In this document: positions 1 to 64,000 of the stretch, one piece after another | Layout of the letters: each line of letters starts with the position of its first letter | Numbering within the stretch: the stretch's first letter is position 1 | NCBI RefSeq assembly: GCF_021728415.1 | Contig: NZ_JAKKDV010000004.1 | Span: 1-64,000 of the forward strand | DNA length: 64,000 nt | Reading direction: 5' to 3' | DNA from: Flaviramulus multivorans | Lineage (GTDB): Bacteria > Bacteroidota > Bacteroidia > Flavobacteriales > Flavobacteriaceae | Notes under the pieces: model-generated | The model's database searches: none | What the model saw: the letters and a program-made list of their open reading frames with translations, nothing else | Told to the model about the DNA's origin: nothing | Program-made: the position numbers and the translations under genes

Positions 1-100
1 GCCGGTCGTCGGCGGTGCAAGCACCCCGTTACCCCTCGACTTGCATGTGTTAGGCCTGCCGCTAGCGTTCATCCTGAGCCAGGATCAAACTCTTCATCGT
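1..100 (-). rRNA. rrs: 16S ribosomal RNA, 5' end only
   Basis: The complement reads the universal 16S 5' region: AGAGTTTGATCCTGGCTCAG begins at position 93, followed by the GGATGAACGCTAGCGGCAGG conserved block and the V1 hairpin. Aligning to the E. coli numbering puts nucleotide 1 near position 100. The gene runs off the left edge of the window, so only about the first 100 nt are present. The GAACGCTAGCGGCAGGC wording is typical of Bacteroidota. Confidence 0.97.
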
Positions 101-291
101 TAAATTATTTGTGCTATACATATATAAAACATGTTAGCTACTTTAACAACTAATCAGAATCTCTAGTACTCAAAATGGTCTATTCTCTTTGTTGATTTAA
201 ATCGTTTCCAATTCAAATCTTACGCTGTCAATTCAATATGTTTATGAACTTTTTTTATCTTTTACTAGCTCGTTTCCTTGCTAAGCGGGTG
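101..291 (-). other. 16S rRNA leader region
   Basis: Stretch between the downstream rrn promoter and the mature 16S 5' end. It carries no open reading frame of note and is expected to hold the anti-termination and RNase III processing sequences of the pre-rRNA leader. I did not identify individual boxes with confidence. Confidence 0.6.
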
Positions 292-322
292 CAAATATAA
301 AACCCTTTTTTTAACCCCACAA
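292..322 (-). promoter_or_regulatory. rrn promoter, downstream copy (P2)
   Basis: On the minus strand TTG (322-320), a 20-bp spacer, then TATATTTG (299-292). This fits the Bacteroidota sigma consensus TTG-N19..21-TAnnTTTG exactly. It is followed by GCACCCGC, a block repeated after the upstream promoter. Confidence 0.88.
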
Positions 323-429
323 TACTTTTTCAATCTTTTTTAGAAAAACTTTTTTTACCCCTTCTAAAAAAATATCCAACCGTGGAAATGAACTTTTACA
401 CAAACAGTACTTAACCGTTTTTGCGGGTG

Positions 430-459
430 CAAACATAATACCTATTTTTAAATTTACAA
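430..459 (-). promoter_or_regulatory. rrn promoter, upstream copy (P1)
   Basis: On the minus strand TTG (459-457), a 19-bp spacer, then TATGTTTG (437-430), again followed by GCACCCGC. It is a near copy of the promoter about 138 bp downstream, so the rRNA operon has tandem promoters. Confidence 0.87.
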
Positions 460-645
460 TGCCTTTTTAAACCTTTTTTTTAGATTTTTTTTTGAGTTGC
501 TTTTTGTGCTTTATTTTCAACAACTTACGATTGAAAAATATTTTGAGGTTACATTAATTTATCGCTGCATTAAGGATTGAACGACCTGTTTGAACTCTTT
601 TAAGCGTTTGAAAAACGTTTAATAAAGTGAGTAGTGAAAGCCTTG

Positions 646-666
646 TGGTTTATTTTTTTTAAACCA
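646..666. repeat. 7-bp inverted repeat with T7 loop
   Basis: TGGTTTA, T7, TAAACCA, a perfect 7-bp stem just downstream of the porin stop codon. There is no T-tract after the stem on the minus strand, so it is not a classical terminator, but it is the only structure between the porin gene and the rrn promoters. The remaining sequence from 460 to 645 is AT-rich and shows nothing else I can support. Confidence 0.4.
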
Positions 667-681
667 AATGCCCTAGAAATT

Positions 682-2649
682 TTATAAAAAGAAATTCCAA
701 ACAACACCAAAACGTACTGTAAAATCGCGGTAAGGATAGTTTGGTGCCGAGTAATAGTTGTAACCTGTGAAAGCTGAATTGAAATGTTCGGCTTTTAAAT
801 AGATACGTGTTTGACGAATTTTTGCATTGATGAAAAAATCTAAACGCGGAAAACTGCCAAATTCTCTTTCGTTTTGAACATAAAATTCTGCTAAGACTGG
901 ACTATAATCGTTCATATAGTATTGTGTGAAGTAATTGAGAGTTACTCCCGTTTGCAAGTACATAGCCTTTTTAAATAGATGGCTAGAGAAATATAATGTG
1001 TTTCGGGTGGTAAGTTCCGGAACATTTAGAACATTATTTTCGTCTTGTACGTTTTGATATAATATGGTATTGTTCAACGCAAACTTACCAAACTTTATTT
1101 CGTTTTCTAGCTTTACTCTGAGATACGTTATTGAATTATTGTTTTGGAATGGTTTTACTTGATTGGTGTTTTCGTCTTGTTTAAAATATACGTAATCGTT
1201 TATAGTGTTAAGGTCTACAGAAACATTTAACAATTGTTTATATTTTAAATTAAATGCCAATTGCTGGGTTTCGATATTGTTGAAACTATTTTGCCAATTA
1301 TAATTTATATAATCGCTTTGGTATAATAATGTGTTATAATTTGGTGCCCGTGAACTATGGTTTAAGGAAGCTGAAGCTGCAATATCTTCATTTAATTTAA
1401 AAGTAGCTTTTGCTTTTATGTAGTTACCATCAAAATCTCCAGATATATTCAAGCCCATTTCACCTTGCAAATCGAAACCTTTATATTGTTTTTGGTATTT
1501 ACCTCCTGCAGAAAAAACATCGCCTTTTAATCTATTGGTAATGGTGTTTCCATTTAAAACAACCAACTTATCATAACCATAATTATAATTGGTGTTACTA
1601 ATGTTGAATTGTAAATTACCAATAATATTGTTGCTATAGTTTAATTGGACTTGGTTATAAAAATTCTCTAACGTAGCACGGTCTTTTAATCCGATTGTTT
1701 TAAAAGCATCACCAAAAAAACTTGTATTTGCTGTAGTTTGGTCGTATTGAAAGTATTTATCTTCAAACGAAATAATATGGCCGATACTTAGCTTATTGTT
1801 TGATAAAGAATCTTTTTCTCGAATAATTTTATAGTTATGTTCTAAATGGAAACGTTTACCACGAAGTATACTTTCGGCGTTTTCAAAGTTGACTTCAAAT
1901 ATTGAGCGATCTATAAATTCGGGATCGCCAGTTTCAAACTCATCAATATTATCGTCAATAATTCCTCCATTTTCCTGATTTAGTAAATCTTGAGTTACTA
2001 TATGACCACGAACATTATATCGGTTATTTTTGGTTCTATAATTAGTGGTAAATCTAAAATTACCTGTACTTGTTAATACATGTTGATACTTACCTAATGA
2101 TCTTAAGCCTTTGTAAGCAATTGAGAAATTAAATTGTGGTGATGTATTTACCGAGAAAAATGAATCGGCCAATTGCCCTTGCTCGAATGCTGTTTTAAAC
2201 ATAAGTTCTGTTAAAGGTGTTGGAACGCGGTAATAATTTATATCTTCAATTTCCATATAATTGAAGTGTCTTGCACGTGCGCCAAACCCTGGCATTAGGC
2301 TCGTGTTTTCAAAATTATAAGTTAAACTATTATAGGTTTGACCCAAGTTAGAAAATGGCATAAGCCCGAAGTTATCTTTCCTTAGATAATTAAACTTATA
2401 TTCTTTTTGGATAGTTAAAGTGGTATCAACAAAAGTTGTATCGTTTTTATGAGAAATAATTAAATAGTCTTGAATTTTCGTTTCAAGCTTTTTGTTGCTT
2501 TTGGAACCAAATCTGCTTGACGACCCTCTACTAATTGTATCTTGAGGATCTAACCTCTCTCTTGACGCTCCGGAAGATCCTAGCTTTCTTTGGGCATTCA
2601 ACCCATTGCAAAGCAATACAAAAAGTAAAACGAAGATTAATTTATTCAT
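682..2649 (-). CDS. putative porin, large outer-membrane beta-barrel
   Basis: About 655 residues. The start at 2649 (MNKLIFVLLFVLLCNG) gives a standard Sec signal peptide ending near NAQ; an upstream in-frame start at 2670 only adds seven polar residues. The mature protein has a short basic, Ser-rich N-terminus and then alternating aromatic/polar strands typical of an outer-membrane barrel, ending in ...VVWNFFL with a C-terminal hydrophobic residue. It resembles the Bacteroidota putative porin family (the PF14121 type), often found beside rnhB in flavobacteria. The substrate is unknown. It is divergent from rnhB, and its 3' end faces the upstream promoters of the rRNA operon. Confidence 0.75.
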   Translation of the reverse strand: MNKLIFVLLFVLLCNGLNAQRKLGSSGASRERLDPQDTISRGSSSRFGSKSNKKLETKIQDYLIISHKNDTTFVDTTLTIQKEYKFNYLRKDNFGLMPFSNLGQTYNSLTYNFENTSLMPGFGARARHFNYMEIEDINYYRVPTPLTELMFKTAFEQGQLADSFFSVNTSPQFNFSIAYKGLRSLGKYQHVLTSTGNFRFTTNYRTKNNRYNVRGHIVTQDLLNQENGGIIDDNIDEFETGDPEFIDRSIFEVNFENAESILRGKRFHLEHNYKIIREKDSLSNNKLSIGHIISFEDKYFQYDQTTANTSFFGDAFKTIGLKDRATLENFYNQVQLNYSNNIIGNLQFNISNTNYNYGYDKLVVLNGNTITNRLKGDVFSAGGKYQKQYKGFDLQGEMGLNISGDFDGNYIKAKATFKLNEDIAASASLNHSSRAPNYNTLLYQSDYINYNWQNSFNNIETQQLAFNLKYKQLLNVSVDLNTINDYVYFKQDENTNQVKPFQNNNSITYLRVKLENEIKFGKFALNNTILYQNVQDENNVLNVPELTTRNTLYFSSHLFKKAMYLQTGVTLNYFTQYYMNDYSPVLAEFYVQNEREFGSFPRLDFFINAKIRQTRIYLKAEHFNSAFTGYNYYSAPNYPYRDFTVRFGVVWNFFL

Positions 2650-2795
2650 AAATGCAAATTTCCGAGGCAAAAGTAATTATTTGAACGTAAAGTGTTAGCA
2701 AATATTTTAAATAAAGAAGTTATGTTCTCTTGGTGTTTTAAATAAATACTTAACATAACTAAAACAATTATTAAGTTTATCAATATTTTCGCTTT

Positions 2796-3395
2796 ATGTT
2801 ATTGCAAAAACATTCAAAATTTAATATCGAGTGTGGAACCGACGAAGCTGGTCGGGGTTGTTTAGCTGGACCTGTGACAGCTGCGGCTGTAATTTTGCCA
2901 GAAAATTTTAAAAATTTGATTTTAAACGACTCCAAACAACTTAGCGAAAATAAAAGAGATTCATTAAAACCTATTATTGAATCTCAAGCTTTAGATTTTG
3001 GCGTTGCCCACGTATTTCAAGATGAGATTGACTGTATTAATATACTTAATGCTTCTATTTTGGCCATGCACAAATCTATTGCACAATTAACACCGAACCC
3101 AGAATTTATAATTGTTGATGGTAATAAATTTAAACCGTTTAAAAATATTCCTTTTGAAACCATTATTAAAGGTGACGGTAAGTATTTAAGTATTGCTGCT
3201 GCATCTATTTTAGCTAAAACACATCGAGACATCTATATGAATATGATTCATGAAGAATTCCCTGTATATAATTGGAAACAGAACAAAGGTTACCCAACTA
3301 AAGAACACCGTGAAGCCATAAAAAAATATGGTATAACAAAATACCACAGAAAATCGTTTAGATTATTACCAGAACAACTTAGGTTAGATTTATAA
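2796..3395 (+). CDS. rnhB: ribonuclease HII
   Basis: 199 residues, the normal length. It cleaves the RNA strand of RNA-DNA hybrids and excises misincorporated ribonucleotides in the cytoplasm. The DEAGRG motif (Asp16, Glu17) supplies the first metal ligands; [10 protein letters not shown] follows, and IIVDGN holds Asp108. The C-terminal HREAIKKYG and YHRKSF blocks are conserved in the family. The ATG at 2796 is the first good start. The 31-bp gap to the lipoprotein gene downstream contains a flavobacterial -7 box. Confidence 0.97.
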
Positions 3396-3400
3396 GTTTT

Positions 3401-3408
3401 TATATTTG
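3401..3408 (+). promoter_or_regulatory. -7 box upstream of the lipoprotein gene
   Basis: TATATTTG matches TAnnTTTG exactly and sits 19 nt before the ATG at 3427. No clear TTG is present at the -33 position, which would lie inside the end of rnhB. Confidence 0.55.
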
Positions 3409-3426
3409 TAAAAATTAATTCATTTT

Positions 3427-5859
3427 ATGAGATTACTTTATTTTGCCCTCATCACTCTACTTTTTTTTAGCTGTAATTCTACTGAAACAAATCGTTCTAA
3501 GCTTATAGACTTTGTTCCTGAAAATACTTCAGCAATTATAAAGTCTAATAACATTGAAGGATTAAAAAGCAGCATTAACAACAGTGATTTTTTACAAAAA
3601 ATATCAAATACGAATTCTTATAAAAGTTTAGAAGACAAACTTGAAAATTTAACTTATTTAAATCCTGCGAGTGATATTCTTATTTGTTTTTCGAAAGATA
3701 TAAACGATAGTTTGCAATACTCTATAATCACAAAAAACCACCAAGGTTTGTTTATAACAGATTCGTTACCTAATTATATTGAAGAATCTCTTAAATATAA
3801 AAACAAAACCATTACTAAATCTACCATTAACAAAAGTACTTTTTACAGTACAGTACTGGATAGTACTTTTTTTGCTTCGTCATCAAAAGATGTTGTTGAT
3901 GGCATTTTTAATAATTCGGAATTGGATTTTGAGTTAGAAAAAATATACAGCACTATTAACGATGACAAAACATTTTCAATCATATTAAAGCCCAATAACC
4001 CTTTTGCAAAATCATTTTTCATTGCAGATTCACTTACCTTAAACACTTTTACCGAATATATTGCTGCCGATGTAGATATTAGTCAAAATAGTATTATTGT
4101 AAATGGCGTAACAAAAGCTAGCGACAGTACAAAAAGCCTCATTAATATTTTTAAAAATACGGTCCCTCAAGAAAATCAAATTCAAAATATTACCCCGTCA
4201 AACAGTGATGGATTTTTAAGTTTTACTTTTGATGATTTTAAAACCTTTGAAGGTAATTTAGGAAAGTTTCAAAAGAAAGATACTATATTAAATGCATCAA
4301 CACTTTTTAATGATGTAATTGAAGTTGGTGTGATTTACGAAGATGAAAACAGGGCTATCGCTTTAAATTCAATTGATATTATAGCTACTAAAGACGCTCT
4401 TATTGGCGAACAATCTAAAATTGATTCGTATCGTGAAATCGATATTTATAGTTTTAGTAATTCTAATTTATTTAAGGACACTTTTTATCCGTTAATTACC
4501 TTCGATAAAGCAACTATGTATTGCGTGCTTGACAACTTTTTTGTGTTTTGTAATGATAATGAAATGCTTCAAAATATTATTGCCAACTATCAAAACGAAA
4601 CAACGCTAGGTAATAAAGACTATTTTGAAAATATAAAAAATCAGTTGAGTGATGCCTCCTCATTAATACAGGTAACAAATGCTTCAACTCTAAGTACGGT
4701 AATAAATAAAAACCTAGATTCTGATAACAATCTAAAACTTAGTGACTATAATACATCGGCTATTCAGTTCGTTTATGATGTGAATTTTGCCCATGTGAAT
4801 GCCGTAATAAAAAAGAACGCATCCAGAACGTCATTAAATTCAGTTTCGGAAGTCTTAAATATTAAACTTGATAAAGATCTTTTAAATAATCCGCAATTTG
4901 TAAAAAACCATATCACCAATGAAAAGGAAATTGTTGTTCAGGATATTAATAACAACCTTTATTTAATTTCTAATACAGGAAAAATTCTTTGGAAAAAAAC
5001 ATTGCAAGGTCCAGTTTTAGGAAACATTGAACAAATAGATATTTATAAAAATGGTAGGTTACAATTGGCTTTTGCAACGCCTAATCGCATTTATGTTATT
5101 GACAAAAACGGTAATGATGTAGCTCCTTTTCCAGCCAGATTTAACGATGACATTACGCAACCGCTTTCTGTTTTTGATTATGATAAAAACAAAAACTATC
5201 GCCTTTTAGTTACACAAGGGAAAAATGTATTAATGTATAATGTCAAGGCACAAATTGTAAACGGTTTTACTTTTAAATCTGCTAATAATAATATCATTTG
5301 CCAACCCAAACATTTTAGAATTGGAAGTAAAGATTATATTACTTTTAAAACAGAAAATAAGCTATACATTTTAGATAGAACTGGAAGAACAAGAGTTAGC
5401 CCTAAAACACAAAGCACCTATTCAAGTCAACCTATTTTCTTGTATAATAATGCCTTTACAACTACTAGCTCAGGAGGTGATTTAATTATGGTTGATAGTA
5501 AGGGCAATGTGTCGTCAAGGAATCTCAATCTTTCTGAAAAACACTTTATTGATACAAGCAGTAAAACGCTAGTTACTTTAACCGAAAATCAATTATCAAT
5601 AAAAAATAGAACCAATGAATTAGATTTTGGTGATTATACCAGCTGTAAACTTTTCTATATAAATGACAAAATTTACGTTACTGTTACTGATTTGCAGTCG
5701 CATAAAGTTTACCTTTTTGATAGTCAATCCAAACCAATACCTAACTTTCCTGTTTATGGAAATTCTACTATAGATCTTGATAATATTGATCGAGATAACA
5801 AATTAGAATTTGTAACAAAGGGTGAAAGTAATTCTGTTATTCTATATCAAATTAATTAG
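3427..5859 (+). CDS. large flavobacterial lipoprotein of unknown function
   Basis: 810 residues. A lipobox (LLFFSC, Cys16) marks a membrane-anchored lipoprotein. Residues about 20-480 look like repeated mixed alpha/beta modules with no motif I can name. Residues about 500-810 read as a beta-propeller-like or PQQ-like region with repeated strands such as NLYLISNTGKILWKKTLQG and RIYVIDKNGNDVAPFP. Conserved flavobacterial lipoproteins of this size sit after rnhB. I do not assign a function; a periplasmic or surface scaffold is a guess. Confidence 0.7.
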   Translation: MRLLYFALITLLFFSCNSTETNRSKLIDFVPENTSAIIKSNNIEGLKSSINNSDFLQKISNTNSYKSLEDKLENLTYLNPASDILICFSKDINDSLQYSIITKNHQGLFITDSLPNYIEESLKYKNKTITKSTINKSTFYSTVLDSTFFASSSKDVVDGIFNNSELDFELEKIYSTINDDKTFSIILKPNNPFAKSFFIADSLTLNTFTEYIAADVDISQNSIIVNGVTKASDSTKSLINIFKNTVPQENQIQNITPSNSDGFLSFTFDDFKTFEGNLGKFQKKDTILNASTLFNDVIEVGVIYEDENRAIALNSIDIIATKDALIGEQSKIDSYREIDIYSFSNSNLFKDTFYPLITFDKATMYCVLDNFFVFCNDNEMLQNIIANYQNETTLGNKDYFENIKNQLSDASSLIQVTNASTLSTVINKNLDSDNNLKLSDYNTSAIQFVYDVNFAHVNAVIKKNASRTSLNSVSEVLNIKLDKDLLNNPQFVKNHITNEKEIVVQDINNNLYLISNTGKILWKKTLQGPVLGNIEQIDIYKNGRLQLAFATPNRIYVIDKNGNDVAPFPARFNDDITQPLSVFDYDKNKNYRLLVTQGKNVLMYNVKAQIVNGFTFKSANNNIICQPKHFRIGSKDYITFKTENKLYILDRTGRTRVSPKTQSTYSSQPIFLYNNAFTTTSSGGDLIMVDSKGNVSSRNLNLSEKHFIDTSSKTLVTLTENQLSIKNRTNELDFGDYTSCKLFYINDKIYVTVTDLQSHKVYLFDSQSKPIPNFPVYGNSTIDLDNIDRDNKLEFVTKGESNSVILYQIN

Positions 5860-5897
5860 TTACTAATAACTCTGTTAGTATTTTTTCTCAAGCTTTT

Positions 5898-5927
5898 TTG
5901 TTTGTAAAAAACTAATCTCTATATTTA
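5898..5927 (+). promoter_or_regulatory. promoter of the OmpA-family gene
   Basis: TTG at 5898-5900, a 19-bp spacer and TATATTTA at 5920-5927 (one mismatch to TAnnTTTG), 26 nt before the ATG at 5954. Confidence 0.65.
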
Positions 5928-5953
5928 GGCAGCTATTAATCAAATAATTACAA

Positions 5954-7498
5954 ATGAAATTTCCTAAAAATGCATTAAGCATCCTAACTTTTTGGATGGT
6001 TACCTTAATGTTTATTCAGGTTGCAGAAGCGCAAACTAAGCGCTTAAAAAGACCTAATAGTTCAGTAGGTATTAGCAGCGTTGATAATTTTGTGAAAAAT
6101 TCCTTCGACATATATGATAAAGTATATAAATACGATGGTTATGCTGCTGCAGGAACACCCCTTGATGATGACGATATTGATGTGCTAGAAGATGCTCTTA
6201 ATGATTTGGATGCTTTAAGCAATAGTGCACCTAATATTTTAAGCGATTTAGATGGCACAAGTGTTTTAAAGAAAGGGAAAGCAACATTGCAAATGAATAA
6301 AGCAAAAAAAGCTTTAAGCTATAGCATTACAACTGCTAAGGAATTATTACTAGGACAACGAGAATATGACAAAGACGATGAGGGTTCTGAAACTGCAACA
6401 GGAGAAAGTAATGAAACTTCTGACAACCCATCTCAAGAAGGAAATGTGTCTGAAGATATAGAAGATGAAAATATATCTGACAATCTAGAAGTTTATAGCA
6501 AATTCGATTATGTTCCTGGAGATAAGCTTATTTACTTTGATGATTTTTCTCAAGACTTCGTTGGCGATTTTCCAAGTAAATGGAACACTAACGGATCTGG
6601 TGAGGTAGTTAGATTGAGTAAAGCTGAGGGCAACTGGTTTCAAATGAAATCTGGCTATAACATTATGTATATTCCTTTAATCCCCAATAAATTACCAGAA
6701 GAATATACCATCGAATTTGATTTATTTACTGAAGGTCTTGACAACAGGACATCTTCAAATGCCCTTTTATTAGTTACATTCGATGATAACAATGGCTTTA
6801 AAAAAGGAAGAGATTATGCCTATGCTGCCATTCCTTTTGGTCAATACGGGGCATTTGGTATAAGAGTTAGAAACACCAACCCAACTAATTCTAGAATCAA
6901 TAACACAATTACTGCAGATATTCGAAAAGCCGTACTTAATAATCCGCACATCTCTTTGGCTGTTAATAAACAGCGGTTTAGACTTTGGGTAAACGAAATA
7001 AAATATATCGATATTCCTCAGTTTATTTATAGTCCTGAAAAAATTGGTTTCTTAAAGTTTAATCTTGAAGGTCTTCGTGACGGCGTAGACAAGGTATTTA
7101 TTGGTAACATTAAAATTGCCGAAGGTGGTGTAGATTTACGGCGAAAACTCATGTCTGAAGGTAGAATTTCCACCAATGGGATTTTGTTCGATTCAGGTTC
7201 GGCTAATATTAAACCTCAATCATACGGTATTATTCGTCAGATTTCTCAAGTATTATTGCAAGATGAGAGTATTAACCTCAATATTGTGGGTCATACCGAT
7301 TCAGATGGAACTGAAGATGACAATTTAAAACTTTCAAAAGCAAGAGCAGATGCTGTAAAACAAGCATTAATTAATATTTACAATATTTCTGGCAACAGAT
7401 TACAAACTGATGGTAAAGGTGAAAGCACACCTGTTGCCGATAACTCAACAAGCAATGGTAAAGCCCAAAACAGACGTGTAGAATTTATTAAAATATAA
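5954..7498 (+). CDS. OmpA-family outer-membrane/peptidoglycan-binding protein
   Basis: 514 residues. A signal peptide ends near VAEA-Q (about residue 27). An N-terminal helical region is followed by a very acidic low-complexity linker (about 137-183), then a jelly-roll or laminin-G-like beta domain (about 190-390), then a C-terminal OmpA peptidoglycan-binding domain (about 405-514). The last is recognised by ILFDSGSANIKPQSYG, VGHTDSDGTEDDNLKLSKARA and the terminal NRRVEFIKI. It should tether the outer membrane to the cell wall. A consensus promoter precedes it and a strong terminator follows. Confidence 0.85.
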   Translation: MKFPKNALSILTFWMVTLMFIQVAEAQTKRLKRPNSSVGISSVDNFVKNSFDIYDKVYKYDGYAAAGTPLDDDDIDVLEDALNDLDALSNSAPNILSDLDGTSVLKKGKATLQMNKAKKALSYSITTAKELLLGQREYDKDDEGSETATGESNETSDNPSQEGNVSEDIEDENISDNLEVYSKFDYVPGDKLIYFDDFSQDFVGDFPSKWNTNGSGEVVRLSKAEGNWFQMKSGYNIMYIPLIPNKLPEEYTIEFDLFTEGLDNRTSSNALLLVTFDDNNGFKKGRDYAYAAIPFGQYGAFGIRVRNTNPTNSRINNTITADIRKAVLNNPHISLAVNKQRFRLWVNEIKYIDIPQFIYSPEKIGFLKFNLEGLRDGVDKVFIGNIKIAEGGVDLRRKLMSEGRISTNGILFDSGSANIKPQSYGIIRQISQVLLQDESINLNIVGHTDSDGTEDDNLKLSKARADAVKQALINIYNISGNRLQTDGKGESTPVADNSTSNGKAQNRRVEFIKI

Positions 7499-7531
7499 CG
7501 ACAACCAAGTCGCAAGTCCTCGAATCTTATG

Positions 7532-7569
7532 GAACGTCAAAGTGTAATGCTTTGGCGTTCTTTTTTTTT
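7532..7569 (+). terminator. rho-independent terminator after the OmpA gene
   Basis: GAACGTCAAAG (7532-7542) pairs with CTTTGGCGTTC (7550-7560), an 11-bp stem with one G-T pair, followed by nine T residues. Confidence 0.9.
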
Positions 7570-7619
7570 ATGGGTTTCTCTATCTAAATTAGTACTATTG
7601 CAGTATTAAAAAACAACAG

Positions 7620-8669
7620 ATGATTTCACGTAAAAATGCCTCTATTTCAAAATTCATTATTCATAAAGTTGGAAACAAGTTTAACGATACTAAAAATGCG
7701 TTCTCTTCAAAATTAGTGGATTTTGATGAAGCCAGTTATGACCTTATGCTGCCTTTTTTGCTACGCTCTTTTAGTAGTGTAGTACAAAGCTACCGGTTTA
7801 ATCATCATGCCAATATCTCGTTAAATGAAATTAATAGTTACAGTACTCAAATTTTTAATGATGATGATGCATTTGTTGAAGTTTCAAAACATATAGTAAC
7901 TCATCTTTATGAACAATCAAACTCTGCCAATATTAAAACAGGCGATGTTTTAGTAGTTATGTTTGAAGGTGTTGAGTTTAGAGATATAACAACGAACGCA
8001 CTAGGGATTTTTAAAATTGAAAATAAGGTTAATTTTTTTCAAACCTTTTTAGAAAATAACAGTTATGATGTATTGGTACAAAAAGGAATCAGTTCTAAAA
8101 AAGTAGACAAAGGCTGTTTAATTTTAAACCAAAGTGATACCGAAGGGAATATTATTTTTAGTATTGATAATAACAGCTATGATACACAATATTGGATTAA
8201 TCATTTCTTAAATATTAAATATGCTGATGACGCCAATAATCATACACAACAATATATTGAACTTTGTAAAGACTTTTCTACCGAAATTTTAAAAACTAGT
8301 TATGGCACCCAAGAACAAAACACATTTTTAGCAAAAACGATTGATTTTTTTAAAGAAAATGAAATAGTTAATGTTGAGCGATTTAAGGAAGAGCTGTTTG
8401 AAGATGAAAAACAGATTAGGGAGTTTGAAGATTATAAGAAAGAATTTGAAGGTGAAAAAAATATAGTCCTCAGAAACCAGTTTGATGTTGCAGAAGCTGT
8501 TGTTAATAAAGAAAAGAAAAAGATTAAAACCGATATTAAATTAGATACTCATATACAAATAAAGCTCGATATTGATGCTCCTGATGCCTCAGCTGAATAT
8601 TTAGAACGCGGATATGACGACGAGAAAAAAATGCACTTTTACAAGGTGTTTTTTAATGCAGAAAGCTAA
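7620..8669 (+). CDS. nucleoid-associated protein, NdpA/YejK family
   Basis: 349 residues, close to the family's 335-350. The opening residues (HKVGNKFNDTKNAF), the DLMLPFLLRSF segment and the late acidic/basic region (DIKLDTHIQIKLDI) match the 37-kDa nucleoid-associated protein family, a DNA-binding protein of the nucleoid with no known enzymatic activity. It is transcribed alone between two terminators. The role in flavobacteria is untested. Confidence 0.85.
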   Translation: MISRKNASISKFIIHKVGNKFNDTKNAFSSKLVDFDEASYDLMLPFLLRSFSSVVQSYRFNHHANISLNEINSYSTQIFNDDDAFVEVSKHIVTHLYEQSNSANIKTGDVLVVMFEGVEFRDITTNALGIFKIENKVNFFQTFLENNSYDVLVQKGISSKKVDKGCLILNQSDTEGNIIFSIDNNSYDTQYWINHFLNIKYADDANNHTQQYIELCKDFSTEILKTSYGTQEQNTFLAKTIDFFKENEIVNVERFKEELFEDEKQIREFEDYKKEFEGEKNIVLRNQFDVAEAVVNKEKKKIKTDIKLDTHIQIKLDIDAPDASAEYLERGYDDEKKMHFYKVFFNAES

Positions 8670-8707
8670 TTTGAGTAAAATATCAAATTAGCTTTCTTTA
8701 TTTTTTA
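8661..8707 (+). terminator. terminator overlapping the NdpA-like stop codon
   Basis: GAAAGCTAATTTGA (8661-8674) pairs perfectly with TCAAATTAGCTTTC (8683-8696), a 14-bp stem that includes the stop codon, followed by a T-rich tract. It separates two convergent genes. Confidence 0.88.
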
Positions 8708-8723
8708 ATTAGAACAATAATGT

Positions 8724-11700
8724 TTAATCCATTATTATCTTCTTGTTAATAGCACCCTTTTCAGAATTTAATTTTATAATATAAGCACCTGTTTCTGCTT
8801 TTAGAGATATGGATTCATTATTAGATGAATTCAATTCCTCAGTAATAATACTTTGTCCTAAAATATTATATACCTCAATCTTAGAAAGATAAACACCTTG
8901 CTTATTTACAATTTTTAATTCGGTAGATTCTGAATCATAGTAAACCAATACACTATTAGCTATATTATCTAATTCATCAATACTAAGAGAGGCATTGTTT
9001 TGTTCGAAAACAAGCTTAAACCTATCCAAATACTCACCTGGTTCTAAAAATATATCAAACGAATCATTATTAATTTGATGGGTTTCTCCAGTACTTTCAT
9101 CTTTAATAAATATTGGGAAATTATTATCAATGTTCTCCAAAGCATCAATTTTTATGCTTGATATTCCCGCTTCTTTTACTTTTACACCTATTGGAAATTC
9201 TTCAGATGTTACAAAGCTTCCAACTCCTTGAATAACAAATTTGCTTTGATTAATAATCCAATACATATCCTCCTCATTAACATCCACCATAAAAGCATCA
9301 TAACCCATGTCAAATGCTATGGAAGCATTATGATTAGCTCCTAAAACTATTTGTCTATGATATCCCTTAGGAGAACTATACACGAGCTTAATTGTTGGCG
9401 TAACATCATTTTTTGCTGCAACATTTTTACCTTTTTTATTTGAGGATGACTTTAAAAACAAGGAGTTTGAACCATCTTCCCTTTCAAAAACACGTTGACT
9501 GTTTTTAAATACAATATCTCCACCATCAACGGTTAAAATTGGAGTACCATTATCATTGTTAAAACCATCAAGAGCTGTAGATACGAAGAAGCCTTGATTA
9601 ACTGGAATATATGGCCCGGGAACTTTGGTCCCAGTGGCTGGTCCTCCAGCATTTGATGTACTATTAATTCGACTATCATTTGAAATTGCCGCAGCTCCTC
9701 CTGTTAGATTTCGAGTTGCATAACCACCCACATAGTCTTTCAATGTGTGTGAGTTTTCTTGACCGAAATGATCCCAGAAATACAAAGCGCCATTAAAAAC
9801 AGTACCTGTCGTATTGTTACCTCCATCGGCAATACTCATATTATCTAAAATGAACTCAGACGCATCAATGGCTGAAGGATACGGGTTTCCAACAAGCCTA
9901 TCAACTTCATTGGACGAATTATCTAAAGGCAGAGTAATATCTCCATTATTTGGCAAACCAATAAACACATAATTTTGTTGTGTTGAAATTGGAATTGAAG
10001 CAGTACCCCCTGTTCCTTTCATTGTAAAACCTTCTCCAGCTAAGAGTGATGAAGACTCATCTATTTTTACCCAAGCATTATAATTATTTGCTCCACCATA
10101 AAATTTATACAACCATTCCGTACTAATGGTTCTTGCAAAACCTGGAGGTGGAGGCGTACCACTTCCATCTGGTGATGAATTAAATAGCATATCTTGATAT
10201 AGCCCTGAAATAGTTCCATCTTTTAAAACACCAGCAATTGTATGATTTGCATTAGTGGTTGAAACTCCTGTGCCTCTAGTTGCCGTATTTCCTGCTATAG
10301 GACCTACAGACGAAGACCAATAGTTATAATTGTAGCCGTTTGCAGTTCCTTGCTGATCGCGCTCAATAAACCCACCACTGTCAATATCAATAACACTACC
10401 TTCTGATTGAACTAGCTGAGACTCTCCAACTAAATCTATAATACCATCTAATTCTAAATAATGCGAAATGCTTAACCCTTGCCCGGAATTTGTTTCATCT
10501 TGCGCATCAACAGGGTCTGATATTTTTAAAATCCCATCGGTTTGAATCAAACCTAAAAGCGAAATATCTCTATCTCCAGAATCAATATTATGTGATATTT
10601 GAACAATATTCCAATCCACCATGGTAGTTCCGTCTAAACTTAAAGAGTTAGGAATTACTTGGTCAGCATTATTACTCCAAGTTACGGCCGTATCCCAATC
10701 ACCATCATTTGCTGAAATATATGGTAATGGTGCTGTTTGGTCATCAAGAATCGATTTATCTTTATCTAAATACTTTAGCCTTAAAAAGAAGCGGTCATCT
10801 GTTAAACCTTCAATTGTAGAACCATAAATAGAATTGAAATCATAATACACCCTTAAATTACTCCAAGGAATAGCTGCAACTTCATTGCTAGCTGATGCTT
10901 GAGGTATTATTTTCCCTGTAGTATAATCAGTTCCAACAATATCAAATCGTTCAATTTCTTGGTTCATCAGGTATCTAACTTGATCTTGCGATAGTTCTAC
11001 GTCCCAGACATACACCTCATCTATTTCTCCTAATAGAGGATTTATAATATTATTTTTATCAATATATAACGCACCAATAGCATAGTTATTAAAGTTTGGT
11101 GAAGGATGCACTATATTTTGAACAGATTTATCAAGTACACCATCTATATACATTAAAATGGTCCCACTATCATAAACAAATGTTGTATGGTGCCATTTAC
11201 CATCATCTACATCCATATTTGAAGTAAATTTAGGCGTTACGCTGTCATCAATATAAACTTCGATGTTACCAGATGTGTTTAATCTTATTTGAAGTTTTTC
11301 ACCTTTGGCCATTACAGTTCGGACACTAGAACCTGTTGGGCACTTAATCCATGCTGAAATTGTGAAATTATCTGTATTTAAATTAAGGCTAAACTCTCCA
11401 ACCATATAATCACCCGAAGCGATATTGATAGCATGATTTTCGGTTAATTTTGGTGTTTTTCCAAAAGTAAAATATTTAGTTCCTTCAAAGTCATACCAAG
11501 TTTGTAGATTGATTCCACCGTCTTCAGACCTTAATGGTATAACATCAATGATGTCTCCATCTGCAAAATTCGGCGTATCAGATATAATTAAAGCGTATTC
11601 CTCCGTGGCTGTTTTTGAAAAACTACTGAATGCTGCTGATGGGATAGAAACGTAAACCGTTCCTACATCTCCATTTACATCTTCATTTGATTCAACTATC

Positions 11701-13652
11701 ATCCATTTTCTATCAATTCTAGTTAAGCTTGTAGTAACCCCAGAAGCAACTGTTACCGTATTGGTGTTAGTACCAGAAAATGCTCCATCGTCATTACCCC
11801 AAACTAAAAAATCGCCATCTTTTTTAAACTCGTTGGAATTAGCGTTGTTAGTATTAAAAACACCTCCTAAGCCGATAGTCACTTCGTTTAATAAATTAAT
11901 AGTTTTTGACTGTTTTTGATTTAAATCCGAAATTGAATCTCTACCAATACCAGCAACATGATAATTGTATCCAGCATTTGCAGAAATATCCCATACAGAA
12001 GTATTAAATGAGTTAATGTAATCTTTTTGAGCTTCAGTAGAAGCACCTAATGTAATACCATACTTTATACCTAAATAAGATTCAATTTTTTGTCGGTCAG
12101 CATCAGGAACACGTTCAGCGAACGTAAATATTTCTGCAACACGTCCATTTAAACTACCTTGTAAATCATAATTTCTTCCAACCCAATAGCGAGTTCCTAA
12201 AACTGTTGGTGGTGGACCTGGATCTACAGATGTTACATTTGTATAAGGCGAATCGTTAACTTCAGATGTTGTCAATAAATTAGAATTATACAAAATCTCC
12301 TGACCCGTTAACAATGCGACTGAATTATTTCTGATATTTATAATACCCGCATTTGAGTATGTTGAATTTAACTCTGCAACCCCATTATAATTACCTCCAC
12401 CGGCAATATCTTGGTTGTATGATAGCGTTTCATTGGTAAATTCAGATGAATAATCTCCAAAGCCAACACCTGTAATATCACCAACAGTTCCCACTGTTAT
12501 ACCTGCAAAAATGGTATTTCTAGGTGAGGTACTCGTCATGGTTGCATCAGGAATCATGACTATAAATATATCTTGACTATAAAACCCATTTACTGGATTG
12601 TACAAATATTGTTCTACACCTGCTCCATCATTTTCAAATTTAATTACAGGGTTAAAATTTATATTATCGGTTGCATTGTCTAAATAAGTAGGCTGATTAG
12701 CAGCTACTGGCTGAATCGCATCTTTACCATTGGTTCCTAAATCTGCCCAAGTTGATACTTTAGTAACACTTTGGGTAATACCCCGTGTAGATTTTAACCA
12801 AAGTCTAAAATCTGCGGTAATACCACCTGGACCTGGGATATTAAAGTCAAACATTTCAGCACTAACTGTAAAAGTAAAGGTTGTGTTATCAGTGTTACCT
12901 ATACTTATAATGGCTGTTTGAGTACCCGTTCCCGCTACTGGAGCAGTAAACGTAACATCAAAAACAATAGCATCATAGGGCAACATATTATTCCAAGGTA
13001 TTGGAAATGGTGATGTAATTGCAAAATCACTATTATCACTTGTAAGGGACGTAATATCTAGGTTACAACTACCAATATTTGATATAACATAAGTTCTTGT
13101 AACTGACCCGCTTTCCTCTACAACACCAAAATAAGTTCCGTTGGTATCTGATGTTACTGTGTCTCCATGGTAAATGTCGGCATACGGAGTACCACCCAAA
13201 ACAAAAATTTCAGGTGATGAATTAACCTGTAAAGTAAACGTAAAATCTACTTGATTCCTTATTTCAATAGTCACCAATGTGCTTGCCGTTATACAGGTGG
13301 CACTAATGTTTTCTATCTCAAAATCAAGTTCTTTACTACCATTTCCATTACAAGAAGCTTGTCTAATATTTCGACTAGGGTTATTTGGAGATATATCAAA
13401 ATCTATAATATTAGAAATATTAACATCCTCGATTCTTAATCTATTACTATTACTACAACTCCCGGGTTCAGTATTAGTAATTCTAAAATCAAGACTCGAT
13501 CCAGCATTAATTACAACTGTTGAACCTTGCGTTACAACTGCGCCACCAACAATTTCAACCTGAATAATTTGGGCACTACCAACGTAACTGCACAGTACGA
13601 ATAGAAAAAAAACGAATTTTCTTAGTAGATTTAAGGGTAGTAGTCTTCTCAT
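8724..13652 (-). CDS. large T9SS-secreted surface protein (LamG, type A sorting domain)
   Basis: 1642 residues with a signal peptide ending near GSAQ. In order: an immunoglobulin-like, choice-of-anchor-D-type domain (about 30-265, with DFAITSPFP and a TAIISIGNTDNTTFTF strand); a concanavalin-like region (about 270-640, LWLKSTRGITQ, then the YLGIKYGITLG block); a LamG domain (about 750-910, ISAWIKCPTG and GKWHHTTFVYD); further beta-rich repeats; and a type A T9SS sorting domain over the last 75 residues (EVYNILGQSIITEE, then GAYIIKLNSEKG). It should be secreted by T9SS and anchored on the cell surface, perhaps as an adhesin. No catalytic domain was recognised. Confidence 0.88.
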   Translation of the reverse strand: MRRLLPLNLLRKFVFFLFVLCSYVGSAQIIQVEIVGGAVVTQGSTVVINAGSSLDFRITNTEPGSCSNSNRLRIEDVNISNIIDFDISPNNPSRNIRQASCNGNGSKELDFEIENISATCITASTLVTIEIRNQVDFTFTLQVNSSPEIFVLGGTPYADIYHGDTVTSDTNGTYFGVVEESGSVTRTYVISNIGSCNLDITSLTSDNSDFAITSPFPIPWNNMLPYDAIVFDVTFTAPVAGTGTQTAIISIGNTDNTTFTFTVSAEMFDFNIPGPGGITADFRLWLKSTRGITQSVTKVSTWADLGTNGKDAIQPVAANQPTYLDNATDNINFNPVIKFENDGAGVEQYLYNPVNGFYSQDIFIVMIPDATMTSTSPRNTIFAGITVGTVGDITGVGFGDYSSEFTNETLSYNQDIAGGGNYNGVAELNSTYSNAGIINIRNNSVALLTGQEILYNSNLLTTSEVNDSPYTNVTSVDPGPPPTVLGTRYWVGRNYDLQGSLNGRVAEIFTFAERVPDADRQKIESYLGIKYGITLGASTEAQKDYINSFNTSVWDISANAGYNYHVAGIGRDSISDLNQKQSKTINLLNEVTIGLGGVFNTNNANSNEFKKDGDFLVWGNDDGAFSGTNTNTVTVASGVTTSLTRIDRKWMIVESNEDVNGDVGTVYVSIPSAAFSSFSKTATEEYALIISDTPNFADGDIIDVIPLRSEDGGINLQTWYDFEGTKYFTFGKTPKLTENHAINIASGDYMVGEFSLNLNTDNFTISAWIKCPTGSSVRTVMAKGEKLQIRLNTSGNIEVYIDDSVTPKFTSNMDVDDGKWHHTTFVYDSGTILMYIDGVLDKSVQNIVHPSPNFNNYAIGALYIDKNNIINPLLGEIDEVYVWDVELSQDQVRYLMNQEIERFDIVGTDYTTGKIIPQASASNEVAAIPWSNLRVYYDFNSIYGSTIEGLTDDRFFLRLKYLDKDKSILDDQTAPLPYISANDGDWDTAVTWSNNADQVIPNSLSLDGTTMVDWNIVQISHNIDSGDRDISLLGLIQTDGILKISDPVDAQDETNSGQGLSISHYLELDGIIDLVGESQLVQSEGSVIDIDSGGFIERDQQGTANGYNYNYWSSSVGPIAGNTATRGTGVSTTNANHTIAGVLKDGTISGLYQDMLFNSSPDGSGTPPPPGFARTISTEWLYKFYGGANNYNAWVKIDESSSLLAGEGFTMKGTGGTASIPISTQQNYVFIGLPNNGDITLPLDNSSNEVDRLVGNPYPSAIDASEFILDNMSIADGGNNTTGTVFNGALYFWDHFGQENSHTLKDYVGGYATRNLTGGAAAISNDSRINSTSNAGGPATGTKVPGPYIPVNQGFFVSTALDGFNNDNGTPILTVDGGDIVFKNSQRVFEREDGSNSLFLKSSSNKKGKNVAAKNDVTPTIKLVYSSPKGYHRQIVLGANHNASIAFDMGYDAFMVDVNEEDMYWIINQSKFVIQGVGSFVTSEEFPIGVKVKEAGISSIKIDALENIDNNFPIFIKDESTGETHQINNDSFDIFLEPGEYLDRFKLVFEQNNASLSIDELDNIANSVLVYYDSESTELKIVNKQGVYLSKIEVYNILGQSIITEELNSSNNESISLKAETGAYIIKLNSEKGAINKKIIMD

Positions 13653-13714
13653 ATAACTTTCTTTAGGGCATTATTTTTTTCTGAGAGACGTGCGATTTTG
13701 TAATAATCGGTCCA

Positions 13715-13722
13715 CAAACATA
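13715..13722 (-). promoter_or_regulatory. -7 box upstream of the large surface protein
   Basis: On the minus strand TATGTTTG, an exact TAnnTTTG box, 62 nt before the start codon. No TTG is found at the expected upstream position. The rest of the 264-bp intergenic stretch (13653-13916) is very AT-rich with nothing else recognisable. Confidence 0.5.
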
Positions 13723-13916
13723 TTAATAAAAATCGATATAATACACTTTTTTTCGATGAAATTAAAAAAATTGCATTTTTATCAATGTTTTGGTTATTTT
13801 TTGATTCATTATTAAAAGATTTTTAAAAAAACTTAAAATCCATTAAATCATTTATTAAAAAAAATATATTAACTTTAATAATAAAAAAACGGTACATTAT
13901 TTGCTTCAAATCAACT

Positions 13917-14876
13917 ATGAAAAAAATCATTCTTATTTTAATTACTCTGTATCCCATTGTTAATTTTGGGCAAGCCAATAAAATTATAAGACAAGCTACC
14001 AGAGAAACTGATTTAGACAAAAAAATTGCACTTTACACAGAAGCAATTGCTTTAGAACCAAACAACCTAGACGCTTATTTTTATAGAGCATTAGCCAAGA
14101 ATGATTTGGGTGATTTTAGTGGAGCTATTGTAGATTACTCAAAGATAATTGTTGAAGAACCTGATGCTGACACTTATTATAATAGAGGAAATTCTAGATA
14201 CAGTATTAAGGATTTTTCTGGAGCTAAAGAAGATTATGCCAAAGCTTTTTTACTAGATGATAATTTCTTAGATGCACTTTATAGTCTAGCCTGTGTAAAA
14301 TTTGATTTAGAAGAATTTGAAGATGCGGTAAAAGACTTTAGTAATTTTATTAAACGAGTACCAACTAACCCTACCGCATATACTTTAAGGGCGTCAGCCT
14401 ATAAAGCACTTGAGCAATACACAAAGGCTGCAGAAGATTATTCAACCGCCATTTTAATTGAACCAAGTGCAGATAATTATTATAACCGTGGTGTTTTTTT
14501 AATGGATCTTAATTACCACAAAGAAGCCCATGTAGATTTAACAAAATCGTTAAAACTCAATAAAAATAATTCTTACGCCTATTTTTATAGAGGTGCTTCA
14601 AACTTATTATTAGGACAACACCTTGATGCTATAAAAGATTTTTCAACGGCTGTGGAATTTGATTCGGTAGATTTCGATGCTTATCTAGGTCTTGCCATGG
14701 CTTATAATAAGGTAAATGATGCAGCTAATGCAAAAATAAATTTTGACAGAGCAAATGCTATAATTTCACCCGACAAGGCCATAACAAGTATTCAGCAATA
14801 TGCTAATACTTATTGGTTTCAAACCCAATATTATTTCCTTAACAGTAATATTAACGACTTAGTAAAATTAAACTAA
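13917..14876 (+). CDS. secreted tetratricopeptide-repeat protein
   Basis: 319 residues. A signal peptide (MKKIILILITLYPIVNFG) is followed by seven to eight TPR units from about residue 25 to 290. Examples are PNNLDAYFYRALAKNDLGDF and SADNYYNRGVFLMDLNYHKE, which show the W/Y-L-G-A-F spacing. TPR proteins act as protein-interaction scaffolds, here in the periplasm or at the outer membrane. The gene is transcribed alone and ends directly against the convergent rsmG, with no intergenic base. The partner is unknown. Confidence 0.85.
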   Translation: MKKIILILITLYPIVNFGQANKIIRQATRETDLDKKIALYTEAIALEPNNLDAYFYRALAKNDLGDFSGAIVDYSKIIVEEPDADTYYNRGNSRYSIKDFSGAKEDYAKAFLLDDNFLDALYSLACVKFDLEEFEDAVKDFSNFIKRVPTNPTAYTLRASAYKALEQYTKAAEDYSTAILIEPSADNYYNRGVFLMDLNYHKEAHVDLTKSLKLNKNNSYAYFYRGASNLLLGQHLDAIKDFSTAVEFDSVDFDAYLGLAMAYNKVNDAANAKINFDRANAIISPDKAITSIQQYANTYWFQTQYYFLNSNINDLVKLN

Positions 14877-15506
14877 TTAGCCTTTAAATTTTAACGGTAA
14901 GTGTACCACTTTTTTGGTTTCAAAAAAGTCTTCTTCAAAATAATCACTTAAATTATAAATCGTAGTTGTTCTGTAATCTTTAAGCTCTTGGTTTAAATCG
15001 CCTCCCTTTAAGTATAAAATTCCATTTTTAAGTTCGTGATTTTGCTGTTTAGCAATTTTGCCCTTTACCCATTGAACAAATGTGGGCATAAAAGCTACTG
15101 CTCTACTTACAATAAAATCATACGTGCCATCAATTTCTTCAACACGACTGTGCGTTGTTTTTACATTTATTAGCCCTAGTCCTTCAACAACTTCGTCAAC
15201 AACCTTTAGTTTTTTGGCTATGCTATCAACCAAATGAAATGAGCATTCTGGAAATAAAATTGCTAAAGGAATTCCTGGAAACCCTCCACCTGTACCAACA
15301 TCAAGAATTTTGCTTCCACTTTTAAAACTGATTACTTTAGCTATACCCAATGAATGCAATACATGGCGCAAATAAAGTTCGTCAATATCTTTTCTAGACA
15401 CCACATTAATCTTTAGGTTCCAATCTTGATAAAGTGATTTTAACAACTCAAATTTTTTAATTTGGTCTTCAGTAAGATTTGGAAAATATTTTGAAATGAT
15501 TTGCAT
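14877..15506 (-). CDS. rsmG: 16S rRNA (guanine-527-N7)-methyltransferase
   Basis: 209 residues, typical length. It methylates G527 of 16S rRNA using S-adenosylmethionine. The SAM-binding loop is LDVGTGGGFPGIPLAI; FHLVDSIAKKLKVV and DFIVSRAVAFM are the following conserved blocks. RsmG proteins start with a helical YPNLTEDQ-like segment, as here (FPNLTEDQIKKFELL). It is read convergently with the TPR gene. Confidence 0.95.
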   Translation of the reverse strand: MQIISKYFPNLTEDQIKKFELLKSLYQDWNLKINVVSRKDIDELYLRHVLHSLGIAKVISFKSGSKILDVGTGGGFPGIPLAILFPECSFHLVDSIAKKLKVVDEVVEGLGLINVKTTHSRVEEIDGTYDFIVSRAVAFMPTFVQWVKGKIAKQQNHELKNGILYLKGGDLNQELKDYRTTTIYNLSDYFEEDFFETKKVVHLPLKFKG

Positions 15507-15588
15507 TCTTGTTAAATTTTCAACAAAAATATACTTTTATAATACATTTTTTTACATAAAAACGTTATAACTTAAGTTCGTTTATACC

Positions 15589-15596
15589 TATCTTTG
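15589..15596 (+). promoter_or_regulatory. -7 box of the desaturase promoter
   Basis: TATCTTTG matches TAnnTTTG. The -33 element is TTA (15565-15567, 21-bp spacer) rather than TTG. The start codon is 52 nt downstream. Confidence 0.55.
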
Positions 15597-15648
15597 CCGC
15601 ATATATGTAATTCGAATTTAATTCAATATCATATAAAAAATTAAATAC

Positions 15649-16749
15649 ATGACTAAACAGACACTATCATTTTCAAGAACAGACTCTGCAAAGTTTTTTA
15701 GAACTCTTAACAAACGTGTTAATGACTATTTTAAAGACAACAATGTGAAACGTACTGGAAACTGGAAAATTTGGGTGAAAACCGTAGTAATGTTTTCCTT
15801 GTTTTTAACACCTTACTTCTTAATATTAACTCTAAACATTCCTGGTTGGACTCAATTATTACTAACCATAGTTATGGGAATTGGTATGGCTGGAGTTGGC
15901 ATGAATGTAATGCATGACGGAAACCATGGTTCTTTCTCTAACAAAGAATGGATTAACCGATTAATGGGAAGTAGTATTTACATACTTGCCGGAAATGCCT
16001 ATAACTGGAAAGTTCAGCATAATGTTTTGCATCACACATATACTAATATTCATGGACATGATGAGGATTTAGATGCAGGACGCATATTAAGATTTACTGA
16101 GCATTCTGAGTGGAAATGGCATCATAGATTTCAACATTATTATTCTGTTTTACTTTACGGATTACTTACCATAAATTGGGCTATTACGACTGATTGGCAA
16201 CAGATGAGACGTTATATGAAACGTAAATTGTCTTATGGAAAATTCCCAAACCCTGTGTGGAACTGGAGTAAGTTAGTAATATCGAAAATTATTTATGTAG
16301 GTATTTGGATTGTTATCCCTATGGTCTTTTTAGATATTGCTTGGTGGAAAATATTAATAGGCTTTTTTGTAATGCACTATACAGCTGGCTTAATATTAAG
16401 TGTTGTTTTTCAATTAGCACATGTTATGGAAGAAGCTGAAATGCCTTTACCAGAACAAGATGGCACTATGAAAAACACATGGGCGGTACATCAGCTTAAA
16501 ACAACCATTAATTTTGCTACCAAAAACAAAATTGTTAATTGGTTTACTGGTGGATTAAATCACCAAGTAGAGCATCATATTTTTCCGCATATTAGTCATG
16601 TTCATTACACTAAAATTTCAAAAATTGTAAGGGAAACAGCTAAAGAATTTAACTTACCATATAACGAATATAAAACCACACGTAAAGCCATCATTGCTCA
16701 TTTTAAGCATTTGAGAGAAATGGGAATGAAACCAGCTTTACAAGTCTAA
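15649..16749 (+). CDS. membrane fatty-acid (acyl-CoA) desaturase
   Basis: 366 residues. Three histidine boxes define the di-iron membrane desaturase family: HDGNH (89-93), QHNVLHH (123-129) and HQVEHH (305-310). The Gln in the third box is the hallmark of front-end (delta-5/delta-6-like) and linoleoyl-CoA-type desaturases. Hydrophobic pairs at about 42-86 and 215-255 form the membrane segments. It introduces a cis double bond into acyl chains and probably serves membrane fluidity; regiospecificity cannot be read from sequence. It has its own promoter and sits 22 bp before the aminotransferase gene, so the two may be cotranscribed. Confidence 0.9.
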   Translation: MTKQTLSFSRTDSAKFFRTLNKRVNDYFKDNNVKRTGNWKIWVKTVVMFSLFLTPYFLILTLNIPGWTQLLLTIVMGIGMAGVGMNVMHDGNHGSFSNKEWINRLMGSSIYILAGNAYNWKVQHNVLHHTYTNIHGHDEDLDAGRILRFTEHSEWKWHHRFQHYYSVLLYGLLTINWAITTDWQQMRRYMKRKLSYGKFPNPVWNWSKLVISKIIYVGIWIVIPMVFLDIAWWKILIGFFVMHYTAGLILSVVFQLAHVMEEAEMPLPEQDGTMKNTWAVHQLKTTINFATKNKIVNWFTGGLNHQVEHHIFPHISHVHYTKISKIVRETAKEFNLPYNEYKTTRKAIIAHFKHLREMGMKPALQV

Positions 16750-16771
16750 CCACATTTTTTATTTTTAATTA

Positions 16772-17956
16772 ATGCAACTACTATCAGACAGAATTTTAAA
16801 CATGGCTACGTCTGCAACGTTAGCTATGGCTGCAAAAGCACGCGAACTTAGAGGCGAAGGAAAAGATATTATTGGTTTAAGTCTTGGTGAACCAGACTTT
16901 AATACACCAGATTTTATTAAGGAAGCAGCTATTCAAGCAATAAATGAAAACTACAACTCATATACACCAGTTGATGGTTATGTAGAGTTAAAACAAGCTA
17001 TTATCACTAAATTTAAGCGTGATAATAACCTAACATATACACTACCACAAATAGTAGTTTCTACAGGTGCTAAACAATGCTTAGCAAATGTTGCTGCTGT
17101 TATGCTTAATGCTGGTGATGAAGTTATTTTACCATGCCCATATTGGGTAAGTTATGCCGATATTGTTAAGTTGAATGATGGTGTGCCTGTAGAGGTTAAA
17201 ACCTCTATTAAAACCGATTTCAAAATGACTGCTGACCAACTTGAAGCTGCGATTACACCAAAAACAAAAATGCTTTGGTTTAGTTCACCTTGTAATCCAA
17301 GTGGTTCTGTTTACAGTAAAGAAGAATTGCGTGCCTTGGTTAATGTTTTAGTAAAGCATCCAAATATTTACGTGGTTTCTGATGAAATTTATGAGCATAT
17401 AAACTATGTTGGTGGTCATGCTAGTATCGCAGAATTTAGCGAAATGTATGATAGAACCATTACAGTTAATGGAGTTTCTAAAGCTTTTGCAATGACAGGA
17501 TGGAGAATTGGATATATTGGTGCTCCTGAAAAAATTGCTCGCGCTTGTAACAAAATGCAAGGGCAAATTACTAGTGGTGCTAACTGTATTGCTCAACGTG
17601 CTGTAATTACAGCCTTAAACGAGTCGCCTACACGTGTTCAATATATGATTGACGAATTTAAAGTGCGTCGTGATTTAATTTTAAGTCTATTGAGTGACAT
17701 TGAAGGATTTAATACTAACACACCAGAAGGTGCTTTTTATGTTTTCCCTAATATTTCATATTTCTATGGCAAAACCTTACGTGGAAGAACTATAAACAAT
17801 GCTTCTGACTTTTCTATGTATTTATTGGAAGAAGCTTTAGTAGCTACTGTTGATGGTGAATCGTTTGGTAATCCAGACTGTATCCGTATTTCTTATGCGG
17901 CATCACAAGAGCAAATTATTGAAGCTATAAAACGTATTAAGGAAGCTGTTAGTTAA
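16772..17956 (+). CDS. class I pyridoxal-phosphate aminotransferase (aspartate-type)
   Basis: 394 residues. Fold type I aminotransferase of the subgroup Ib aspartate transaminases. LSLGEPDFNTPDFI at the N-terminus, SSPCNPSG, SDEIYEHI and SKAFAMTGWRIGY (Lys237 is the PLP Schiff-base lysine) are all present, with the final arginine in CIRISYA binding substrate carboxylate. It most likely interconverts aspartate and oxaloacetate. A strong terminator follows. Other amino-acid specificities, such as prephenate, cannot be excluded. Confidence 0.92.
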   Translation: MQLLSDRILNMATSATLAMAAKARELRGEGKDIIGLSLGEPDFNTPDFIKEAAIQAINENYNSYTPVDGYVELKQAIITKFKRDNNLTYTLPQIVVSTGAKQCLANVAAVMLNAGDEVILPCPYWVSYADIVKLNDGVPVEVKTSIKTDFKMTADQLEAAITPKTKMLWFSSPCNPSGSVYSKEELRALVNVLVKHPNIYVVSDEIYEHINYVGGHASIAEFSEMYDRTITVNGVSKAFAMTGWRIGYIGAPEKIARACNKMQGQITSGANCIAQRAVITALNESPTRVQYMIDEFKVRRDLILSLLSDIEGFNTNTPEGAFYVFPNISYFYGKTLRGRTINNASDFSMYLLEEALVATVDGESFGNPDCIRISYAASQEQIIEAIKRIKEAVS

Positions 17957-17976
17957 AAACAAACCTATATAAAAAA

Positions 17977-18007
17977 GAGCCACAATTTAGATTGTGGCTC
18001 TTTTTTT
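17977..18007 (+). terminator. terminator after the aminotransferase gene
   Basis: GAGCCACAA, loop TTTAGA, TTGTGGCTC (17977-18000), a perfect 9-bp stem, then T7. On the other strand the A-rich flank is shared with the 3' end of the small-paralogue array. Confidence 0.92.
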
Positions 18008-18280
18008 AATGTATTAAATAGAAAAATAGTATAATTAAACTTAAAACAAAGACTATAAAAACTGCTAACTGTTTTACTCTAGCTTGTTTATTTTCTTTTT
18101 TTATTCTTTTTTTATTCTTTTTTTAATCTCCAGCAATTGTTCAGAAGTAGCTTTTGGAAATTCTTTTAATTCTAAATTTCCATAACTCCCAGACAAAGTA
18201 CCTCTTTCTTTTCTTTTCAGAAGCGCCCTATTACTTTTTAACGACTTAATTGCGTGCATCATTGACCCTTCTCCACCCAT
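18006..18280 (-). pseudogene. third small tail-anchored paralogue, frameshifted by an 11-bp duplication
   Basis: From the ATG at 18280 the reading frame gives 59 residues and stops at 18101-18103 after EIKKRIKKE, with no membrane segment. The -1 frame continues as NKQARVKQLAVFIVFVLSLI and ends at 18006, which is precisely the missing C-terminal membrane anchor seen in the two upstream paralogues (KKENKEIEFKLFIFLVSM, for example). The break coincides with a tandem 11-bp repeat containing A7 runs; removing one unit restores the frame. A -1 slip on A-AAA-AAA (18113-18107) would also restore it, giving about 91 residues. It is therefore either a fresh pseudogene or a slippage-expressed gene. It lies 11 bp after the second paralogue. 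Confidence 0.75.
18096..18124. repeat. tandem 11-bp repeat with three T7 runs
   Basis: TTTTTTTATTC twice (18096-18106, 18107-18117) followed by a third T7. It lies inside the third small paralogue and shifts its reading frame; it is typical of replication slippage. Confidence 0.92.
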
Positions 18281-18291
18281 GATTTCTAAAT

Positions 18292-18558
18292 TTAAAATAG
18301 TATATAAACTGCCGCTATTATTAAAACAATAGCCATTGACACTAAAAATATAAACAGTTTGAATTCAATTTCTTTATTCTCTTTTTTAAGTCTTAATCTT
18401 ATTTCCTCCAACTGCTCGGAAGTTGAATTAGGCAAGTTCAATTGTGGGCTTTTTGACCAATCAAAACTCCCTTTTGATTTTCTGAACCTCCTGCTCTTAT
18501 CAAGCATAATTGATTTATTACTCTTTATAGTACTCAAAAAAGATTCACCAAAAGGCAT
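18292..18558 (-). CDS. small tail-anchored membrane protein, second paralogue
   Basis: 88 residues. A basic soluble N-terminus (IKSNKSIMLDKSRRFRKSKG), a conserved middle (STSEQLEEIRLRLKKENKE, predicted helix) and one C-terminal transmembrane segment (about 68-87). It shares with its neighbours the pattern I-K-x-N-(K/R)-(S/A)-(I/L)-(M/L) near residue 12, the middle helix and the terminal anchor. No signal peptide. Function unknown; the three genes read as an operon with 32-bp and 11-bp gaps. Confidence 0.75.
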   Translation of the reverse strand: MPFGESFLSTIKSNKSIMLDKSRRFRKSKGSFDWSKSPQLNLPNSTSEQLEEIRLRLKKENKEIEFKLFIFLVSMAIVLIIAAVYILF

Positions 18559-18590
18559 ATTAATTGTTTTTAAAATCTAAAAAATGTTTA

Positions 18591-18857
18591 TTAAAAATAG
18601 TATACAAAAACTGAAATTAAAATAATCATTACTATGGTTAGAGCTGTAAATTGTTTAACTCTTATCTGCTTATGCTCTTGACGTAATTTATCACGAAGCA
18701 TTTTTAATTCAAAAGTAGTTGCTTCATTACTTTTCAATTCAAGTTTTTTAGATTTATTACTTGCAAGTAAGGGCTTTTTCAACCGTCCTCGCTTAGACAT
18801 CAAACTTCTATTATATTTAATAGATGAAATAGCAGATTGTACAACACCAAAGCTCAT
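18591..18857 (-). CDS. small tail-anchored membrane protein, first paralogue
   Basis: 88 residues: MSFGVVQSAISSIKYNRSLM, a Lys/Ser-rich basic stretch, the helix ELKMLRDKLRQEHKQIRVKQ, then one C-terminal hydrophobic segment (about 70-87). It is the first gene of the three-paralogue array. No family is recognised. Tail-anchored topology with a basic cytosolic part would suit nucleic-acid or lipid-headgroup contact, but that is only inference. Confidence 0.75.
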   Translation of the reverse strand: MSFGVVQSAISSIKYNRSLMSKRGRLKKPLLASNKSKKLELKSNEATTFELKMLRDKLRQEHKQIRVKQFTALTIVMIILISVFVYYF

Positions 18858-19063
18858 TCTTGATTAATTTTAAAAATTATATACTCTAAAAACACTTTAT
18901 TATATGTAGCATATTTGATTAAAATGTTACTTAAAATCAATGAGATTTGGAGTTACTGAGCACAATTTATTCACTAGAGCCATAATTAATGTTAAAACAA
19001 CTAGTAAATTCTTTACATAAATTTATATGCTTTAAATTCACCAAAAAATTCTGCATTTAATTA

Positions 19064-21751
19064 ATGTATTTGTTCAAAAAAATAGTCTTTTTAGCTATTA
19101 TGCTGTTCACTGTGCTTGTTTTATCTCAAAATGAAACGAACAATTGGTATTTTGGTGAAAACGCAGGAATAAATTTTAAAGACACTAGACCTATTGTCCT
19201 AAATAACGGCGCTATGAGTACGCCTGCAGGTTGTTCTAGTATTTCAGACAGAAATGGTAATCTTTTATTTTACACCAATGGTGGAACCATTTGGAACAGG
19301 AACCATGAAATAATGGAAAATGGCGCCACATTGGCTGGCGATATTAACAACACCCAAACATCTATAATTATTCCGAAACCAAATGATGATAGTACCTATT
19401 ATATTTTTTTAACTCGGGTAGAAAAAACAACCTCTGCTCCTTTATTCACTCCTGGCTTATTTTTTGCCGAAGTCAGATTTTCAAACAATAAACCACTCGG
19501 CGAGGTGACCATAAGAAGTAGTAGACTTTTAAATACCACAACCGAACGCTTGACTGCAATACATGATATTGAATCCGAATCCATAAAAGTGGTTGCCTTT
19601 GGAAGTGAAAATGCAGACGGTGATCCCAAAGACACCTTTTTTGTTTTTAACATTGATGAAAATGGTATAAATAGAACACCTATTAAATCTAAAGTTAATA
19701 TTATTAAATCATCAAAAGGAGGAATGAAATTCACTCCTGATGGAAAGAAAATTGCTTTAGCTGATTATGATGGTAATAATATTTACATATACAATTTTAA
19801 CAATACAGATTCTTCTATTGCTTTTGATTTTTCAATTAGCCCTAATGTTCCTTTCTCCACGTTATTTCCATATAGCGTTGAGTTTTCACCTGATTCTAGA
19901 ATAATATATTTTACCGCCGAAAATGCTAGTTTTTGTATTTTGTTTAAGTACTTATTATACAGCGTAGATCCATTATATGAAAAGCAGGGAATTGCTAGTT
20001 CTTCGGACTATAGGTTTGGTGATTTGCAATTAGCCTCTAATGGTAAAATATATGTTGCAAATTATTTTCCTGAAACTCCGATTAACTCAATTGAAACAAT
20101 AAGTGTAATTAATGACCCTGAAAATGAAGAAGATTCAGGTTTTTCACTGTCCTCTTTTAACTTAAATCCAAACGCTTCGTATAAAGGTTTGCCTAATTTC
20201 ATTTCTTCATTTTTAAGAAATAGAATCATTACAGAAAATAAATGTGTAGAAGAAACATTTGAATTTTATACAGACTCATACATGCCTATAGACTCTATAC
20301 TATGGGAATTTGGAGATGGATCAACATCAACAGAACTTACTCCAACTCACATTTATAATGTTAGTGGCGGCTATGTAGTAAATGCAACTATTACTTACAA
20401 TAATCGAGACTATTTAATTCAAAAGAAAATTGAGGTTTACGCTAAACCTTTGATTAATTCTAACGAAACATTAACGCAATGTGATACAGATTATGATGGG
20501 GTATCATTATTTAATTTATATAATATTGAAGATAAAGTTATCAACCTTAACAGGGATTTTGAGTACTTTTTTTACAATTCGAATAATAATGCATTAAATG
20601 ATATAAATCCAATAGAATCACCAGAAAACTATATAAATAAAAGCAATCCGGAAGAACTCTTTGTTAGAATTGTTACTCCAGAAGGCTGTTATACAATTAG
20701 CAATTTTTTTATTGAAAATACCAATAGTGATTTATTGAATTCTGCGGATATTTATGTTTGTGAAAACTCAGATAATATTGATAACAATGGAATTGCAAGA
20801 TTTGATTTAAGTTTAAAAGAGTCTGAAATAAGAACACAATTTAACATTCCAGCATCATCAAAAGTTAATTTTTATAGCACCTTTTCAGATGCTCAAACAA
20901 AAGTTAACCCACCTTTCTTATTCGTTAATACAACTTCAACAACCTTATGGTTTAGAATAGAAACCAGTAATAATGACTGCGCAGGAATTGGGTCGTTTAA
21001 TGCCATTGTAAATTCTGCAATAGTCTTGGATATTGAAGATTCCTATACTATTTGTTATTCTAACGAAGATTCATCAATTAATTTAGATGGAAATCAAACG
21101 AACGATGCTTGGGAATGGAAAGATAGTAACGGCAATATTATATCTACAAATCAAAAAATTTCTATAAGCACTCCAGGAAATTATTCATTAACTGCCTATA
21201 AAACTGAAAACAATTTGTTATGCTCTCGAACTGAGTACTTTGATGTTAGGCTTCCAAACCCTATGGCTTTTTATGAGGTAAAAACAGAAAACAATCAAAT
21301 ATTTGCTTCTATAAATGGTTTTGGTGTCTATGAATTTTCTATTGACGGAATAAATTACTTTGGTAATGGCAAAGAATACACGTTTTCAAATGTAAAAGCT
21401 GGGATATATACACTACACGTAAAGGATGTTAATGATTGCGAGCAACCCATTAGCCAGCAAGTTGCATTTATTGGTTACCCAAGGTATTTTACACCAAATA
21501 ACGATGGAATAAATGACTATTGGAAAATTGAAGGTATATCCAACGATTTATACATTTCTGGCGATATTTATATATATGACCGATATGGTAGAAGTTTATA
21601 TTTTATGGACTTAACAACAAACTTACATGGTTGGGATGGAACATTTAATGGTAAAAAGCTTGCCTCAAACGATTATTGGTTTAAAGCAACCTTAACCGAC
21701 AATGAAAATAATACATTCACTAAAACAGGACATTTTAGCGCAAAGTATTAA
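19064..21751 (+). CDS. T9SS type B (CHU_C) secreted surface protein
   Basis: 895 residues with a signal peptide (about 1-20, VLVLSQ). Residues about 30-380 hold WD40-like strands (GNLLFYTNGGTIWN, MKFTPDGKKIALADYDG, LQLASNGKIYVANY). A PKD domain follows (about 405-460: ILWEFGDGSTSTELTPTHIY), then beta modules with paired cysteines. The C-terminal 90 residues are a type B T9SS sorting domain (RYFTPNNDGINDYWKI, IYIYDRYGRSLY, GWDGTFNGK). It is exported by the T9SS, a route also used by gliding-motility adhesins. The 206-bp upstream gap (18858-19063) shows no clear promoter. Confidence 0.88.
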   Translation: MYLFKKIVFLAIMLFTVLVLSQNETNNWYFGENAGINFKDTRPIVLNNGAMSTPAGCSSISDRNGNLLFYTNGGTIWNRNHEIMENGATLAGDINNTQTSIIIPKPNDDSTYYIFLTRVEKTTSAPLFTPGLFFAEVRFSNNKPLGEVTIRSSRLLNTTTERLTAIHDIESESIKVVAFGSENADGDPKDTFFVFNIDENGINRTPIKSKVNIIKSSKGGMKFTPDGKKIALADYDGNNIYIYNFNNTDSSIAFDFSISPNVPFSTLFPYSVEFSPDSRIIYFTAENASFCILFKYLLYSVDPLYEKQGIASSSDYRFGDLQLASNGKIYVANYFPETPINSIETISVINDPENEEDSGFSLSSFNLNPNASYKGLPNFISSFLRNRIITENKCVEETFEFYTDSYMPIDSILWEFGDGSTSTELTPTHIYNVSGGYVVNATITYNNRDYLIQKKIEVYAKPLINSNETLTQCDTDYDGVSLFNLYNIEDKVINLNRDFEYFFYNSNNNALNDINPIESPENYINKSNPEELFVRIVTPEGCYTISNFFIENTNSDLLNSADIYVCENSDNIDNNGIARFDLSLKESEIRTQFNIPASSKVNFYSTFSDAQTKVNPPFLFVNTTSTTLWFRIETSNNDCAGIGSFNAIVNSAIVLDIEDSYTICYSNEDSSINLDGNQTNDAWEWKDSNGNIISTNQKISISTPGNYSLTAYKTENNLLCSRTEYFDVRLPNPMAFYEVKTENNQIFASINGFGVYEFSIDGINYFGNGKEYTFSNVKAGIYTLHVKDVNDCEQPISQQVAFIGYPRYFTPNNDGINDYWKIEGISNDLYISGDIYIYDRYGRSLYFMDLTTNLHGWDGTFNGKKLASNDYWFKATLTDNENNTFTKTGHFSAKY

Positions 21752-21798
21752 ATACAAGCTAATTACCTTTATTGTTCTTTAAAAAGTTGTGTTTGCTT

Positions 21799-22053
21799 TT
21801 AATTAAATATAAGAAGTATAGCAACAAGAAATATTGATAATTTTAAAGTAGTTTCTGCCATACAATTTCTTGTATAACATTTTCTTTTGATACGTTGCTT
21901 GAAAGCAAAAATTGAAGTTGTATTTAGCTTTTTATAATTCTCGCTTACAATATTCTTATAATAAGAATTTAAAAACCCAGAGGGTTCGCTAATTAAGTCT
22001 TCTTTTTGTTTAGGTAATGGTTCTAAATCTTCTTTTGTTAATACTAATTCCAT
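21799..22053 (-). CDS. small tail-anchored protein of unknown function
   Basis: 84 residues from the ATG at 22053 (MELVLTKEDLEPLPKQKEDL); an upstream in-frame start at 22116 adds 21 unconvincing residues. The N-terminal half is acidic and soluble, a basic Cys-containing stretch (FKQRIKRKCYTRNC) follows, and the last 17 residues form a membrane anchor. The architecture resembles the 88-residue array but the sequence does not clearly match it. Function unknown. Confidence 0.6.
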   Translation of the reverse strand: MELVLTKEDLEPLPKQKEDLISEPSGFLNSYYKNIVSENYKKLNTTSIFAFKQRIKRKCYTRNCMAETTLKLSIFLVAILLIFN

Positions 22054-22191
22054 GATTGATGAATTTAATTGGTTATAAAAAGTAGACGAATATTTAACCA
22101 AAATGTTACAATTCAACTAATTAAAAACTAAAGAAAACATCACCTAAATACTATCATAGAACCTATAAATACTAACGATTTTAATTTCTAT

Positions 22192-22353
22192 TTAACTTAT
22201 TTTATTTCTTGTTTTATATTCATAAAAAGATAAAAGTACAGCTATCACAATAAGAATAGTGGCTTTTAAATAATCATCAATAATTAGTAATCTATCTATA
22301 TTTAAGAGTAATATAACCAATAAAATTACTGCTAGTACAATTGCTTTTTTCAT
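22192..22353 (-). CDS. 53-residue two-helix membrane protein
   Basis: ATG at 22353, stop at 22192-22194. The protein has two hydrophobic segments (about 4-18 and 31-44) separated by the acidic turn NIDRLLIIDDYLK, and a basic tail (YKTRNKIS). This is a credible small inner-membrane protein with a positive-inside tail. No homologue recognised. It lies between the 84-residue gene and trkH and is on the same strand as both. Confidence 0.5.
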   Translation of the reverse strand: MKKAIVLAVILLVILLLNIDRLLIIDDYLKATILIVIAVLLSFYEYKTRNKIS

Positions 22354-22505
22354 TTATGAATATTTGTAGGTTAAGATTATAAAAGTTTTTATAGCATCAA
22401 TATTTATACCAAATCACCATTCTTAAAAACTATTTTAAATTAAAATATTTAGCAATAGATTAAACGATGATTCGAAAAATAAATTATAGCGAAAACGTTA
22501 AATTA

Positions 22506-23999
22506 TTAGCGATTACGCCAGAAAAACGGAGTTAATAAAATAAGAACGGTAAACAACTCTAAACGACCTATGAGCATTAAAAAACAAGCCCACCATTGTG
22601 CTAAATGTGGTAGAGCAGCATAATTATTTACAGGACCAAAATCGCCTAAAGCTGGACCTACATTCCCTAGGGTTGATGCAGCTAGCCCAATAGATGACTG
22701 AAAATCTATTTGAAACATTGAAAACCCTAAAGCACCAATTATAAATGACAACATGTACAATATAAAAAATCCAAGAATATTAAAAACAATATCACCTGAT
22801 ATAGCTCTTTTGTTATAACGTACTGGTAAAATGGCACTAGGATGTAAGGTTCTTTTAAATTCCAAAAAGCCATTTTTAATTAAAATTAAATGACGTACTA
22901 CTTTTACACCTCCAGACGTACTACCTGCTGACCCACCTAAAAACATAAGCCCAAAAAAGAAAACAACTAAAAAAGGTGTCCATAAAGTATAATCTGCGGT
23001 AACAAATCCTGTAGTTGTAACCACTGTCAGAACTTGAAAAAGAGCATGCCTAAAAGCGCTTTCTGCTTCTCCCCAAACCATAGGGTGATTAATTGAAGAT
23101 GCTGAAACATCTGCCCTAAAATAAATAATCAAAGCAGCAATAATGGTAAATACAACTATAAACTTAAAGTACAGTTTAAACTCTTCATCATGTATAATCT
23201 TTTGCACCTTTCCTTTAAAAGCAAAATAGCTTAATACAAAATTAGTACCTGCCAAAAACATAAATAACATTATTATGTACTGAATAACTGGTTGCCCATT
23301 CCAATAAGCTACACTCGCATTTTTAGTTGAAAACCCTCCGGTTGAAAGTGTACTTAATGCGTGATTAATGGCATCAAAAAAAGACATGCCCGCAACTTGT
23401 AACAAAATTGTTTCAGCAGCAGTATAACCAAAATAGATTAGCCACAAACGTTTTGCAGTATCTGTAATTCTAGGGTGCAATTTATCCGCACTTGGTCCAG
23501 GTGCTTCAGCAGCAAATAGCTGCATTCCTCCGATTCCAAGTAATGGTAAAATAGCAATTGCCAATACTATAATACCCATACCACCAATCCAATGTGTTAA
23601 ACTTCGCCAAAACAAAACCCCTTTTGGCACAACCTCTATATCGTTTAAAATAGACGCACCGGTAGTTGTATAACCAGACATGGTTTCGAAAAAAGCATTG
23701 GTGAAATCAGGAATACTTTCTGTTAATATATATGGAAGTGTGCCAGACAATGACATGATAATCCAACCAAAAGTTACCACAATGTAGCCTTCTCGTTTAT
23801 TCATTTCTTTATTATGCCGTCTTGTAACAAGCATAGAAATAACACCTGCAAGGAGCGTTAAAATACCTGATAAAAATAATTGAAACGTAACACCATCTTT
23901 ATAAATTAGGCTAATAAGTGTTGACAATAGCATAAAGCCACCATTGAATAATAGCAGTAATCCTAAAAAATGAAAAATGATTTTGTAATTAAGCTTCAT
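22506..23999 (-). CDS. trkH: Trk-type potassium uptake channel subunit
   Basis: 497 residues. Inner-membrane K+ translocating subunit with four selectivity-filter loops visible: TTTGASILND, STGGFSTKN, TTTGFVTAD and ASTLGNVGPALG. About ten transmembrane helices run the length of the protein. It is read with the 449-residue TrkA gene (6-bp gap), which gates it. The protein ends in LTPFFWRNR, as in bacterial TrkH. Confidence 0.96.
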   Translation of the reverse strand: MKLNYKIIFHFLGLLLLFNGGFMLLSTLISLIYKDGVTFQLFLSGILTLLAGVISMLVTRRHNKEMNKREGYIVVTFGWIIMSLSGTLPYILTESIPDFTNAFFETMSGYTTTGASILNDIEVVPKGVLFWRSLTHWIGGMGIIVLAIAILPLLGIGGMQLFAAEAPGPSADKLHPRITDTAKRLWLIYFGYTAAETILLQVAGMSFFDAINHALSTLSTGGFSTKNASVAYWNGQPVIQYIIMLFMFLAGTNFVLSYFAFKGKVQKIIHDEEFKLYFKFIVVFTIIAALIIYFRADVSASSINHPMVWGEAESAFRHALFQVLTVVTTTGFVTADYTLWTPFLVVFFFGLMFLGGSAGSTSGGVKVVRHLILIKNGFLEFKRTLHPSAILPVRYNKRAISGDIVFNILGFFILYMLSFIIGALGFSMFQIDFQSSIGLAASTLGNVGPALGDFGPVNNYAALPHLAQWWACFLMLIGRLELFTVLILLTPFFWRNR

Positions 24000-24005
24000 T
24001 AAAAT

Positions 24006-25355
24006 TTATCGGAATAATTTTTCAACACCTTTTATTGATTGGAGCAAGCTACATACAACCACTCGGTCTCCTTCACGGATTTTAAAATCACCTAAAGCAA
24101 TAACTCCCAACCCATTTCTAATAACGCCACCTATAATAGCAGATCTAGGAAAATCGACATCCTTAATATATTTATTACAAATAGCTGACGTTGATTTTAC
24201 CTCAAACTCTAATAATTCAGCATTCATATTACTGAGTTTAGTCATAGCAACTACTTCACCTTTTCTGATATATCTAAAAATATTATTTGCAGCTAGAAGC
24301 TTTTTATTAATAAGTGTTTCGATACCAATGGAATGAGACAATTCAAAGTAGTCCATATTTTCAACCAGAGCAACCGATTTTTTAACACCTTTAGATTTGG
24401 CAACCAAACAAGACATAATGTTAGTTTCAGAATTACTGCCAACAGCAATAAAAGCATCCATTTCACTAATATTTTCTTCTACCAGTAAATCCACATTTCG
24501 TCCGTCACTATGAATCACTAAAACATTAGGTAAATCGTCAGCTATATCAAACGCTCGCTCCTTATTTTCAACTAGAAGCTTAACGTTAAATCCTTTGTCT
24601 GATAAATCTCTGGCCGATTTGTATCCAATTTGGGTACCACCCAAAATCATCACATCTTTTATTTCCCTATTTGCTTTTCCAGTAAGTTTGCACAACTCTT
24701 CTCCACCACCTTCAGACGTTATAAATACAACATTATCTCCCTTTTTAAACTTAGTGTCACCTCTCGGAATGATAGTGTATTGTGTTCCAAAACGTTGAAT
24801 AGCAATAGGTACAAAATGAATTTCGGGAAAAATTTTAGCTGCATCTTTAACTGTTTTACCAACAAACGATGCTGAACCTGATAAATTTAAACCAACCATG
24901 GTAAGTGCCCCTTCTTCAAACTCATAAGTATCATTAAAAGAAGATTGTTTTAAAGACAATTCTATCTCTGATGCTGCTAATGATTCTGGAGAAATTAGTT
25001 CATCAATTCCAAATTTTGTAAATCCAACCTCATCTTTATGCAGGATAAATTCCGTATTTGTAATTCTTGCAATGGTTTTTTCAGAACCTATTTGCTTTGC
25101 CAAAACACAAGCCGTAATATTGGTAGTTTCACTTGCTGTAACAGCTATAAATAAATCGGAGTTTTCTACTTTGGCATCTTTTAAAATACGAATAGAAGTA
25201 GCATCACCCCTAATCACTTTTATATCTAAATGTGTATCAGCGTAGGCTAAACTATCTTTGTCTGTATCTATTAATGTAATCTCTTGAGATTCGTAGGACA
25301 ATAATTTTGCTAAATGAAATCCAACTTCACCCGCACCGGCAATAATAATCTTCAT
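24006..25355 (-). CDS. trkA: Trk system NAD-binding regulatory protein
   Basis: 449 residues with two tandem RCK (Rossmann plus C-terminal ligand) units. The first starts with MKIIIAGAGEVGFHLAKLL and the second with DVMILGGTQIGYKSARDL; both have the glycine-rich nucleotide-binding turn. It is the cytosolic gating subunit that binds NAD(H) or ATP and controls TrkH. First gene of the trkA-trkH operon, divergent from menG. Confidence 0.96.
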   Translation of the reverse strand: MKIIIAGAGEVGFHLAKLLSYESQEITLIDTDKDSLAYADTHLDIKVIRGDATSIRILKDAKVENSDLFIAVTASETTNITACVLAKQIGSEKTIARITNTEFILHKDEVGFTKFGIDELISPESLAASEIELSLKQSSFNDTYEFEEGALTMVGLNLSGSASFVGKTVKDAAKIFPEIHFVPIAIQRFGTQYTIIPRGDTKFKKGDNVVFITSEGGGEELCKLTGKANREIKDVMILGGTQIGYKSARDLSDKGFNVKLLVENKERAFDIADDLPNVLVIHSDGRNVDLLVEENISEMDAFIAVGSNSETNIMSCLVAKSKGVKKSVALVENMDYFELSHSIGIETLINKKLLAANNIFRYIRKGEVVAMTKLSNMNAELLEFEVKSTSAICNKYIKDVDFPRSAIIGGVIRNGLGVIALGDFKIREGDRVVVCSLLQSIKGVEKLFR

Positions 25356-25380
25356 TATTTTATTATCATAAAAAGTATGG

Positions 25381-25388
25381 CAAATATA
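25381..25388 (-). promoter_or_regulatory. -7 box of the trkA-trkH operon
   Basis: On the minus strand TATATTTG, exact TAnnTTTG, 25 nt upstream of the trkA ATG. No TTG was found at the matching -33 position. Confidence 0.65.
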
Positions 25389-25444
25389 CTATAAAATCCA
25401 TATTACATCATTAAATTGATTCCATAATAATATTTATTACGGTA

Positions 25445-25476
25445 TTGTGTTATGCTTTTTTAAAAGTTTATATTTG
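25445..25476 (+). promoter_or_regulatory. menG promoter
   Basis: TTG (25445-25447), a 21-bp spacer, then TATATTTG (25469-25476). The predicted transcript start (about 25483) lies downstream of the in-frame GTG at 25447, so that codon cannot be the start and the TTG at 25492 is favoured. Confidence 0.75.
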
Positions 25477-25491
25477 TCGAAAAATTTAGAT

Positions 25492-26217
25492 TTGTCAAAA
25501 GTAAAACCTTACAAAAACAGCGATTTAGGTAAAAAAGAACAGGTTACCAAAATGTTTGATACCATATCTGGCGACTACGATGGTTTAAACCGCGTTATTT
25601 CTTTCGGAATTGATGTTAAATGGCGCAATAAAGTGGTAAAAATAGTTAAGGAAACCAACCCCGAAACCATTTTAGACATTGCCACAGGAACTGGCGATTT
25701 GGCTATTACACTTGCTGAAACAAGTGCTAAAAAAATTGTTGGTTTAGATATTAGCAGTGGCATGCTAGAAATTGGCAAACAAAAGATAAAAAAGAAAGGT
25801 TTAGATTCAAGAATTGAAATGATTTTAGGCGATAGCGAAAATATGCCTTTTGATGATAATAGTTTTGATGCTGTAACAGTAGCGTTTGGAGTACGTAACT
25901 TTGAAACTCTTGAAAATGGTTTAAAAGAAATTTACAGGGTATTAAAACCTAATGGCACTTTTGTTATATTAGAAACTTCGGTTCCTACTAAGACGGTCTA
26001 CAAACACGGTTATAATTTTTATACTAAAAACATATTGCCTTTAATTGGCAAAGTGTTTTCAAAGGATAGAAGTGCTTACAAATACTTATGCGAATCAGCC
26101 TCAGTTTTTCCTTATGGTGAAGCACTAAACAATATTTTGCGTAAAATTGGGTTTATTAATGTTGAAGATTTTCCGCAAACCTTTGGGGTTGCAACAATTT
26201 ATAAATCATCTAAGTAA
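25492..26217 (+). CDS. menG: demethylmenaquinone methyltransferase (UbiE/MenG)
   Basis: About 241 residues from the TTG at 25492 ([16 protein letters not shown] follows, the usual flavobacterial N-terminus). It methylates demethylmenaquinol to menaquinol, the respiratory quinone of this group, with SAM. Motifs: [25 protein letters not shown] (SAM site), [13 protein letters not shown], and [10 protein letters not shown] at the end. The 15 bases of predicted leader explain the lack of a ribosome-binding site. It lies 4 bp before porT, an arrangement common in flavobacteria. Confidence 0.92.
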
Positions 26218-26221
26218 TAAT

Positions 26222-26953
26222 ATGAAGCATTTTTTTGCATTACTCTCATTTTTATTTATAATACATACTTCTGATGCTCAGCTTTTTAAAAAAGAAAAAG
26301 TAACTTATGATGCTAATCAAGGAAGAGGTTCTACCGATAACAAATTACTACGTTGGGGTTATTTTTTAGGAATTAGTAATTACGATTTTAACTTTGACTA
26401 TAACGAAGATTTACGTGATATTTATGTAAAACGAAGCCCTGGTTTTAATGTAGGTTTAATAGGGAATCTGCGCATAAATAGCTTTATAGATTTACGTTTA
26501 GAACCTGGTTTGCTTATTACCACAAGGGAGTTATATTATAGTCAAACCTATTTTAACGGTATACCGAATGTTAACAGTTCAGATTTAATTAGAGAAGTAA
26601 AATCTACATATATTCATATTCCATTGCTTGTGAAAATCTCAACAAAGCGTATCAATAATTTTAAACCCTTTATTGTTGGTGGTTTCTCTACAGCTTTAAA
26701 CTTGTCAAGTAACGAAGACAACCCAGAAGACAATAGTAGCGGACAGTTTAGAACCACAAAAAACTCTATATTTTACGAACTAGGATTTGGTATTGATTTG
26801 TATTTATACAACTTTAAGTTTACACCCTCTATTCGTGGACTTTTTGGAATTAATGACGAATTAGTAAGAGATAAAGACCCTAACAGTCCTTGGACTAGTA
26901 ATATTAACAGTATGAAAACTCGTGGGATTTTTGTGAATTTTACGTTTCAGTAA
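26222..26953 (+). CDS. porT: PorT/SprT-family T9SS outer-membrane barrel protein
   Basis: About 243 residues from the ATG at 26222, where a clear signal peptide (MKHFFALLSFLFIIHTSDAQ) begins; the longer reading frame from 26147 overlaps menG in another frame and is not used. The mature protein is a small outer-membrane barrel with a glycine/aromatic strand pattern (RWGYFLGISNYDFNFDYN). PorT is needed for secretion by T9SS. The menG-porT-SPOUT methyltransferase order is the usual context for porT, which supports the call more than any single motif. Confidence 0.82.
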   Translation: MKHFFALLSFLFIIHTSDAQLFKKEKVTYDANQGRGSTDNKLLRWGYFLGISNYDFNFDYNEDLRDIYVKRSPGFNVGLIGNLRINSFIDLRLEPGLLITTRELYYSQTYFNGIPNVNSSDLIREVKSTYIHIPLLVKISTKRINNFKPFIVGGFSTALNLSSNEDNPEDNSSGQFRTTKNSIFYELGFGIDLYLYNFKFTPSIRGLFGINDELVRDKDPNSPWTSNINSMKTRGIFVNFTFQ

Positions 26954-26956
26954 AAC

Positions 26957-27676
26957 TTATCTCCTTTTAAACTCACTCAATAAAATAGCGGTTGCTGTAG
27001 CCACATTTAAACTTTCTGTACTTCGTAAATCGCCAAATCTTGGGATAGATATTTTTTCATTTATAATAGCCTCAACCTCTTTAGATATTCCATTAGCTTC
27101 ATTACCCATTACTAAAACTCCTTCAGAAAGATTGTTCTTATTATAAACATTATCGCCTTCCATAAAAGCACCATAAATAGGTAAACTACTTTCTTTTAAA
27201 AAATCAACCAAATCTATATAACTAATGTTGACCCGCGTAATTGAACCCATAGTGGCTTGAATGACTTTTGGATTAAAACAATCAACCGTTTCATTGTTAC
27301 ATACCAAATCTTTTATTCCAAACCAATCACAAAGTCTGATAATGGTTCCTAAATTTCCTGGATCTCTAACAGCGTCTAAAGCTACAATAAGTCCATTTTT
27401 TATAATGGGTTTAGGCACAGGTATTTTAAAAATAGCAAGTGCTTTGTTAGGTGTTGTTAAAAAACTAATTCGTTTTAAATCCGATTCTGAAATTAAAACC
27501 TCCTTTTTGGCATCAATATTGAAGGTTTCTGTAGTATATAATGTTTGAAGCACAAAATGAGATTGCAACAATTCGTTGATTGTTTTAACCCCTTCAACAA
27601 CAAAAAAGCCGTTTAGCTGTCTATATTTTTTTTGCTTTAATTGCGTTATTAATTTTATTTGACTTTTAGAAAGCAT
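26957..27676 (-). CDS. SPOUT-family tRNA/rRNA methyltransferase (TrmH-like)
   Basis: 239 residues. The SpoU signature is complete: VRDPGNLGTIIRLCDWFG, IQATMGSI, VMGNEANGIS and ESLNVATATAILLSEF at the C-terminus, which forms the trefoil knot. The N-terminal part (about 1-95) is a substrate-binding L30e-like domain. It is expected to 2'-O-methylate ribose in rRNA or tRNA; the target cannot be told. It is convergent with porT, with 3 bases between stop codons. Confidence 0.9.
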   Translation of the reverse strand: MLSKSQIKLITQLKQKKYRQLNGFFVVEGVKTINELLQSHFVLQTLYTTETFNIDAKKEVLISESDLKRISFLTTPNKALAIFKIPVPKPIIKNGLIVALDAVRDPGNLGTIIRLCDWFGIKDLVCNNETVDCFNPKVIQATMGSITRVNISYIDLVDFLKESSLPIYGAFMEGDNVYNKNNLSEGVLVMGNEANGISKEVEAIINEKISIPRFGDLRSTESLNVATATAILLSEFKRR

Positions 27677-27770
27677 GCCTTCTTTTATAAATTTTTTATA
27701 AAGAAAAGAAAATATTAGTAAGATTAGCTTAATGATGATTTATTAAATATTTTTTTCGAATGAAATAATG

Positions 27771-27778
27771 TATTTTTG
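27771..27778 (+). promoter_or_regulatory. -7 box upstream of tamL
   Basis: TATTTTTG matches TAnnTTTG, 69 nt before the TTG start codon. No clean -33 TTG. Confidence 0.45.
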
Positions 27779-27847
27779 AGCTAATATTGAACACACAATT
27801 ATAAATTAAACATAACACCCAAAAAACAAATTAACAATCGTTTTCAT

Positions 27848-30385
27848 TTGGTAAAGCAACTCCCTAAAATATTAATTCTTATATGCTTTGTGCAGTTTTT
27901 TATATCTTGTGATGCTGTTAAACGAGTTAGTTATGACGAACATTTACTTACAAAAAACACCATTATTGTAGATGGAGAAAAGGATAACACCGAAACTTTA
28001 AATAATCTACTTTACCAACAACCTAACAGCAAAATTCCTTTTTTAAATATTCCACTTAGACTCCATATTTATAATATGGCGCGACCAAATATCGATTCAA
28101 TAATTGATAGCAACTTAAACGAAAGACCTAATAAAAAAGAAAACTTAGAAAACTTTTTATCTAAAAAACAATTGAATAAGTACATTCAGTCTCGAAAAGA
28201 TTTTAATGCTTGGATTAAAAAAACTGGTGAGGCTCCTATAATTGTTGATGAAGATAAAACCAAAAAATCAATTAATCGTTTAGAAAGCTACTATATCAAT
28301 AATGGTTGGTTCAATACTGAAGCCACTTACGACATTAAAAAAAACGATAATAAACGTGCAGAAATTGAATATAATGTTAGAAAAGGCAATGCTTTTATTA
28401 TTGATTCTATAACAGCAAATATTAAGTCTCCGATTGTTGATTCGCTTTATAAAAAAATTCAAAAGGAAACTTTCATAAAGAAAAACGAACAGTATAAAAC
28501 TACTAACTTTAATGAAGAGCGTGATAGAATTTCAAGCGAGTTAAGAAACTCAGGAATTTATCATTTTAAAACTGATTATATAACTTTTGAAATGGATACT
28601 ATAGGAACCAATAAAAAAGTTAATGTAGATATTAATATTCAAGACAGGGCTATTAGAACAGAAGATTCCATTAGGCACGAGCCTTTTAAAGTTTATACGA
28701 TTAGAGACGTAAATATTGTAACCGATTATACTTTCGAAAATAGGAATAAACCCTTTCAAGACTCTATATATTACAATGGGTATAAAATATATAGCTACAA
28801 TAAAATGCGCTACAGACCTAAAGCTATTTCTGATGCTATTTTTATAAATCCAGGAACTATTTTTAGAGATATTGATAGAACGCGAACCTATCGACACTTA
28901 AACGAACTGCGTACTTTTAAATACCCTAATATTGAATATATTGAAAATTCAGATAATACACTAACGGATACTATCAGACTAACACCTTTAAAAAAATTCA
29001 GCTTAGGTTTTAGTGCCGATGCGTCTCAAAGTAATATACAAACTATAGGCTTTTCATTAAACCCTAGCTTACTTATTAGAAATATATTTAGGGGTGCCGA
29101 AACACTTGAAATATCTGCTATTGGGTCTATAGGCGCCTCAAAAGATGGTAATAGAAATAATACTGAAGATCCTTTTTTTGACATTAATGAGTATGGTGTT
29201 GATTTAAAACTTACAATACCAAGAATATTTTCGCCGTTTTATACTGAAGGGCTCATCCCAAAGTACATGTCGCCAAATACTCGCATTAGTTTGTCCACTA
29301 CCAGTCAAACTAATATAGGTTTAGATAAACAAACTTTAAGCGGTATTTTTAGCTACAACTGGCAACCTAATAAAAAAGTTTCAAACAGATTAGATTTGTT
29401 TAATATTCAATATGTTAGAAATTTAAATGTTGCAAATTATTTTGGTGTATATCAAAACTCCTTTAATGCTTTAAATCAAATAGCAAAAGATGTTAATTAT
29501 ATACCGACAGAGGATGATTTAACAATTCCAGATGGGGCTAATAATTTTATTAATTATGCTTTAGGAAACCCAACACCTAGCGAAATATCAACCACACAAG
29601 TAAAAACTATTAATGGCATTGATGAGCGTAAAGAAAGGTTAACCGAAAACAACTTAATTTTATCATCAAGCTTCAATTTTATAAATGACGAACGCACCAA
29701 TTTGTTTGATGAAGATTTTTCAATATTCAGAGCTAAATTAGAACTTGCCGGTAATTTGTTGTCAAATGCTTCAAAGCTTTTTGGTTTAAAAAAGAATGAT
29801 GCTAATCGTTATGAGCTTTTTAATGTTGCATATTCTCAATATGTAAAAACAGAATTAGACTATATTAAGCACTGGGATTTAGGTAGAAAAAATGTACTCG
29901 CCGTGAGGAGTTTTTTCGGAATAGCTATTCCTTATGGCAACTCAAACAGTATTCCGTTTTCTAAGAGTTTTTTTGGAGGTGGGCCCAATGATAATCGTGC
30001 TTGGTCAGCATATAGTTTAGGCCCTGGAAGCTCAGAAACCACAAATGAATTTAATGAGGCTAATTTAAAGCTAGCATTAAGTGCGGAACATCGTTTCAAT
30101 ATTTTTGAAAATCTTAATGGTGCATTATTTGTTGATGCTGGTAACATCTGGAATGTATTAGATAATGTGGAAGACGATCGTGCTACATTTGATAGCTTTA
30201 GCTCACTTGAAGATATTGCTGTAGGTTCTGGTTTTGGACTCCGTTACGATTTTAGTTTTTTCGTTTTCAGATTTGATGTAGGCTTTAAAACTTATGATCC
30301 ATCTTATCAGGACCAAAACAGGTGGTTTAACGATTATAATTTTGCAAATGCAGTTTATAATATTGGAATAAACTATCCATTCTAA
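27848..30385 (+). CDS. tamL: Omp85/BamA-family lipoprotein, TamL
   Basis: 845 residues from a TTG start (no upstream in-frame ATG fits). The first residues are a lipoprotein signal with lipobox FFISC (Cys21), unusual for an Omp85 protein but characteristic of the TamL lipoprotein of Bacteroidota. POTRA-like domains occupy about 40-400 (SYYINNGWFNTEATYD, YNVRKGNAFIIDSI). A C-terminal barrel (about 400-845) includes the conserved FFGGGPNDNRAWSAY strand and ends GINYPF. It inserts or handles outer-membrane proteins or lipids with TamB, which is not in this window. Confidence 0.88.
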   Translation: MVKQLPKILILICFVQFFISCDAVKRVSYDEHLLTKNTIIVDGEKDNTETLNNLLYQQPNSKIPFLNIPLRLHIYNMARPNIDSIIDSNLNERPNKKENLENFLSKKQLNKYIQSRKDFNAWIKKTGEAPIIVDEDKTKKSINRLESYYINNGWFNTEATYDIKKNDNKRAEIEYNVRKGNAFIIDSITANIKSPIVDSLYKKIQKETFIKKNEQYKTTNFNEERDRISSELRNSGIYHFKTDYITFEMDTIGTNKKVNVDINIQDRAIRTEDSIRHEPFKVYTIRDVNIVTDYTFENRNKPFQDSIYYNGYKIYSYNKMRYRPKAISDAIFINPGTIFRDIDRTRTYRHLNELRTFKYPNIEYIENSDNTLTDTIRLTPLKKFSLGFSADASQSNIQTIGFSLNPSLLIRNIFRGAETLEISAIGSIGASKDGNRNNTEDPFFDINEYGVDLKLTIPRIFSPFYTEGLIPKYMSPNTRISLSTTSQTNIGLDKQTLSGIFSYNWQPNKKVSNRLDLFNIQYVRNLNVANYFGVYQNSFNALNQIAKDVNYIPTEDDLTIPDGANNFINYALGNPTPSEISTTQVKTINGIDERKERLTENNLILSSSFNFINDERTNLFDEDFSIFRAKLELAGNLLSNASKLFGLKKNDANRYELFNVAYSQYVKTELDYIKHWDLGRKNVLAVRSFFGIAIPYGNSNSIPFSKSFFGGGPNDNRAWSAYSLGPGSSETTNEFNEANLKLALSAEHRFNIFENLNGALFVDAGNIWNVLDNVEDDRATFDSFSSLEDIAVGSGFGLRYDFSFFVFRFDVGFKTYDPSYQDQNRWFNDYNFANAVYNIGINYPF

Positions 30386-30463
30386 ACTATTTACACTATA
30401 ACGTTTTAGTGTCTTTTTAAATATTCAAAGCACAAAACAGCAACTACTTATTCAAAAATTAAT

Positions 30464-30471
30464 TACTTTTG
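30464..30471 (+). promoter_or_regulatory. -7 box upstream of fbaA
   Basis: TACTTTTG matches TAnnTTTG, 36 nt before the fbaA ATG. -33 element not identified. Confidence 0.5.
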
Positions 30472-30507
30472 AACTTACTAAATACAAATCAAAATTAATT
30501 CAATAAA

Positions 30508-31575
30508 ATGGGACATAATATAAAACCAGGAGTTGCCACAGGAAAAGAAGTACAAGCCATTTTTAATCATGCAAAAGCTAACAACTATGCATTACCAGCA
30601 GTAAATGTTATTGGTTCTGATACAATTAATGGTGTACTAGAAACCGCAAGAGATTTAAATGCGCCAGTAATTATTCAATTTTCAAATGGAGGTGCACAAT
30701 TCAACGCTGGAAAAGGGTTAAGTAATGACGGTCAAAAAGCAGCTATCGCGGGTGCCATTGCAGGTGCAAAACATGTACATACATTAGCTGAGGCTTACGG
30801 TGTTCCTGTTATTTTACATACAGACCATTGCGCAAAAAAATTATTACCTTGGATTGATGGTTTATTAGATGCCAGTGAAAAACATTTTGCTGAAACTGGA
30901 AAATCATTATTCAGTTCCCATATGATTGACCTTTCAGAAGAACCCATTGAAGAAAATATTGAAATTTGTAAACAATACCTTAAGCGTATGAGCAAAATGG
31001 GTATGACTTTAGAAATTGAACTTGGTATAACTGGTGGTGAAGAAGACGGTGTTGATAATAGCGATGTTGATGATTCTAAACTTTACACACAACCAGAAGA
31101 AGTGGCCTACGCTTACGAAGAGTTAAGCAAGGTAAGCCCTCAGTTTACAATTGCGGCGGCTTTTGGTAATGTTCATGGTGTTTACAAACCTGGCAATGTA
31201 AAATTAACGCCAAAAATCTTAAAAAATTCTCAAGAGTATATTACTAAAAAATATGGTGTCGAGCATAATCATATTGATTTTGTATTCCATGGTGGTTCAG
31301 GTTCAACGGTTGAAGAAATTCGCGAAGGTATCAGCTACGGAGTAATCAAAATGAACATCGATACCGATTTACAATATGCCTTTATGAGCGGTATTCGCGA
31401 TTATATGAATGCTAAAGCCGATTATTTAAAGGGACAAATAGGAAACCCTGATGGTGAAGATGTACCTAACAAAAAGTACTACGACCCTCGCGTATGGTTG
31501 CGAGAAGGTGAAAAAACGTTTGTTGAGCGTTTAAAAAAGGCATTTGAAGATTTGAACAACGTAAACACCTTATAA
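30508..31575 (+). CDS. fbaA: class II fructose-bisphosphate aldolase
   Basis: 355 residues, class IIA. It cleaves fructose 1,6-bisphosphate to glyceraldehyde 3-phosphate and dihydroxyacetone phosphate in glycolysis and runs in reverse in gluconeogenesis. Zinc and phosphate sites: ILHTDHCAKK (His and Asp), GMTLEIELGITGGEEDG, HGGSGSTVEEI and KMNIDTDLQYAF. It is monocistronic between a promoter and a strong terminator. Confidence 0.96.
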   Translation: MGHNIKPGVATGKEVQAIFNHAKANNYALPAVNVIGSDTINGVLETARDLNAPVIIQFSNGGAQFNAGKGLSNDGQKAAIAGAIAGAKHVHTLAEAYGVPVILHTDHCAKKLLPWIDGLLDASEKHFAETGKSLFSSHMIDLSEEPIEENIEICKQYLKRMSKMGMTLEIELGITGGEEDGVDNSDVDDSKLYTQPEEVAYAYEELSKVSPQFTIAAAFGNVHGVYKPGNVKLTPKILKNSQEYITKKYGVEHNHIDFVFHGGSGSTVEEIREGISYGVIKMNIDTDLQYAFMSGIRDYMNAKADYLKGQIGNPDGEDVPNKKYYDPRVWLREGEKTFVERLKKAFEDLNNVNTL

Positions 31576-31604
31576 ACTAGGTAAATTTACTACAAACATA
31601 TCTT

Positions 31605-31636
31605 AAAAGGGTTCTGTTATTTTCAGAACCCTTTTT
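31605..31636 (+). terminator. terminator after fbaA
   Basis: AAAAGGGTTCTG (31605-31616) pairs with CAGAACCCTTTTT (31624-31636) across a 7-nt loop, ending in T residues. Confidence 0.93.
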
Positions 31637-31690
31637 ATTTACAGCTCTAATTATCAGATAATTAAAAGTTCCTAATTAATAAAATCGTTT

Positions 31691-31800
31691 GGGCGTTACC
31701 ACAAAATTAAAAAAAGGTTTAATTTTGTAGTCAGGCTTTCGGCAGTCGCTTCCCGATAACAATCGGGTGAGCTTCAACAAATGCCTAAATCCTTAATGCA
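31691..31800 (+). repeat. dispersed flavobacterial intergenic repeat, copy A
   Basis: Starts GGGCGTTACC and ends near AATCCTTAATGCA; contains AAAATTAAA...TTTAATTTT and CCCGAT-AACA-ATCGGG stems plus GTCAGGCT. It shares its ends and the GTCAGGCT core with the copy at 49310-49398. These elements look like small palindromic REP- or MITE-type sequences known from flavobacterial genomes. It lies in the 232-bp gap between fbaA and accD. Confidence 0.7.
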
Positions 31801-31868
31801 GTTTTTCGATGTCATGGAGTAAGTTTAGTCCAAAATCGTAAATTGTTAATCTAAAAACATAAAGCACT

Positions 31869-32726
31869 ATGTCTTGGTTTAAAAGAAAAACAAAAGGTAT
31901 AACAACCACAACAGAAGAAAAAAAAGACACCCCAAGAGGGCTCTGGTATAAATCTCCAACAGGAAAAATAGTAGATACAGAAGAGTTAGAAAAAAACTTC
32001 TACGTTAGTCCAGAAGATGGATATCATGTTCGTATAGGCAGTAGAGAATACTTCGAAATTCTTTTTGATGATAATAAATTTAAAGAATTAGATGCTAATT
32101 TAGAATCTAAAGACCCTTTAAAATTTGTTGATACCAAAAAATACCCAGACCGTTTAAAGGCAGCCCAAGAAAAAACCAAACTAAAAGACGCCGTGAGATG
32201 TGCAGTTGGTAAATCCAAAGGAAAAGATTTGGTAGTAGCTTGTATGGATTTTGCATTTATCGGTGGCTCAATGGGAAGTGTTGTTGGTGAAAAAATAGCA
32301 CGAGCAGCAGATTATTCATTAAAAAATAAGATTCCTTTATTAGTTATTTCAAAATCTGGTGGTGCCCGTATGATGGAAGCAGCATTATCACTCATGCAAT
32401 TGGCTAAAACATCGGTAAAATTAGCTCAATTAGCCGATGCTGGTATTCCATACATTTCATTATGCACCGATCCAACCACTGGTGGAACAACAGCTTCTTT
32501 TGCCATGTTAGGCGATATTAATATTGCAGAGCCTGGTGCCTTAATTGGTTTTGCAGGTCCAAGAATTGTAAGAGATACTACCGGTAAAGAATTACCTGAA
32601 GGTTTCCAAACCTCAGAGTTTTTATTAGAACATGGTTTCTTAGATTTTATTACACATCGTAAAGACCTAAAAGATAAAATAAATCAATATCTAGATTTAA
32701 TATTAAATCAACCTTTAAGAGCATAA
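31869..32726 (+). CDS. accD: acetyl-CoA carboxylase carboxyltransferase, beta subunit
   Basis: 285 residues. It transfers the carboxyl group from carboxybiotin to acetyl-CoA, the first step of fatty-acid synthesis. The carboxyltransferase domain is intact: [57 protein letters not shown] and [12 protein letters not shown]. The N-terminal zinc ribbon that in E. coli has CxxC pairs is replaced by KSPTGK and SPEDGYH, with no cysteine. Close flavobacterial sequences show the same, so it is a lineage trait rather than decay. Flanked by terminators. Confidence 0.95.
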
Positions 32727-32761
32727 AACAAAAGCGACTAAATAGTCGCTTTTGTTTTTTT
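32725..32761 (+). terminator. terminator after accD
   Basis: CAAAAGCGACTA, loop AA, TAGTCGCTTTTG (32729-32754), then T7. The symmetrical A/T flanks make a long stem. Confidence 0.93.
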
Positions 32762-32772
32762 ATATACTTCGT

Positions 32773-32801
32773 TTGCAAATCACTAAAAATTACTATATTT
32801 G
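32773..32801 (+). promoter_or_regulatory. rpsO promoter
   Basis: TTG (32773-32775), an 18-bp spacer and TATATTTG (32794-32801), just after the accD terminator. It places the transcript start downstream of any start codon before 32856. Confidence 0.7.
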
Positions 32802-32855
32802 CCGCTCGAAAGAAAACCTTTCGTATACATAAAAATCATTTACAATAATATTAGC

Positions 32856-33125
32856 ATGTATTTAGAAAAAGAAGCAAAAGAAAAATTGTTTGCAAAACAC
32901 GGTAAAGGAAAAAACGATACTGGTAGTGCAGAAGGGCAAATTGCGTTATTTACGCACAGAATTAATCACTTAACTGAACATTTAAAAAATAATCGTAAAG
33001 ATTATAATACAGAGCGTTCGTTAGTGAAACTAGTAGGAAAGCGTCGTGCTTTACTAGATTACTTAACTAAGAAAGATATCTTAAGATATCGTGCCATAGT
33101 AAAAGAATTAGGATTAAGAAAATAA
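32856..33125 (+). CDS. rpsO: 30S ribosomal protein S15
   Basis: 89 residues from the ATG at 32856, the universal S15 length; an in-frame start further upstream lies inside the promoter and adds 19 residues that no S15 has. HGKGKNDTGSAEGQIALFT and RRALLDYLTKKDILRYRAI are diagnostic. It binds the central domain of 16S rRNA. A terminator and then pnp follow, the widely conserved rpsO-pnp order. Confidence 0.97.
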   Translation: MYLEKEAKEKLFAKHGKGKNDTGSAEGQIALFTHRINHLTEHLKNNRKDYNTERSLVKLVGKRRALLDYLTKKDILRYRAIVKELGLRK

Positions 33126-33129
33126 TAAA

Positions 33130-33154
33130 AAGAGGCTTTTACAGCCTCTTTTTT
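33130..33154 (+). terminator. terminator between rpsO and pnp
   Basis: AAGAGGCT, loop TTTAC, AGCCTCTT (33130-33150), then TTTT. The moderate stem suggests partial read-through to pnp. Confidence 0.85.
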
Positions 33155-33267
33155 GTTAAAATACAACTCTGCGTAGAGTATAAACACGTTTTGAAGAAGC
33201 TAATTACAGTTTTTCATTGGTCATACAACAACTACACACAACAACACAACGACCATTGTTTAACATT

Positions 33268-33295
33268 GTTCCGACATGGAAAAATTCGTCGGAAC
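33268..33295 (+). promoter_or_regulatory. leader hairpin directly upstream of pnp
   Basis: GTTCCGAC (33268-33275) and GTCGGAAC (33288-33295) form a perfect 8-bp stem with a 12-nt loop, 15 nt before the pnp start. In E. coli a stem in the pnp leader is the target of RNase III and PNPase autoregulation; an analogous role is inference. Upstream of it the leader is an unstructured CA-rich run (about 33226-33255). Confidence 0.7.
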
Positions 33296-33314
33296 TAGAA
33301 TTAAAAATTTATGA
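33276..33314 (+). CDS. 12-codon upstream ORF overlapping the pnp start
   Basis: ATG in the hairpin loop, [12 protein letters not shown], with its TGA overlapping the pnp ATG as ATGA. Such overlap permits translational coupling. It may be chance; no conservation data are available. Confidence 0.3.
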
Positions 33315-35560
33315 TTCCAAAGACATTTAAAGAGGTCATTGACCTTGGTGACGGTAGAGAAATCTCTATTGAAACCGGAAAATTAGCAAAACAGGCACAT
33401 GGTTCTGTTGTTGTGCAATCTGGAAAATGTATGCTTTTGTGTACAGTTGTTTCCAACTACCAACAAAGTGATGTTGACTTTTTACCGCTAACGGTAGATT
33501 ATCGAGAAAAATTTGCTGCGGCCGGACGATACCCAGGCGGTTTCTTTAAAAGAGAAGCTAGACCAAGTGACGGTGAAGTTTTAACTATGCGCTTAGTAGA
33601 CAGAGTATTACGCCCATTATTCCCAAAAGATTATCATGCTGAAACACAAGTGATGATTCAGTTGATGTCTCACGACGAAGATGTGATGCCAGATGCTATG
33701 GCTGGATTAGCAGCATCAGCAGCTATTCAATTATCTGACATTCCTTTTGAAACTCCAATATCTGAAGCAAGAGTTGGTCGTATCAATGGAGAATTCATTA
33801 TCAATCCAACGCAATCACAATTATTAGAATCTGACATTGATATGATGATTGGTGCTAGTGCTGATTCAGTGATGATGGTTGAAGGTGAAATGGATGAGAT
33901 TTCAGAAGAAGAAATGGCAGAAGCAATTAAGTTTGCGCATGAAGCCATTAAAGTTCAATGTGCTGCTCAAGTTAAATTAGCTGAAGCTTTTGGTAAAAAA
34001 GAAACACGTGAATATGAGCCTGAAAGAGAGGATGAAGATTTAGCGAAAAAGATTCACGATATGGCATACGATAAAGTATATGCTGTAGCCAAAGCGGGTT
34101 CCTCAAAGCATGAAAGAGGTGCTGCTTTTTCAGAAATTAAAGAAGAAATAAAAGCTGCCTTTTCTGAAGAGGAACTAGAAGATTTTGGTGGTTTAGTATC
34201 AAAATATTATAGTAAAGCAGAAAAAGCTGCCATTAGAGATTTAACCTTAAATGAAGGTTTACGTTTAGACGGACGTAAAACTAATGAAATTAGACCTATT
34301 TGGTGTGAGGTAGATTATTTACCTTCTACACACGGTTCATCAATCTTTACACGTGGGGAAACTCAAGCATTAGCAACTGTTACTTTAGGTACATCTAGAG
34401 AAGCTAACCAAATAGACATGCCATCTTTTGAAGGTGAAGAGCGTTTCTATTTACATTATAACTTCCCTCCTTTTTCAACGGGTGAAGCACGTCCTTTAAG
34501 AGGAACGTCTCGTCGTGAAGTAGGTCATGGAAATTTAGCACAACGTGCTTTAAAGGGCATGGTTCCTGAAGACTTCCCTTATACAGTACGTGTGGTTTCA
34601 GAAGTTTTAGAATCTAACGGTTCTTCTTCTATGGCTACTGTTTGTGCAGGTACAATGGCGCTTATGGATGCTGGTGTTACACTAAAAAAGCCCGTTTCTG
34701 GTATAGCTATGGGCTTAATCACAGATTTAGAAACTGGAAAATATGCGGTTCTATCCGATATTTTAGGTGATGAAGATCATTTAGGTGATATGGACTTTAA
34801 AGTTACTGGTACCGCAGACGGTATTACGGCTTGCCAAATGGATATAAAAGTAAAAGGATTGAGTTACGAAATTCTTGTAAATGCTTTAAAACAAGCTCGA
34901 GAAGGTCGTTTACATATCTTAGAAAAATTAACTGATACCATTGCTGCTCCTGCTGCTGATGTAAAACCTCATGCGCCTAAAATGATAACCAGAAGAATTC
35001 CAAATGAATTTATTGGTGCGTTAATTGGTCCTGGTGGAAAAGTGATTCAAGAGTTACAAAAAGAAACAGGAACTACTATTGTTATTAATGAAGATCTGGT
35101 GACTGAAGAAGGTATTGTTGAAATCTTAGGGGTTGGTCAAGATGGCATTAATGTCGTTTTAGCTAAAATTGATTCGTTAATGTTTAAACCAGAAGTTGGA
35201 GGCACTTACGAAGTAAAAGTTATTAAAATGCTAGATTTTGGTGCCGTTGTTGAATATACACAGGCTCCAGGAAATGAGGTTTTATTACATGTTAGTGAAT
35301 TGGCTTGGGAACGTACTGAAAATGTTTCTGATGTTGTTAATATGGGAGATGTTTTTAACGTGAAGTATTTTGGTGTAGACCCAAAAACGCGTAAAGAAAA
35401 AGTGTCTCGTAAGGCTTTACTAGAAAAACCAGAAGGTTATGTAGCTAGACCGCCAAGAGATAATAATCGTGGTGGACGTGATAACCGAGGTAGAGATAAT
35501 CGTGGACGTGACAACCGTCGTGATGATAGAAGACCTAGAGAGGATAAGAAAGAGGATTAA
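33311..35560 (+). CDS. pnp: polynucleotide phosphorylase
   Basis: 749 residues. 3'-5' exoribonuclease and core of RNA turnover. Two RNase PH-like domains with a helical linker (to about 555), then a KH domain ([18 protein letters not shown]) and an S1 domain ([20 protein letters not shown]). The last 50 residues are an Arg/Gly/Asp-rich tail of NRGGRD-type repeats, longer and more basic than in E. coli, which could add RNA affinity. The second PH domain keeps the [11 protein letters not shown] phosphate-site block. Confidence 0.97.
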
Positions 35561-35590
35561 TTCTAATTCTCTATTAATTTAATAAGAAAA

Positions 35591-35622
35591 GTCTGCTAAT
35601 TTTAACTTAGCAGGCTTTTTTT
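35591..35622 (+). terminator. terminator after pnp
   Basis: GTCTGCTAA, loop TTTTAAC, TTAGCAGGC (35591-35615), then T7. It lies just past the 3' end of the convergent lipoprotein gene. Confidence 0.9.
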
Positions 35623-35632
35623 ATTATAAAAT

Positions 35633-36127
35633 CTAATTTTTTTGTCTCAAAACATCAAACTTGCCTTCTTCAACAGAGCGCTGTCCGAGATAGTCTTGTT
35701 CAGCGGTAAATTCAAATACCCCAACAACTCTTTCTCCATCAATCTTAGTAATAGTAACGTATCCCTCAACCGAAAAATAGTCTACTGTAGGTCCATCATT
35801 GTTTTGATCAAAAAAATCAAAAGGATCTCCAAAGGTTAAAGTTGCGCTATATGCATCTTCGCTAAAATTATAGGTGCCAATTGCCGGAGGAACTTGCATT
35901 GAAATACCTATTTCACTATCGTCGTTATAACCATATATAAGGATTATATCATCAATCCCATTAAAGGGAGCTCCATAAATTGCAGGCAAAATTCTTTGAA
36001 TTCCATCAATTCTGGCCTCCAAAACTCCATACTCATTTCGCGCTGGCTCTTCTACTCCATCTTTGCTACAATTGGTAAAAACAAAAAATGAAATGGCTAA
36101 AAGAAAAGTTTTAACTCGTGCATTCAT
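35633..36127 (-). CDS. small lipoprotein of unknown function
   Basis: 164 residues with lipobox FVFTNC (Cys20), followed by SKDGVEE, which resembles the C-x-K-(D/E) lipoprotein surface-export signal of Bacteroidota. The rest is a beta-strand-rich single domain (VDYFSVEGYVTITKIDGERV). No family recognised. It is convergent with pnp. Surface exposure is inference from the signal. Confidence 0.65.
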   Translation of the reverse strand: MNARVKTFLLAISFFVFTNCSKDGVEEPARNEYGVLEARIDGIQRILPAIYGAPFNGIDDIILIYGYNDDSEIGISMQVPPAIGTYNFSEDAYSATLTFGDPFDFFDQNNDGPTVDYFSVEGYVTITKIDGERVVGVFEFTAEQDYLGQRSVEEGKFDVLRQKN

Positions 36128-36484
36128 AATTATTTAATTATTGGTTAATAGATTTTTTTTTTAGCATCCTATATCATAACTTTTTTAAAAGTAATATTAC
36201 CGAATGCATCATTTGTATAGGACCGTTTTTATATCTTACAGTACTCAAAAACTGCTTAAAATACTCAAACAAACTTTAATCTCTAATCGTTGTTGTCTGA
36301 ACAACTATATCTATATAAAAAATATCCAGTATTTAAGGATTTTCATATATAAAACTGATATATTTTTATATTTCCTTGGAAATCCTGTGGCACGATATCC
36401 TTTCTCTATCAGAGTAATCATTGTATTTTATTTATACCTAATAATCCACTTGCACCTGTCTCTAGAATATTTTTCATAATTCCA
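36128..36484. other. intergenic stretch, no supported gene
   Basis: 357 bp. The only longer open frame (36204-36479, plus strand) is rich in Ile, Tyr and Leu in the way of translated AT-rich noncoding DNA and has no recognisable start context or domain. I see no tRNA, terminator or clear promoter here beyond the expected start region of the lipoprotein gene. Confidence 0.5.
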
Positions 36485-36880
36485 TTAAAATTTATAAACG
36501 ACAGATACTTTCATTTGATAAGCATTAGCCTCTCCAAAATTATTATTAAATTTTAGCATTCCAATATTATAAAAAGCCCGAATCTTTATCTTTTTATTCG
36601 GCCTCCATCCTACTTTTGCATTAAATCCAAAATCAAAATCGTTATACATATCTTGCCATTTTAAATTAGGCGCAACTGTATTGAACATTTTAGCAAAGAG
36701 CCCTCCTAATTGAGGTGACATAGTTAAATCTATCCACTTAAATAACTTCAATGTATTATCTATGCTAAAGTTGTTGGATATGTTATCAGACATATGTAAA
36801 TCAGTGATTTGTCTTTGATTTTGAGACTGAATCAGGTTCATCATTAAAACAAATACAAAAGTTATAAAAAGTGTTCTCAT
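36485..36880 (-). CDS. small outer-membrane barrel-like protein
   Basis: 131 residues from the ATG at 36880, where a signal peptide starts (MRTLFITFVFVLMMNLIQSQ); an upstream in-frame start at 37000 only adds an unlikely leader. The second half has alternating strands (FNAKVGWRPNKKIKIRAFYN) and ends in VSVVYKF, with the C-terminal Phe typical of barrel assembly. Last gene of the 41.4-36.5 kb minus-strand region; an inverted repeat sits upstream of it. Function unknown. Confidence 0.6.
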   Translation of the reverse strand: MRTLFITFVFVLMMNLIQSQNQRQITDLHMSDNISNNFSIDNTLKLFKWIDLTMSPQLGGLFAKMFNTVAPNLKWQDMYNDFDFGFNAKVGWRPNKKIKIRAFYNIGMLKFNNNFGEANAYQMKVSVVYKF

Positions 36881-36938
36881 CTTAATTTTATTTAGGCTGG
36901 TTGTCTTATACAAATTTGCCTTATCTATATATAATTGG

Positions 36939-36973
36939 TGTCCGAGATTATATTTTATGGATGATTTAGGACA
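36939..36973. promoter_or_regulatory. imperfect TGTCC inverted repeat
   Basis: TGTCCGAGATTAT (36939-36951, plus) facing ATGATTTAGGACA (36961-36973). The arms match at 10 of 13 positions. A related motif precedes the cassette at 40205-40226. Candidate regulator binding site between the SDR gene and the small barrel gene. Confidence 0.45.
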
Positions 36974-36992
36974 TATCAAGACACTTTCAAAC

Positions 36993-37763
36993 TCAAACAA
37001 CGTTGGCCGTGAGTCTATTCTTAATGAATGCTGGAATGATACTATCCAAAAACATAAAAATCTTATTCATAGCTCCAGGAATAATAACTTCTTTTCCTTT
37101 AAAAAAATCATTAAGTGTTATTCTTGCAGCTTCCTCAGGATTCAAAATGGAGCTTCTTGAAACATGGTTTAACTTTCTGTTTTGTAAACATAATTTTGAT
37201 GTAGTATTCATACCTCCAGGGCAAACAATAGACACTGATATTCCATATCGTTTTAATTCTTTTCTTAAACTTTTAGAAAAAGATAATAGATAAGCTTTGG
37301 TTCCTCCATAAACTTGTTTTCTTGGTAAATGAAAAAAACTAGCCATACTGCTTACGTTTAAAATTCCTGATGGTACATTTGTTTTAAAATCATCCAAAAA
37401 TAATTTTGTTAGTAAGGTTGGTGTTGCCACATTTACTTTAATCTGAGTTAAAAAGTAATCCTCGGTCATATCTTCAAACAAACCATTACTTAGCATTCCA
37501 GCATTATTTATTAGGTATTTTATTGAAATCCCTTTTCTTTTCATTTCAATATATAGGCGTAAGCAATTCTTTTTTGAGCTTAAATCCATCTCAAAAAATG
37601 AAACATCAATTCTAAAATTAGATGTTAAAAAATCACTTAATTGTTCCAATCCCGAATTCGGTAGTGCCACCAACACTAAGTTCATAGATTTTTTTGCATG
37701 TTCAATTGCCAATGCTCTTCCAAAACCTTGACTGGCTCCCGTTATTAAAGTATAGCCTTTCAT
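36993..37763 (-). CDS. short-chain dehydrogenase/reductase
   Basis: 256 residues, classical SDR. TGASQGFGRALA binds NAD(P); NNAG follows; the catalytic Ser (NVSSMASF) and YGGTK (Tyr-x3-Lys) are present. The C-terminal 25 residues hold a hydrophobic stretch (MNKIFMFLDSIIPAFIKNRL) that could bind membrane or a lipid substrate. Substrate unknown. It lies 2 bp after the epimerase gene and so belongs to the same transcript. Confidence 0.88.
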   Translation of the reverse strand: MKGYTLITGASQGFGRALAIEHAKKSMNLVLVALPNSGLEQLSDFLTSNFRIDVSFFEMDLSSKKNCLRLYIEMKRKGISIKYLINNAGMLSNGLFEDMTEDYFLTQIKVNVATPTLLTKLFLDDFKTNVPSGILNVSSMASFFHLPRKQVYGGTKAYLLSFSKSLRKELKRYGISVSIVCPGGMNTTSKLCLQNRKLNHVSRSSILNPEEAARITLNDFFKGKEVIIPGAMNKIFMFLDSIIPAFIKNRLTANVV

Positions 37764-37765
37764 TT

Positions 37766-38746
37766 TTAAATTTTTAAGTGATTAATTGTTGTCGTTAAAC
37801 CTCGATTCAAAGATGTAACTTGGTAGCCCAAGTCATTTAACGCCTTTTCTGATGATGCTACCCTATTCACAAATAATGTGTCCAACACTTTTAAGGTAAT
37901 TCCTGATTGGACACCTAAAAGTCTTTTTAATAGATTTACAAACGAAAAACTCATTTTTATTAAACCATAGTTAACTTTTACAATTTTTATTTTGCTTTTT
38001 GTTATGCTTTTAATAGCTCCAAAAAGAGTTTCATAGCTTGCATTTTCTCCACCTATAATATATTTACCGGTAGAGTTTACTTTCTTCATTGCCAATATAT
38101 GAGCATTGACAACATCATCTATAAAAACATAATTTGTAGTAATATCGAGTTTTGAAGGGACCACTAAAAAATCGTTCTTCGCTATTTTTGAAATAAGCGT
38201 ATTAACCCCACTAGTGAACGTTTTTAAACCAGGTCCATATACCCTGGATACATTTAAGATAGCACAAGGCAATCCTTTTTTAATATATGTAAATACCAAC
38301 TCTTCAGAAATACCTTTAGTCAACTCATAATCATTAGAAAAAGAGATCAATCGAGGTTGATTTTCTGTGATGGGTATGCGTTTATAAGAAGGTCCATGAA
38401 CGGCAAGTGTACTGGTATAAATAACCTTCTTAATCTGATGTTTTAATGAAGCTTTCAATATGTTTTCAGTACCCAATACATTGGCATCATAAAAATTATC
38501 TAGTTTTTTACATTTCAAATTTGTGTAAGCTGCTGCATGAAAAACATAGTCGCAACCTTCTATTCCTTTTTCTACAGATTCATAATCGCAGATATCTCCC
38601 TTTACAGGAATTATGTTATTATGACTAGGAATTTTATCTGAGTTTAAATTTCTTACTAACGCAATAACTGTATAGTTTTCATTGGCTAGTTTTAATGCTA
38701 ATTGATGACCAACATAACCTGTTGCTCCTGTTACAAATACTTTCAT
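37766..38746 (-). CDS. NAD-dependent epimerase/dehydratase-type SDR
   Basis: 326 residues, extended SDR. GATGYVGHQLALKLA nucleotide-binding site, DYVFHAAAY, catalytic Thr/Ser in YTSTLAVHG and YELTK (Tyr-x3-Lys). It resembles the dihydroflavonol-reductase or 3-beta-hydroxysteroid-dehydrogenase-like branch more than sugar epimerases, but this is a judgement by eye. Its start overlaps the end of the CPBP gene by 4 bp. Confidence 0.85.
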   Translation of the reverse strand: MKVFVTGATGYVGHQLALKLANENYTVIALVRNLNSDKIPSHNNIIPVKGDICDYESVEKGIEGCDYVFHAAAYTNLKCKKLDNFYDANVLGTENILKASLKHQIKKVIYTSTLAVHGPSYKRIPITENQPRLISFSNDYELTKGISEELVFTYIKKGLPCAILNVSRVYGPGLKTFTSGVNTLISKIAKNDFLVVPSKLDITTNYVFIDDVVNAHILAMKKVNSTGKYIIGGENASYETLFGAIKSITKSKIKIVKVNYGLIKMSFSFVNLLKRLLGVQSGITLKVLDTLFVNRVASSEKALNDLGYQVTSLNRGLTTTINHLKI

Positions 38747-39420
38747 GATGTTATTTTGTTTTTTAAGGTTAGATAATAAAACACCGAAATCTCATAAACA
38801 GCCGATAAGGCAAGATGTATTAAAAAGGCATACCAAATACTGTTTGTGAGATAGGTAAATAGGCATAAAACAACTCCAAAAGGAATGGCCCCAATGATTT
38901 CTTTTTTAGAATCAAAAATGTGAATGATTACATATAAAATGGTGCTATATAATATGGCTATAGAAAGTGAAGTATGTTCTAAAAACTTAAATAACAAGAC
39001 TCCTCTAAAGAAAAATTCATAACATAATAAAAATGAAAACCTTATTATAAAATAGAACCACGCATTTGAAAAATTATACTGATTAATTTGAGTTTCTTGA
39101 AAATCTTGTTGCTTTTGAATGCTTAAATGTGATACAAAAGCCGAAAGGAATAAGATTACAATAAAAGGTAGTAACACCTCTAATCTTGGAATTTCAATAG
39201 TATTAACCAGGTATTTTAATTCCGGAATTGAAATGTATGAAAGCACCCCGAAAAGCACAATACCGAGTAGGTGTTTTAAATTCAATAACCGCAATCCGTT
39301 GGTTGATAATAATGCTGTATATAGATTATTAACTCCTAACTTTTTGTACACCAAACTAACAACAAAATAGGTGGTAAAAATCACTACAATTAGTGTCCAT
39401 ATAATGGATATATTATTCAT
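38743..39420 (-). CDS. CPBP-family intramembrane protease-like protein
   Basis: 225 residues with about seven hydrophobic segments. The CPBP motifs are recognisable but altered: YEFFFRG (E-x3-R; the usual second Glu is absent), a YVIIH histidine and a late FLIHLALS where the usual Asn is Ser. It could still be a glutamic intramembrane endopeptidase or a non-catalytic relative. Both neighbouring genes overlap it by 4 bp (ATGA), so translation is coupled. Confidence 0.7.
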   Translation of the reverse strand: MNNISIIWTLIVVIFTTYFVVSLVYKKLGVNNLYTALLSTNGLRLLNLKHLLGIVLFGVLSYISIPELKYLVNTIEIPRLEVLLPFIVILFLSAFVSHLSIQKQQDFQETQINQYNFSNAWFYFIIRFSFLLCYEFFFRGVLLFKFLEHTSLSIAILYSTILYVIIHIFDSKKEIIGAIPFGVVLCLFTYLTNSIWYAFLIHLALSAVYEISVFYYLTLKNKITS

Positions 39421-40109
39421 GATTTTACTGGAATTAAGGTTACATTAAATAAGGTGCTTACGGCTTCAACTTTGATACATTTTCCATTGTTATAATGAAA
39501 AATATTATGCTTGCCGCTTGAAAAATCAACTTTATATTTACCACCACCTAAAGCATTTACCGTTACCATTTCTTTTAAATTGTCACAAAAAACAGTATTA
39601 ATGCCAAGGGGCTCATCAAAATAAAGTGTTATAAGATTTTGCTTTATTACATTGAAGTTTAAGGTTTCAAGACGTTCATCAGATTGAAGATTATACTGTC
39701 CGTCTTGAAATATTATTTTATGATTGACTTTCGTTTTATTATTAAGGGTGCGGAATACTGAAGAATAAACTAATAATCCCTTTTTATATATTGATTTTTC
39801 TTTCCCTGTAATATTAAACTTCAGAAGAAACTTTGTCTTAATATTACTTTCTAGATTATAAACTATAGAATCTTCAAAACTGTTTTTACTAATTTTGATG
39901 GTTCCAATAACTTCGTTATTCTTTACTACGTGATATTTAAGTGCCTTACTACTACTTATACTAGTAAAGGCAAAAGAACAGGCTATTACCGCAAAGAATA
40001 AAACAGATTTTAACTTGAGTGCAAGTTTGTTTAAGGTTTCGCTTCCTTTTGAAGGATCAGATTTTCTTTTAAATCTTCTAATAAGGTATAAAATCAGTGC
40101 AGGAATCAT
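39417..40109 (-). CDS. DUF6134-like secreted protein
   Basis: 230 residues. A basic N-terminus and a signal anchor (about 33-50, SVLFFAVIACSFAF) precede a beta-rich domain that starts KYHVVKNNEVIGTIKISK and has a VYNLESNIKTKF strand and a late LYFDEPLGINTVF block, resembling the DUF6134 family. Function unknown. First gene of the four-gene overlapping cluster; it carries a TGTCC...GGACA repeat in its upstream region. Confidence 0.65.
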   Translation of the reverse strand: MIPALILYLIRRFKRKSDPSKGSETLNKLALKLKSVLFFAVIACSFAFTSISSSKALKYHVVKNNEVIGTIKISKNSFEDSIVYNLESNIKTKFLLKFNITGKEKSIYKKGLLVYSSVFRTLNNKTKVNHKIIFQDGQYNLQSDERLETLNFNVIKQNLITLYFDEPLGINTVFCDNLKEMVTVNALGGGKYKVDFSSGKHNIFHYNNGKCIKVEAVSTLFNVTLIPVKS

Positions 40110-40204
40110 AACTAATAGTTTTTAGATTATTTTTATTTAATCGTAAAATTATTAGCAATTAGAAGTACTAATATCCAAGATACTCTAGAATGTAAAAATC
40201 AGGA

Positions 40205-40226
40205 TGTCCAACGATAATTTCGGACA
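40205..40226. promoter_or_regulatory. TGTCC-N12-GGACA inverted repeat
   Basis: TGTCC (40205-40209) and GGACA (40222-40226). On the minus strand it reads TGTCCGAAATTAT, 12 of 13 like the plus-strand arm at 36939-36951. It lies between the AraC-type regulator gene and the DUF6134 gene it may control. Confidence 0.45.
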
Positions 40227-40242
40227 ATTAAAAAGTGAAAAA

Positions 40243-41382
40243 TTAAAATTTATCGCGATAACTACTTGGTGTCTCAGAAGTAAATTTTTTAAAGGCTGAA
40301 TAAAAAGTTGATTTAGAGTTAAAACCGCATTCTAGTCCTATAGCTACAATAGTATATTCGCTAAATTCACCTTTTGATAGAAATTTTTTTGCCTGCTCTA
40401 CGCGTAAAGAATTAACAAAATCTGAAAAATTATAATTACTATAAGTGTTTATTAATTTTGAAAAGTGACTTTTGCTAATTCCCAATTCATCCGTTATAGT
40501 TTCCATGCTTAACAACGGATTGAGGTAAAGTTTGTTTTTAACAATATGGGTTTTTATAGCTTCAAACTCTTTTTGGTGCTTTATGTTTAGTGTATTTTCT
40601 TTTTGATTTGATAATTCATCGTGACTAGCAGAAATTAACATCTTATTAGTCTCTAAAGTACTTCTTAAAAAAATACGATCTTGTACCACATTGTATTTGT
40701 AAAACCCCTGATAACCTATCCAATACAATAAAATTGATGTGCCAAGTCTTAGTGGAATATAAGCCATTTCATTTCCGGTAGTGCTTTTCACTATTACGGC
40801 AAAAACCCAAAAAAATAAAATGATTACTCCAAACCTAATAAACCATTTAATCCAATTTAAATCGTCAAAATTTAAAATATACTCAAGCAAACTATGTTTT
40901 TTAAATATGATTAGGCATGTATTAACAAATAGAAAAACACAATAAAAAAGATTAAATATTTCCTCGATTCTTGTATATCTTTCAATTAAGGAATCATCTA
41001 AATCTGGAACTTCATAAAAGACATAAGAAATTAAGCATAATCTTATAATAATTTCTATAGTAAAAATTATGAAAGTGAATTTAATAAAATCATTTACCTT
41101 GTGCTCTATTTTTAAAAAATGGGTGACAAATGCATAAAACATTGGAAATATAAGAACATACCAAGGCACTTCTAATTGCTGAATTAAAAATAAATCTGAA
41201 ATAAATCCATTATCAATTAGCCACCGTTGTAAGTTGTTGAGAGAAATGAACAGAACCACTAAGTTTAAAAATATGATTACTTTACCAAACTTTTTTTTAA
41301 CAAATATGGTTACAAGGTTAAATCCAAATCCTTGAATAACCCCAGCAATTAGTAAAAAATTGATAATTGAAACTATATCCAT
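40243..41382 (-). CDS. membrane-bound AraC-family transcriptional regulator
   Basis: 379 residues. The N-terminal 230 residues form about seven transmembrane helices; a linker follows (about 235-270); the C-terminal 100 residues are an AraC double helix-turn-helix (ITDELGISKSHFSKLINTYS, then AIGLECGFNSKSTFYSAFKKF). This 7TM-AraC type is common in Bacteroidota and senses an unknown signal at the membrane. It sits immediately upstream of the DUF6134-to-SDR cluster in the same direction. Confidence 0.88.
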   Translation of the reverse strand: MDIVSIINFLLIAGVIQGFGFNLVTIFVKKKFGKVIIFLNLVVLFISLNNLQRWLIDNGFISDLFLIQQLEVPWYVLIFPMFYAFVTHFLKIEHKVNDFIKFTFIIFTIEIIIRLCLISYVFYEVPDLDDSLIERYTRIEEIFNLFYCVFLFVNTCLIIFKKHSLLEYILNFDDLNWIKWFIRFGVIILFFWVFAVIVKSTTGNEMAYIPLRLGTSILLYWIGYQGFYKYNVVQDRIFLRSTLETNKMLISASHDELSNQKENTLNIKHQKEFEAIKTHIVKNKLYLNPLLSMETITDELGISKSHFSKLINTYSNYNFSDFVNSLRVEQAKKFLSKGEFSEYTIVAIGLECGFNSKSTFYSAFKKFTSETPSSYRDKF

Positions 41383-41898
41383 TCAGTACGATTAAAAAAA
41401 ACAGAATGCCCTAGAGACCTTCTAAAATCGATTAAAATCAAACTATTAATAATACAAAGGAGAATACTAAACTTACTTAAGACGAATATAACAAAAAAAG
41501 ATTTTTTTCAACGCTATATCATCTATAATTACCTTTATTTCAAAATAATACGATTATTTTCAGGTTGAAGTTATCTGGATACTTTAGATGCTATGCGTTT
41601 AATAAAAAATCAAGCTCTTGACAGTTGTGGCTTGTTGTTTACTAAACCTATTTTAGAGCGGAGTTTAGTTTGTTTTTGAGATTCATTTAATATTAAATAA
41701 TAGATATACCCATCTAAAAGCCTATCTATAAAAGTTTTCGGAAACATATTATTCGTTTTCATGATTCTCTGATTATTTATTCATTAGTCAAAAATAATTG
41801 TAATATTTAATAACACATATGAGAAATTGTCTATAAAATGAATTATTTTTCTTAATTTTCACAAAACGGACATAAACCTGCTTGCAATACCTCAAAAA
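41383..41898. other. 516-bp intergenic region
   Basis: AT-rich gap between two divergent regulators. It holds a possible 50-codon minus-strand ORF (41610-41762) and, near its right end, a single GGACA (about 41868) resembling the TGTCC sites. No terminator or RNA gene recognised. Confidence 0.5.
41610..41762 (-). CDS. possible 50-codon small ORF
   Basis: ATG at 41762, stop TGA at 41610-41612; starts MKTNNMFPKTFIDRLLDGYI and ends KPQLSRA. Composition is mixed and plausible for a peptide, but there is no domain, no start context and no neighbour that supports it. Confidence 0.25.
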   Translation of the reverse strand: MKTNNMFPKTFIDRLLDGYIYYLILNESQKQTKLRSKIGLVNNKPQLSRA

Positions 41899-42897
41899 AT
41901 GCAAGATTTATTTATACAATATTTAAAGACCAAAGTAAAAGATAATACTTCCTTTGCTGAAGAAATAGCTAGTGTTTTAGATATTGGTTATGATGCGGCA
42001 TACAGAAGAATTAATCAAAAAACTAGTATATCATTAGAAGAAGGTGTAAAACTAGCAAAACACTATAACATTTCATTAAACAGGCTTTATGAAGTTGGAA
42101 GTCAAAATACAATACTTACAGAGCTATCACCAAGAATAAATAATGTTGAAGGCTTGGAGGAATGGCTTAAGCAGTCATTAATTAATCTCGAACCGTTAAC
42201 AAAAATCAAAAAAGCTACACTTATATATGCAGCAAAAGATATCCCAATTTTTCATTCACTTACAGATACACATTTAACCCGTTTTAAGATGTTTGTATGG
42301 ATAAAAGATGTGGATTTAAATTTAACAACCTCAAAAGTTAATTATGAGAATTTTATAGAGGCTTTACCAAAATCTCTACTCAATGCCGCTTATTTGTTGG
42401 GCAATGTCTACAAAAACATTAATATAACTGAAATATGGAGCGAAAATACCATGACAGGCTCATTTCAACAGGTCTTATATTATTATGAAGCTGGGTTACT
42501 ATCTAAAGAAAACGCACTAAAAATCTGCAATGATTTTGAAGATGTTATAAATCATACAGAAAAACAAACTATTCTTCAAAGCCATATTGGATCAAACAAT
42601 AAAGCTGCATACAGCTTATATAAATCGGAGTTACACCCCTTAAACAACACTCTTATGGTAGTAACACCATTTAAAAAAATATTTTTTTCTCCATATACCG
42701 TATTAAACTATTTTAAGGTTGAGCATCAAGAAACATGTGAACATATCTATGACTTTTTGCAAAAGCAAATGTCAAACTCCAAACTATTAGCTAACACTGG
42801 CGAGAGAGATAGATCCGTATTTTTTAAAAAACTACATATTAAATTAGGACTCCTTAGAGAACGTATTGAAATCGATGAAAAAATGTCTTTCCTTTAA
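41899..42897 (+). CDS. HTH-type regulator with C-terminal sensory-like region
   Basis: 332 residues. The N-terminus has a lambda-repressor-like helix-turn-helix (about 1-65: FAEEIASVLDIGYDAAYRRI, then SLEEGVKLAKHYNISLNRLY), similar to the BetR/XRE-type family of Bacteroidota. Residues 80-332 are an uncharacterised alpha/beta region. It probably represses or activates genes in response to an unknown ligand. It is divergent from the AraC-type regulator. Confidence 0.65.
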   Translation: MQDLFIQYLKTKVKDNTSFAEEIASVLDIGYDAAYRRINQKTSISLEEGVKLAKHYNISLNRLYEVGSQNTILTELSPRINNVEGLEEWLKQSLINLEPLTKIKKATLIYAAKDIPIFHSLTDTHLTRFKMFVWIKDVDLNLTTSKVNYENFIEALPKSLLNAAYLLGNVYKNINITEIWSENTMTGSFQQVLYYYEAGLLSKENALKICNDFEDVINHTEKQTILQSHIGSNNKAAYSLYKSELHPLNNTLMVVTPFKKIFFSPYTVLNYFKVEHQETCEHIYDFLQKQMSNSKLLANTGERDRSVFFKKLHIKLGLLRERIEIDEKMSFL

Positions 42898-42960
42898 CAT
42901 ATAACCGTTAAAACCTGTTAAAAATTTGCTTTTCTATTGATTTTCATTATATTACAAGTT

Positions 42961-43335
42961 ATGATACATGAAGACAAAGAAAAATACTCCGACATTTTAG
43001 AAAATTCTATTTCGTATTTAGAAAACCACGGCTATGAAAATATTAAAGCCGATATGGATGGTTATGAAACGCCAAAATCTTATCACAAAGCGGGCAGCGA
43101 TATAAGTATTACTCCGGATATTGTTGCAATTAAAGAAGGTAGAAAGCATTATTTTGACATTAGCCTAAAATCTGAAAAACCAAAATTATTAAAATCTAAA
43201 TGGTTGTTTTTAAACACACTTAGTAACCTAAAATCATCCCGATTTAGATTAATAACTGCGCGTGGACATTATAAGTTTACTGAAGACATGCTGGAAAGCA
43301 TAAACTTATCACACAAAAATTTAATAAAAATTTAG
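42961..43335 (+). CDS. small conserved-looking protein, possibly nuclease-fold
   Basis: 124 residues from the ATG at 42961. The order GSDISITPDIVAIKEGRKHYF-DISLKS (spaced here) recalls the PD-(D/E)xK arrangement, but the second motif reads D-I-S-L-K, so catalysis is doubtful. It could also be a non-enzymatic small protein. No family assigned. It is followed by a structured element before rpoD. Confidence 0.5.
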   Translation: MIHEDKEKYSDILENSISYLENHGYENIKADMDGYETPKSYHKAGSDISITPDIVAIKEGRKHYFDISLKSEKPKLLKSKWLFLNTLSNLKSSRFRLITARGHYKFTEDMLESINLSHKNLIKI

Positions 43336-43366
43336 TGCGTTTTCTATGGTGCATTATCGATAGAAG

Positions 43367-43450
43367 TGGCATCCTTTTATTTTTTAAATAAAAGATATAA
43401 CGAATAGCGTGACCTTTTTAAAATTTTTAAGTCTTAAAAAGGGGATGCCA
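43367..43450 (+). promoter_or_regulatory. three-way-junction inverted repeat upstream of rpoD
   Basis: Outer stem TGGCATCC (43367-43374) with GGATGCCA (43443-43450); arm 1 TTTTATTT/AAATAAAA (43375-43382/43386-43393); arm 2 CCTTTTTAA/TTAAAAAGG (43413-43421/43434-43442); a 19-nt linker between the arms. It is followed by a T-rich tract (43451-43472). It could be a complex terminator for the upstream gene or a folded leader of rpoD. Confidence 0.6.
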
Positions 43451-43544
43451 AAATATTTTTTAATTTTTTTGTAACAAAATCTCTTATTTATACGTATAAC
43501 TACTGAATAACAATATTCATTTTAAACTTACAGGAGAACTTTAG

Positions 43545-44408
43545 ATGAGACAACTTAAAATTACGAAGCAGGTAACTAATAGAGAAACGGCTTCGTTAGA
43601 CAAATATCTTCAAGAAATTGGAAAAGTTGACTTAATTACCGCAGACGAAGAAGTAGAATTAGCACAACGTATTAAGGCTGGAGACCAAAGAGCTTTAGAA
43701 AAATTGACTAAAGCGAATTTACGTTTTGTTGTATCGGTAGCTAAGCAATATCAAAACCAAGGTTTAACATTACCTGATTTAATTAATGAGGGTAATTTAG
43801 GTTTAATTAAAGCAGCTCAACGTTTTGATGAAACACGTGGTTTTAAATTCATTTCTTATGCTGTATGGTGGATTCGTCAATCGATTCTTCAAGCTTTGGC
43901 TGAACAATCTCGTATTGTACGTTTACCTTTGAATAAAATTGGTTCTATTAATAAAATTAATAAAACATTTGCGTTTTTAGAGCAAAGTCATGAGCGTCCG
44001 CCAAGTGCTGAGGAGATTGCAAAGGAATTGGATATGACTATTAATGACGTTAAAGAGTCAATGAAAAACTCTGGCCGTCACGTAAGTATGGATGCGCCAT
44101 TAGTAGAAGGTGAAGACTCTAACTTATACGATGTATTAAATAGTGGAGAATCTCCAAACCCAGATAAAGAACTATTACACGAATCATTACGTACTGAAAT
44201 TGAACGTGCATTGGAGACATTAACACCTCGTGAAGCAGATGTTATTCGTTTATATTTTGGTTTAGGAAACCAACACCCGATGACTTTAGAAGAAATTGGT
44301 GAAACGTTTGATTTAACACGTGAGCGTGTAAGACAAATAAAAGAAAAAGCTATTCGTAGATTAAAACATACGTCTAGAAGTAAAATATTAAAAACCTATT
44401 TAGGATAG
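43545..44408 (+). CDS. rpoD: RNA polymerase primary sigma factor
   Basis: 287 residues. Sigma-70 without region 1.1, as usual in Bacteroidota. Region 1.2 ([20 protein letters not shown]), region 2 ([30 protein letters not shown]), region 3 and region 4 ([36 protein letters not shown]). It recognises the TTG/TAnnTTTG promoters found across this window. The start has AGGAG about 9 nt upstream (around 43532), a Shine-Dalgarno that most genes here lack. Confidence 0.97.
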
Positions 44409-44447
44409 TAATTTTTAAGTGAAAATTACGACTAAATTACCGTAACA

Positions 44448-44475
44448 AACAGTTACACATAACTGTTCGTTTTTT
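44448..44475 (+). terminator. first terminator after rpoD
   Basis: AACAGTTA, loop CACA, TAACTGTT (44448-44467), then CG and T6. Confidence 0.85.
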
Positions 44476-44487
44476 GATTGATGAAAG

Positions 44488-44520
44488 AACCCCCGGCTGA
44501 TTACCGGGGGTTTATTTTTT
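44488..44520 (+). terminator. second terminator after rpoD
   Basis: AACCCCCGG, loop CTGATTA, CCGGGGGTT (44488-44512), then a T-rich run. GC-rich, so strong. It overlaps the rpe promoter region. Confidence 0.92.
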
Positions 44521-44521
44521 C

Positions 44522-44529
44522 TATATTTG
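44522..44529 (+). promoter_or_regulatory. -7 box of the rpe promoter
   Basis: TATATTTG, 24 nt before the rpe ATG. The upstream element would fall inside the rpoD terminator (TTA at 44501-44503, 18-bp spacer). Confidence 0.65.
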
Positions 44530-44553
44530 CAGTGTTCAACTTAAAAAACACAA

Positions 44554-45216
44554 ATGAGTTCTAAATTAATTGCACCATCAATTTTAGCTGCAGATTTTGC
44601 AAACCTTCAACGTGATATAAACATGGTAAACCAAAGTGAAGCAGATTGGTTTCACATAGATATCATGGATGGCGTATTTGTACCGAATATTTCTTTCGGC
44701 ATGCCTGTTTTAAAAGCTATTTCTGAGCATGCTAAAAAAACAATAGATGTTCATTTAATGATAGTTGACCCTGATAGATATATAAAAACCTTTGCTGAAT
44801 TAGGTAGTAACGTGTTAACTGTACATTATGAAGCATGCACTCACTTGCATAGAACTTTACAAGCTATTAAAGCTGAAGGCATGAAAGCCGGTGTTGCATT
44901 AAACCCGCATACAAATATTAGTGTTTTAGAAGATACAATTAACGATATAGACTTAGTTTGTTTAATGAGTGTTAACCCTGGTTTTGGTGGACAAAGCTTT
45001 ATTGAAAACACTTATAATAAAGTAAAACAACTTAAGGACCTAATAACTCGCAAGGGAGCTTCAACACTTATTGAAATTGACGGCGGTGTTACTAATAAAA
45101 ATGCTAAACAGCTGGTTGATGCTGGTGCAGATGTATTAGTTGCTGGTAGTTATGTTTTTAAAAGCAAACACCAAATGGATACGATAAAAGATTTGAAGGC
45201 TCTTGCAAATTCTTAA
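44554..45216 (+). CDS. rpe: ribulose-phosphate 3-epimerase
   Basis: 220 residues, standard length. It interconverts ribulose 5-phosphate and xylulose 5-phosphate in the pentose phosphate pathway. HIDIMDGVFVPNISFG, VHLMI, MSVNPGFGGQSF and EIDGGV carry the metal and phosphate ligands. Its stop codon overlaps that of the convergent peptidase gene by 4 bp. Confidence 0.96.
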   Translation: MSSKLIAPSILAADFANLQRDINMVNQSEADWFHIDIMDGVFVPNISFGMPVLKAISEHAKKTIDVHLMIVDPDRYIKTFAELGSNVLTVHYEACTHLHRTLQAIKAEGMKAGVALNPHTNISVLEDTINDIDLVCLMSVNPGFGGQSFIENTYNKVKQLKDLITRKGASTLIEIDGGVTNKNAKQLVDAGADVLVAGSYVFKSKHQMDTIKDLKALANS

Positions 45217-46064
45217 TAACCCGCAACGTTAAAATTTAGCATTTGCTTAATTTTACTATAAACCTGTGGAAATTGTAGCTTGAAATCTCTTGGAGTTTCA
45301 ATAAAATTTTCAATAGCTACTGCCAAAAACTCGAATTGGTTAGTATAGGCATATTCCCTAAAATATTCCGAAGATGATATGTTACTTCGTAATGCCTCAT
45401 TCTTTGAAAGCATTATGGAAAATTCCTTAAAAGTATCACTAAAAATAATCGAACTCACGTCGCGCTCTTTGATACTATTTATATGTATGGCATGGGTAAA
45501 CTCATGAATACCTAAATTTAAATTATCTTTCCCATCAGCAAAGCCTTCCTTAAAATCTTCCCAAGACAACACTAATGCTCTTAATTTTGGATTAAATTCT
45601 CCCTTATGATAATTTTCATTTGTATTAGAATAAAATTTACTTGGGTAAACAACGATTCTAGAAATGATTCCGACGTAAAAATCTCGAAAACCGAATGTGA
45701 GCATTACTGCTGTGGCAGAAATTAAGACTTTAATTTCATCAGTAATTATAATCCCTTCCCTTCCAATAAAATCTTTATCCTTAATAAATAATACCAAACG
45801 GTGTTCGAAATATTTTTTCTCCTTCGCTGAAAGTTTCCTATAAAATGAAAACTGATTTTCTAAAATAGACTTTTGATTGTTTTTTAATTTTTTTAAACGT
45901 AAGTAGAAGTGATTATATAATGGTTTTTTATGACGTAAAACATAACCCATTTCTATCAGTTTAAATCCATAATGAAGGATAATAATAGTCATGACAACCA
46001 GAAACCCTGCAAGGATTAATTGGCTTGCTAAATTAAATTCTTTAAATAATAAAGTTACCAGCAT
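45213..46064 (-). CDS. M90/MtfA-like zinc metallopeptidase
   Basis: 283 residues. One N-terminal transmembrane segment (about 14-34), then a cytosolic domain with the zinc motif HEFTH in NLGIHEFTHAIH. This is the MtfA family, whose E. coli member cleaves or binds the Mlc glucose repressor. A membrane anchor is unlike E. coli MtfA. The substrate here is unknown. Confidence 0.8.
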   Translation of the reverse strand: MLVTLLFKEFNLASQLILAGFLVVMTIIILHYGFKLIEMGYVLRHKKPLYNHFYLRLKKLKNNQKSILENQFSFYRKLSAKEKKYFEHRLVLFIKDKDFIGREGIIITDEIKVLISATAVMLTFGFRDFYVGIISRIVVYPSKFYSNTNENYHKGEFNPKLRALVLSWEDFKEGFADGKDNLNLGIHEFTHAIHINSIKERDVSSIIFSDTFKEFSIMLSKNEALRSNISSSEYFREYAYTNQFEFLAVAIENFIETPRDFKLQFPQVYSKIKQMLNFNVAGY

Positions 46065-46110
46065 TGTAAATATAACGTGTTTTTAAAATTTAAATTATTG
46101 TAATTTTAAA

Positions 46111-46158
46111 ACAAAAAACTCAAACTTATGCCAAAAACCATGGTTTAAGTTTGAGTTT
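46111..46158 (-). terminator. terminator after the porin, minus strand
   Basis: A perfect 13-bp stem (46116-46128 with 46146-46158) enclosing an inner AACCATGGTT palindrome (46136-46145); on the minus strand a T-rich tract follows. It ends the nitrate-island transcript. Confidence 0.85.
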
Positions 46159-46196
46159 AAAATACTGGTTATTTTTTAACTATAATAAAATTTTAT

Positions 46197-47477
46197 TTAA
46201 TTGTTAGAGTTATTCAAAAACTTTGGTTTAATAACTAACATAGCCCAAGCCCAATTTTGACCACTGGCTGCAGCACTTTCAGCAATTCCTTTTAACTCGT
46301 ACATACCATCGCTAGCAAACATTTGAGAATATCCAGCAACCAAAGCATATCCTTTAAATTGCTTTTTGAATACAAGATCGATTTCAGTTCCTAACGATTT
46401 TTCCCCGCTTGCAAGTTCTTGCTCTCCACTAAAATTTAGTGCTTTTACCATTAAGCTAGAAGTTTCGCTTAATTTAAAGTTGGCGCTAACATGAATATCT
46501 ACTAAGCCAATAGAGTTTGCATGATTACCTACATAGAAATAATCCATAAATCCGTTAAACTTATGATTGGTTCCATATAATGGGAAGAATGCACCTGTTT
46601 CACCGGTATCAGCATCGTTACCACTAATTATTTCAACTCCGGCGCCTAATCCAACCTTAGGAGATGCTTTATAGGTTAATTCAAGACCTAATAAATGTGC
46701 CCCTTTTACATCTACTTCACCTTGTCTTTTACCGGTTTGGATAAATGCATTAAGTGCAGCACCAAAACTTCCTTTTTTATAATTTAAATGCGTTCCTAAA
46801 GTTTGTAAATTACTTACACCATCAGGGTCGCTATTCGTATCAAACTCTTGAAAACCATTGTTCATGAGTAATAAACTTCCTGAAAAGTTTTTCCAAGACT
46901 GTTTTAAATATGCATATTGCATGGTTTTATAAGTAAAGAACCCTGTTGTATTGTAGGCAGTCCCTTCATTAATAAAGCCAGTTGGGTTAGAATAATCCTG
47001 ACTAAATGCAAGAGCAACATCTAACATAAATTTATTTTTTTGATATTTAATTAATGCAGCATCATGATTACGCCCTTGTTGTGCCCAATCTAAACCACCT
47101 AAAATACGCTGATCATCATAAGAAAGTATTTGTCGTCCTAATTTAGTAGACCAACCAGAACCAAAATTAATTTCTGCCCATGCTTGAAAAATAGCAAAAG
47201 AGTTGTTTTGGTCGTAAGGTAAAATTTGTCTGTTTTCACCCCAAACCAATACATCTTGCATACTTAAATAAAATTCGTAAGCTTCTGTTTTGTAGCCCGC
47301 ATTTAAACGTGCTCTTGTAGAAATACCAAATCCTGCATCGGCATCGTCTGCAATTAAACTTCCAAATCCGTTTCTATATTCTGTTCGTGGTCTAAATTCA
47401 CCATCTAAAGTAAACTGTGCTTGTGCAAATTGAACTATCAATACCATCAAGCCTATTAATACATATTGTTTTTTCAT
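46197..47477 (-). CDS. alginate-export-type outer-membrane porin
   Basis: 426 residues with a signal peptide (ending AQAQ). The barrel matches the alginate-export porin family (LDGEFRPRTEYRNGFG at the start, then LGRQILSYDDQRILGGLDWAQQ, spaced). It is the last gene of the nitrate island and lies 126 bp after the nrt ATPase, so it may let nitrate or nitrite through the outer membrane. That role is inferred from context alone. C-terminus FLNNSNN. Confidence 0.8.
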   Translation of the reverse strand: MKKQYVLIGLMVLIVQFAQAQFTLDGEFRPRTEYRNGFGSLIADDADAGFGISTRARLNAGYKTEAYEFYLSMQDVLVWGENRQILPYDQNNSFAIFQAWAEINFGSGWSTKLGRQILSYDDQRILGGLDWAQQGRNHDAALIKYQKNKFMLDVALAFSQDYSNPTGFINEGTAYNTTGFFTYKTMQYAYLKQSWKNFSGSLLLMNNGFQEFDTNSDPDGVSNLQTLGTHLNYKKGSFGAALNAFIQTGKRQGEVDVKGAHLLGLELTYKASPKVGLGAGVEIISGNDADTGETGAFFPLYGTNHKFNGFMDYFYVGNHANSIGLVDIHVSANFKLSETSSLMVKALNFSGEQELASGEKSLGTEIDLVFKKQFKGYALVAGYSQMFASDGMYELKGIAESAAASGQNWAWAMLVIKPKFLNNSNN

Positions 47478-47603
47478 TGTTACTTGTTTTTAAATTTGAG
47501 TTATTATTAATTCTTTATTTTTTAAATTTTGATTGTAGCTATCCTATGATTATAAAAAATCGACTCTTTCATAACCTCATTTATGCCTTTATTTTTATGC
47601 TAA

Positions 47604-48434
47604 TTAATGCTCTAAGAAGTCAATTAAATGTTTTCTGTATTTGTAATAATCGTCGTGCTCTAGTACAGATTTACGAGTTCTTGGTCTTTCAAAATCTATA
47701 TTTAAAACATCACCAATTTTGGCTTTTGGTCCGCTAGTCATCATCACAACGCGATCTGCTAAAAATATGGCCTCGTCAACGTCGTGTGTAATCATTACAG
47801 CTGTAATTTTTTCTTTGTTCCAGATTTCGATAAGTATATCTTGAAGTTCCCCACGAGTAAGAGAATCTAGCATTCCGAAGGGTTCATCTAACAATAAAAC
47901 TTTAGGTTTAATTGCAAATGCTCTTGCTATACCAACACGTTGCTGCATCCCTTGCGATAAATCTGAAGCGCGTTTATTAAAAGAATCTTCTAAACCTACT
48001 TTCTGCAAATAGTATTTTGCGATATCGTTTCGTTGTTTTTTGGTAGCATCAGGAAACACTTGGTTAACACCTAAAAGCACATTTTGTAGCGCTGTCATCC
48101 AAGGCATTAAACTAGGCGCCTGAAAAATAACACCTCTATCAGGTCCAGGACCTTTTATATGTTTACTTAAAACCGATATATTTCCTCCTGAAATTGGGTT
48201 TAATCCAGCTATCATTGAAAGCATCGTGGTTTTACCGCAACCTGAATGCCCAATAATAGTTACAAATTCTTCTTTTTTAATTTGAAGATTTAAATCTTCG
48301 AGAACCACGTAATCCCCTTTTGGCGTTGGATAAACTTTTTTTAAGTTTTTTAAATCTAGCATCACTTCAGACGATGGAAACAATCCATTTTCAGTAAGTG
48401 TTACATTTGCTTTATCTTTTATAATAGTTGCCAT
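47604..48434 (-). CDS. nrtD: nitrate/nitrite ABC importer, second ATPase
   Basis: 276 residues. Walker A GHSGCGKTTMLSM, signature LSQGMQQRVGIARAF, Walker B VLLLDEPFGMLD and an H-loop (MITHDVDEA). It belongs to the NrtC/NrtD-type ATPases of nitrate, sulfonate and taurine importers and energises uptake through the membrane permease. Here it is a stand-alone ATPase, not fused to a solute-binding domain as in cyanobacterial NrtC. The gap to the preceding ATPase gene is 9 bp. Confidence 0.88.
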   Translation of the reverse strand: MATIIKDKANVTLTENGLFPSSEVMLDLKNLKKVYPTPKGDYVVLEDLNLQIKKEEFVTIIGHSGCGKTTMLSMIAGLNPISGGNISVLSKHIKGPGPDRGVIFQAPSLMPWMTALQNVLLGVNQVFPDATKKQRNDIAKYYLQKVGLEDSFNKRASDLSQGMQQRVGIARAFAIKPKVLLLDEPFGMLDSLTRGELQDILIEIWNKEKITAVMITHDVDEAIFLADRVVMMTSGPKAKIGDVLNIDFERPRTRKSVLEHDDYYKYRKHLIDFLEH

Positions 48435-48443
48435 TTGCTTCGA

Positions 48444-49292
48444 TTATTTAAATTGATTAACAAAATCTTTCGGACTTAAATCTGGAAGTATAAACTCTTC
48501 CGAAGCTTCCAATTTTCGTTCATTACCTATGTCCATTAAATATTCAATAATGGCATTTCTAGTTTTCTTAAAATTGGCATTATCGTTCATTTCGGTTTTA
48601 TCACGAGGCCTTTCAATATCAATCTTAAACTCAGGTCCTAAAGTTGCATTTGGACCGGGTCTTAGGGGAATAATACGATCTGCCATATAAATACCTTCAT
48701 CAACATCATTGGTAATCAATAACGCAGTACGCTTTTCTTTCCCCCAAATATTAAGTATTTCATCTTGCAGATTCCCTCGAGTTAAAGCATCTAAGGCTCC
48801 AAGAGGTTCGTCCATAATAATCATTTCAGGTTTCATGGCTAAAGCCCTAGCTACAGCAACTCGCTGTCGCATTCCTCCTGAAAGTTCTTTAGGTCTTTTA
48901 TTTATAGCAGGTGTTAAACTTACCATTTCAACATATTCGGCAACAATTGCGTTTAACTCGTTTTTACTTTTTTTAGGGAACGCCTCTTTAACTGCCATAA
49001 ACACATTTTGTCCAACAGTTAACCACGGCAAAAGCGAGTAATTTTGAAAAATAACACCACGCTCATGGCTCGTGCCTTGTACTGGTTCACCTTTAAATAA
49101 AACCTCGCCACTTGTAGGCTCTAACAAACCGTTAATTAAATTTACCAAGGTTGTTTTTCCGCTTCCTGTAAAACCAACAATCGCTACAAATTCACCTTCG
49201 TAAATCGATAAATTTATATTCGAAAGTACCTCGGTTGCGTGCTCGTCTTGTCCGTAAGTTTTATAAATATTATTTAATTCTAAGTATGCCAT
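48444..49292 (-). CDS. nrtC: nitrate/nitrite ABC importer, first ATPase
   Basis: 282 residues. Walker A GFTGSGKTTLVNL, signature LSGGMRQRVAVARAL, Walker B IIMDEPLGALDALT. The usual H-loop His is Asn (LLITNDVDEG), as seen in many NrtC-type partners. It forms a heterodimer with the second ATPase. A dispersed repeat separates it from the permease gene (121 bp). Confidence 0.88.
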   Translation of the reverse strand: MAYLELNNIYKTYGQDEHATEVLSNINLSIYEGEFVAIVGFTGSGKTTLVNLINGLLEPTSGEVLFKGEPVQGTSHERGVIFQNYSLLPWLTVGQNVFMAVKEAFPKKSKNELNAIVAEYVEMVSLTPAINKRPKELSGGMRQRVAVARALAMKPEMIIMDEPLGALDALTRGNLQDEILNIWGKEKRTALLITNDVDEGIYMADRIIPLRPGPNATLGPEFKIDIERPRDKTEMNDNANFKKTRNAIIEYLMDIGNERKLEASEEFILPDLSPKDFVNQFK

Positions 49293-49309
49293 TTTTCTAA
49301 TTTTTATAT

Positions 49310-49398
49310 GGGCGTTACCCCAAGGGTCGGGATTTATGCAACAAGTCCTCGCACTTCCTTCGTCAGGCTGTGGGCTTTTCTCTGCAATCCCTAACGCG
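49310..49398 (+). repeat. dispersed flavobacterial intergenic repeat, copy B
   Basis: GGGCGTTACCC at one end and CCCTAACGCG at the other (the ends share inverted GCGTTA/TAACGC); core includes GTCAGGCT. It is the second copy of the element at 31691-31800. It sits inside the nrt operon between permease and ATPase genes, yet leaves both genes whole. Confidence 0.75.
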
Positions 49399-49413
49399 TA
49401 TTTGTAACTCTAT

Positions 49414-50520
49414 TTAAATTGCATCCGTTTTATCAAAACTTACCCAGTTTTGTATGGTTAACATCAATCGGTCTAATAAAAACCCAATAATTCCAATAAC
49501 AAACATGGCAACAATAATTTTCGCATTAGAGTCATTTGCACCATTTTGGAATTCCTCCCAAACAAAGAGTCCTAATCCAGGACTTTGTGCCAATAATTCA
49601 ATGGCAATTAAAACCATCCACGCTACAGATAATGTAATTTTTAAACCTGTAAAAATTAATGGTAAAGACGATGGTAATACCACTTTAAATATCTTCTGAA
49701 ATGGTCCTAACTTTAATACTTTGGCAACGTTTATATAATCCTTATCTACAGATGATACTCCCATCGCAGTGTTCACTAATGTGGCCCACATAGAACATAA
49801 ACCAACACTAATAAACGAAATGGTAAACGAGCTATCTTCATTAGAGTCGATTAATAATGTTTTTACAATCATAAAAACTAACAGATACCAAACTACAGGC
49901 GAAACGGGTTTAAAAATTTGAATAAACCAATTAAATGAACTTTTCAACGTTGGACTTAACCCTATAAATATTCCCAAAGGAACAGCAATAACTAATGCCA
50001 ATAGAAATCCGGCAAATACAGTTTTTAAACTTCTAAATATTTGATCAACAAACGATGGTCTTCCCGTATAAGTAATTGCATCTTTACCTTCAGCAATACG
50101 TTTTTCATTTAAAGCTGCCGTTTTTTCAATAAATGCAGCTTTATCCGCACTAATTATGTTGTGGTCTCTTAATAAAGATTTATAAGAATCCCAAACCTGC
50201 GCTGGCGATGGCAGCGTGTTAGGTTTACAACTTACATCTCCCGAAGCAATGCATTCACGCATAGCTTCGGCAGCTGCAGGACCTTGATCGTTTAGTGCTT
50301 TTTCAATTTTAAACTCTGCTTCTATGTTATATAAAGATTGAGACCCCATATGCCAGAGTCCAATAAATAAAAGTACGGAAGCAAGTGGTACGACTACTTT
50401 ACGTAAGAAGTTAATAAAATCTTCTTTTTCTAGCTTCCCAGTGAATAAGTCTTTTAAAGTACTTAAGAAACCTAATCCCATAAATTTGGTGACTTTTCCT
50501 AATGTTATGCTTTGCTTCAT
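49414..50520 (-). CDS. nrtB: nitrate/nitrite ABC importer, permease
   Basis: 368 residues. An N-terminal extension (about 1-150, one TM, polar periplasmic-like part) precedes the standard binding-protein-dependent permease domain (about 165-360) with the EAA loop (VDKDYINVAKVLKLGPFQKI). The length exceeds typical NrtB (about 275-300), because of the extension. It pairs with the solute-binding lipoprotein 25 bp upstream. Confidence 0.88.
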   Translation of the reverse strand: MKQSITLGKVTKFMGLGFLSTLKDLFTGKLEKEDFINFLRKVVVPLASVLLFIGLWHMGSQSLYNIEAEFKIEKALNDQGPAAAEAMRECIASGDVSCKPNTLPSPAQVWDSYKSLLRDHNIISADKAAFIEKTAALNEKRIAEGKDAITYTGRPSFVDQIFRSLKTVFAGFLLALVIAVPLGIFIGLSPTLKSSFNWFIQIFKPVSPVVWYLLVFMIVKTLLIDSNEDSSFTISFISVGLCSMWATLVNTAMGVSSVDKDYINVAKVLKLGPFQKIFKVVLPSSLPLIFTGLKITLSVAWMVLIAIELLAQSPGLGLFVWEEFQNGANDSNAKIIVAMFVIGIIGFLLDRLMLTIQNWVSFDKTDAI

Positions 50521-50544
50521 GACTTTAATTTTTAGTTAAGCGAA

Positions 50545-51933
50545 TTATTGAATTGCTTTGTCTTTGTTACCAATTTTAAAGCTGTTGATATAGCTAATAG
50601 GATCTTTAGCATCATAGGATGTTCCATCAATAAAATCGGTAGTTACTGGCTTGTATCCATCTGTTTGTGGGATATCTTCAGCTGGAATATTTCCTTCTTC
50701 TACCAATAATTTTGCAGCTTTAGTCCAGATATCTGGTCTGTATATATCCTTAATCGTTTCTGCATACCAATCAGCTGGTTTAGCCTCAGGAATTTGTCCC
50801 CATCTTCTCATTTGAGTTAAGAACCAAATACCATCAGAGTAGAACGGATAAGTTGCATTATACTTGTAGAATACGTTAAAGTCTGGCATTTCGCGTTTAT
50901 CACCTTTCTCAAATTCAAAAGTTCCAGTCATTGAGTTTGCTAAAACTGCTTCGTCAGCACCAACGTATTGAGACATAGATAATATCTTAACAGCCTCAGG
51001 TCTATTTTCTGGTTCATCTAGCCATTTTCCAGCTCTAATAAGTGCTTTGGTTACGGCAACCGCAGTATTTGGATAATCCTCAACAAACTTTTTTGTCATT
51101 ACAAATACTTTCTCAGGATTGTTTTTCCAAATGTCATAATTGGTAGTTACAGGTACACCTATACCTTTAAATACAGCTTGTTGGTTCCACGGCTCACCTA
51201 CGCAATATCCATAAATAGTACCTGCTTCAAGTGTTGCCGGCATTTGTGGTGGTGGTGTTACAGACAATAAAACTTCTGCATCAATTTGTCCTTGAACATT
51301 ATCTGCAGTATACATTCCAGGGTGAATACCCGCTGCTGCTAACCAATATCTAATTTCATAGTTATGAGTTGAAACTGGGAAAACCATACCCATTTTAAAG
51401 GCCTTACCAGAGTTTTTATATTCAGTGATAACTGGTTTTAGCGCTTCTGCTTTTATAGGATGAATGGGTTTTCCATCTGCTCCTTTAGGAACGTTAGGTT
51501 TCATTTTACTCCAAACATCATTAGATACTGTAATACCATTACCATTTAAGTCCATTGAAAAAGGTGTAACTAATTCTGCTTGTCTACCAAAACCAGCTCC
51601 CGCAGCAATTGGCTGACCAGCTAACATGTGCGATCCATCTAATTGACCATCTATGACACGATCTAATACATTTTTCCAGTTAGATTGAGCTTCAACCGAA
51701 ACGAATAATCCTTCATCTTCAAAAAATCCCTTCTCCTTAGCAATTGCTAAAGGAGCCATATCAGTTAACTTTATAAAACCAAAAGTTAATTGTGGTTTTT
51801 CTATTTCTAATGCTTTGGTTTTTGTAGTTGCGATTGCAACATCTTCAGTAGATTTCCTTTTTTCATTTCCACATGCGAAAAGCATTATGGAAAGGGAAAC
51901 TAATAATGAAGCTTTTGTAATTAATGATTTCAT
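50545..51933 (-). CDS. nrtA: nitrate/nitrite-binding lipoprotein
   Basis: 462 residues with lipobox IMLFAC (Cys21). NrtA/CmpA-type periplasmic binding protein: [28 protein letters not shown], and [12 protein letters not shown]. Delivers nitrate or nitrite to the permease. As a lipoprotein it is anchored rather than free. A -7 box lies 48 nt upstream, with no -33 TTG, which fits a promoter that needs an activator. Bicarbonate (CmpA-like) is an alternative ligand, less likely beside nitrate genes. Confidence 0.88.
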
Positions 51934-51980
51934 ATTTTCTAGTTTAAAATTAACACTAAGTATAAATACTTATTTTTTGA

Positions 51981-51988
51981 CAAATATA
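51981..51988 (-). promoter_or_regulatory. -7 box of the nrtABCD operon
   Basis: On the minus strand TATATTTG, 47 nt before the nrtA ATG. No TTG at the -33 position, so activation by a regulator is likely. Confidence 0.65.
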
Positions 51989-52051
51989 TAAGTAGTATTA
52001 ATTCCGTTGTATGACATTAACCATATAACAACCTCTTTTTAAAACATAAAA

Positions 52052-52073
52052 AAACCTGTTAAAAAACAGGTTT
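52052..52073 (-). terminator. terminator of the nitrate-reductase operon
   Basis: AAACCTGTT, loop TTTT, AACAGGTTT on the minus strand, then a T-rich tract. It lies between fnr and nrtA. Confidence 0.8.
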
Positions 52074-52094
52074 AATCCGTAACTAATTGAATTT

Positions 52095-52114
52095 GTGTAA
52101 AATGACTTTTACAC
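52095..52114. repeat. 8-bp inverted repeat between fnr and nrtA
   Basis: GTGTAAAA-TGAC-TTTTACAC, a perfect stem with 4-nt loop, between the TACGTA palindrome and the terminator. Confidence 0.65.
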
Positions 52115-52129
52115 TTGACTAAAGAAAAA

Positions 52130-52147
52130 ATACGTAAGCTTACGTAT
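52130..52147. promoter_or_regulatory. NarL-like operator, TACGTA palindrome
   Basis: ATACGTAAGCTTACGTAT is an 18-bp perfect palindrome. Read as TACGTAA-GC-TTACGTA it has the 7-2-7 geometry of NarL sites. The same paired TACGTA occurs upstream of narK and of the response-regulator gene. It is about 200 bp upstream of nrtA and directly downstream of fnr. Confidence 0.6.
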
Positions 52148-52188
52148 GCCTCTCTATATTTTATAAATTTATTTGAATTATTATGAAA

Positions 52189-52956
52189 TTAACTATCTAA
52201 GAAATAGTTATGCTCGTTAATTTCTTTTTTAAGTAGATCCAAATTAGAAATACCAATTTTTCGTCCTTGAGAAGTGATTAACTTTTCTTTTTTTAATGCA
52301 GAAAAGATTCGAATAACTTGTTCCTCAGTAGTACCAGCATAATCAGCATATTCTTTTCTACTAAGTGGTAAATTTAAAAAGCCTCTTAAGTCGCCAAATT
52401 TTCTATGAATATATAATAAGGTATCAATGACACGTTCTCTAACCGTCATTTGAGAAATCGATTTCACCTTGCTTTCACTTCGATTTAATTCGTTAGCATA
52501 AAACAGCATCATATCATAGGCTAACTTCGGGGTTTCAAGTAGAGCTGCTTGCAAATTTTCTTTCGAGAAATAGCATAAAACTGAATCTTGCAAAGCAATT
52601 GCTCCTATAGAATAATACTCTTCTGTTCCAAAACCTCGATGCCCAATAATCTCACCCTCTTTTGCAAATCTTACAATTTGTTCTCGACCGTTGATTCCAG
52701 TTCTAAATACTTTTACTGTACCTTTTAAAATAAAAAACAATCCGTTAACGGGAGCACCTTCCATTATAAATTGTTGCCCTTTTTTGCATTTCAGATTGTT
52801 CTTTTGCTTAGTAAGATATGAACTAGAAATTGTAGTTAAGTTTTTCTTAATCAAACAATTTGTATTAACACAACTATCACAAGATAAAGCATTCAAAAAA
52901 GTCTTGCTTGGACCTTTTTTAATTATGCCTTTATTCAGATTTTGCGTTAATGCCAT
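52189..52956 (-). CDS. fnr: FNR-type regulator with candidate iron-sulfur cysteines
   Basis: 255 residues. N-terminal Cys26, Cys29, Cys34 and a Cys128 whose position (DSVLCYFSKE) matches the fourth FNR cluster ligand suggest an oxygen-sensing [4Fe-4S] protein. The cAMP-binding-like domain follows, then an HTH (SRKEYADYAGTTEEQVIRIF). In the recognition helix the Glu and Arg of FNR are kept but its Ser is Ile, so the target may differ. Last gene of the nitrate-reductase operon, 17 bp after the rubredoxin-protein gene. Confidence 0.85.
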   Translation of the reverse strand: MALTQNLNKGIIKKGPSKTFLNALSCDSCVNTNCLIKKNLTTISSSYLTKQKNNLKCKKGQQFIMEGAPVNGLFFILKGTVKVFRTGINGREQIVRFAKEGEIIGHRGFGTEEYYSIGAIALQDSVLCYFSKENLQAALLETPKLAYDMMLFYANELNRSESKVKSISQMTVRERVIDTLLYIHRKFGDLRGFLNLPLSRKEYADYAGTTEEQVIRIFSALKKEKLITSQGRKIGISNLDLLKKEINEHNYFLDS

Positions 52957-52973
52957 TTTAAAATTGAGATTAC

Positions 52974-54407
52974 TTATTGTGTTCTTATTAAAAATTTCAC
53001 CTCAAAACTACTTTTTGGAGCTTCACAAAGCGAACATTTATAGGTTTCGGGAAGATTTTCAAAAGACGTATTTGCTTCTATATTTTGGGTAATATCTCCA
53101 TAAATCTCATCGTAAATAGTTAAACAGTCTTTACATTGATAAACTTTATCTTCAACTACTTCCTTTTTTTCATCTTCATTGATAGCTTCCTCACGCTCTG
53201 TACCTAATTGTTCAAAATATAATTGACTAAGTTCCATTAACAATCCTGGCAACTCTACCTTATCAACATCTTGTACATGTAAGATATATTCCCTCGTATT
53301 CGGATCGAAATTTTTAGCGTAAAGTAAATTGTAAGTATCTCGAACAATAAAATCTCCCAATATTTCAGGCTGCTTGTTTTTTTCAACCACAACTGATGTA
53401 AAATAATACGCGTTACTTGAAAAATTGGTAACACCGAAGGTTAAACCGTAAGTACTTATATCGTTCTGATCAAAATTAGTAACTAAATACTTTTTTAAGC
53501 TTAATGCCTCGATATCATTTACAGGTAAGTGCCAATTCAATTCGAGCATGGAGTGCCTAACATTAATTCCAAATTTACCTAAAAACTTTTCCCATTGAAG
53601 TTTAGCCTGCACAGGAATCCCCTTAACTATGAATGATTTCCAAGGCGTTATAGAAATTTTTCCAATTTTGTTTTCCGCACACAAATCACACATGGCTTTT
53701 AAAAACGCTAAATCATATCGGTTGTTTCTCCAATATAAACCTAACCAATATTTATCTCCAATCCTGTTCATTCCTTCGTAATATGGAAACGGGTAAAAAG
53801 GCACCTCTAAAGGCTTATCAACTGTTCTGTTATTTGAATCTACTGCATCACTTACTAACTCAAAAATGGTTTCGATAGTTTCTGGCTCTTCTTTCAAAAT
53901 ATTTTCAATAGCCAATTCTACTTTATCTAAATCCCAGCTATAAATAAGTGCTGGATACATGACCGTTTTTTTCCATTCTGGCAATCGAATATACAAATAC
54001 CAATAATCTTCATGCTCGGAAGCAATAAAGTTAATATGACCTGTAAATAATGGCACTAAACGCTGTTTAGGATCAGTAATATTTACTCGCAATTTAAGAT
54101 TATGTTTAAACTGTTCTGCTATATATAAATACCTATCACCTGTAAGCCATGAAGTGCTTGGGAAAATATCGGCAGACACATATGAAGTTACCATATTTTC
54201 AATACGAACTTCGCTTGGAATCACAACTTGAAGTTTATCAAAGGCCTTTAGTTTTTCTTTGTTAACTGGATTGGGAAATATAATATCCTGCCTTGAGCCG
54301 AACGAAATAGCATCTAAACCCAAACTCTCTGCGACCTCACAAATATATTTTAGTTCTCCTGGTGAAAGCACACCTCCATTAATGATTAATCTATATAACT
54401 CTTTCAT
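52974..54407 (-). CDS. nitrite/sulfite-reductase half-domain protein with C-terminal rubredoxin
   Basis: 477 residues. Residues about 1-150 carry a nitrite/sulfite-reductase ferredoxin-like half domain (GGVLSPGELKYICEVAESLG, DAISFGSRQDIIFP). The middle part has no siroheme [4Fe-4S] cysteine quartet. The last 55 residues are a rubredoxin (YQCKDCLTIYDE, then YKCSLCEAPKSSF; four Cys in two CxxC). It probably passes electrons to the neighbouring nitrate reductase. Its start overlaps the reductase stop by 4 bp. It is not a complete nitrite reductase. Confidence 0.75.
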   Translation of the reverse strand: MKELYRLIINGGVLSPGELKYICEVAESLGLDAISFGSRQDIIFPNPVNKEKLKAFDKLQVVIPSEVRIENMVTSYVSADIFPSTSWLTGDRYLYIAEQFKHNLKLRVNITDPKQRLVPLFTGHINFIASEHEDYWYLYIRLPEWKKTVMYPALIYSWDLDKVELAIENILKEEPETIETIFELVSDAVDSNNRTVDKPLEVPFYPFPYYEGMNRIGDKYWLGLYWRNNRYDLAFLKAMCDLCAENKIGKISITPWKSFIVKGIPVQAKLQWEKFLGKFGINVRHSMLELNWHLPVNDIEALSLKKYLVTNFDQNDISTYGLTFGVTNFSSNAYYFTSVVVEKNKQPEILGDFIVRDTYNLLYAKNFDPNTREYILHVQDVDKVELPGLLMELSQLYFEQLGTEREEAINEDEKKEVVEDKVYQCKDCLTIYDEIYGDITQNIEANTSFENLPETYKCSLCEAPKSSFEVKFLIRTQ

Positions 54408-57400
54408 GCTAAAACTTTTGCGTTATTAAGTATTTCTCGAACTTCGGTTTTGCAACTTCCACAACCTAATCCTGCTCCTGTTTTGTTACACAGTTCAGTG
54501 AAATTCACACAACCGTCTTTTATTGCTTCTTCAATATTACCAGATCCTACTTGACTACATGAACAAACAAGTTTTCCTAAAACTGGAACATCGTTAGAAG
54601 AACCTCGCAATAAAGTATTGCGTTTTTCAGACATTTCAATTTTACTTTCAATCATGGTTTTAAATTCAGCAAACTCATTTTTGTCACCCATTAAAACCGC
54701 ACCAATCAATAAATCATCTTTTACGATACACTTTTTGTAATAACGTTTTGAAATATCAGTAAAAATAACTTCCTGATACGAATCATCATTTTCAGGAACG
54801 TCAATATTACCTATACTACATAAATTTAAATCGTTGAATTTCAAGATGTTCATTAAAACCGAACCATTGTAAGCACAACTAATATCTCCTGCAATAAAGT
54901 TTGCTAATATTGTTGCTTGCTCTTCAGCGGCAGATGTTATTCCAAATAATTGATTATTAAATTCTGCTATTTCTCCTATGGCAAAAATGTCTGGATTTGA
55001 TGATTGTAAGTGCTGATTTACCTTCACTCCGCGACTACAAACTATGCCATTTTCTCGTGCTATTTCAATGTTAGGAATAGTACCAATAGCATAAACTATA
55101 GCGTTGGCTGTTATAAATTTACCACTCTTTAAAGTAACGTTTAATTCTCCTGTATCCTCATCATCAAATACCGTACTCACTTCATTATCAAAATAAATTT
55201 GAATACCTCGTTCTTGCACGTCTAAAGCCAAAAGTTTACTTGAAACTTTGTCCAGCTGCCGTTCCATTAACCTTGATGCTCTTTGAATAATAGTGATTTT
55301 TACATTTTTGTGCTTCATGGCCGCTGCCAATTCTAATCCCAAAAGACCACCTCCAACAATAATTACATGCTGTTCCTCTGGTGGTAATCCTGTAGCATCT
55401 AAATAAGCTTTAAATCTATCGGCATCGCTTTTGTTGCGCATAGTAAACCGTCCTGGTAAGTCCAACTGAACATCTTTTGGAATGAAAGCGCGACTACCTG
55501 TGGCTAAAATAAGTTTATTGTAATTGTGCAATTCTCCATTTGTATCAGTAACTATTTTACTTTTGCTATCAATTTTATTAATAGAGGTTTCGGGATGCAC
55601 CTTAATATTCAATTTACTTAACTCTTTTTCTTTAATTTTTAGGAGTTGTTCCCACGATAATTCTTCGGTAACATATTCTGGTAAGAGCACCCTATTATAA
55701 AATAAATTAGGCTCTTTTGAAAACACATGAATTTCATCAACTTCGTTATGTTCTCTATAATTTTGAACAAACCTAAAGGCTGCAGCTCCGGCACCAACAA
55801 TTATTATTTTCTCAACGGGTTTTTTATATTTTGACACCGAAACTCTTGTAAATTTAAAGTCGGGTTCTTTTGAAATTGAATCTACATGAGTATTGGTTAA
55901 ATTATTAGCTCTATTTAAATCACTTTTTAGTTTTTTACCCCAATGCATTGGTAAAAACACACATCCCTTGGCAATGTTATCAGTAACTTTTGCTCGCACG
56001 CGTACATTTCCGTTCTCACTTTTTATTTCGGTAATATCACCGTCCTTTACCTTAGATAAGTACGCATCTACAGGATTAATTTCCAAAACTGGTGTTGGAT
56101 AATGGGTTTTTAAACGTGCTACTTTGCCAGTTTTGGTCATGGTATGCCATTGGTCTCGCACTCTACCAGTTGTAAGTATTAAAGGATAATTCTCGTTGGG
56201 CTGGGGCGATGTGTTTTCAGTATTAGTAGCTACATTAAAAATGGCTTTTTGCGAAGGCGTATAAAATTTTTTGTCTTGAAATAGCCTTGGAGTTCCAGTA
56301 TGGCGATACTCTGGTACTGGCCATTGAAAAGTGCCCTCACTTTTTAATCTATCATAATTTAAAAACGATATATCAATCTTTGTTCCTTTGGTCATAGAAC
56401 AATACTCGTCATAAATTTCTTCTGTGCTGTTAAAATTAAAACCTCTAAAACCCATTCGTTGAGCGAAGTCACAGAATATTTCAACATCAGGTCGAGCTTC
56501 ACCTGGAGGGTTAATTTCTTTTGGTAAATACGAAATGCGTCGTTCAGAATTCGTCATTGTTCCTTCCTTTTCCAACCAAGCCGCAGCTGGAAGTACTAAA
56601 TCCGCATAAGCCACAGTATCCGATTTATGTGAAATATCTTGAACTACCACAAACTTTGCGTTTTTCATAGCACGCTCTATACGATGCGTGTTTGGTAAAC
56701 TCACAAGTGGGTTAGTGCATGCAATCCAAACTGCTTTTAACTTTCCAGATTCTAAGGCATCAAACATTTCGGTTGCCGTTAATCCGGGAGTGGAAGAAAT
56801 TTTATCAACACCCCAAAACTGAGCAACTTCTCTACGGTGTTCTTCATTTTGTAAATCTTTGTGCACTGCCAAAAGATTAGCCATTCCACCAACTTCACGC
56901 CCACCCATAGCGTTGGGTTGACCCGTTAATGAAAATGGACCAGAACCTGGTTTTCCAACTTGTCCTGTTATAAGTGATAAGTTTAATAAAGCCGTATTTT
57001 TATCAGTTCCAATAACACTTTGGTTAAGCCCCATTGCCCACATACTTATAAAGCCTTTTGAAAGCCCAATAATATCGGCTGCTTTTCTTATATCTTTTTC
57101 TGAAACTCCACAAATCTTTGACGCTTTTTTAAGAGATGTAGCAAAAATTTGTTCCTTGTAGGCATGAAAACCTTCGGTGTGATTTTTTATGAAATCGTCA
57201 TCTATCAACCCGCGTTTATATAAACATCTACCAATGGCATTATACAGAGTTACATCTGTACCCGGAATTAATTGCAGATGTAAGTCTGCAAAATTAGCAG
57301 AGTCCGTTTTCCTTGGGTCTACCACAATAATTTTAACATCAGGATTCTCTTCTTTATGTTTTTCAATACGTCTGAAAAGAATAGGATGACACCACGCGGG

Positions 57401-57925
57401 ATTAGCTCCAGTAATTAAAAAACAATCGGCCAACTCAATATCCTCATAAGCTATAGGCACACTGTCTTCACCAAAAGTTTTTTTATAGCCAACCACTGCA
57501 GAACTCATGCATAAACGTGAGTTTGTATCAATATTATTAGTTCCTAAAAAACCCTTTGTAAGTTTATTGGCAATATAGTATTCTTCAGTTAAGCTTTGTC
57601 CAGAGACATAAAATGCCACACTATCCGGTCCATATTTTTTAATAATTGATTTAAAAACACTTGTAGCTCTATCCAAAGCATCATCCCAACTCACACGCTC
57701 ACGAGGGTGTGAACGACTCCATCGCATCTCTGGATATAGAATTCTATCAGAGGTATCATTAGCAACATAGTGCAAATTCATACCTTTAGAACAAAGCATT
57801 CCTTTATTTACAGGGTGGTTTTTATCGCCTTCAACCAAAACCTTATCATGGTTGTCCTTTTTTACAATAATCCCACATCCAACACCACAATAACAACATG
57901 TTGTTTTTACCTCTTTTTTAATCAT
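54404..57925 (-). CDS. assimilatory nitrate reductase fused to FAD diaphorase and BFD domain
   Basis: 1173 residues. Residues 1-690 are a molybdopterin nitrate reductase: [4Fe-4S] Cys10, 13, 17 and 45, and the Mo-ligand Cys139 in SRLCMSSAV. Residues about 698-1085 are a NAD(P)H-FAD oxidoreductase of the NirB/NasB type (VGAGAAAF, then VGGGLLGLELAAA). Residues about 1105-1173 are a BFD [2Fe-2S] domain (CSCSQ, then CGSCKTEV). There is no siroheme domain, so it reduces nitrate only. The fusion should accept NAD(P)H directly. The start at 57925 gives the TCCYCGVGC cluster right at the N-terminus. Confidence 0.9.
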   Translation of the reverse strand: MIKKEVKTTCCYCGVGCGIIVKKDNHDKVLVEGDKNHPVNKGMLCSKGMNLHYVANDTSDRILYPEMRWSRSHPRERVSWDDALDRATSVFKSIIKKYGPDSVAFYVSGQSLTEEYYIANKLTKGFLGTNNIDTNSRLCMSSAVVGYKKTFGEDSVPIAYEDIELADCFLITGANPAWCHPILFRRIEKHKEENPDVKIIVVDPRKTDSANFADLHLQLIPGTDVTLYNAIGRCLYKRGLIDDDFIKNHTEGFHAYKEQIFATSLKKASKICGVSEKDIRKAADIIGLSKGFISMWAMGLNQSVIGTDKNTALLNLSLITGQVGKPGSGPFSLTGQPNAMGGREVGGMANLLAVHKDLQNEEHRREVAQFWGVDKISSTPGLTATEMFDALESGKLKAVWIACTNPLVSLPNTHRIERAMKNAKFVVVQDISHKSDTVAYADLVLPAAAWLEKEGTMTNSERRISYLPKEINPPGEARPDVEIFCDFAQRMGFRGFNFNSTEEIYDEYCSMTKGTKIDISFLNYDRLKSEGTFQWPVPEYRHTGTPRLFQDKKFYTPSQKAIFNVATNTENTSPQPNENYPLILTTGRVRDQWHTMTKTGKVARLKTHYPTPVLEINPVDAYLSKVKDGDITEIKSENGNVRVRAKVTDNIAKGCVFLPMHWGKKLKSDLNRANNLTNTHVDSISKEPDFKFTRVSVSKYKKPVEKIIIVGAGAAAFRFVQNYREHNEVDEIHVFSKEPNLFYNRVLLPEYVTEELSWEQLLKIKEKELSKLNIKVHPETSINKIDSKSKIVTDTNGELHNYNKLILATGSRAFIPKDVQLDLPGRFTMRNKSDADRFKAYLDATGLPPEEQHVIIVGGGLLGLELAAAMKHKNVKITIIQRASRLMERQLDKVSSKLLALDVQERGIQIYFDNEVSTVFDDEDTGELNVTLKSGKFITANAIVYAIGTIPNIEIARENGIVCSRGVKVNQHLQSSNPDIFAIGEIAEFNNQLFGITSAAEEQATILANFIAGDISCAYNGSVLMNILKFNDLNLCSIGNIDVPENDDSYQEVIFTDISKRYYKKCIVKDDLLIGAVLMGDKNEFAEFKTMIESKIEMSEKRNTLLRGSSNDVPVLGKLVCSCSQVGSGNIEEAIKDGCVNFTELCNKTGAGLGCGSCKTEVREILNNAKVLA

Positions 57926-58056
57926 TTTAAGTAGGTTTTATTACTAATTAAGGCATTTTATTATCACCATGCAAACGCATACTTTATTATTTTGAATACC
58001 GTAAAAAAGGCTTCTATTTTTCTTAAATTGACAAAATTTAATAGTGAAAATTCACT
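57926..58056 (-). promoter_or_regulatory. nitrate-reductase operon upstream region
   Basis: Holds a TTAAATT-N5-AATTTAA inverted repeat (58023-58041) and AGTGAA-AA-TTCACT (58043-58056), the latter next to the narK stop. A single TACCGTA (about 57998) resembles a NarL half-site. No complete TTG/TAnnTTTG promoter was found. Confidence 0.35.
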
Positions 58057-59472
58057 TTAATTAGGCACTAATTTACCCGAAGCATTTTTCGTTTCTATAT
58101 TTTCAACTACTTCATCTTCAGTAGAAAAACGAATTGCCAAAGCCAAAACTCCTGTTAAAACCACAACAAAACCTATAATAAAATATCCTTGAGAAACTGC
58201 CGAAGCCGATGCGGTTGCTTGTGCTGCACTAATAACATCTGCTCCTAATCCTTCATTAGCAATAATTGCAGCTTCTTCAGCGACAGCAGATCTAGATTTT
58301 AATAAAAAGGCTGCTAGAAATGCACCAACATTCCCTCCGGCTCCTACTATTCCTGAAACAGAACCAATCGCTTTTTTGTTAATAAATGGTACCACCGAAA
58401 ACGTTGCGCCTTCTGCCATTTGTACAGATAAACTAAATAGAATCAATAAAATAATACCTACAACAAGACTTATGGCCGTTGAAAATGTAATTAGCATTAC
58501 ACCTTGTACCAATAAAATAAAGGATAAGAACAAAACACGTCCTCTCAATCCTTTTAATTTTCCAAATTTGTCACCAAAAAATCCTCCTAAGGTGCGAGCA
58601 AAAATATTCATTAAAGCAAATGATAATACAATATTTCCAGCCGTTACCCTTTCTAATTGAAATGTGTTTTGTAAATAGTCATCCATGGTTCCGTATACCG
58701 TTAGTTCTATGCCGAAACTCGCAGCATATACTAAGAAAAGAATCCAAATTCTATAATCTTTCAAAACGGTTAGAAAACCTACTTGATCCTTTTTGTTGGA
58801 AATAAACTCACCTGAAGCTCTCAATTCTTTGAAATTTCCTTGCGGTGTATCTTTAGTAAAAAAGAAATATACAATACCCATTAAAAAGCAAACAACTCCA
58901 GCAATAACCATGGAATATCGCCATGCTTCAGCTTCAGCTATACCAAAACTAACTACTCCTGCTGCAATAAGTGGCATTCCTAATCGATTTGCACCACCAC
59001 CAAGATTTCCCCATCCAGCAGAAGTCGCATTTGCAGTTCCAACTACGTTGGGAGCAAACATTAAGGATGTATGTACTTGTGTGATTACAAATGATGCTCC
59101 TATAAATCCAATAAACAGTCTACAAATTAAAAACTGAAGTGGTGTTTGTACCAAGCCGCAAAGAATAACAGGTATAGCCCCTAACATTAGCAAATACGTA
59201 TAACATAACCTTGGTCCATATTTATCACATAATTTGCCGATAAGTAAACGAGCGAATACAGTACCGGACACTGCTAGAATAATTGAATTCCACTTTTGCT
59301 CTGGGGTTAAACCCAAATCTCTAACTACATCAGGCATAAATGGTACAATTCCAAACCAGGAAAAAAAGCACATAAAGAATGCTATTGATGTAATCCAAAA
59401 TGTTCGCGTTGAGATACTTTTAAAATTAAATAAGCTTAATTTAGTTGCTTTTGATTGTGTTAGATTTTCCAT
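58057..59472 (-). CDS. narK: nitrate/nitrite transporter, NarK family
   Basis: About 471 residues from the ATG at 59472 (MENLTQSKATK); an ATG at 59487 is near the predicted transcript start and would be leaderless. Twelve-helix MFS. The nitrate signatures GWGNLGGGANRLG and GAGGNVGAFLAAF are both present, with LCDKYGPR as the MFS loop. Imports nitrate and/or exports nitrite. It is preceded by a -7 box and paired TACGTA sites, and is expected to be regulated by the two-component system next door. Confidence 0.93.
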   Translation of the reverse strand: MENLTQSKATKLSLFNFKSISTRTFWITSIAFFMCFFSWFGIVPFMPDVVRDLGLTPEQKWNSIILAVSGTVFARLLIGKLCDKYGPRLCYTYLLMLGAIPVILCGLVQTPLQFLICRLFIGFIGASFVITQVHTSLMFAPNVVGTANATSAGWGNLGGGANRLGMPLIAAGVVSFGIAEAEAWRYSMVIAGVVCFLMGIVYFFFTKDTPQGNFKELRASGEFISNKKDQVGFLTVLKDYRIWILFLVYAASFGIELTVYGTMDDYLQNTFQLERVTAGNIVLSFALMNIFARTLGGFFGDKFGKLKGLRGRVLFLSFILLVQGVMLITFSTAISLVVGIILLILFSLSVQMAEGATFSVVPFINKKAIGSVSGIVGAGGNVGAFLAAFLLKSRSAVAEEAAIIANEGLGADVISAAQATASASAVSQGYFIIGFVVVLTGVLALAIRFSTEDEVVENIETKNASGKLVPN

Positions 59473-59491
59473 GTTACATAATTTCATATAT

Positions 59492-59537
59492 CAAAACTAA
59501 GTATTTTTACTTAATTATAATACGTATTAACTACGTA
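59492..59537 (-). promoter_or_regulatory. narK promoter with paired TACGTA operator
   Basis: -7 box TAGTTTTG on the minus strand (59499-59492) and TACGTA at 59521-59526 and 59532-59537 (5-bp gap). The operator centre lies about 42 bp before the predicted transcript start, the usual activator position. There is no -33 TTG. Confidence 0.6.
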
Positions 59538-59683
59538 ATTGAAAAAAAATATTAGATTAATAATTTTGGAATATCGATTTTGAAGATTTGGTAAAATGTA
59601 TTGAAGATATTGCTCAACTTTGAATAAAACAACAAATAACTTGTCGCTTAAAATTAGCTCAAAAAGAAGAAAAGACTACTTAG
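59538..59683. other. remaining narK-regulator intergenic sequence
   Basis: AT-rich gap between the narK promoter and the 3' end of the response-regulator gene. I see no open reading frame, hairpin or other structure here that I can support. Confidence 0.5.
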
Positions 59684-60346
59684 TTATATCAATTGGAATT
59701 CTTTAGCTTTATTGTTAAGTTCCATCAAACTCTTAACTTCTAATTTTTTCATCAGATTAAAACGGTGCACTTCAACAGTCCGCTTACTAATTTCAAGTTC
59801 TTCAGAAATGTCTTTATTATTTTTAAGTTGTAAAACCAAGGTTAGAATTTGTTTTTCACGCTTAGTTAAATTAAATGGATCGTCTACCGCTTCTGAAGAG
59901 GTTGCTTTTTTAGATACTTTACCGTTTACAAAGTTATTCATTATAATGGCGGAGATATCGCCAGTAAAGTATTTCCCGCCAGACGCCACTTTATGCAACG
60001 CTTTTAAAAACTCATCTTTACTTGCGCCTTTAAGTAGATAACCATCTGCTCCAGCTTGAATGGCTTGAACAACATACTCCTCAGAATCGTGCATTGAAAG
60101 CACCAAAGTTTTAATATCCTTATATGATTTTGCTATTTCTCTAACCACTTCAATACCATTCATTTCAGGCATTCGTATATCAACAATTAGCACATGTGGC
60201 TTACTAATTTTAATAACTTCAAGAGCTTCTTTCCCATTAGAAGCTTCGTTAATTACTGTAATTCCAGATTGGTCTTCCAAGAGTGCTTTTATTCCATCTC
60301 TCACTAAAACATGATCATCCGCTAAAACTACATTAATTACTTCCAT
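59684..60346 (-). CDS. NarL/FixJ-family response regulator
   Basis: 220 residues. Receiver domain with acidic pocket (Asp10, Asp11), phospho-acceptor Asp56 in LIVDIRMPEMNG and the conserved Lys near LLKGAS. A LuxR-type HTH occupies the last 65 residues (LTKREKQILTLV, ISKRTVEVHRFNLMKKLEVK). It is the presumed partner of the kinase gene upstream and the likely binder of the TACGTA sites, one of which lies in front of its own gene. Confidence 0.9.
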   Translation of the reverse strand: MEVINVVLADDHVLVRDGIKALLEDQSGITVINEASNGKEALEVIKISKPHVLIVDIRMPEMNGIEVVREIAKSYKDIKTLVLSMHDSEEYVVQAIQAGADGYLLKGASKDEFLKALHKVASGGKYFTGDISAIIMNNFVNGKVSKKATSSEAVDDPFNLTKREKQILTLVLQLKNNKDISEELEISKRTVEVHRFNLMKKLEVKSLMELNNKAKEFQLI

Positions 60347-60390
60347 TCCTTTTTACTTTTAATTATGATGGTGTAAAAATAATAATTATT

Positions 60391-60406
60391 TACGTAATAC
60401 TACGTA
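60391..60406. promoter_or_regulatory. paired TACGTA operator upstream of the response-regulator gene
   Basis: TACGTA (60391-60396), ATAC, TACGTA (60401-60406), in the 64-bp gap between kinase and response-regulator genes. Read as TACGTAA-TA-CTACGTA it has a 7-2-7 layout. It suggests autoregulation. A weak -7 (TATTTTTA, 60381-60374, minus) lies downstream. Confidence 0.6.
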
Positions 60407-60410
60407 ATTT

Positions 60411-62222
60411 TTAAATAGGTATATTTAAGGTAATTCGGGTGCCTTTACCTATTTCAGAATTGATAAAAAATCGCCCCTCAATGTAGTTAATGCGCTCTCT
60501 CATAAAGGTCATACCCATACCACCATCTCCATTTTTTATATTTTTTACTTTACTTGTATCAAACCCTTTACCATTATCATCAATAACAATACTTAGTAAA
60601 TCTTCACTATGAGATAGTGATACTAATATATGGGTAGAGTCTGCATACTTTATTGCATTATTTATCGCTTCCTGTGTAATTCTATAAATATTTATTTCGG
60701 TGAGTGACTCTAGTCTTTTATTAAAATCTGTTTTATTAAAAAATACAATATTTTTTCCAGTAAGCTTCGCCAACTCTTGGGTTAATTTGGTAATTGCCGG
60801 AACAATACCATGGTCTGAAAGTTCAGGTGGTGTTAAATTAAATGTTGCGGTTCGCACACCTTTAATAATATTTGATGTAAGCTCCTTTAAATGATTAATT
60901 TTAGCAGCTGTTTTATCTATATCTTCAATATTAATACTTTCCAAATTGTACTTCAGCCCAGTTAACATCTGCCCTATTCCGTCATGAACGTCTTTCGCTA
61001 TTCGGTTTTGCTCTCGCTCCTGGTTTTCAATAATTTTACTTGAAATAATTTTTTGTTGACTCATTTTTTCCTCAAAGCTCTTTTTGGTAAGCCTTTCTAT
61101 TTCTAATTGAGCCTTTTTACGTTCAGTTATTTCTGAGGCAATTATTAATAATTCCGATTTTTCCTCAATAGAGCTAAAAGGAATTATAGCCATTTCCAAC
61201 CAAATATCCTCGTTATCCTTATTGGTTGCTTTAACCTCTCCTTGCCAACCTGTTTTTTTATGCTTAGATACTATATCCTCAATTATAATGCGCTCATTTT
61301 CTGAAACTGAAATGACTTCCCAAAAAACTTGTGTTTTACTAAATTTTGAGAATTTAAAAAGTCGTGAAAACTTATTGCCCATATGCACAATGTTTCCATT
61401 TGATGAAATTCTTGCAAACAGCAAAGTCTCATCCATAGCGTGAGTAAGAGCACGAAGTTCTTTTATGGATTTTTCTTTGGATGCACTCAACTCATCTGCA
61501 TCAATTGCCATTTTTTTTGCCCGTTTTTCCGCAATTAGTAACTCCGAAAGAATCGACCTAACTGATTTTGCTGTTGGCCAGAATATAAACAGGAACTCAC
61601 CTAAAAGAATTAGTAAGGTTAATACCATTAACCAAATTTCTAGTCTTTGAAGACGTCTTACTTTTAAATCCGCTTCTAAATCGTATTGGTTAACTATAGC
61701 ATCCATTACCATTAAAAAATCACCTTCATTTACCTTTACTAAACTAATTTCAGAAGTATAGCTTTCAAGAGGCAGAGGTGGCTTGTTTTCAATTTTATTA
61801 ATTATAGATTTTACAGCCTTACTAATAGTATCGAAAACAGGATTTAACGTTTTAAATTTATCATTAACCTCTAAACTATTTTTCTTTGGCAATCCAAGGC
61901 TATCACTACCTTTTTGAAGCGCATTATGTGATGTTTCCCAGAGGTCAAATGTTTTTTTGATTTTGTTTTTTAGAAGAATTCTGTTCTCTAAAGTATCTTC
62001 GGTAGAGAGTGAAACAATTTCTTTTGTTAATTTTTGGCTTAACATACGTTGCCTTCCTGCAACATTTATAACTGTAGAATCACTCTGTTGATTATTAAGA
62101 TGCTTACGAATTAAAATTTGACTAATAATTACTGAAAGAGCAATAGTGCTTAAAGCAATTATATATAAACGGCTTAGTTTATCAAACGTACGTTGGTCTA
62201 ATGAACTACCGTTTCTTACCAT
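60411..62222 (-). CDS. NarX-like sensor histidine kinase with PilJ sensor domain
   Basis: 603 residues. TM1 about 19-38, a periplasmic PilJ/nitrate-sensor-type domain (about 48-185, starting VINVAGRQRMLSQKLTKE), TM2 about 193-213, a linker and PAS-like region (about 245-370), then a HisKA_3 (DVHDGIGQMLTGL, His phospho-acceptor) and HATPase_c (QEAINNAIKYA, DDNGKGFD, GGMGMTFMRER). The periplasmic part recalls the NarX P-box (INxAGxxRM). It likely senses nitrate or nitrite. Confidence 0.88.
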   Translation of the reverse strand: MVRNGSSLDQRTFDKLSRLYIIALSTIALSVIISQILIRKHLNNQQSDSTVINVAGRQRMLSQKLTKEIVSLSTEDTLENRILLKNKIKKTFDLWETSHNALQKGSDSLGLPKKNSLEVNDKFKTLNPVFDTISKAVKSIINKIENKPPLPLESYTSEISLVKVNEGDFLMVMDAIVNQYDLEADLKVRRLQRLEIWLMVLTLLILLGEFLFIFWPTAKSVRSILSELLIAEKRAKKMAIDADELSASKEKSIKELRALTHAMDETLLFARISSNGNIVHMGNKFSRLFKFSKFSKTQVFWEVISVSENERIIIEDIVSKHKKTGWQGEVKATNKDNEDIWLEMAIIPFSSIEEKSELLIIASEITERKKAQLEIERLTKKSFEEKMSQQKIISSKIIENQEREQNRIAKDVHDGIGQMLTGLKYNLESINIEDIDKTAAKINHLKELTSNIIKGVRTATFNLTPPELSDHGIVPAITKLTQELAKLTGKNIVFFNKTDFNKRLESLTEINIYRITQEAINNAIKYADSTHILVSLSHSEDLLSIVIDDNGKGFDTSKVKNIKNGDGGMGMTFMRERINYIEGRFFINSEIGKGTRITLNIPI

Positions 62223-62233
62223 CTATTGAGTTT

Positions 62234-62818
62234 TTATGAAATAGCTTGTTTTATAAGTGATAAACTCTTATCAGATAACTTTAGTTTTAGGGCTTCTTTA
62301 TGCCCCTCGTCAGACATTTTTGCCCAAGTTTTTTGTAGAATATCAATAACCTTTTCATCTTCATGCTTTTCAGCAAATTCCTCAAAATAATAATCAAGAA
62401 ACACCAAACAGATAGTATCTTCTAAAATTTGAGTTTCTTCATTCTTCTTTATTAATTTCTTATTAATTAAAAATGAAATTCTATCAATATACTCATCATC
62501 ATAACCCACTTGCTTTAAAATATCAGAGGTTATATCGGCATGCATTTTCTTTAGAGTTTCTCTCCATTTTAAATAACCTACTCTATCCATCGGATACTCA
62601 TCTCGAGGGATTTTCCATCGACAAATATGTTGCGCCCTGGCTGCAATTTGTAATGCTTGGGATGAATTTGGTTTAAATTGTAAAAGTTTTCTAGACATAC
62701 GTTGGGAGTACAATAACTCTTTTGGGTAATCAATTCCACAAACCGAATAGGTATTTATGTCTTCCGAATTCTTTTTATCAATTAATGCGATGGCGGTTTC
62801 AAATCTAGTAGGCTTCAT
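62234..62818 (-). CDS. DUF4202-like protein in the nirBD operon
   Basis: 194 residues matching the DUF4202 pattern: FETAIALIDKKNSED, SQRMSRKLLQFKPNSSQALQ, IAARAQHICRWKIPRDEYPM and MHADITSDIL. All-helical; conserved His and Arg in ARAQHICRW may bind a metal or ligand. DUF4202 genes often travel with nitrite or nitrate assimilation. Function unknown. Gaps of 10-11 bp tie it to nirD and to the kinase gene. Confidence 0.78.
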   Translation of the reverse strand: MKPTRFETAIALIDKKNSEDINTYSVCGIDYPKELLYSQRMSRKLLQFKPNSSQALQIAARAQHICRWKIPRDEYPMDRVGYLKWRETLKKMHADITSDILKQVGYDDEYIDRISFLINKKLIKKNEETQILEDTICLVFLDYYFEEFAEKHEDEKVIDILQKTWAKMSDEGHKEALKLKLSDKSLSLIKQAIS

Positions 62819-62828
62819 AATTTAAGTA

Positions 62829-63206
62829 TTAGTCTGAAAAGCCAATATACACATTTCCATTTTCAATTTTAACAGGATATGTGGCAATTTTCAAATCTTC
62901 ACCACCTAAGTTTGAACCATCTTTTAAAGAAAAATTCTTTTTATGCATTGGGCATGCTACTTTAGGAATGCCATCCTTATCACCAATCATTCCTAGTGAT
63001 AAAACCATTTCCATTTTATGAGGACATAAATTTTGACAAGCATACCATTGTGACGTTCTTGTAAAATTATATACTGCTATTTGCTTTGTTTTATATTTAA
63101 TACATGCTCCACTATTTTCTGGAAAATCTGAAACATTCCCCACAAAAAACCACTCTTTTACATCTGCCTGAGTGACCGTTTCGTATTGTTTTAGTATATC
63201 TTGCAT
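62829..63206 (-). CDS. nirD: nitrite reductase small subunit, Rieske-type
   Basis: 125 residues. Rieske [2Fe-2S] fold with CPHKME and CPMHKKNFSL, whose Cys-x-His and Cys-x2-His pairs bind the cluster. It forms the small subunit of NAD(P)H nitrite reductase NirBD in the cytoplasm, reducing nitrite to ammonium. It lies 18 bp after nirB. Confidence 0.92.
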   Translation of the reverse strand: MQDILKQYETVTQADVKEWFFVGNVSDFPENSGACIKYKTKQIAVYNFTRTSQWYACQNLCPHKMEMVLSLGMIGDKDGIPKVACPMHKKNFSLKDGSNLGGEDLKIATYPVKIENGNVYIGFSD

Positions 63207-63224
63207 TGTTAAAATTTTAATTTA

Positions 63225-64000
63225 CTATGTCCAAGCTTTTGGCATTTTTTGTTCTCGCATAGGCACAAAAACTAAATTGTCATCAGTATCATCAGAATTC
63301 ACAAAATGCTTAAAACGCTTCATCATTTCTGGATTTTCAATAGCTTGTTTCCACTCGCATTCATATTTATTTACCAAACCTTGCATCTCTATTTCTAATT
63401 CATCAGCAATACCTAAAGAGTCTTCAATAATTACCTGCTTCAAATACTCTATTCCACCCTCTAGTTTATCTAACCAAGGCGCTGTTCTAACTAAAGGACC
63501 TGCTGTTCTTATATAATACATTAAAAACCTGTCTAAGTATTTAATAGCTGTTTTATCATCTAACTGTTCAGCAAACAATATGGCATGTTTAGGAGTTGCT
63601 CCTCCATTTCCACAAACGTATAAGTTCCAACCTCCTTCAACGGCTATTAAACCAAAATCTTTTCCTCTAGCTTCAGCACATTCTCTAATACAACCTGAAA
63701 CCCCTCCTTTTAATTTATGTGGTGAACGCAAACCTTTATATCTATTTTCAATTTCTATTGCAAACGTTACACTTTCATGCATACCATATCTACACCAAGT
63801 GGATCCTACACAGCTTTTTACAGTACGTAGCGATTTTCCGTAAGCATGACCGCTTTCAAAACCAGCATCTATTAACTCTTTCCAAATAAGAGGTAGTTCG
63901 TGTATTTGAGCACCAAACAAATCAATGCGCTGACCACCTGTTATCTTAGTATATAAATCATATTTCTTAGCCACTGCACCTATAGTAATTAATTGGTCTG
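63225..64000 (-). CDS. nirB: nitrite reductase large subunit, C-terminal part
   Basis: The reading frame stays open through position 64000 (DQLITIGAVAKKYD continues upstream of the visible GTG), so the gene runs off the right edge and the start is outside. What is visible is the siroheme/[4Fe-4S] domain: KITGGQRIDLFGA, SCVGSTWC (Cys-x5-Cys) and GCIREC (Cys-x3-Cys). It carries out the six-electron reduction of nitrite to ammonium. nirD follows. Confidence 0.93.
   Translation of the reverse strand, partial: DQLITIGAVAKKYDLYTKITGGQRIDLFGAQIHELPLIWKELIDAGFESGHAYGKSLRTVKSCVGSTWCRYGMHESVTFAIEIENRYKGLRSPHKLKGGVSGCIRECAEARGKDFGLIAVEGGWNLYVCGNGGATPKHAILFAEQLDDKTAIKYLDRFLMYYIRTAGPLVRTAPWLDKLEGGIEYLKQVIIEDSLGIADELEIEMQGLVNKYECEWKQAIENPEMMKRFKHFVNSDDTDDNLVFVPMREQKMPKAWT

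Follow-up and report, generated by a model that had tools for sequence, protein, structure and literature searches.

What is the compact inverted repeat that lies just before rpoD in Flaviramulus multivorans, and does it have a part in the control of this gene? A sequence-only reading of the window (the whole 64,000-nt stretch of DNA analysed here) had drawn attention to outer arms at 43367-43374 (TGGCATCC) and 43443-43450 (GGATGCCA), which form a stem of 8 bp, and to two inner hairpins that directly abut it, with arms at 43375-43382/43386-43393 (8 bp) and 43413-43421/43434-43442 (9 bp) and a 19-nt "linker" (43394-43412) between them. These arms are present letter for letter. The predicted RNA fold of 43340-43475 reached -29.6 kcal/mol (z -3.1), and 1 of 200 shuffled sequences folded equally well; the corresponding values for the 84 nt of the repeat, a stretch picked because of its folding, were z -3.8 and 2 of 200, and the DNA fold gave z -3.7, with 0 of 200 shuffles as good. 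Since the folding beats that of shuffled sequence, the inverted repeat is real and above chance. A simple scan for intrinsic terminators (a GC-rich stem followed by a T-run) found no site in 43200-43600, in agreement with the earlier impression that the structure is unlike a terminator.

The inverted repeats are part of a Flavo-1 copy (Rfam RF01705) of longer, closed form; Flavo-1 is an RNA motif that Weinberg et al. 2010 (PMC2864571) described. The Rfam model covers 43349-43418 on the plus strand with 55.2 bits (gathering score 42, E 2.9e-9), and the copy shares with the Rfam family the P2 hairpin, the internal loops and the occurrence in Bacteroidetes. A search of the host genome for further copies, which would mark a MITE-like repeat, returned 26 RF01705 matches, 22 of them over the cut-off, and 45 matches with R1, our model of the longer element, which was built from 23 own-genome copies including the one before rpoD. 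The unit common to the own-genome copies exceeds the Rfam model and reads GCGTTA-GGGAT-GNAGNGG-ATCC-UUUU...AAAA-GATATAACG-GAAAGCCC-GACC...GG-TAACGCC. Compared with Rfam Flavo-1, 23 of the 26 own-genome copies, the rpoD-side copy among them, also have P1, a helix that closes the element, and P3, a third hairpin. The family itself is known, but the Rfam model leaves out this three-way-junction form, P1 and P3 lying outside the Rfam structure. The features of the locus and of the second copy in the window are as follows.

43347-43453, plus strand: whole Flavo-1-type element of the three-way-junction form ("type B"), matching positions 1-85 of 85 in model R1 with 66.5 bits
43351-43356, plus strand: 5' strand of P1, GCATTA (GCGTTA in the family), with P1 covariation in the 23 own-genome copies
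43357-43378, plus strand: 5' strand of P2, with the conserved purine internal loop and GGCATCC, from alignment A1 and the Rfam alignment
43375-43393, plus strand: tip of P2, equal to the first inner hairpin, TTTTATTT/AAATAAAA, read from the sequence
43394-43410, plus strand: 3' strand of P2, conserved GATATAACGAATAGCGT, 17 of the 19 nt of the "linker", from the Rfam alignment and A1
43413-43442, plus strand: P3 hairpin, equal to the second pair of inner arms, CCTTTTTAA/TTAAAAAGG, the CC/GG base of P3 being paired in 100% of lettered cells
43443-43448, plus strand: 3' strand of P1, GGATGC (TAACGC in the family), also able to pair with GGCATCC at 43368-43374
43470-43498, plus strand: promoter-like box TGTAAC-N18-GTATA, upstream of rpoD and outside the element, of a kind conserved in rpoD loci
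43545-44408, plus strand: rpoD-type sigma factor ORF of 287 aa, with Pfam sigma-70 regions 1.2, 2, 3 and 4
49307-49401, minus strand: second Flavo-1 copy in the window, with a GC-rich P2, found by R1 (44.9 bits, E 1.3e-7) and without an RF01705 match at the gathering score

We compared the pairing first drawn with that backed by the family, using alignment A1, which holds 23 of the 26 own-genome copies with loops trimmed (L007, L008 and L030, of type A or variant, were left out). The supported three-way junction consists of P1 (43351-43356/43443-43448), P2, which is the Flavo-1 hairpin of Rfam, and P3 (43413-43421/43434-43442); P1, of the GCGTTA/TAACGC type, closes the junction, and P2 and P3 branch from there. 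P1, P2 and P3 together were paired in 90.1% of cells, with changes on both sides in 13 of the 23 pairs (46 cells), and 0 of 500 shuffles scored as high. P1 covaries (C-G/U-A 19:4 and G-C/A-U 21:2 in the 23 copies), and the base of P2 was paired in 99.1% of cells in these copies and in 99.8% in 90 R1 matches. The tips of P2 vary among copies and appear paired by eye. The 90 R1 matches, drawn from 89 of the 90 loci given (five genomes and four rpoD loci of other genomes), had a covariation score of 0.499 versus 0.163 when shuffled, in an alignment fitted to the model; the covariation of columns 30-33 of alignment A2, where two loop types are partly misaligned, was disregarded.

The outer stem of the sequence-only reading fared differently. 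In the same 23 copies it was paired in 48.4% of cells versus 47.1% in shuffled alignments, and its covariation score was 0.057 versus 0.053. The conserved GGCATCC of P2 supplies its 5' arm and the 3' strand of P1 its 3' arm, and most of the supposedly unpaired linker is a strand of P2. The competing stem needs A-U at columns 28-87 and C-G at columns 30-85; 2 of 23 copies have the former and 1 of 23 the latter (one more has U-A). In the rpoD-side copy the usual TAACGC/TAATGC reads GGATGC, which is complementary to GGCATCC, hence the outer stem; by our account the altered 3' arm of P1 would complement GGCATCC by chance. The energy model favours this pairing in the rpoD-side copy, where it recovered 0.13 of the family pairs with DNA and RNA parameters alike. 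A Tamlana copy at the same place before rpoD has an intact P1 (GCATTA/TAATGC). The compact three-way-junction-like fold was thus borne out, though the pairing drawn at first is not the pairing backed by the other Flavo-1 copies.

Among 149 sampled Flavobacteriaceae genomes, 95 had a Flavo-1 match and 54 had none (E 0.001 with stricter filters), and the number of matches per genome ranged from none detected to more than 100; one genome, G149, had 126 matches, and three single-contig genomes had 59, 22 and 45. We inspected 56 copies, including 30 of the 126 in G149, against mechanically called ORFs: both neighbouring genes were in the sense direction in 17 cases, both antisense in 16, convergent in 12 and divergent in 8, with 3 unresolved. 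All 56 copies were intergenic relative to these ORFs, with overlaps at ORF ends in L008, L011, L016 and L022, a placement that is partly by construction because ORFs of fewer than 200 codons overlapping the element were discarded. There was no replication-strand bias among 126 matches in three genomes, 63 lying with the fork and 63 against it, as counted with the lengths of two of the three genomes rounded and the terminus assumed antipodal. The copies examined are scattered between genes without preferred direction, and are present or absent per site in relatives.

Several individual copies showed further features. The second copy in the window (49307-49401) separates an ORF for a permease (49414-50520, PF00528) from one for an ABC ATPase (48444-49292, PF00005); it is in the sense direction, 14 nt before the ATPase start, within an apparent operon. 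A weak third copy at 31688-31803 on the minus strand (21 bits, E 0.086) carries another P2 module, GGCATTTGTTGAAGCT...AGCGACTGCC, which resembles that of L030, and from these two copies the middle of P2 seems to be exchangeable as a unit. In addition, the P2 tips of copies such as L012, L016, L022 and L024 contain other palindromic repeats (GTTCTCGATAC...TCGAGTG; CTGAACTTGTTTCAG), which appear to be nested within the Flavo-1 tips.

Our preferred reading is that Flavo-1 is a palindromic DNA repeat, dispersed and of the same kind as REP and ERIC, and that its copy before rpoD is a partly decayed, dispensable insertion; we put the probability of this reading at about two in three. The strongest competitor is that Flavo-1 is a genuine structured RNA, either a small RNA or an RNA domain, that acts in trans or as a UTR element, the rpoD-side copy being one such gene. 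It accords with the Rfam type (Gene; sRNA), with the conserved, strand-specific purine internal loops and with the position of the copy at 49307-49401, sense inside an apparent operon, whereas the random orientation relative to genes disagrees with it. In a transcriptome of F. psychrophilum, Flavo-1 hits were either sense or antisense to transcribed regions and many lay outside any, which again argues against an RNA; several 5' transcribed regions did coincide with Flavo-1, a point in its favour (PMC9723704). Random orientation and this transcriptome together would speak against a transcribed small RNA gene. A strict Bacteroidetes promoter motif, TTTG-N17-23-TAnnTTTG, occurred within 100 nt upstream of 0 of 54 copies scanned (25 of the 26 own-genome copies, without L019, and 29 G149 copies, without L172), a count that weighs against an RNA gene but is a weak test because the motif is strict.

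The kinds of base pairs bear on the same choice. The 14 pairs of P2 in 90 matches comprised 1257 cells, of which 1236 were Watson-Crick, 10 G-U, 6 A-C and 5 other; column pair 30-144, with 45 A-C and an internal loop in most copies, was left out of this count. The G-U share of 0.8% compares with 4-12% in two small RNA control sets from the host family and relatives, namely tRNA (n = 8; 20 G-U of 167; Fisher versus P2, p 9e-13) and S15 leaders from 29 of 30 genomes, without L294 (7 G-U, 0 A-C and 3 other of 174; p 0.002). This deficit is absent in P3, where 5 G-U and 0 A-C were counted in 109 cells, as would suit an RNA, and it is not clear in P1, with 11 G-U and 19 A-C in 457 cells (16 of the A-C from one column pair); all 23 pairs together had 26 G-U and 70 A-C. 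Confidence in the DNA reading is slightly lower because the deficit is limited to P2. With DNA energies, the minimum free energy fold recovered 0.72 of 15 covarying pairs, versus 0.46 with RNA energies (DNA higher in 16 of 23 copies and equal in 7), whereas the mean pair probabilities, 0.59 for DNA and 0.51 for RNA with DNA higher in 11 of 23 copies, differed little. Both comparisons, of pair types and of energies, are indirect. On balance we consider the structured-RNA explanation unlikely, and Flavo-1 is probably mislabelled as an sRNA.

We then asked how copies behave at sites shared between relatives. We looked for eight G149 sites in 13 congeneric genomes, and the 40 regions fetched represent seven of the eight, some recognised by one flank only (L216 and L217 are copies at site L166, and L242 was left unaligned). 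A Flavo-1 match was present in 19 of the 40 regions, at six sites, and all 19 were oriented like the G149 copy; by eye, the site in the remaining regions was short, replaced or a decayed remnant, the last at L224, L239 and L241. The mean identity to the G149 copy was 0.85 in the core and 0.60 in the flanks, versus 0.80 for 29 G149 paralogues (of the 30 copies looked at, without L172) and 0.50 for unrelated flanks; the core was less alike than the flanks at 2 of the 19 shared sites (L229 and L230). In 108 comparisons of P2 pairs (six pairs in 18 of the 19 copies, without L205), 91 pairs were the same, 14 had changed on both sides and were still paired, 3 were G-T and 0 were mismatched, with the pairing register picked for best pairing, as likewise in the S15 control. 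The tips of P2 were often wholly replaced between shared-site copies, and by eye still look paired. The double changes fit selection on the folded strand or gene conversion by other copies, two explanations that are inseparable here. A selfish repeat would seldom show such compensatory change in place, which is also what a structured RNA would display and which accords equally well with a host function. The single changes, 3 of 3 being G-T and none A-C, lean slightly towards a fold of the top strand, RNA included.

These observations weigh on the idea that Flavo-1 is a dead MITE, neutral and decaying, without function or maintenance. Its many copies, its polymorphism of presence and absence and the decayed remnants at some shared sites are all as expected of such a relic, and the rpoD-side copy itself has a T-T at a P2 pair kept by 22 of 23 copies and a G-U in P1. 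Elsewhere, however, the core is more conserved than the flanks and the paired positions change together, and we therefore regard the dead-MITE explanation as quite improbable. Of the original description as a folded RNA or mobile-element relic, the repeat with many copies has held up; "relic" does not suit copies that keep intact P2 pairs across species, even though some sites have decayed.

A match to R1 lies just before rpoD in 5 of 77 loci (F. multivorans, L045, L063 from Tamlana sargassicola, L065 and L068), each locus having at least 350 nt of upstream sequence; the two samples that supplied the loci overlap, so that some loci are not independent, and L112-L142 stood outside the R1 search. 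The upstream neighbour of rpoD (42961-43335, plus strand, 124 aa, no Pfam match) adjoins rpoD in 6 of the 77 loci. Of these six, the two loci that carry the element have 212 and 263 nt between this gene and rpoD, and the four that lack it have 87-99 nt, so that empty sites, a mark of MITEs, occur at rpoD, the element being present or absent behind the same upstream gene. In 63 of the 77 loci, a TGTAAC-N16-20-GTATA box occurs in the 110 nt that directly precede rpoD. We take this box, whose spacing is conserved, to resemble a Bacteroidetes promoter, and at 43470-43498 it is possibly the promoter of rpoD. The element ends 16 nt before the box, which lies between element and gene, and the element is therefore probably outside the rpoD transcript. 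As a candidate 5' leader of rpoD it was rejected, being found with the gene in few loci and positioned upstream of the conserved box. For rpoD the copy is ordinary, an insertion between the neighbouring gene and the promoter, and probably a somewhat decayed and dispensable one.

No evidence emerged that the repeat takes part in the control of rpoD. We consider it very improbable that the element is a cis-regulatory leader or attenuator of rpoD able to alternate between the family fold and the outer stem. Two mutually exclusive folds are possible in this copy, and the Tamlana copy sits at the same place behind the same upstream gene, but the element is rare at rpoD loci and missing from four relatives that share the upstream gene. 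It also precedes the conserved box, and the pairs needed for the competing stem are rare among copies.

No mover came to light, a point against the DNA-repeat reading: the Y1 transposase profile (PF01797) had 0 matches in the host genome. It matched 58 of the 149 Flavobacteriaceae genomes, and any Flavo-1 match was present in 47 of 58 genomes with Y1 versus 48 of 91 without (p 0.0005), whereas at least 10 Flavo-1 matches were present in 15 of 58 versus 17 of 91 (p 0.31), both counted irrespective of genome size; the link between Y1 transposase and Flavo-1 across genomes is thus mixed. On the contig of the best Y1-like match in G149 (C27:164902), no Flavo-1 match lay nearer to it than 50 kb. 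The element junctions are AT-rich, and the exact insertion boundary and a target-site duplication are not readable from them.

REPs are reported to have a head, GT(A/G)G, together with a palindrome that is short and GC-rich (PMC2817692, PMC3733652). Like REPs and BIMEs as these reports present them, Flavo-1 is extragenic, of high copy number, palindromic, foldable as a single strand and found in either orientation (PMC2817692, PMC3733652). Unlike a REP, Flavo-1 is longer, and its GNAG is variable and internal to the element, with no invariant GTAG. REP/RAYT proper was rejected as an assignment, the host genome having no Y1 match, the GTAG/GTGG head not being found and the association across genomes being mixed. 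The ERIC sequences of enterobacteria are imperfect palindromes of about 100-130 bp between genes, inherited vertically and with no known mover. Flavo-1 is likewise an intergenic imperfect palindrome of about this length and probably inherited vertically, an analogy by description only, and it differs from ERIC in its third hairpin and hypervariable tips. MITEs are short, non-coding and dispersed, and present or absent at a given site. Flavo-1 shares these properties, although the analysis brought to light neither a parent transposon nor, at the AT-rich junctions, a target-site duplication. We also dropped an integron attC-like reading, as we take its boxes to be oriented wrongly. Two further model matches, pntA on the minus strand (28 bits, cut-off 54) and MIR166 at L241 (E 0.00025, 32.2 bits, cut-off 60), scored below their cut-offs and were taken as chance.

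If Flavo-1, as a dispersed DNA repeat, has any function, it would act in the form of a single-stranded DNA hairpin or an extruded cruciform bound by a protein. It may have spread through a recombinase or transposase acting in trans, and may now be mostly inherited vertically, with selection or gene conversion between copies keeping it intact. A bolder proposal, which we consider possible but rather unlikely, is that Flavo-1 represents not RNA but a large and ancient class of chromosomal hairpin DNA in Flavobacteriaceae, in which the single-stranded or cruciform form, with its purine internal loop, closing helix and two variable paired tips, would be bound by a putative protein. Selection or conversion would hold the copies intact where they are, and they might serve, for instance, as sites for recombination, repair or the nucleoid.

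Searches of open-licence literature yielded no functional study of Flavo-1 or RF01705, and among the matches listed on REP-like and MITE-like repeats none presents Flavo-1 as a repeat of DNA. One report counts Flavo-1 as one of the most abundant families of sRNA and gives no function for it (PMC9029176). For two species of Flavobacterium, a 2025 tool paper counts REP-like sequences by the thousand (PMC12306157). The interest of the finding rests on the Flavo-1 family rather than on the copy before rpoD, and the extended fold, the G-U deficit of P2, the absent orientation bias and the compensatory changes in place provide testable grounds for it. If Flavo-1 is truly a DNA palindrome, many of the sRNAs annotated in flavobacterial genomes would be wrong.
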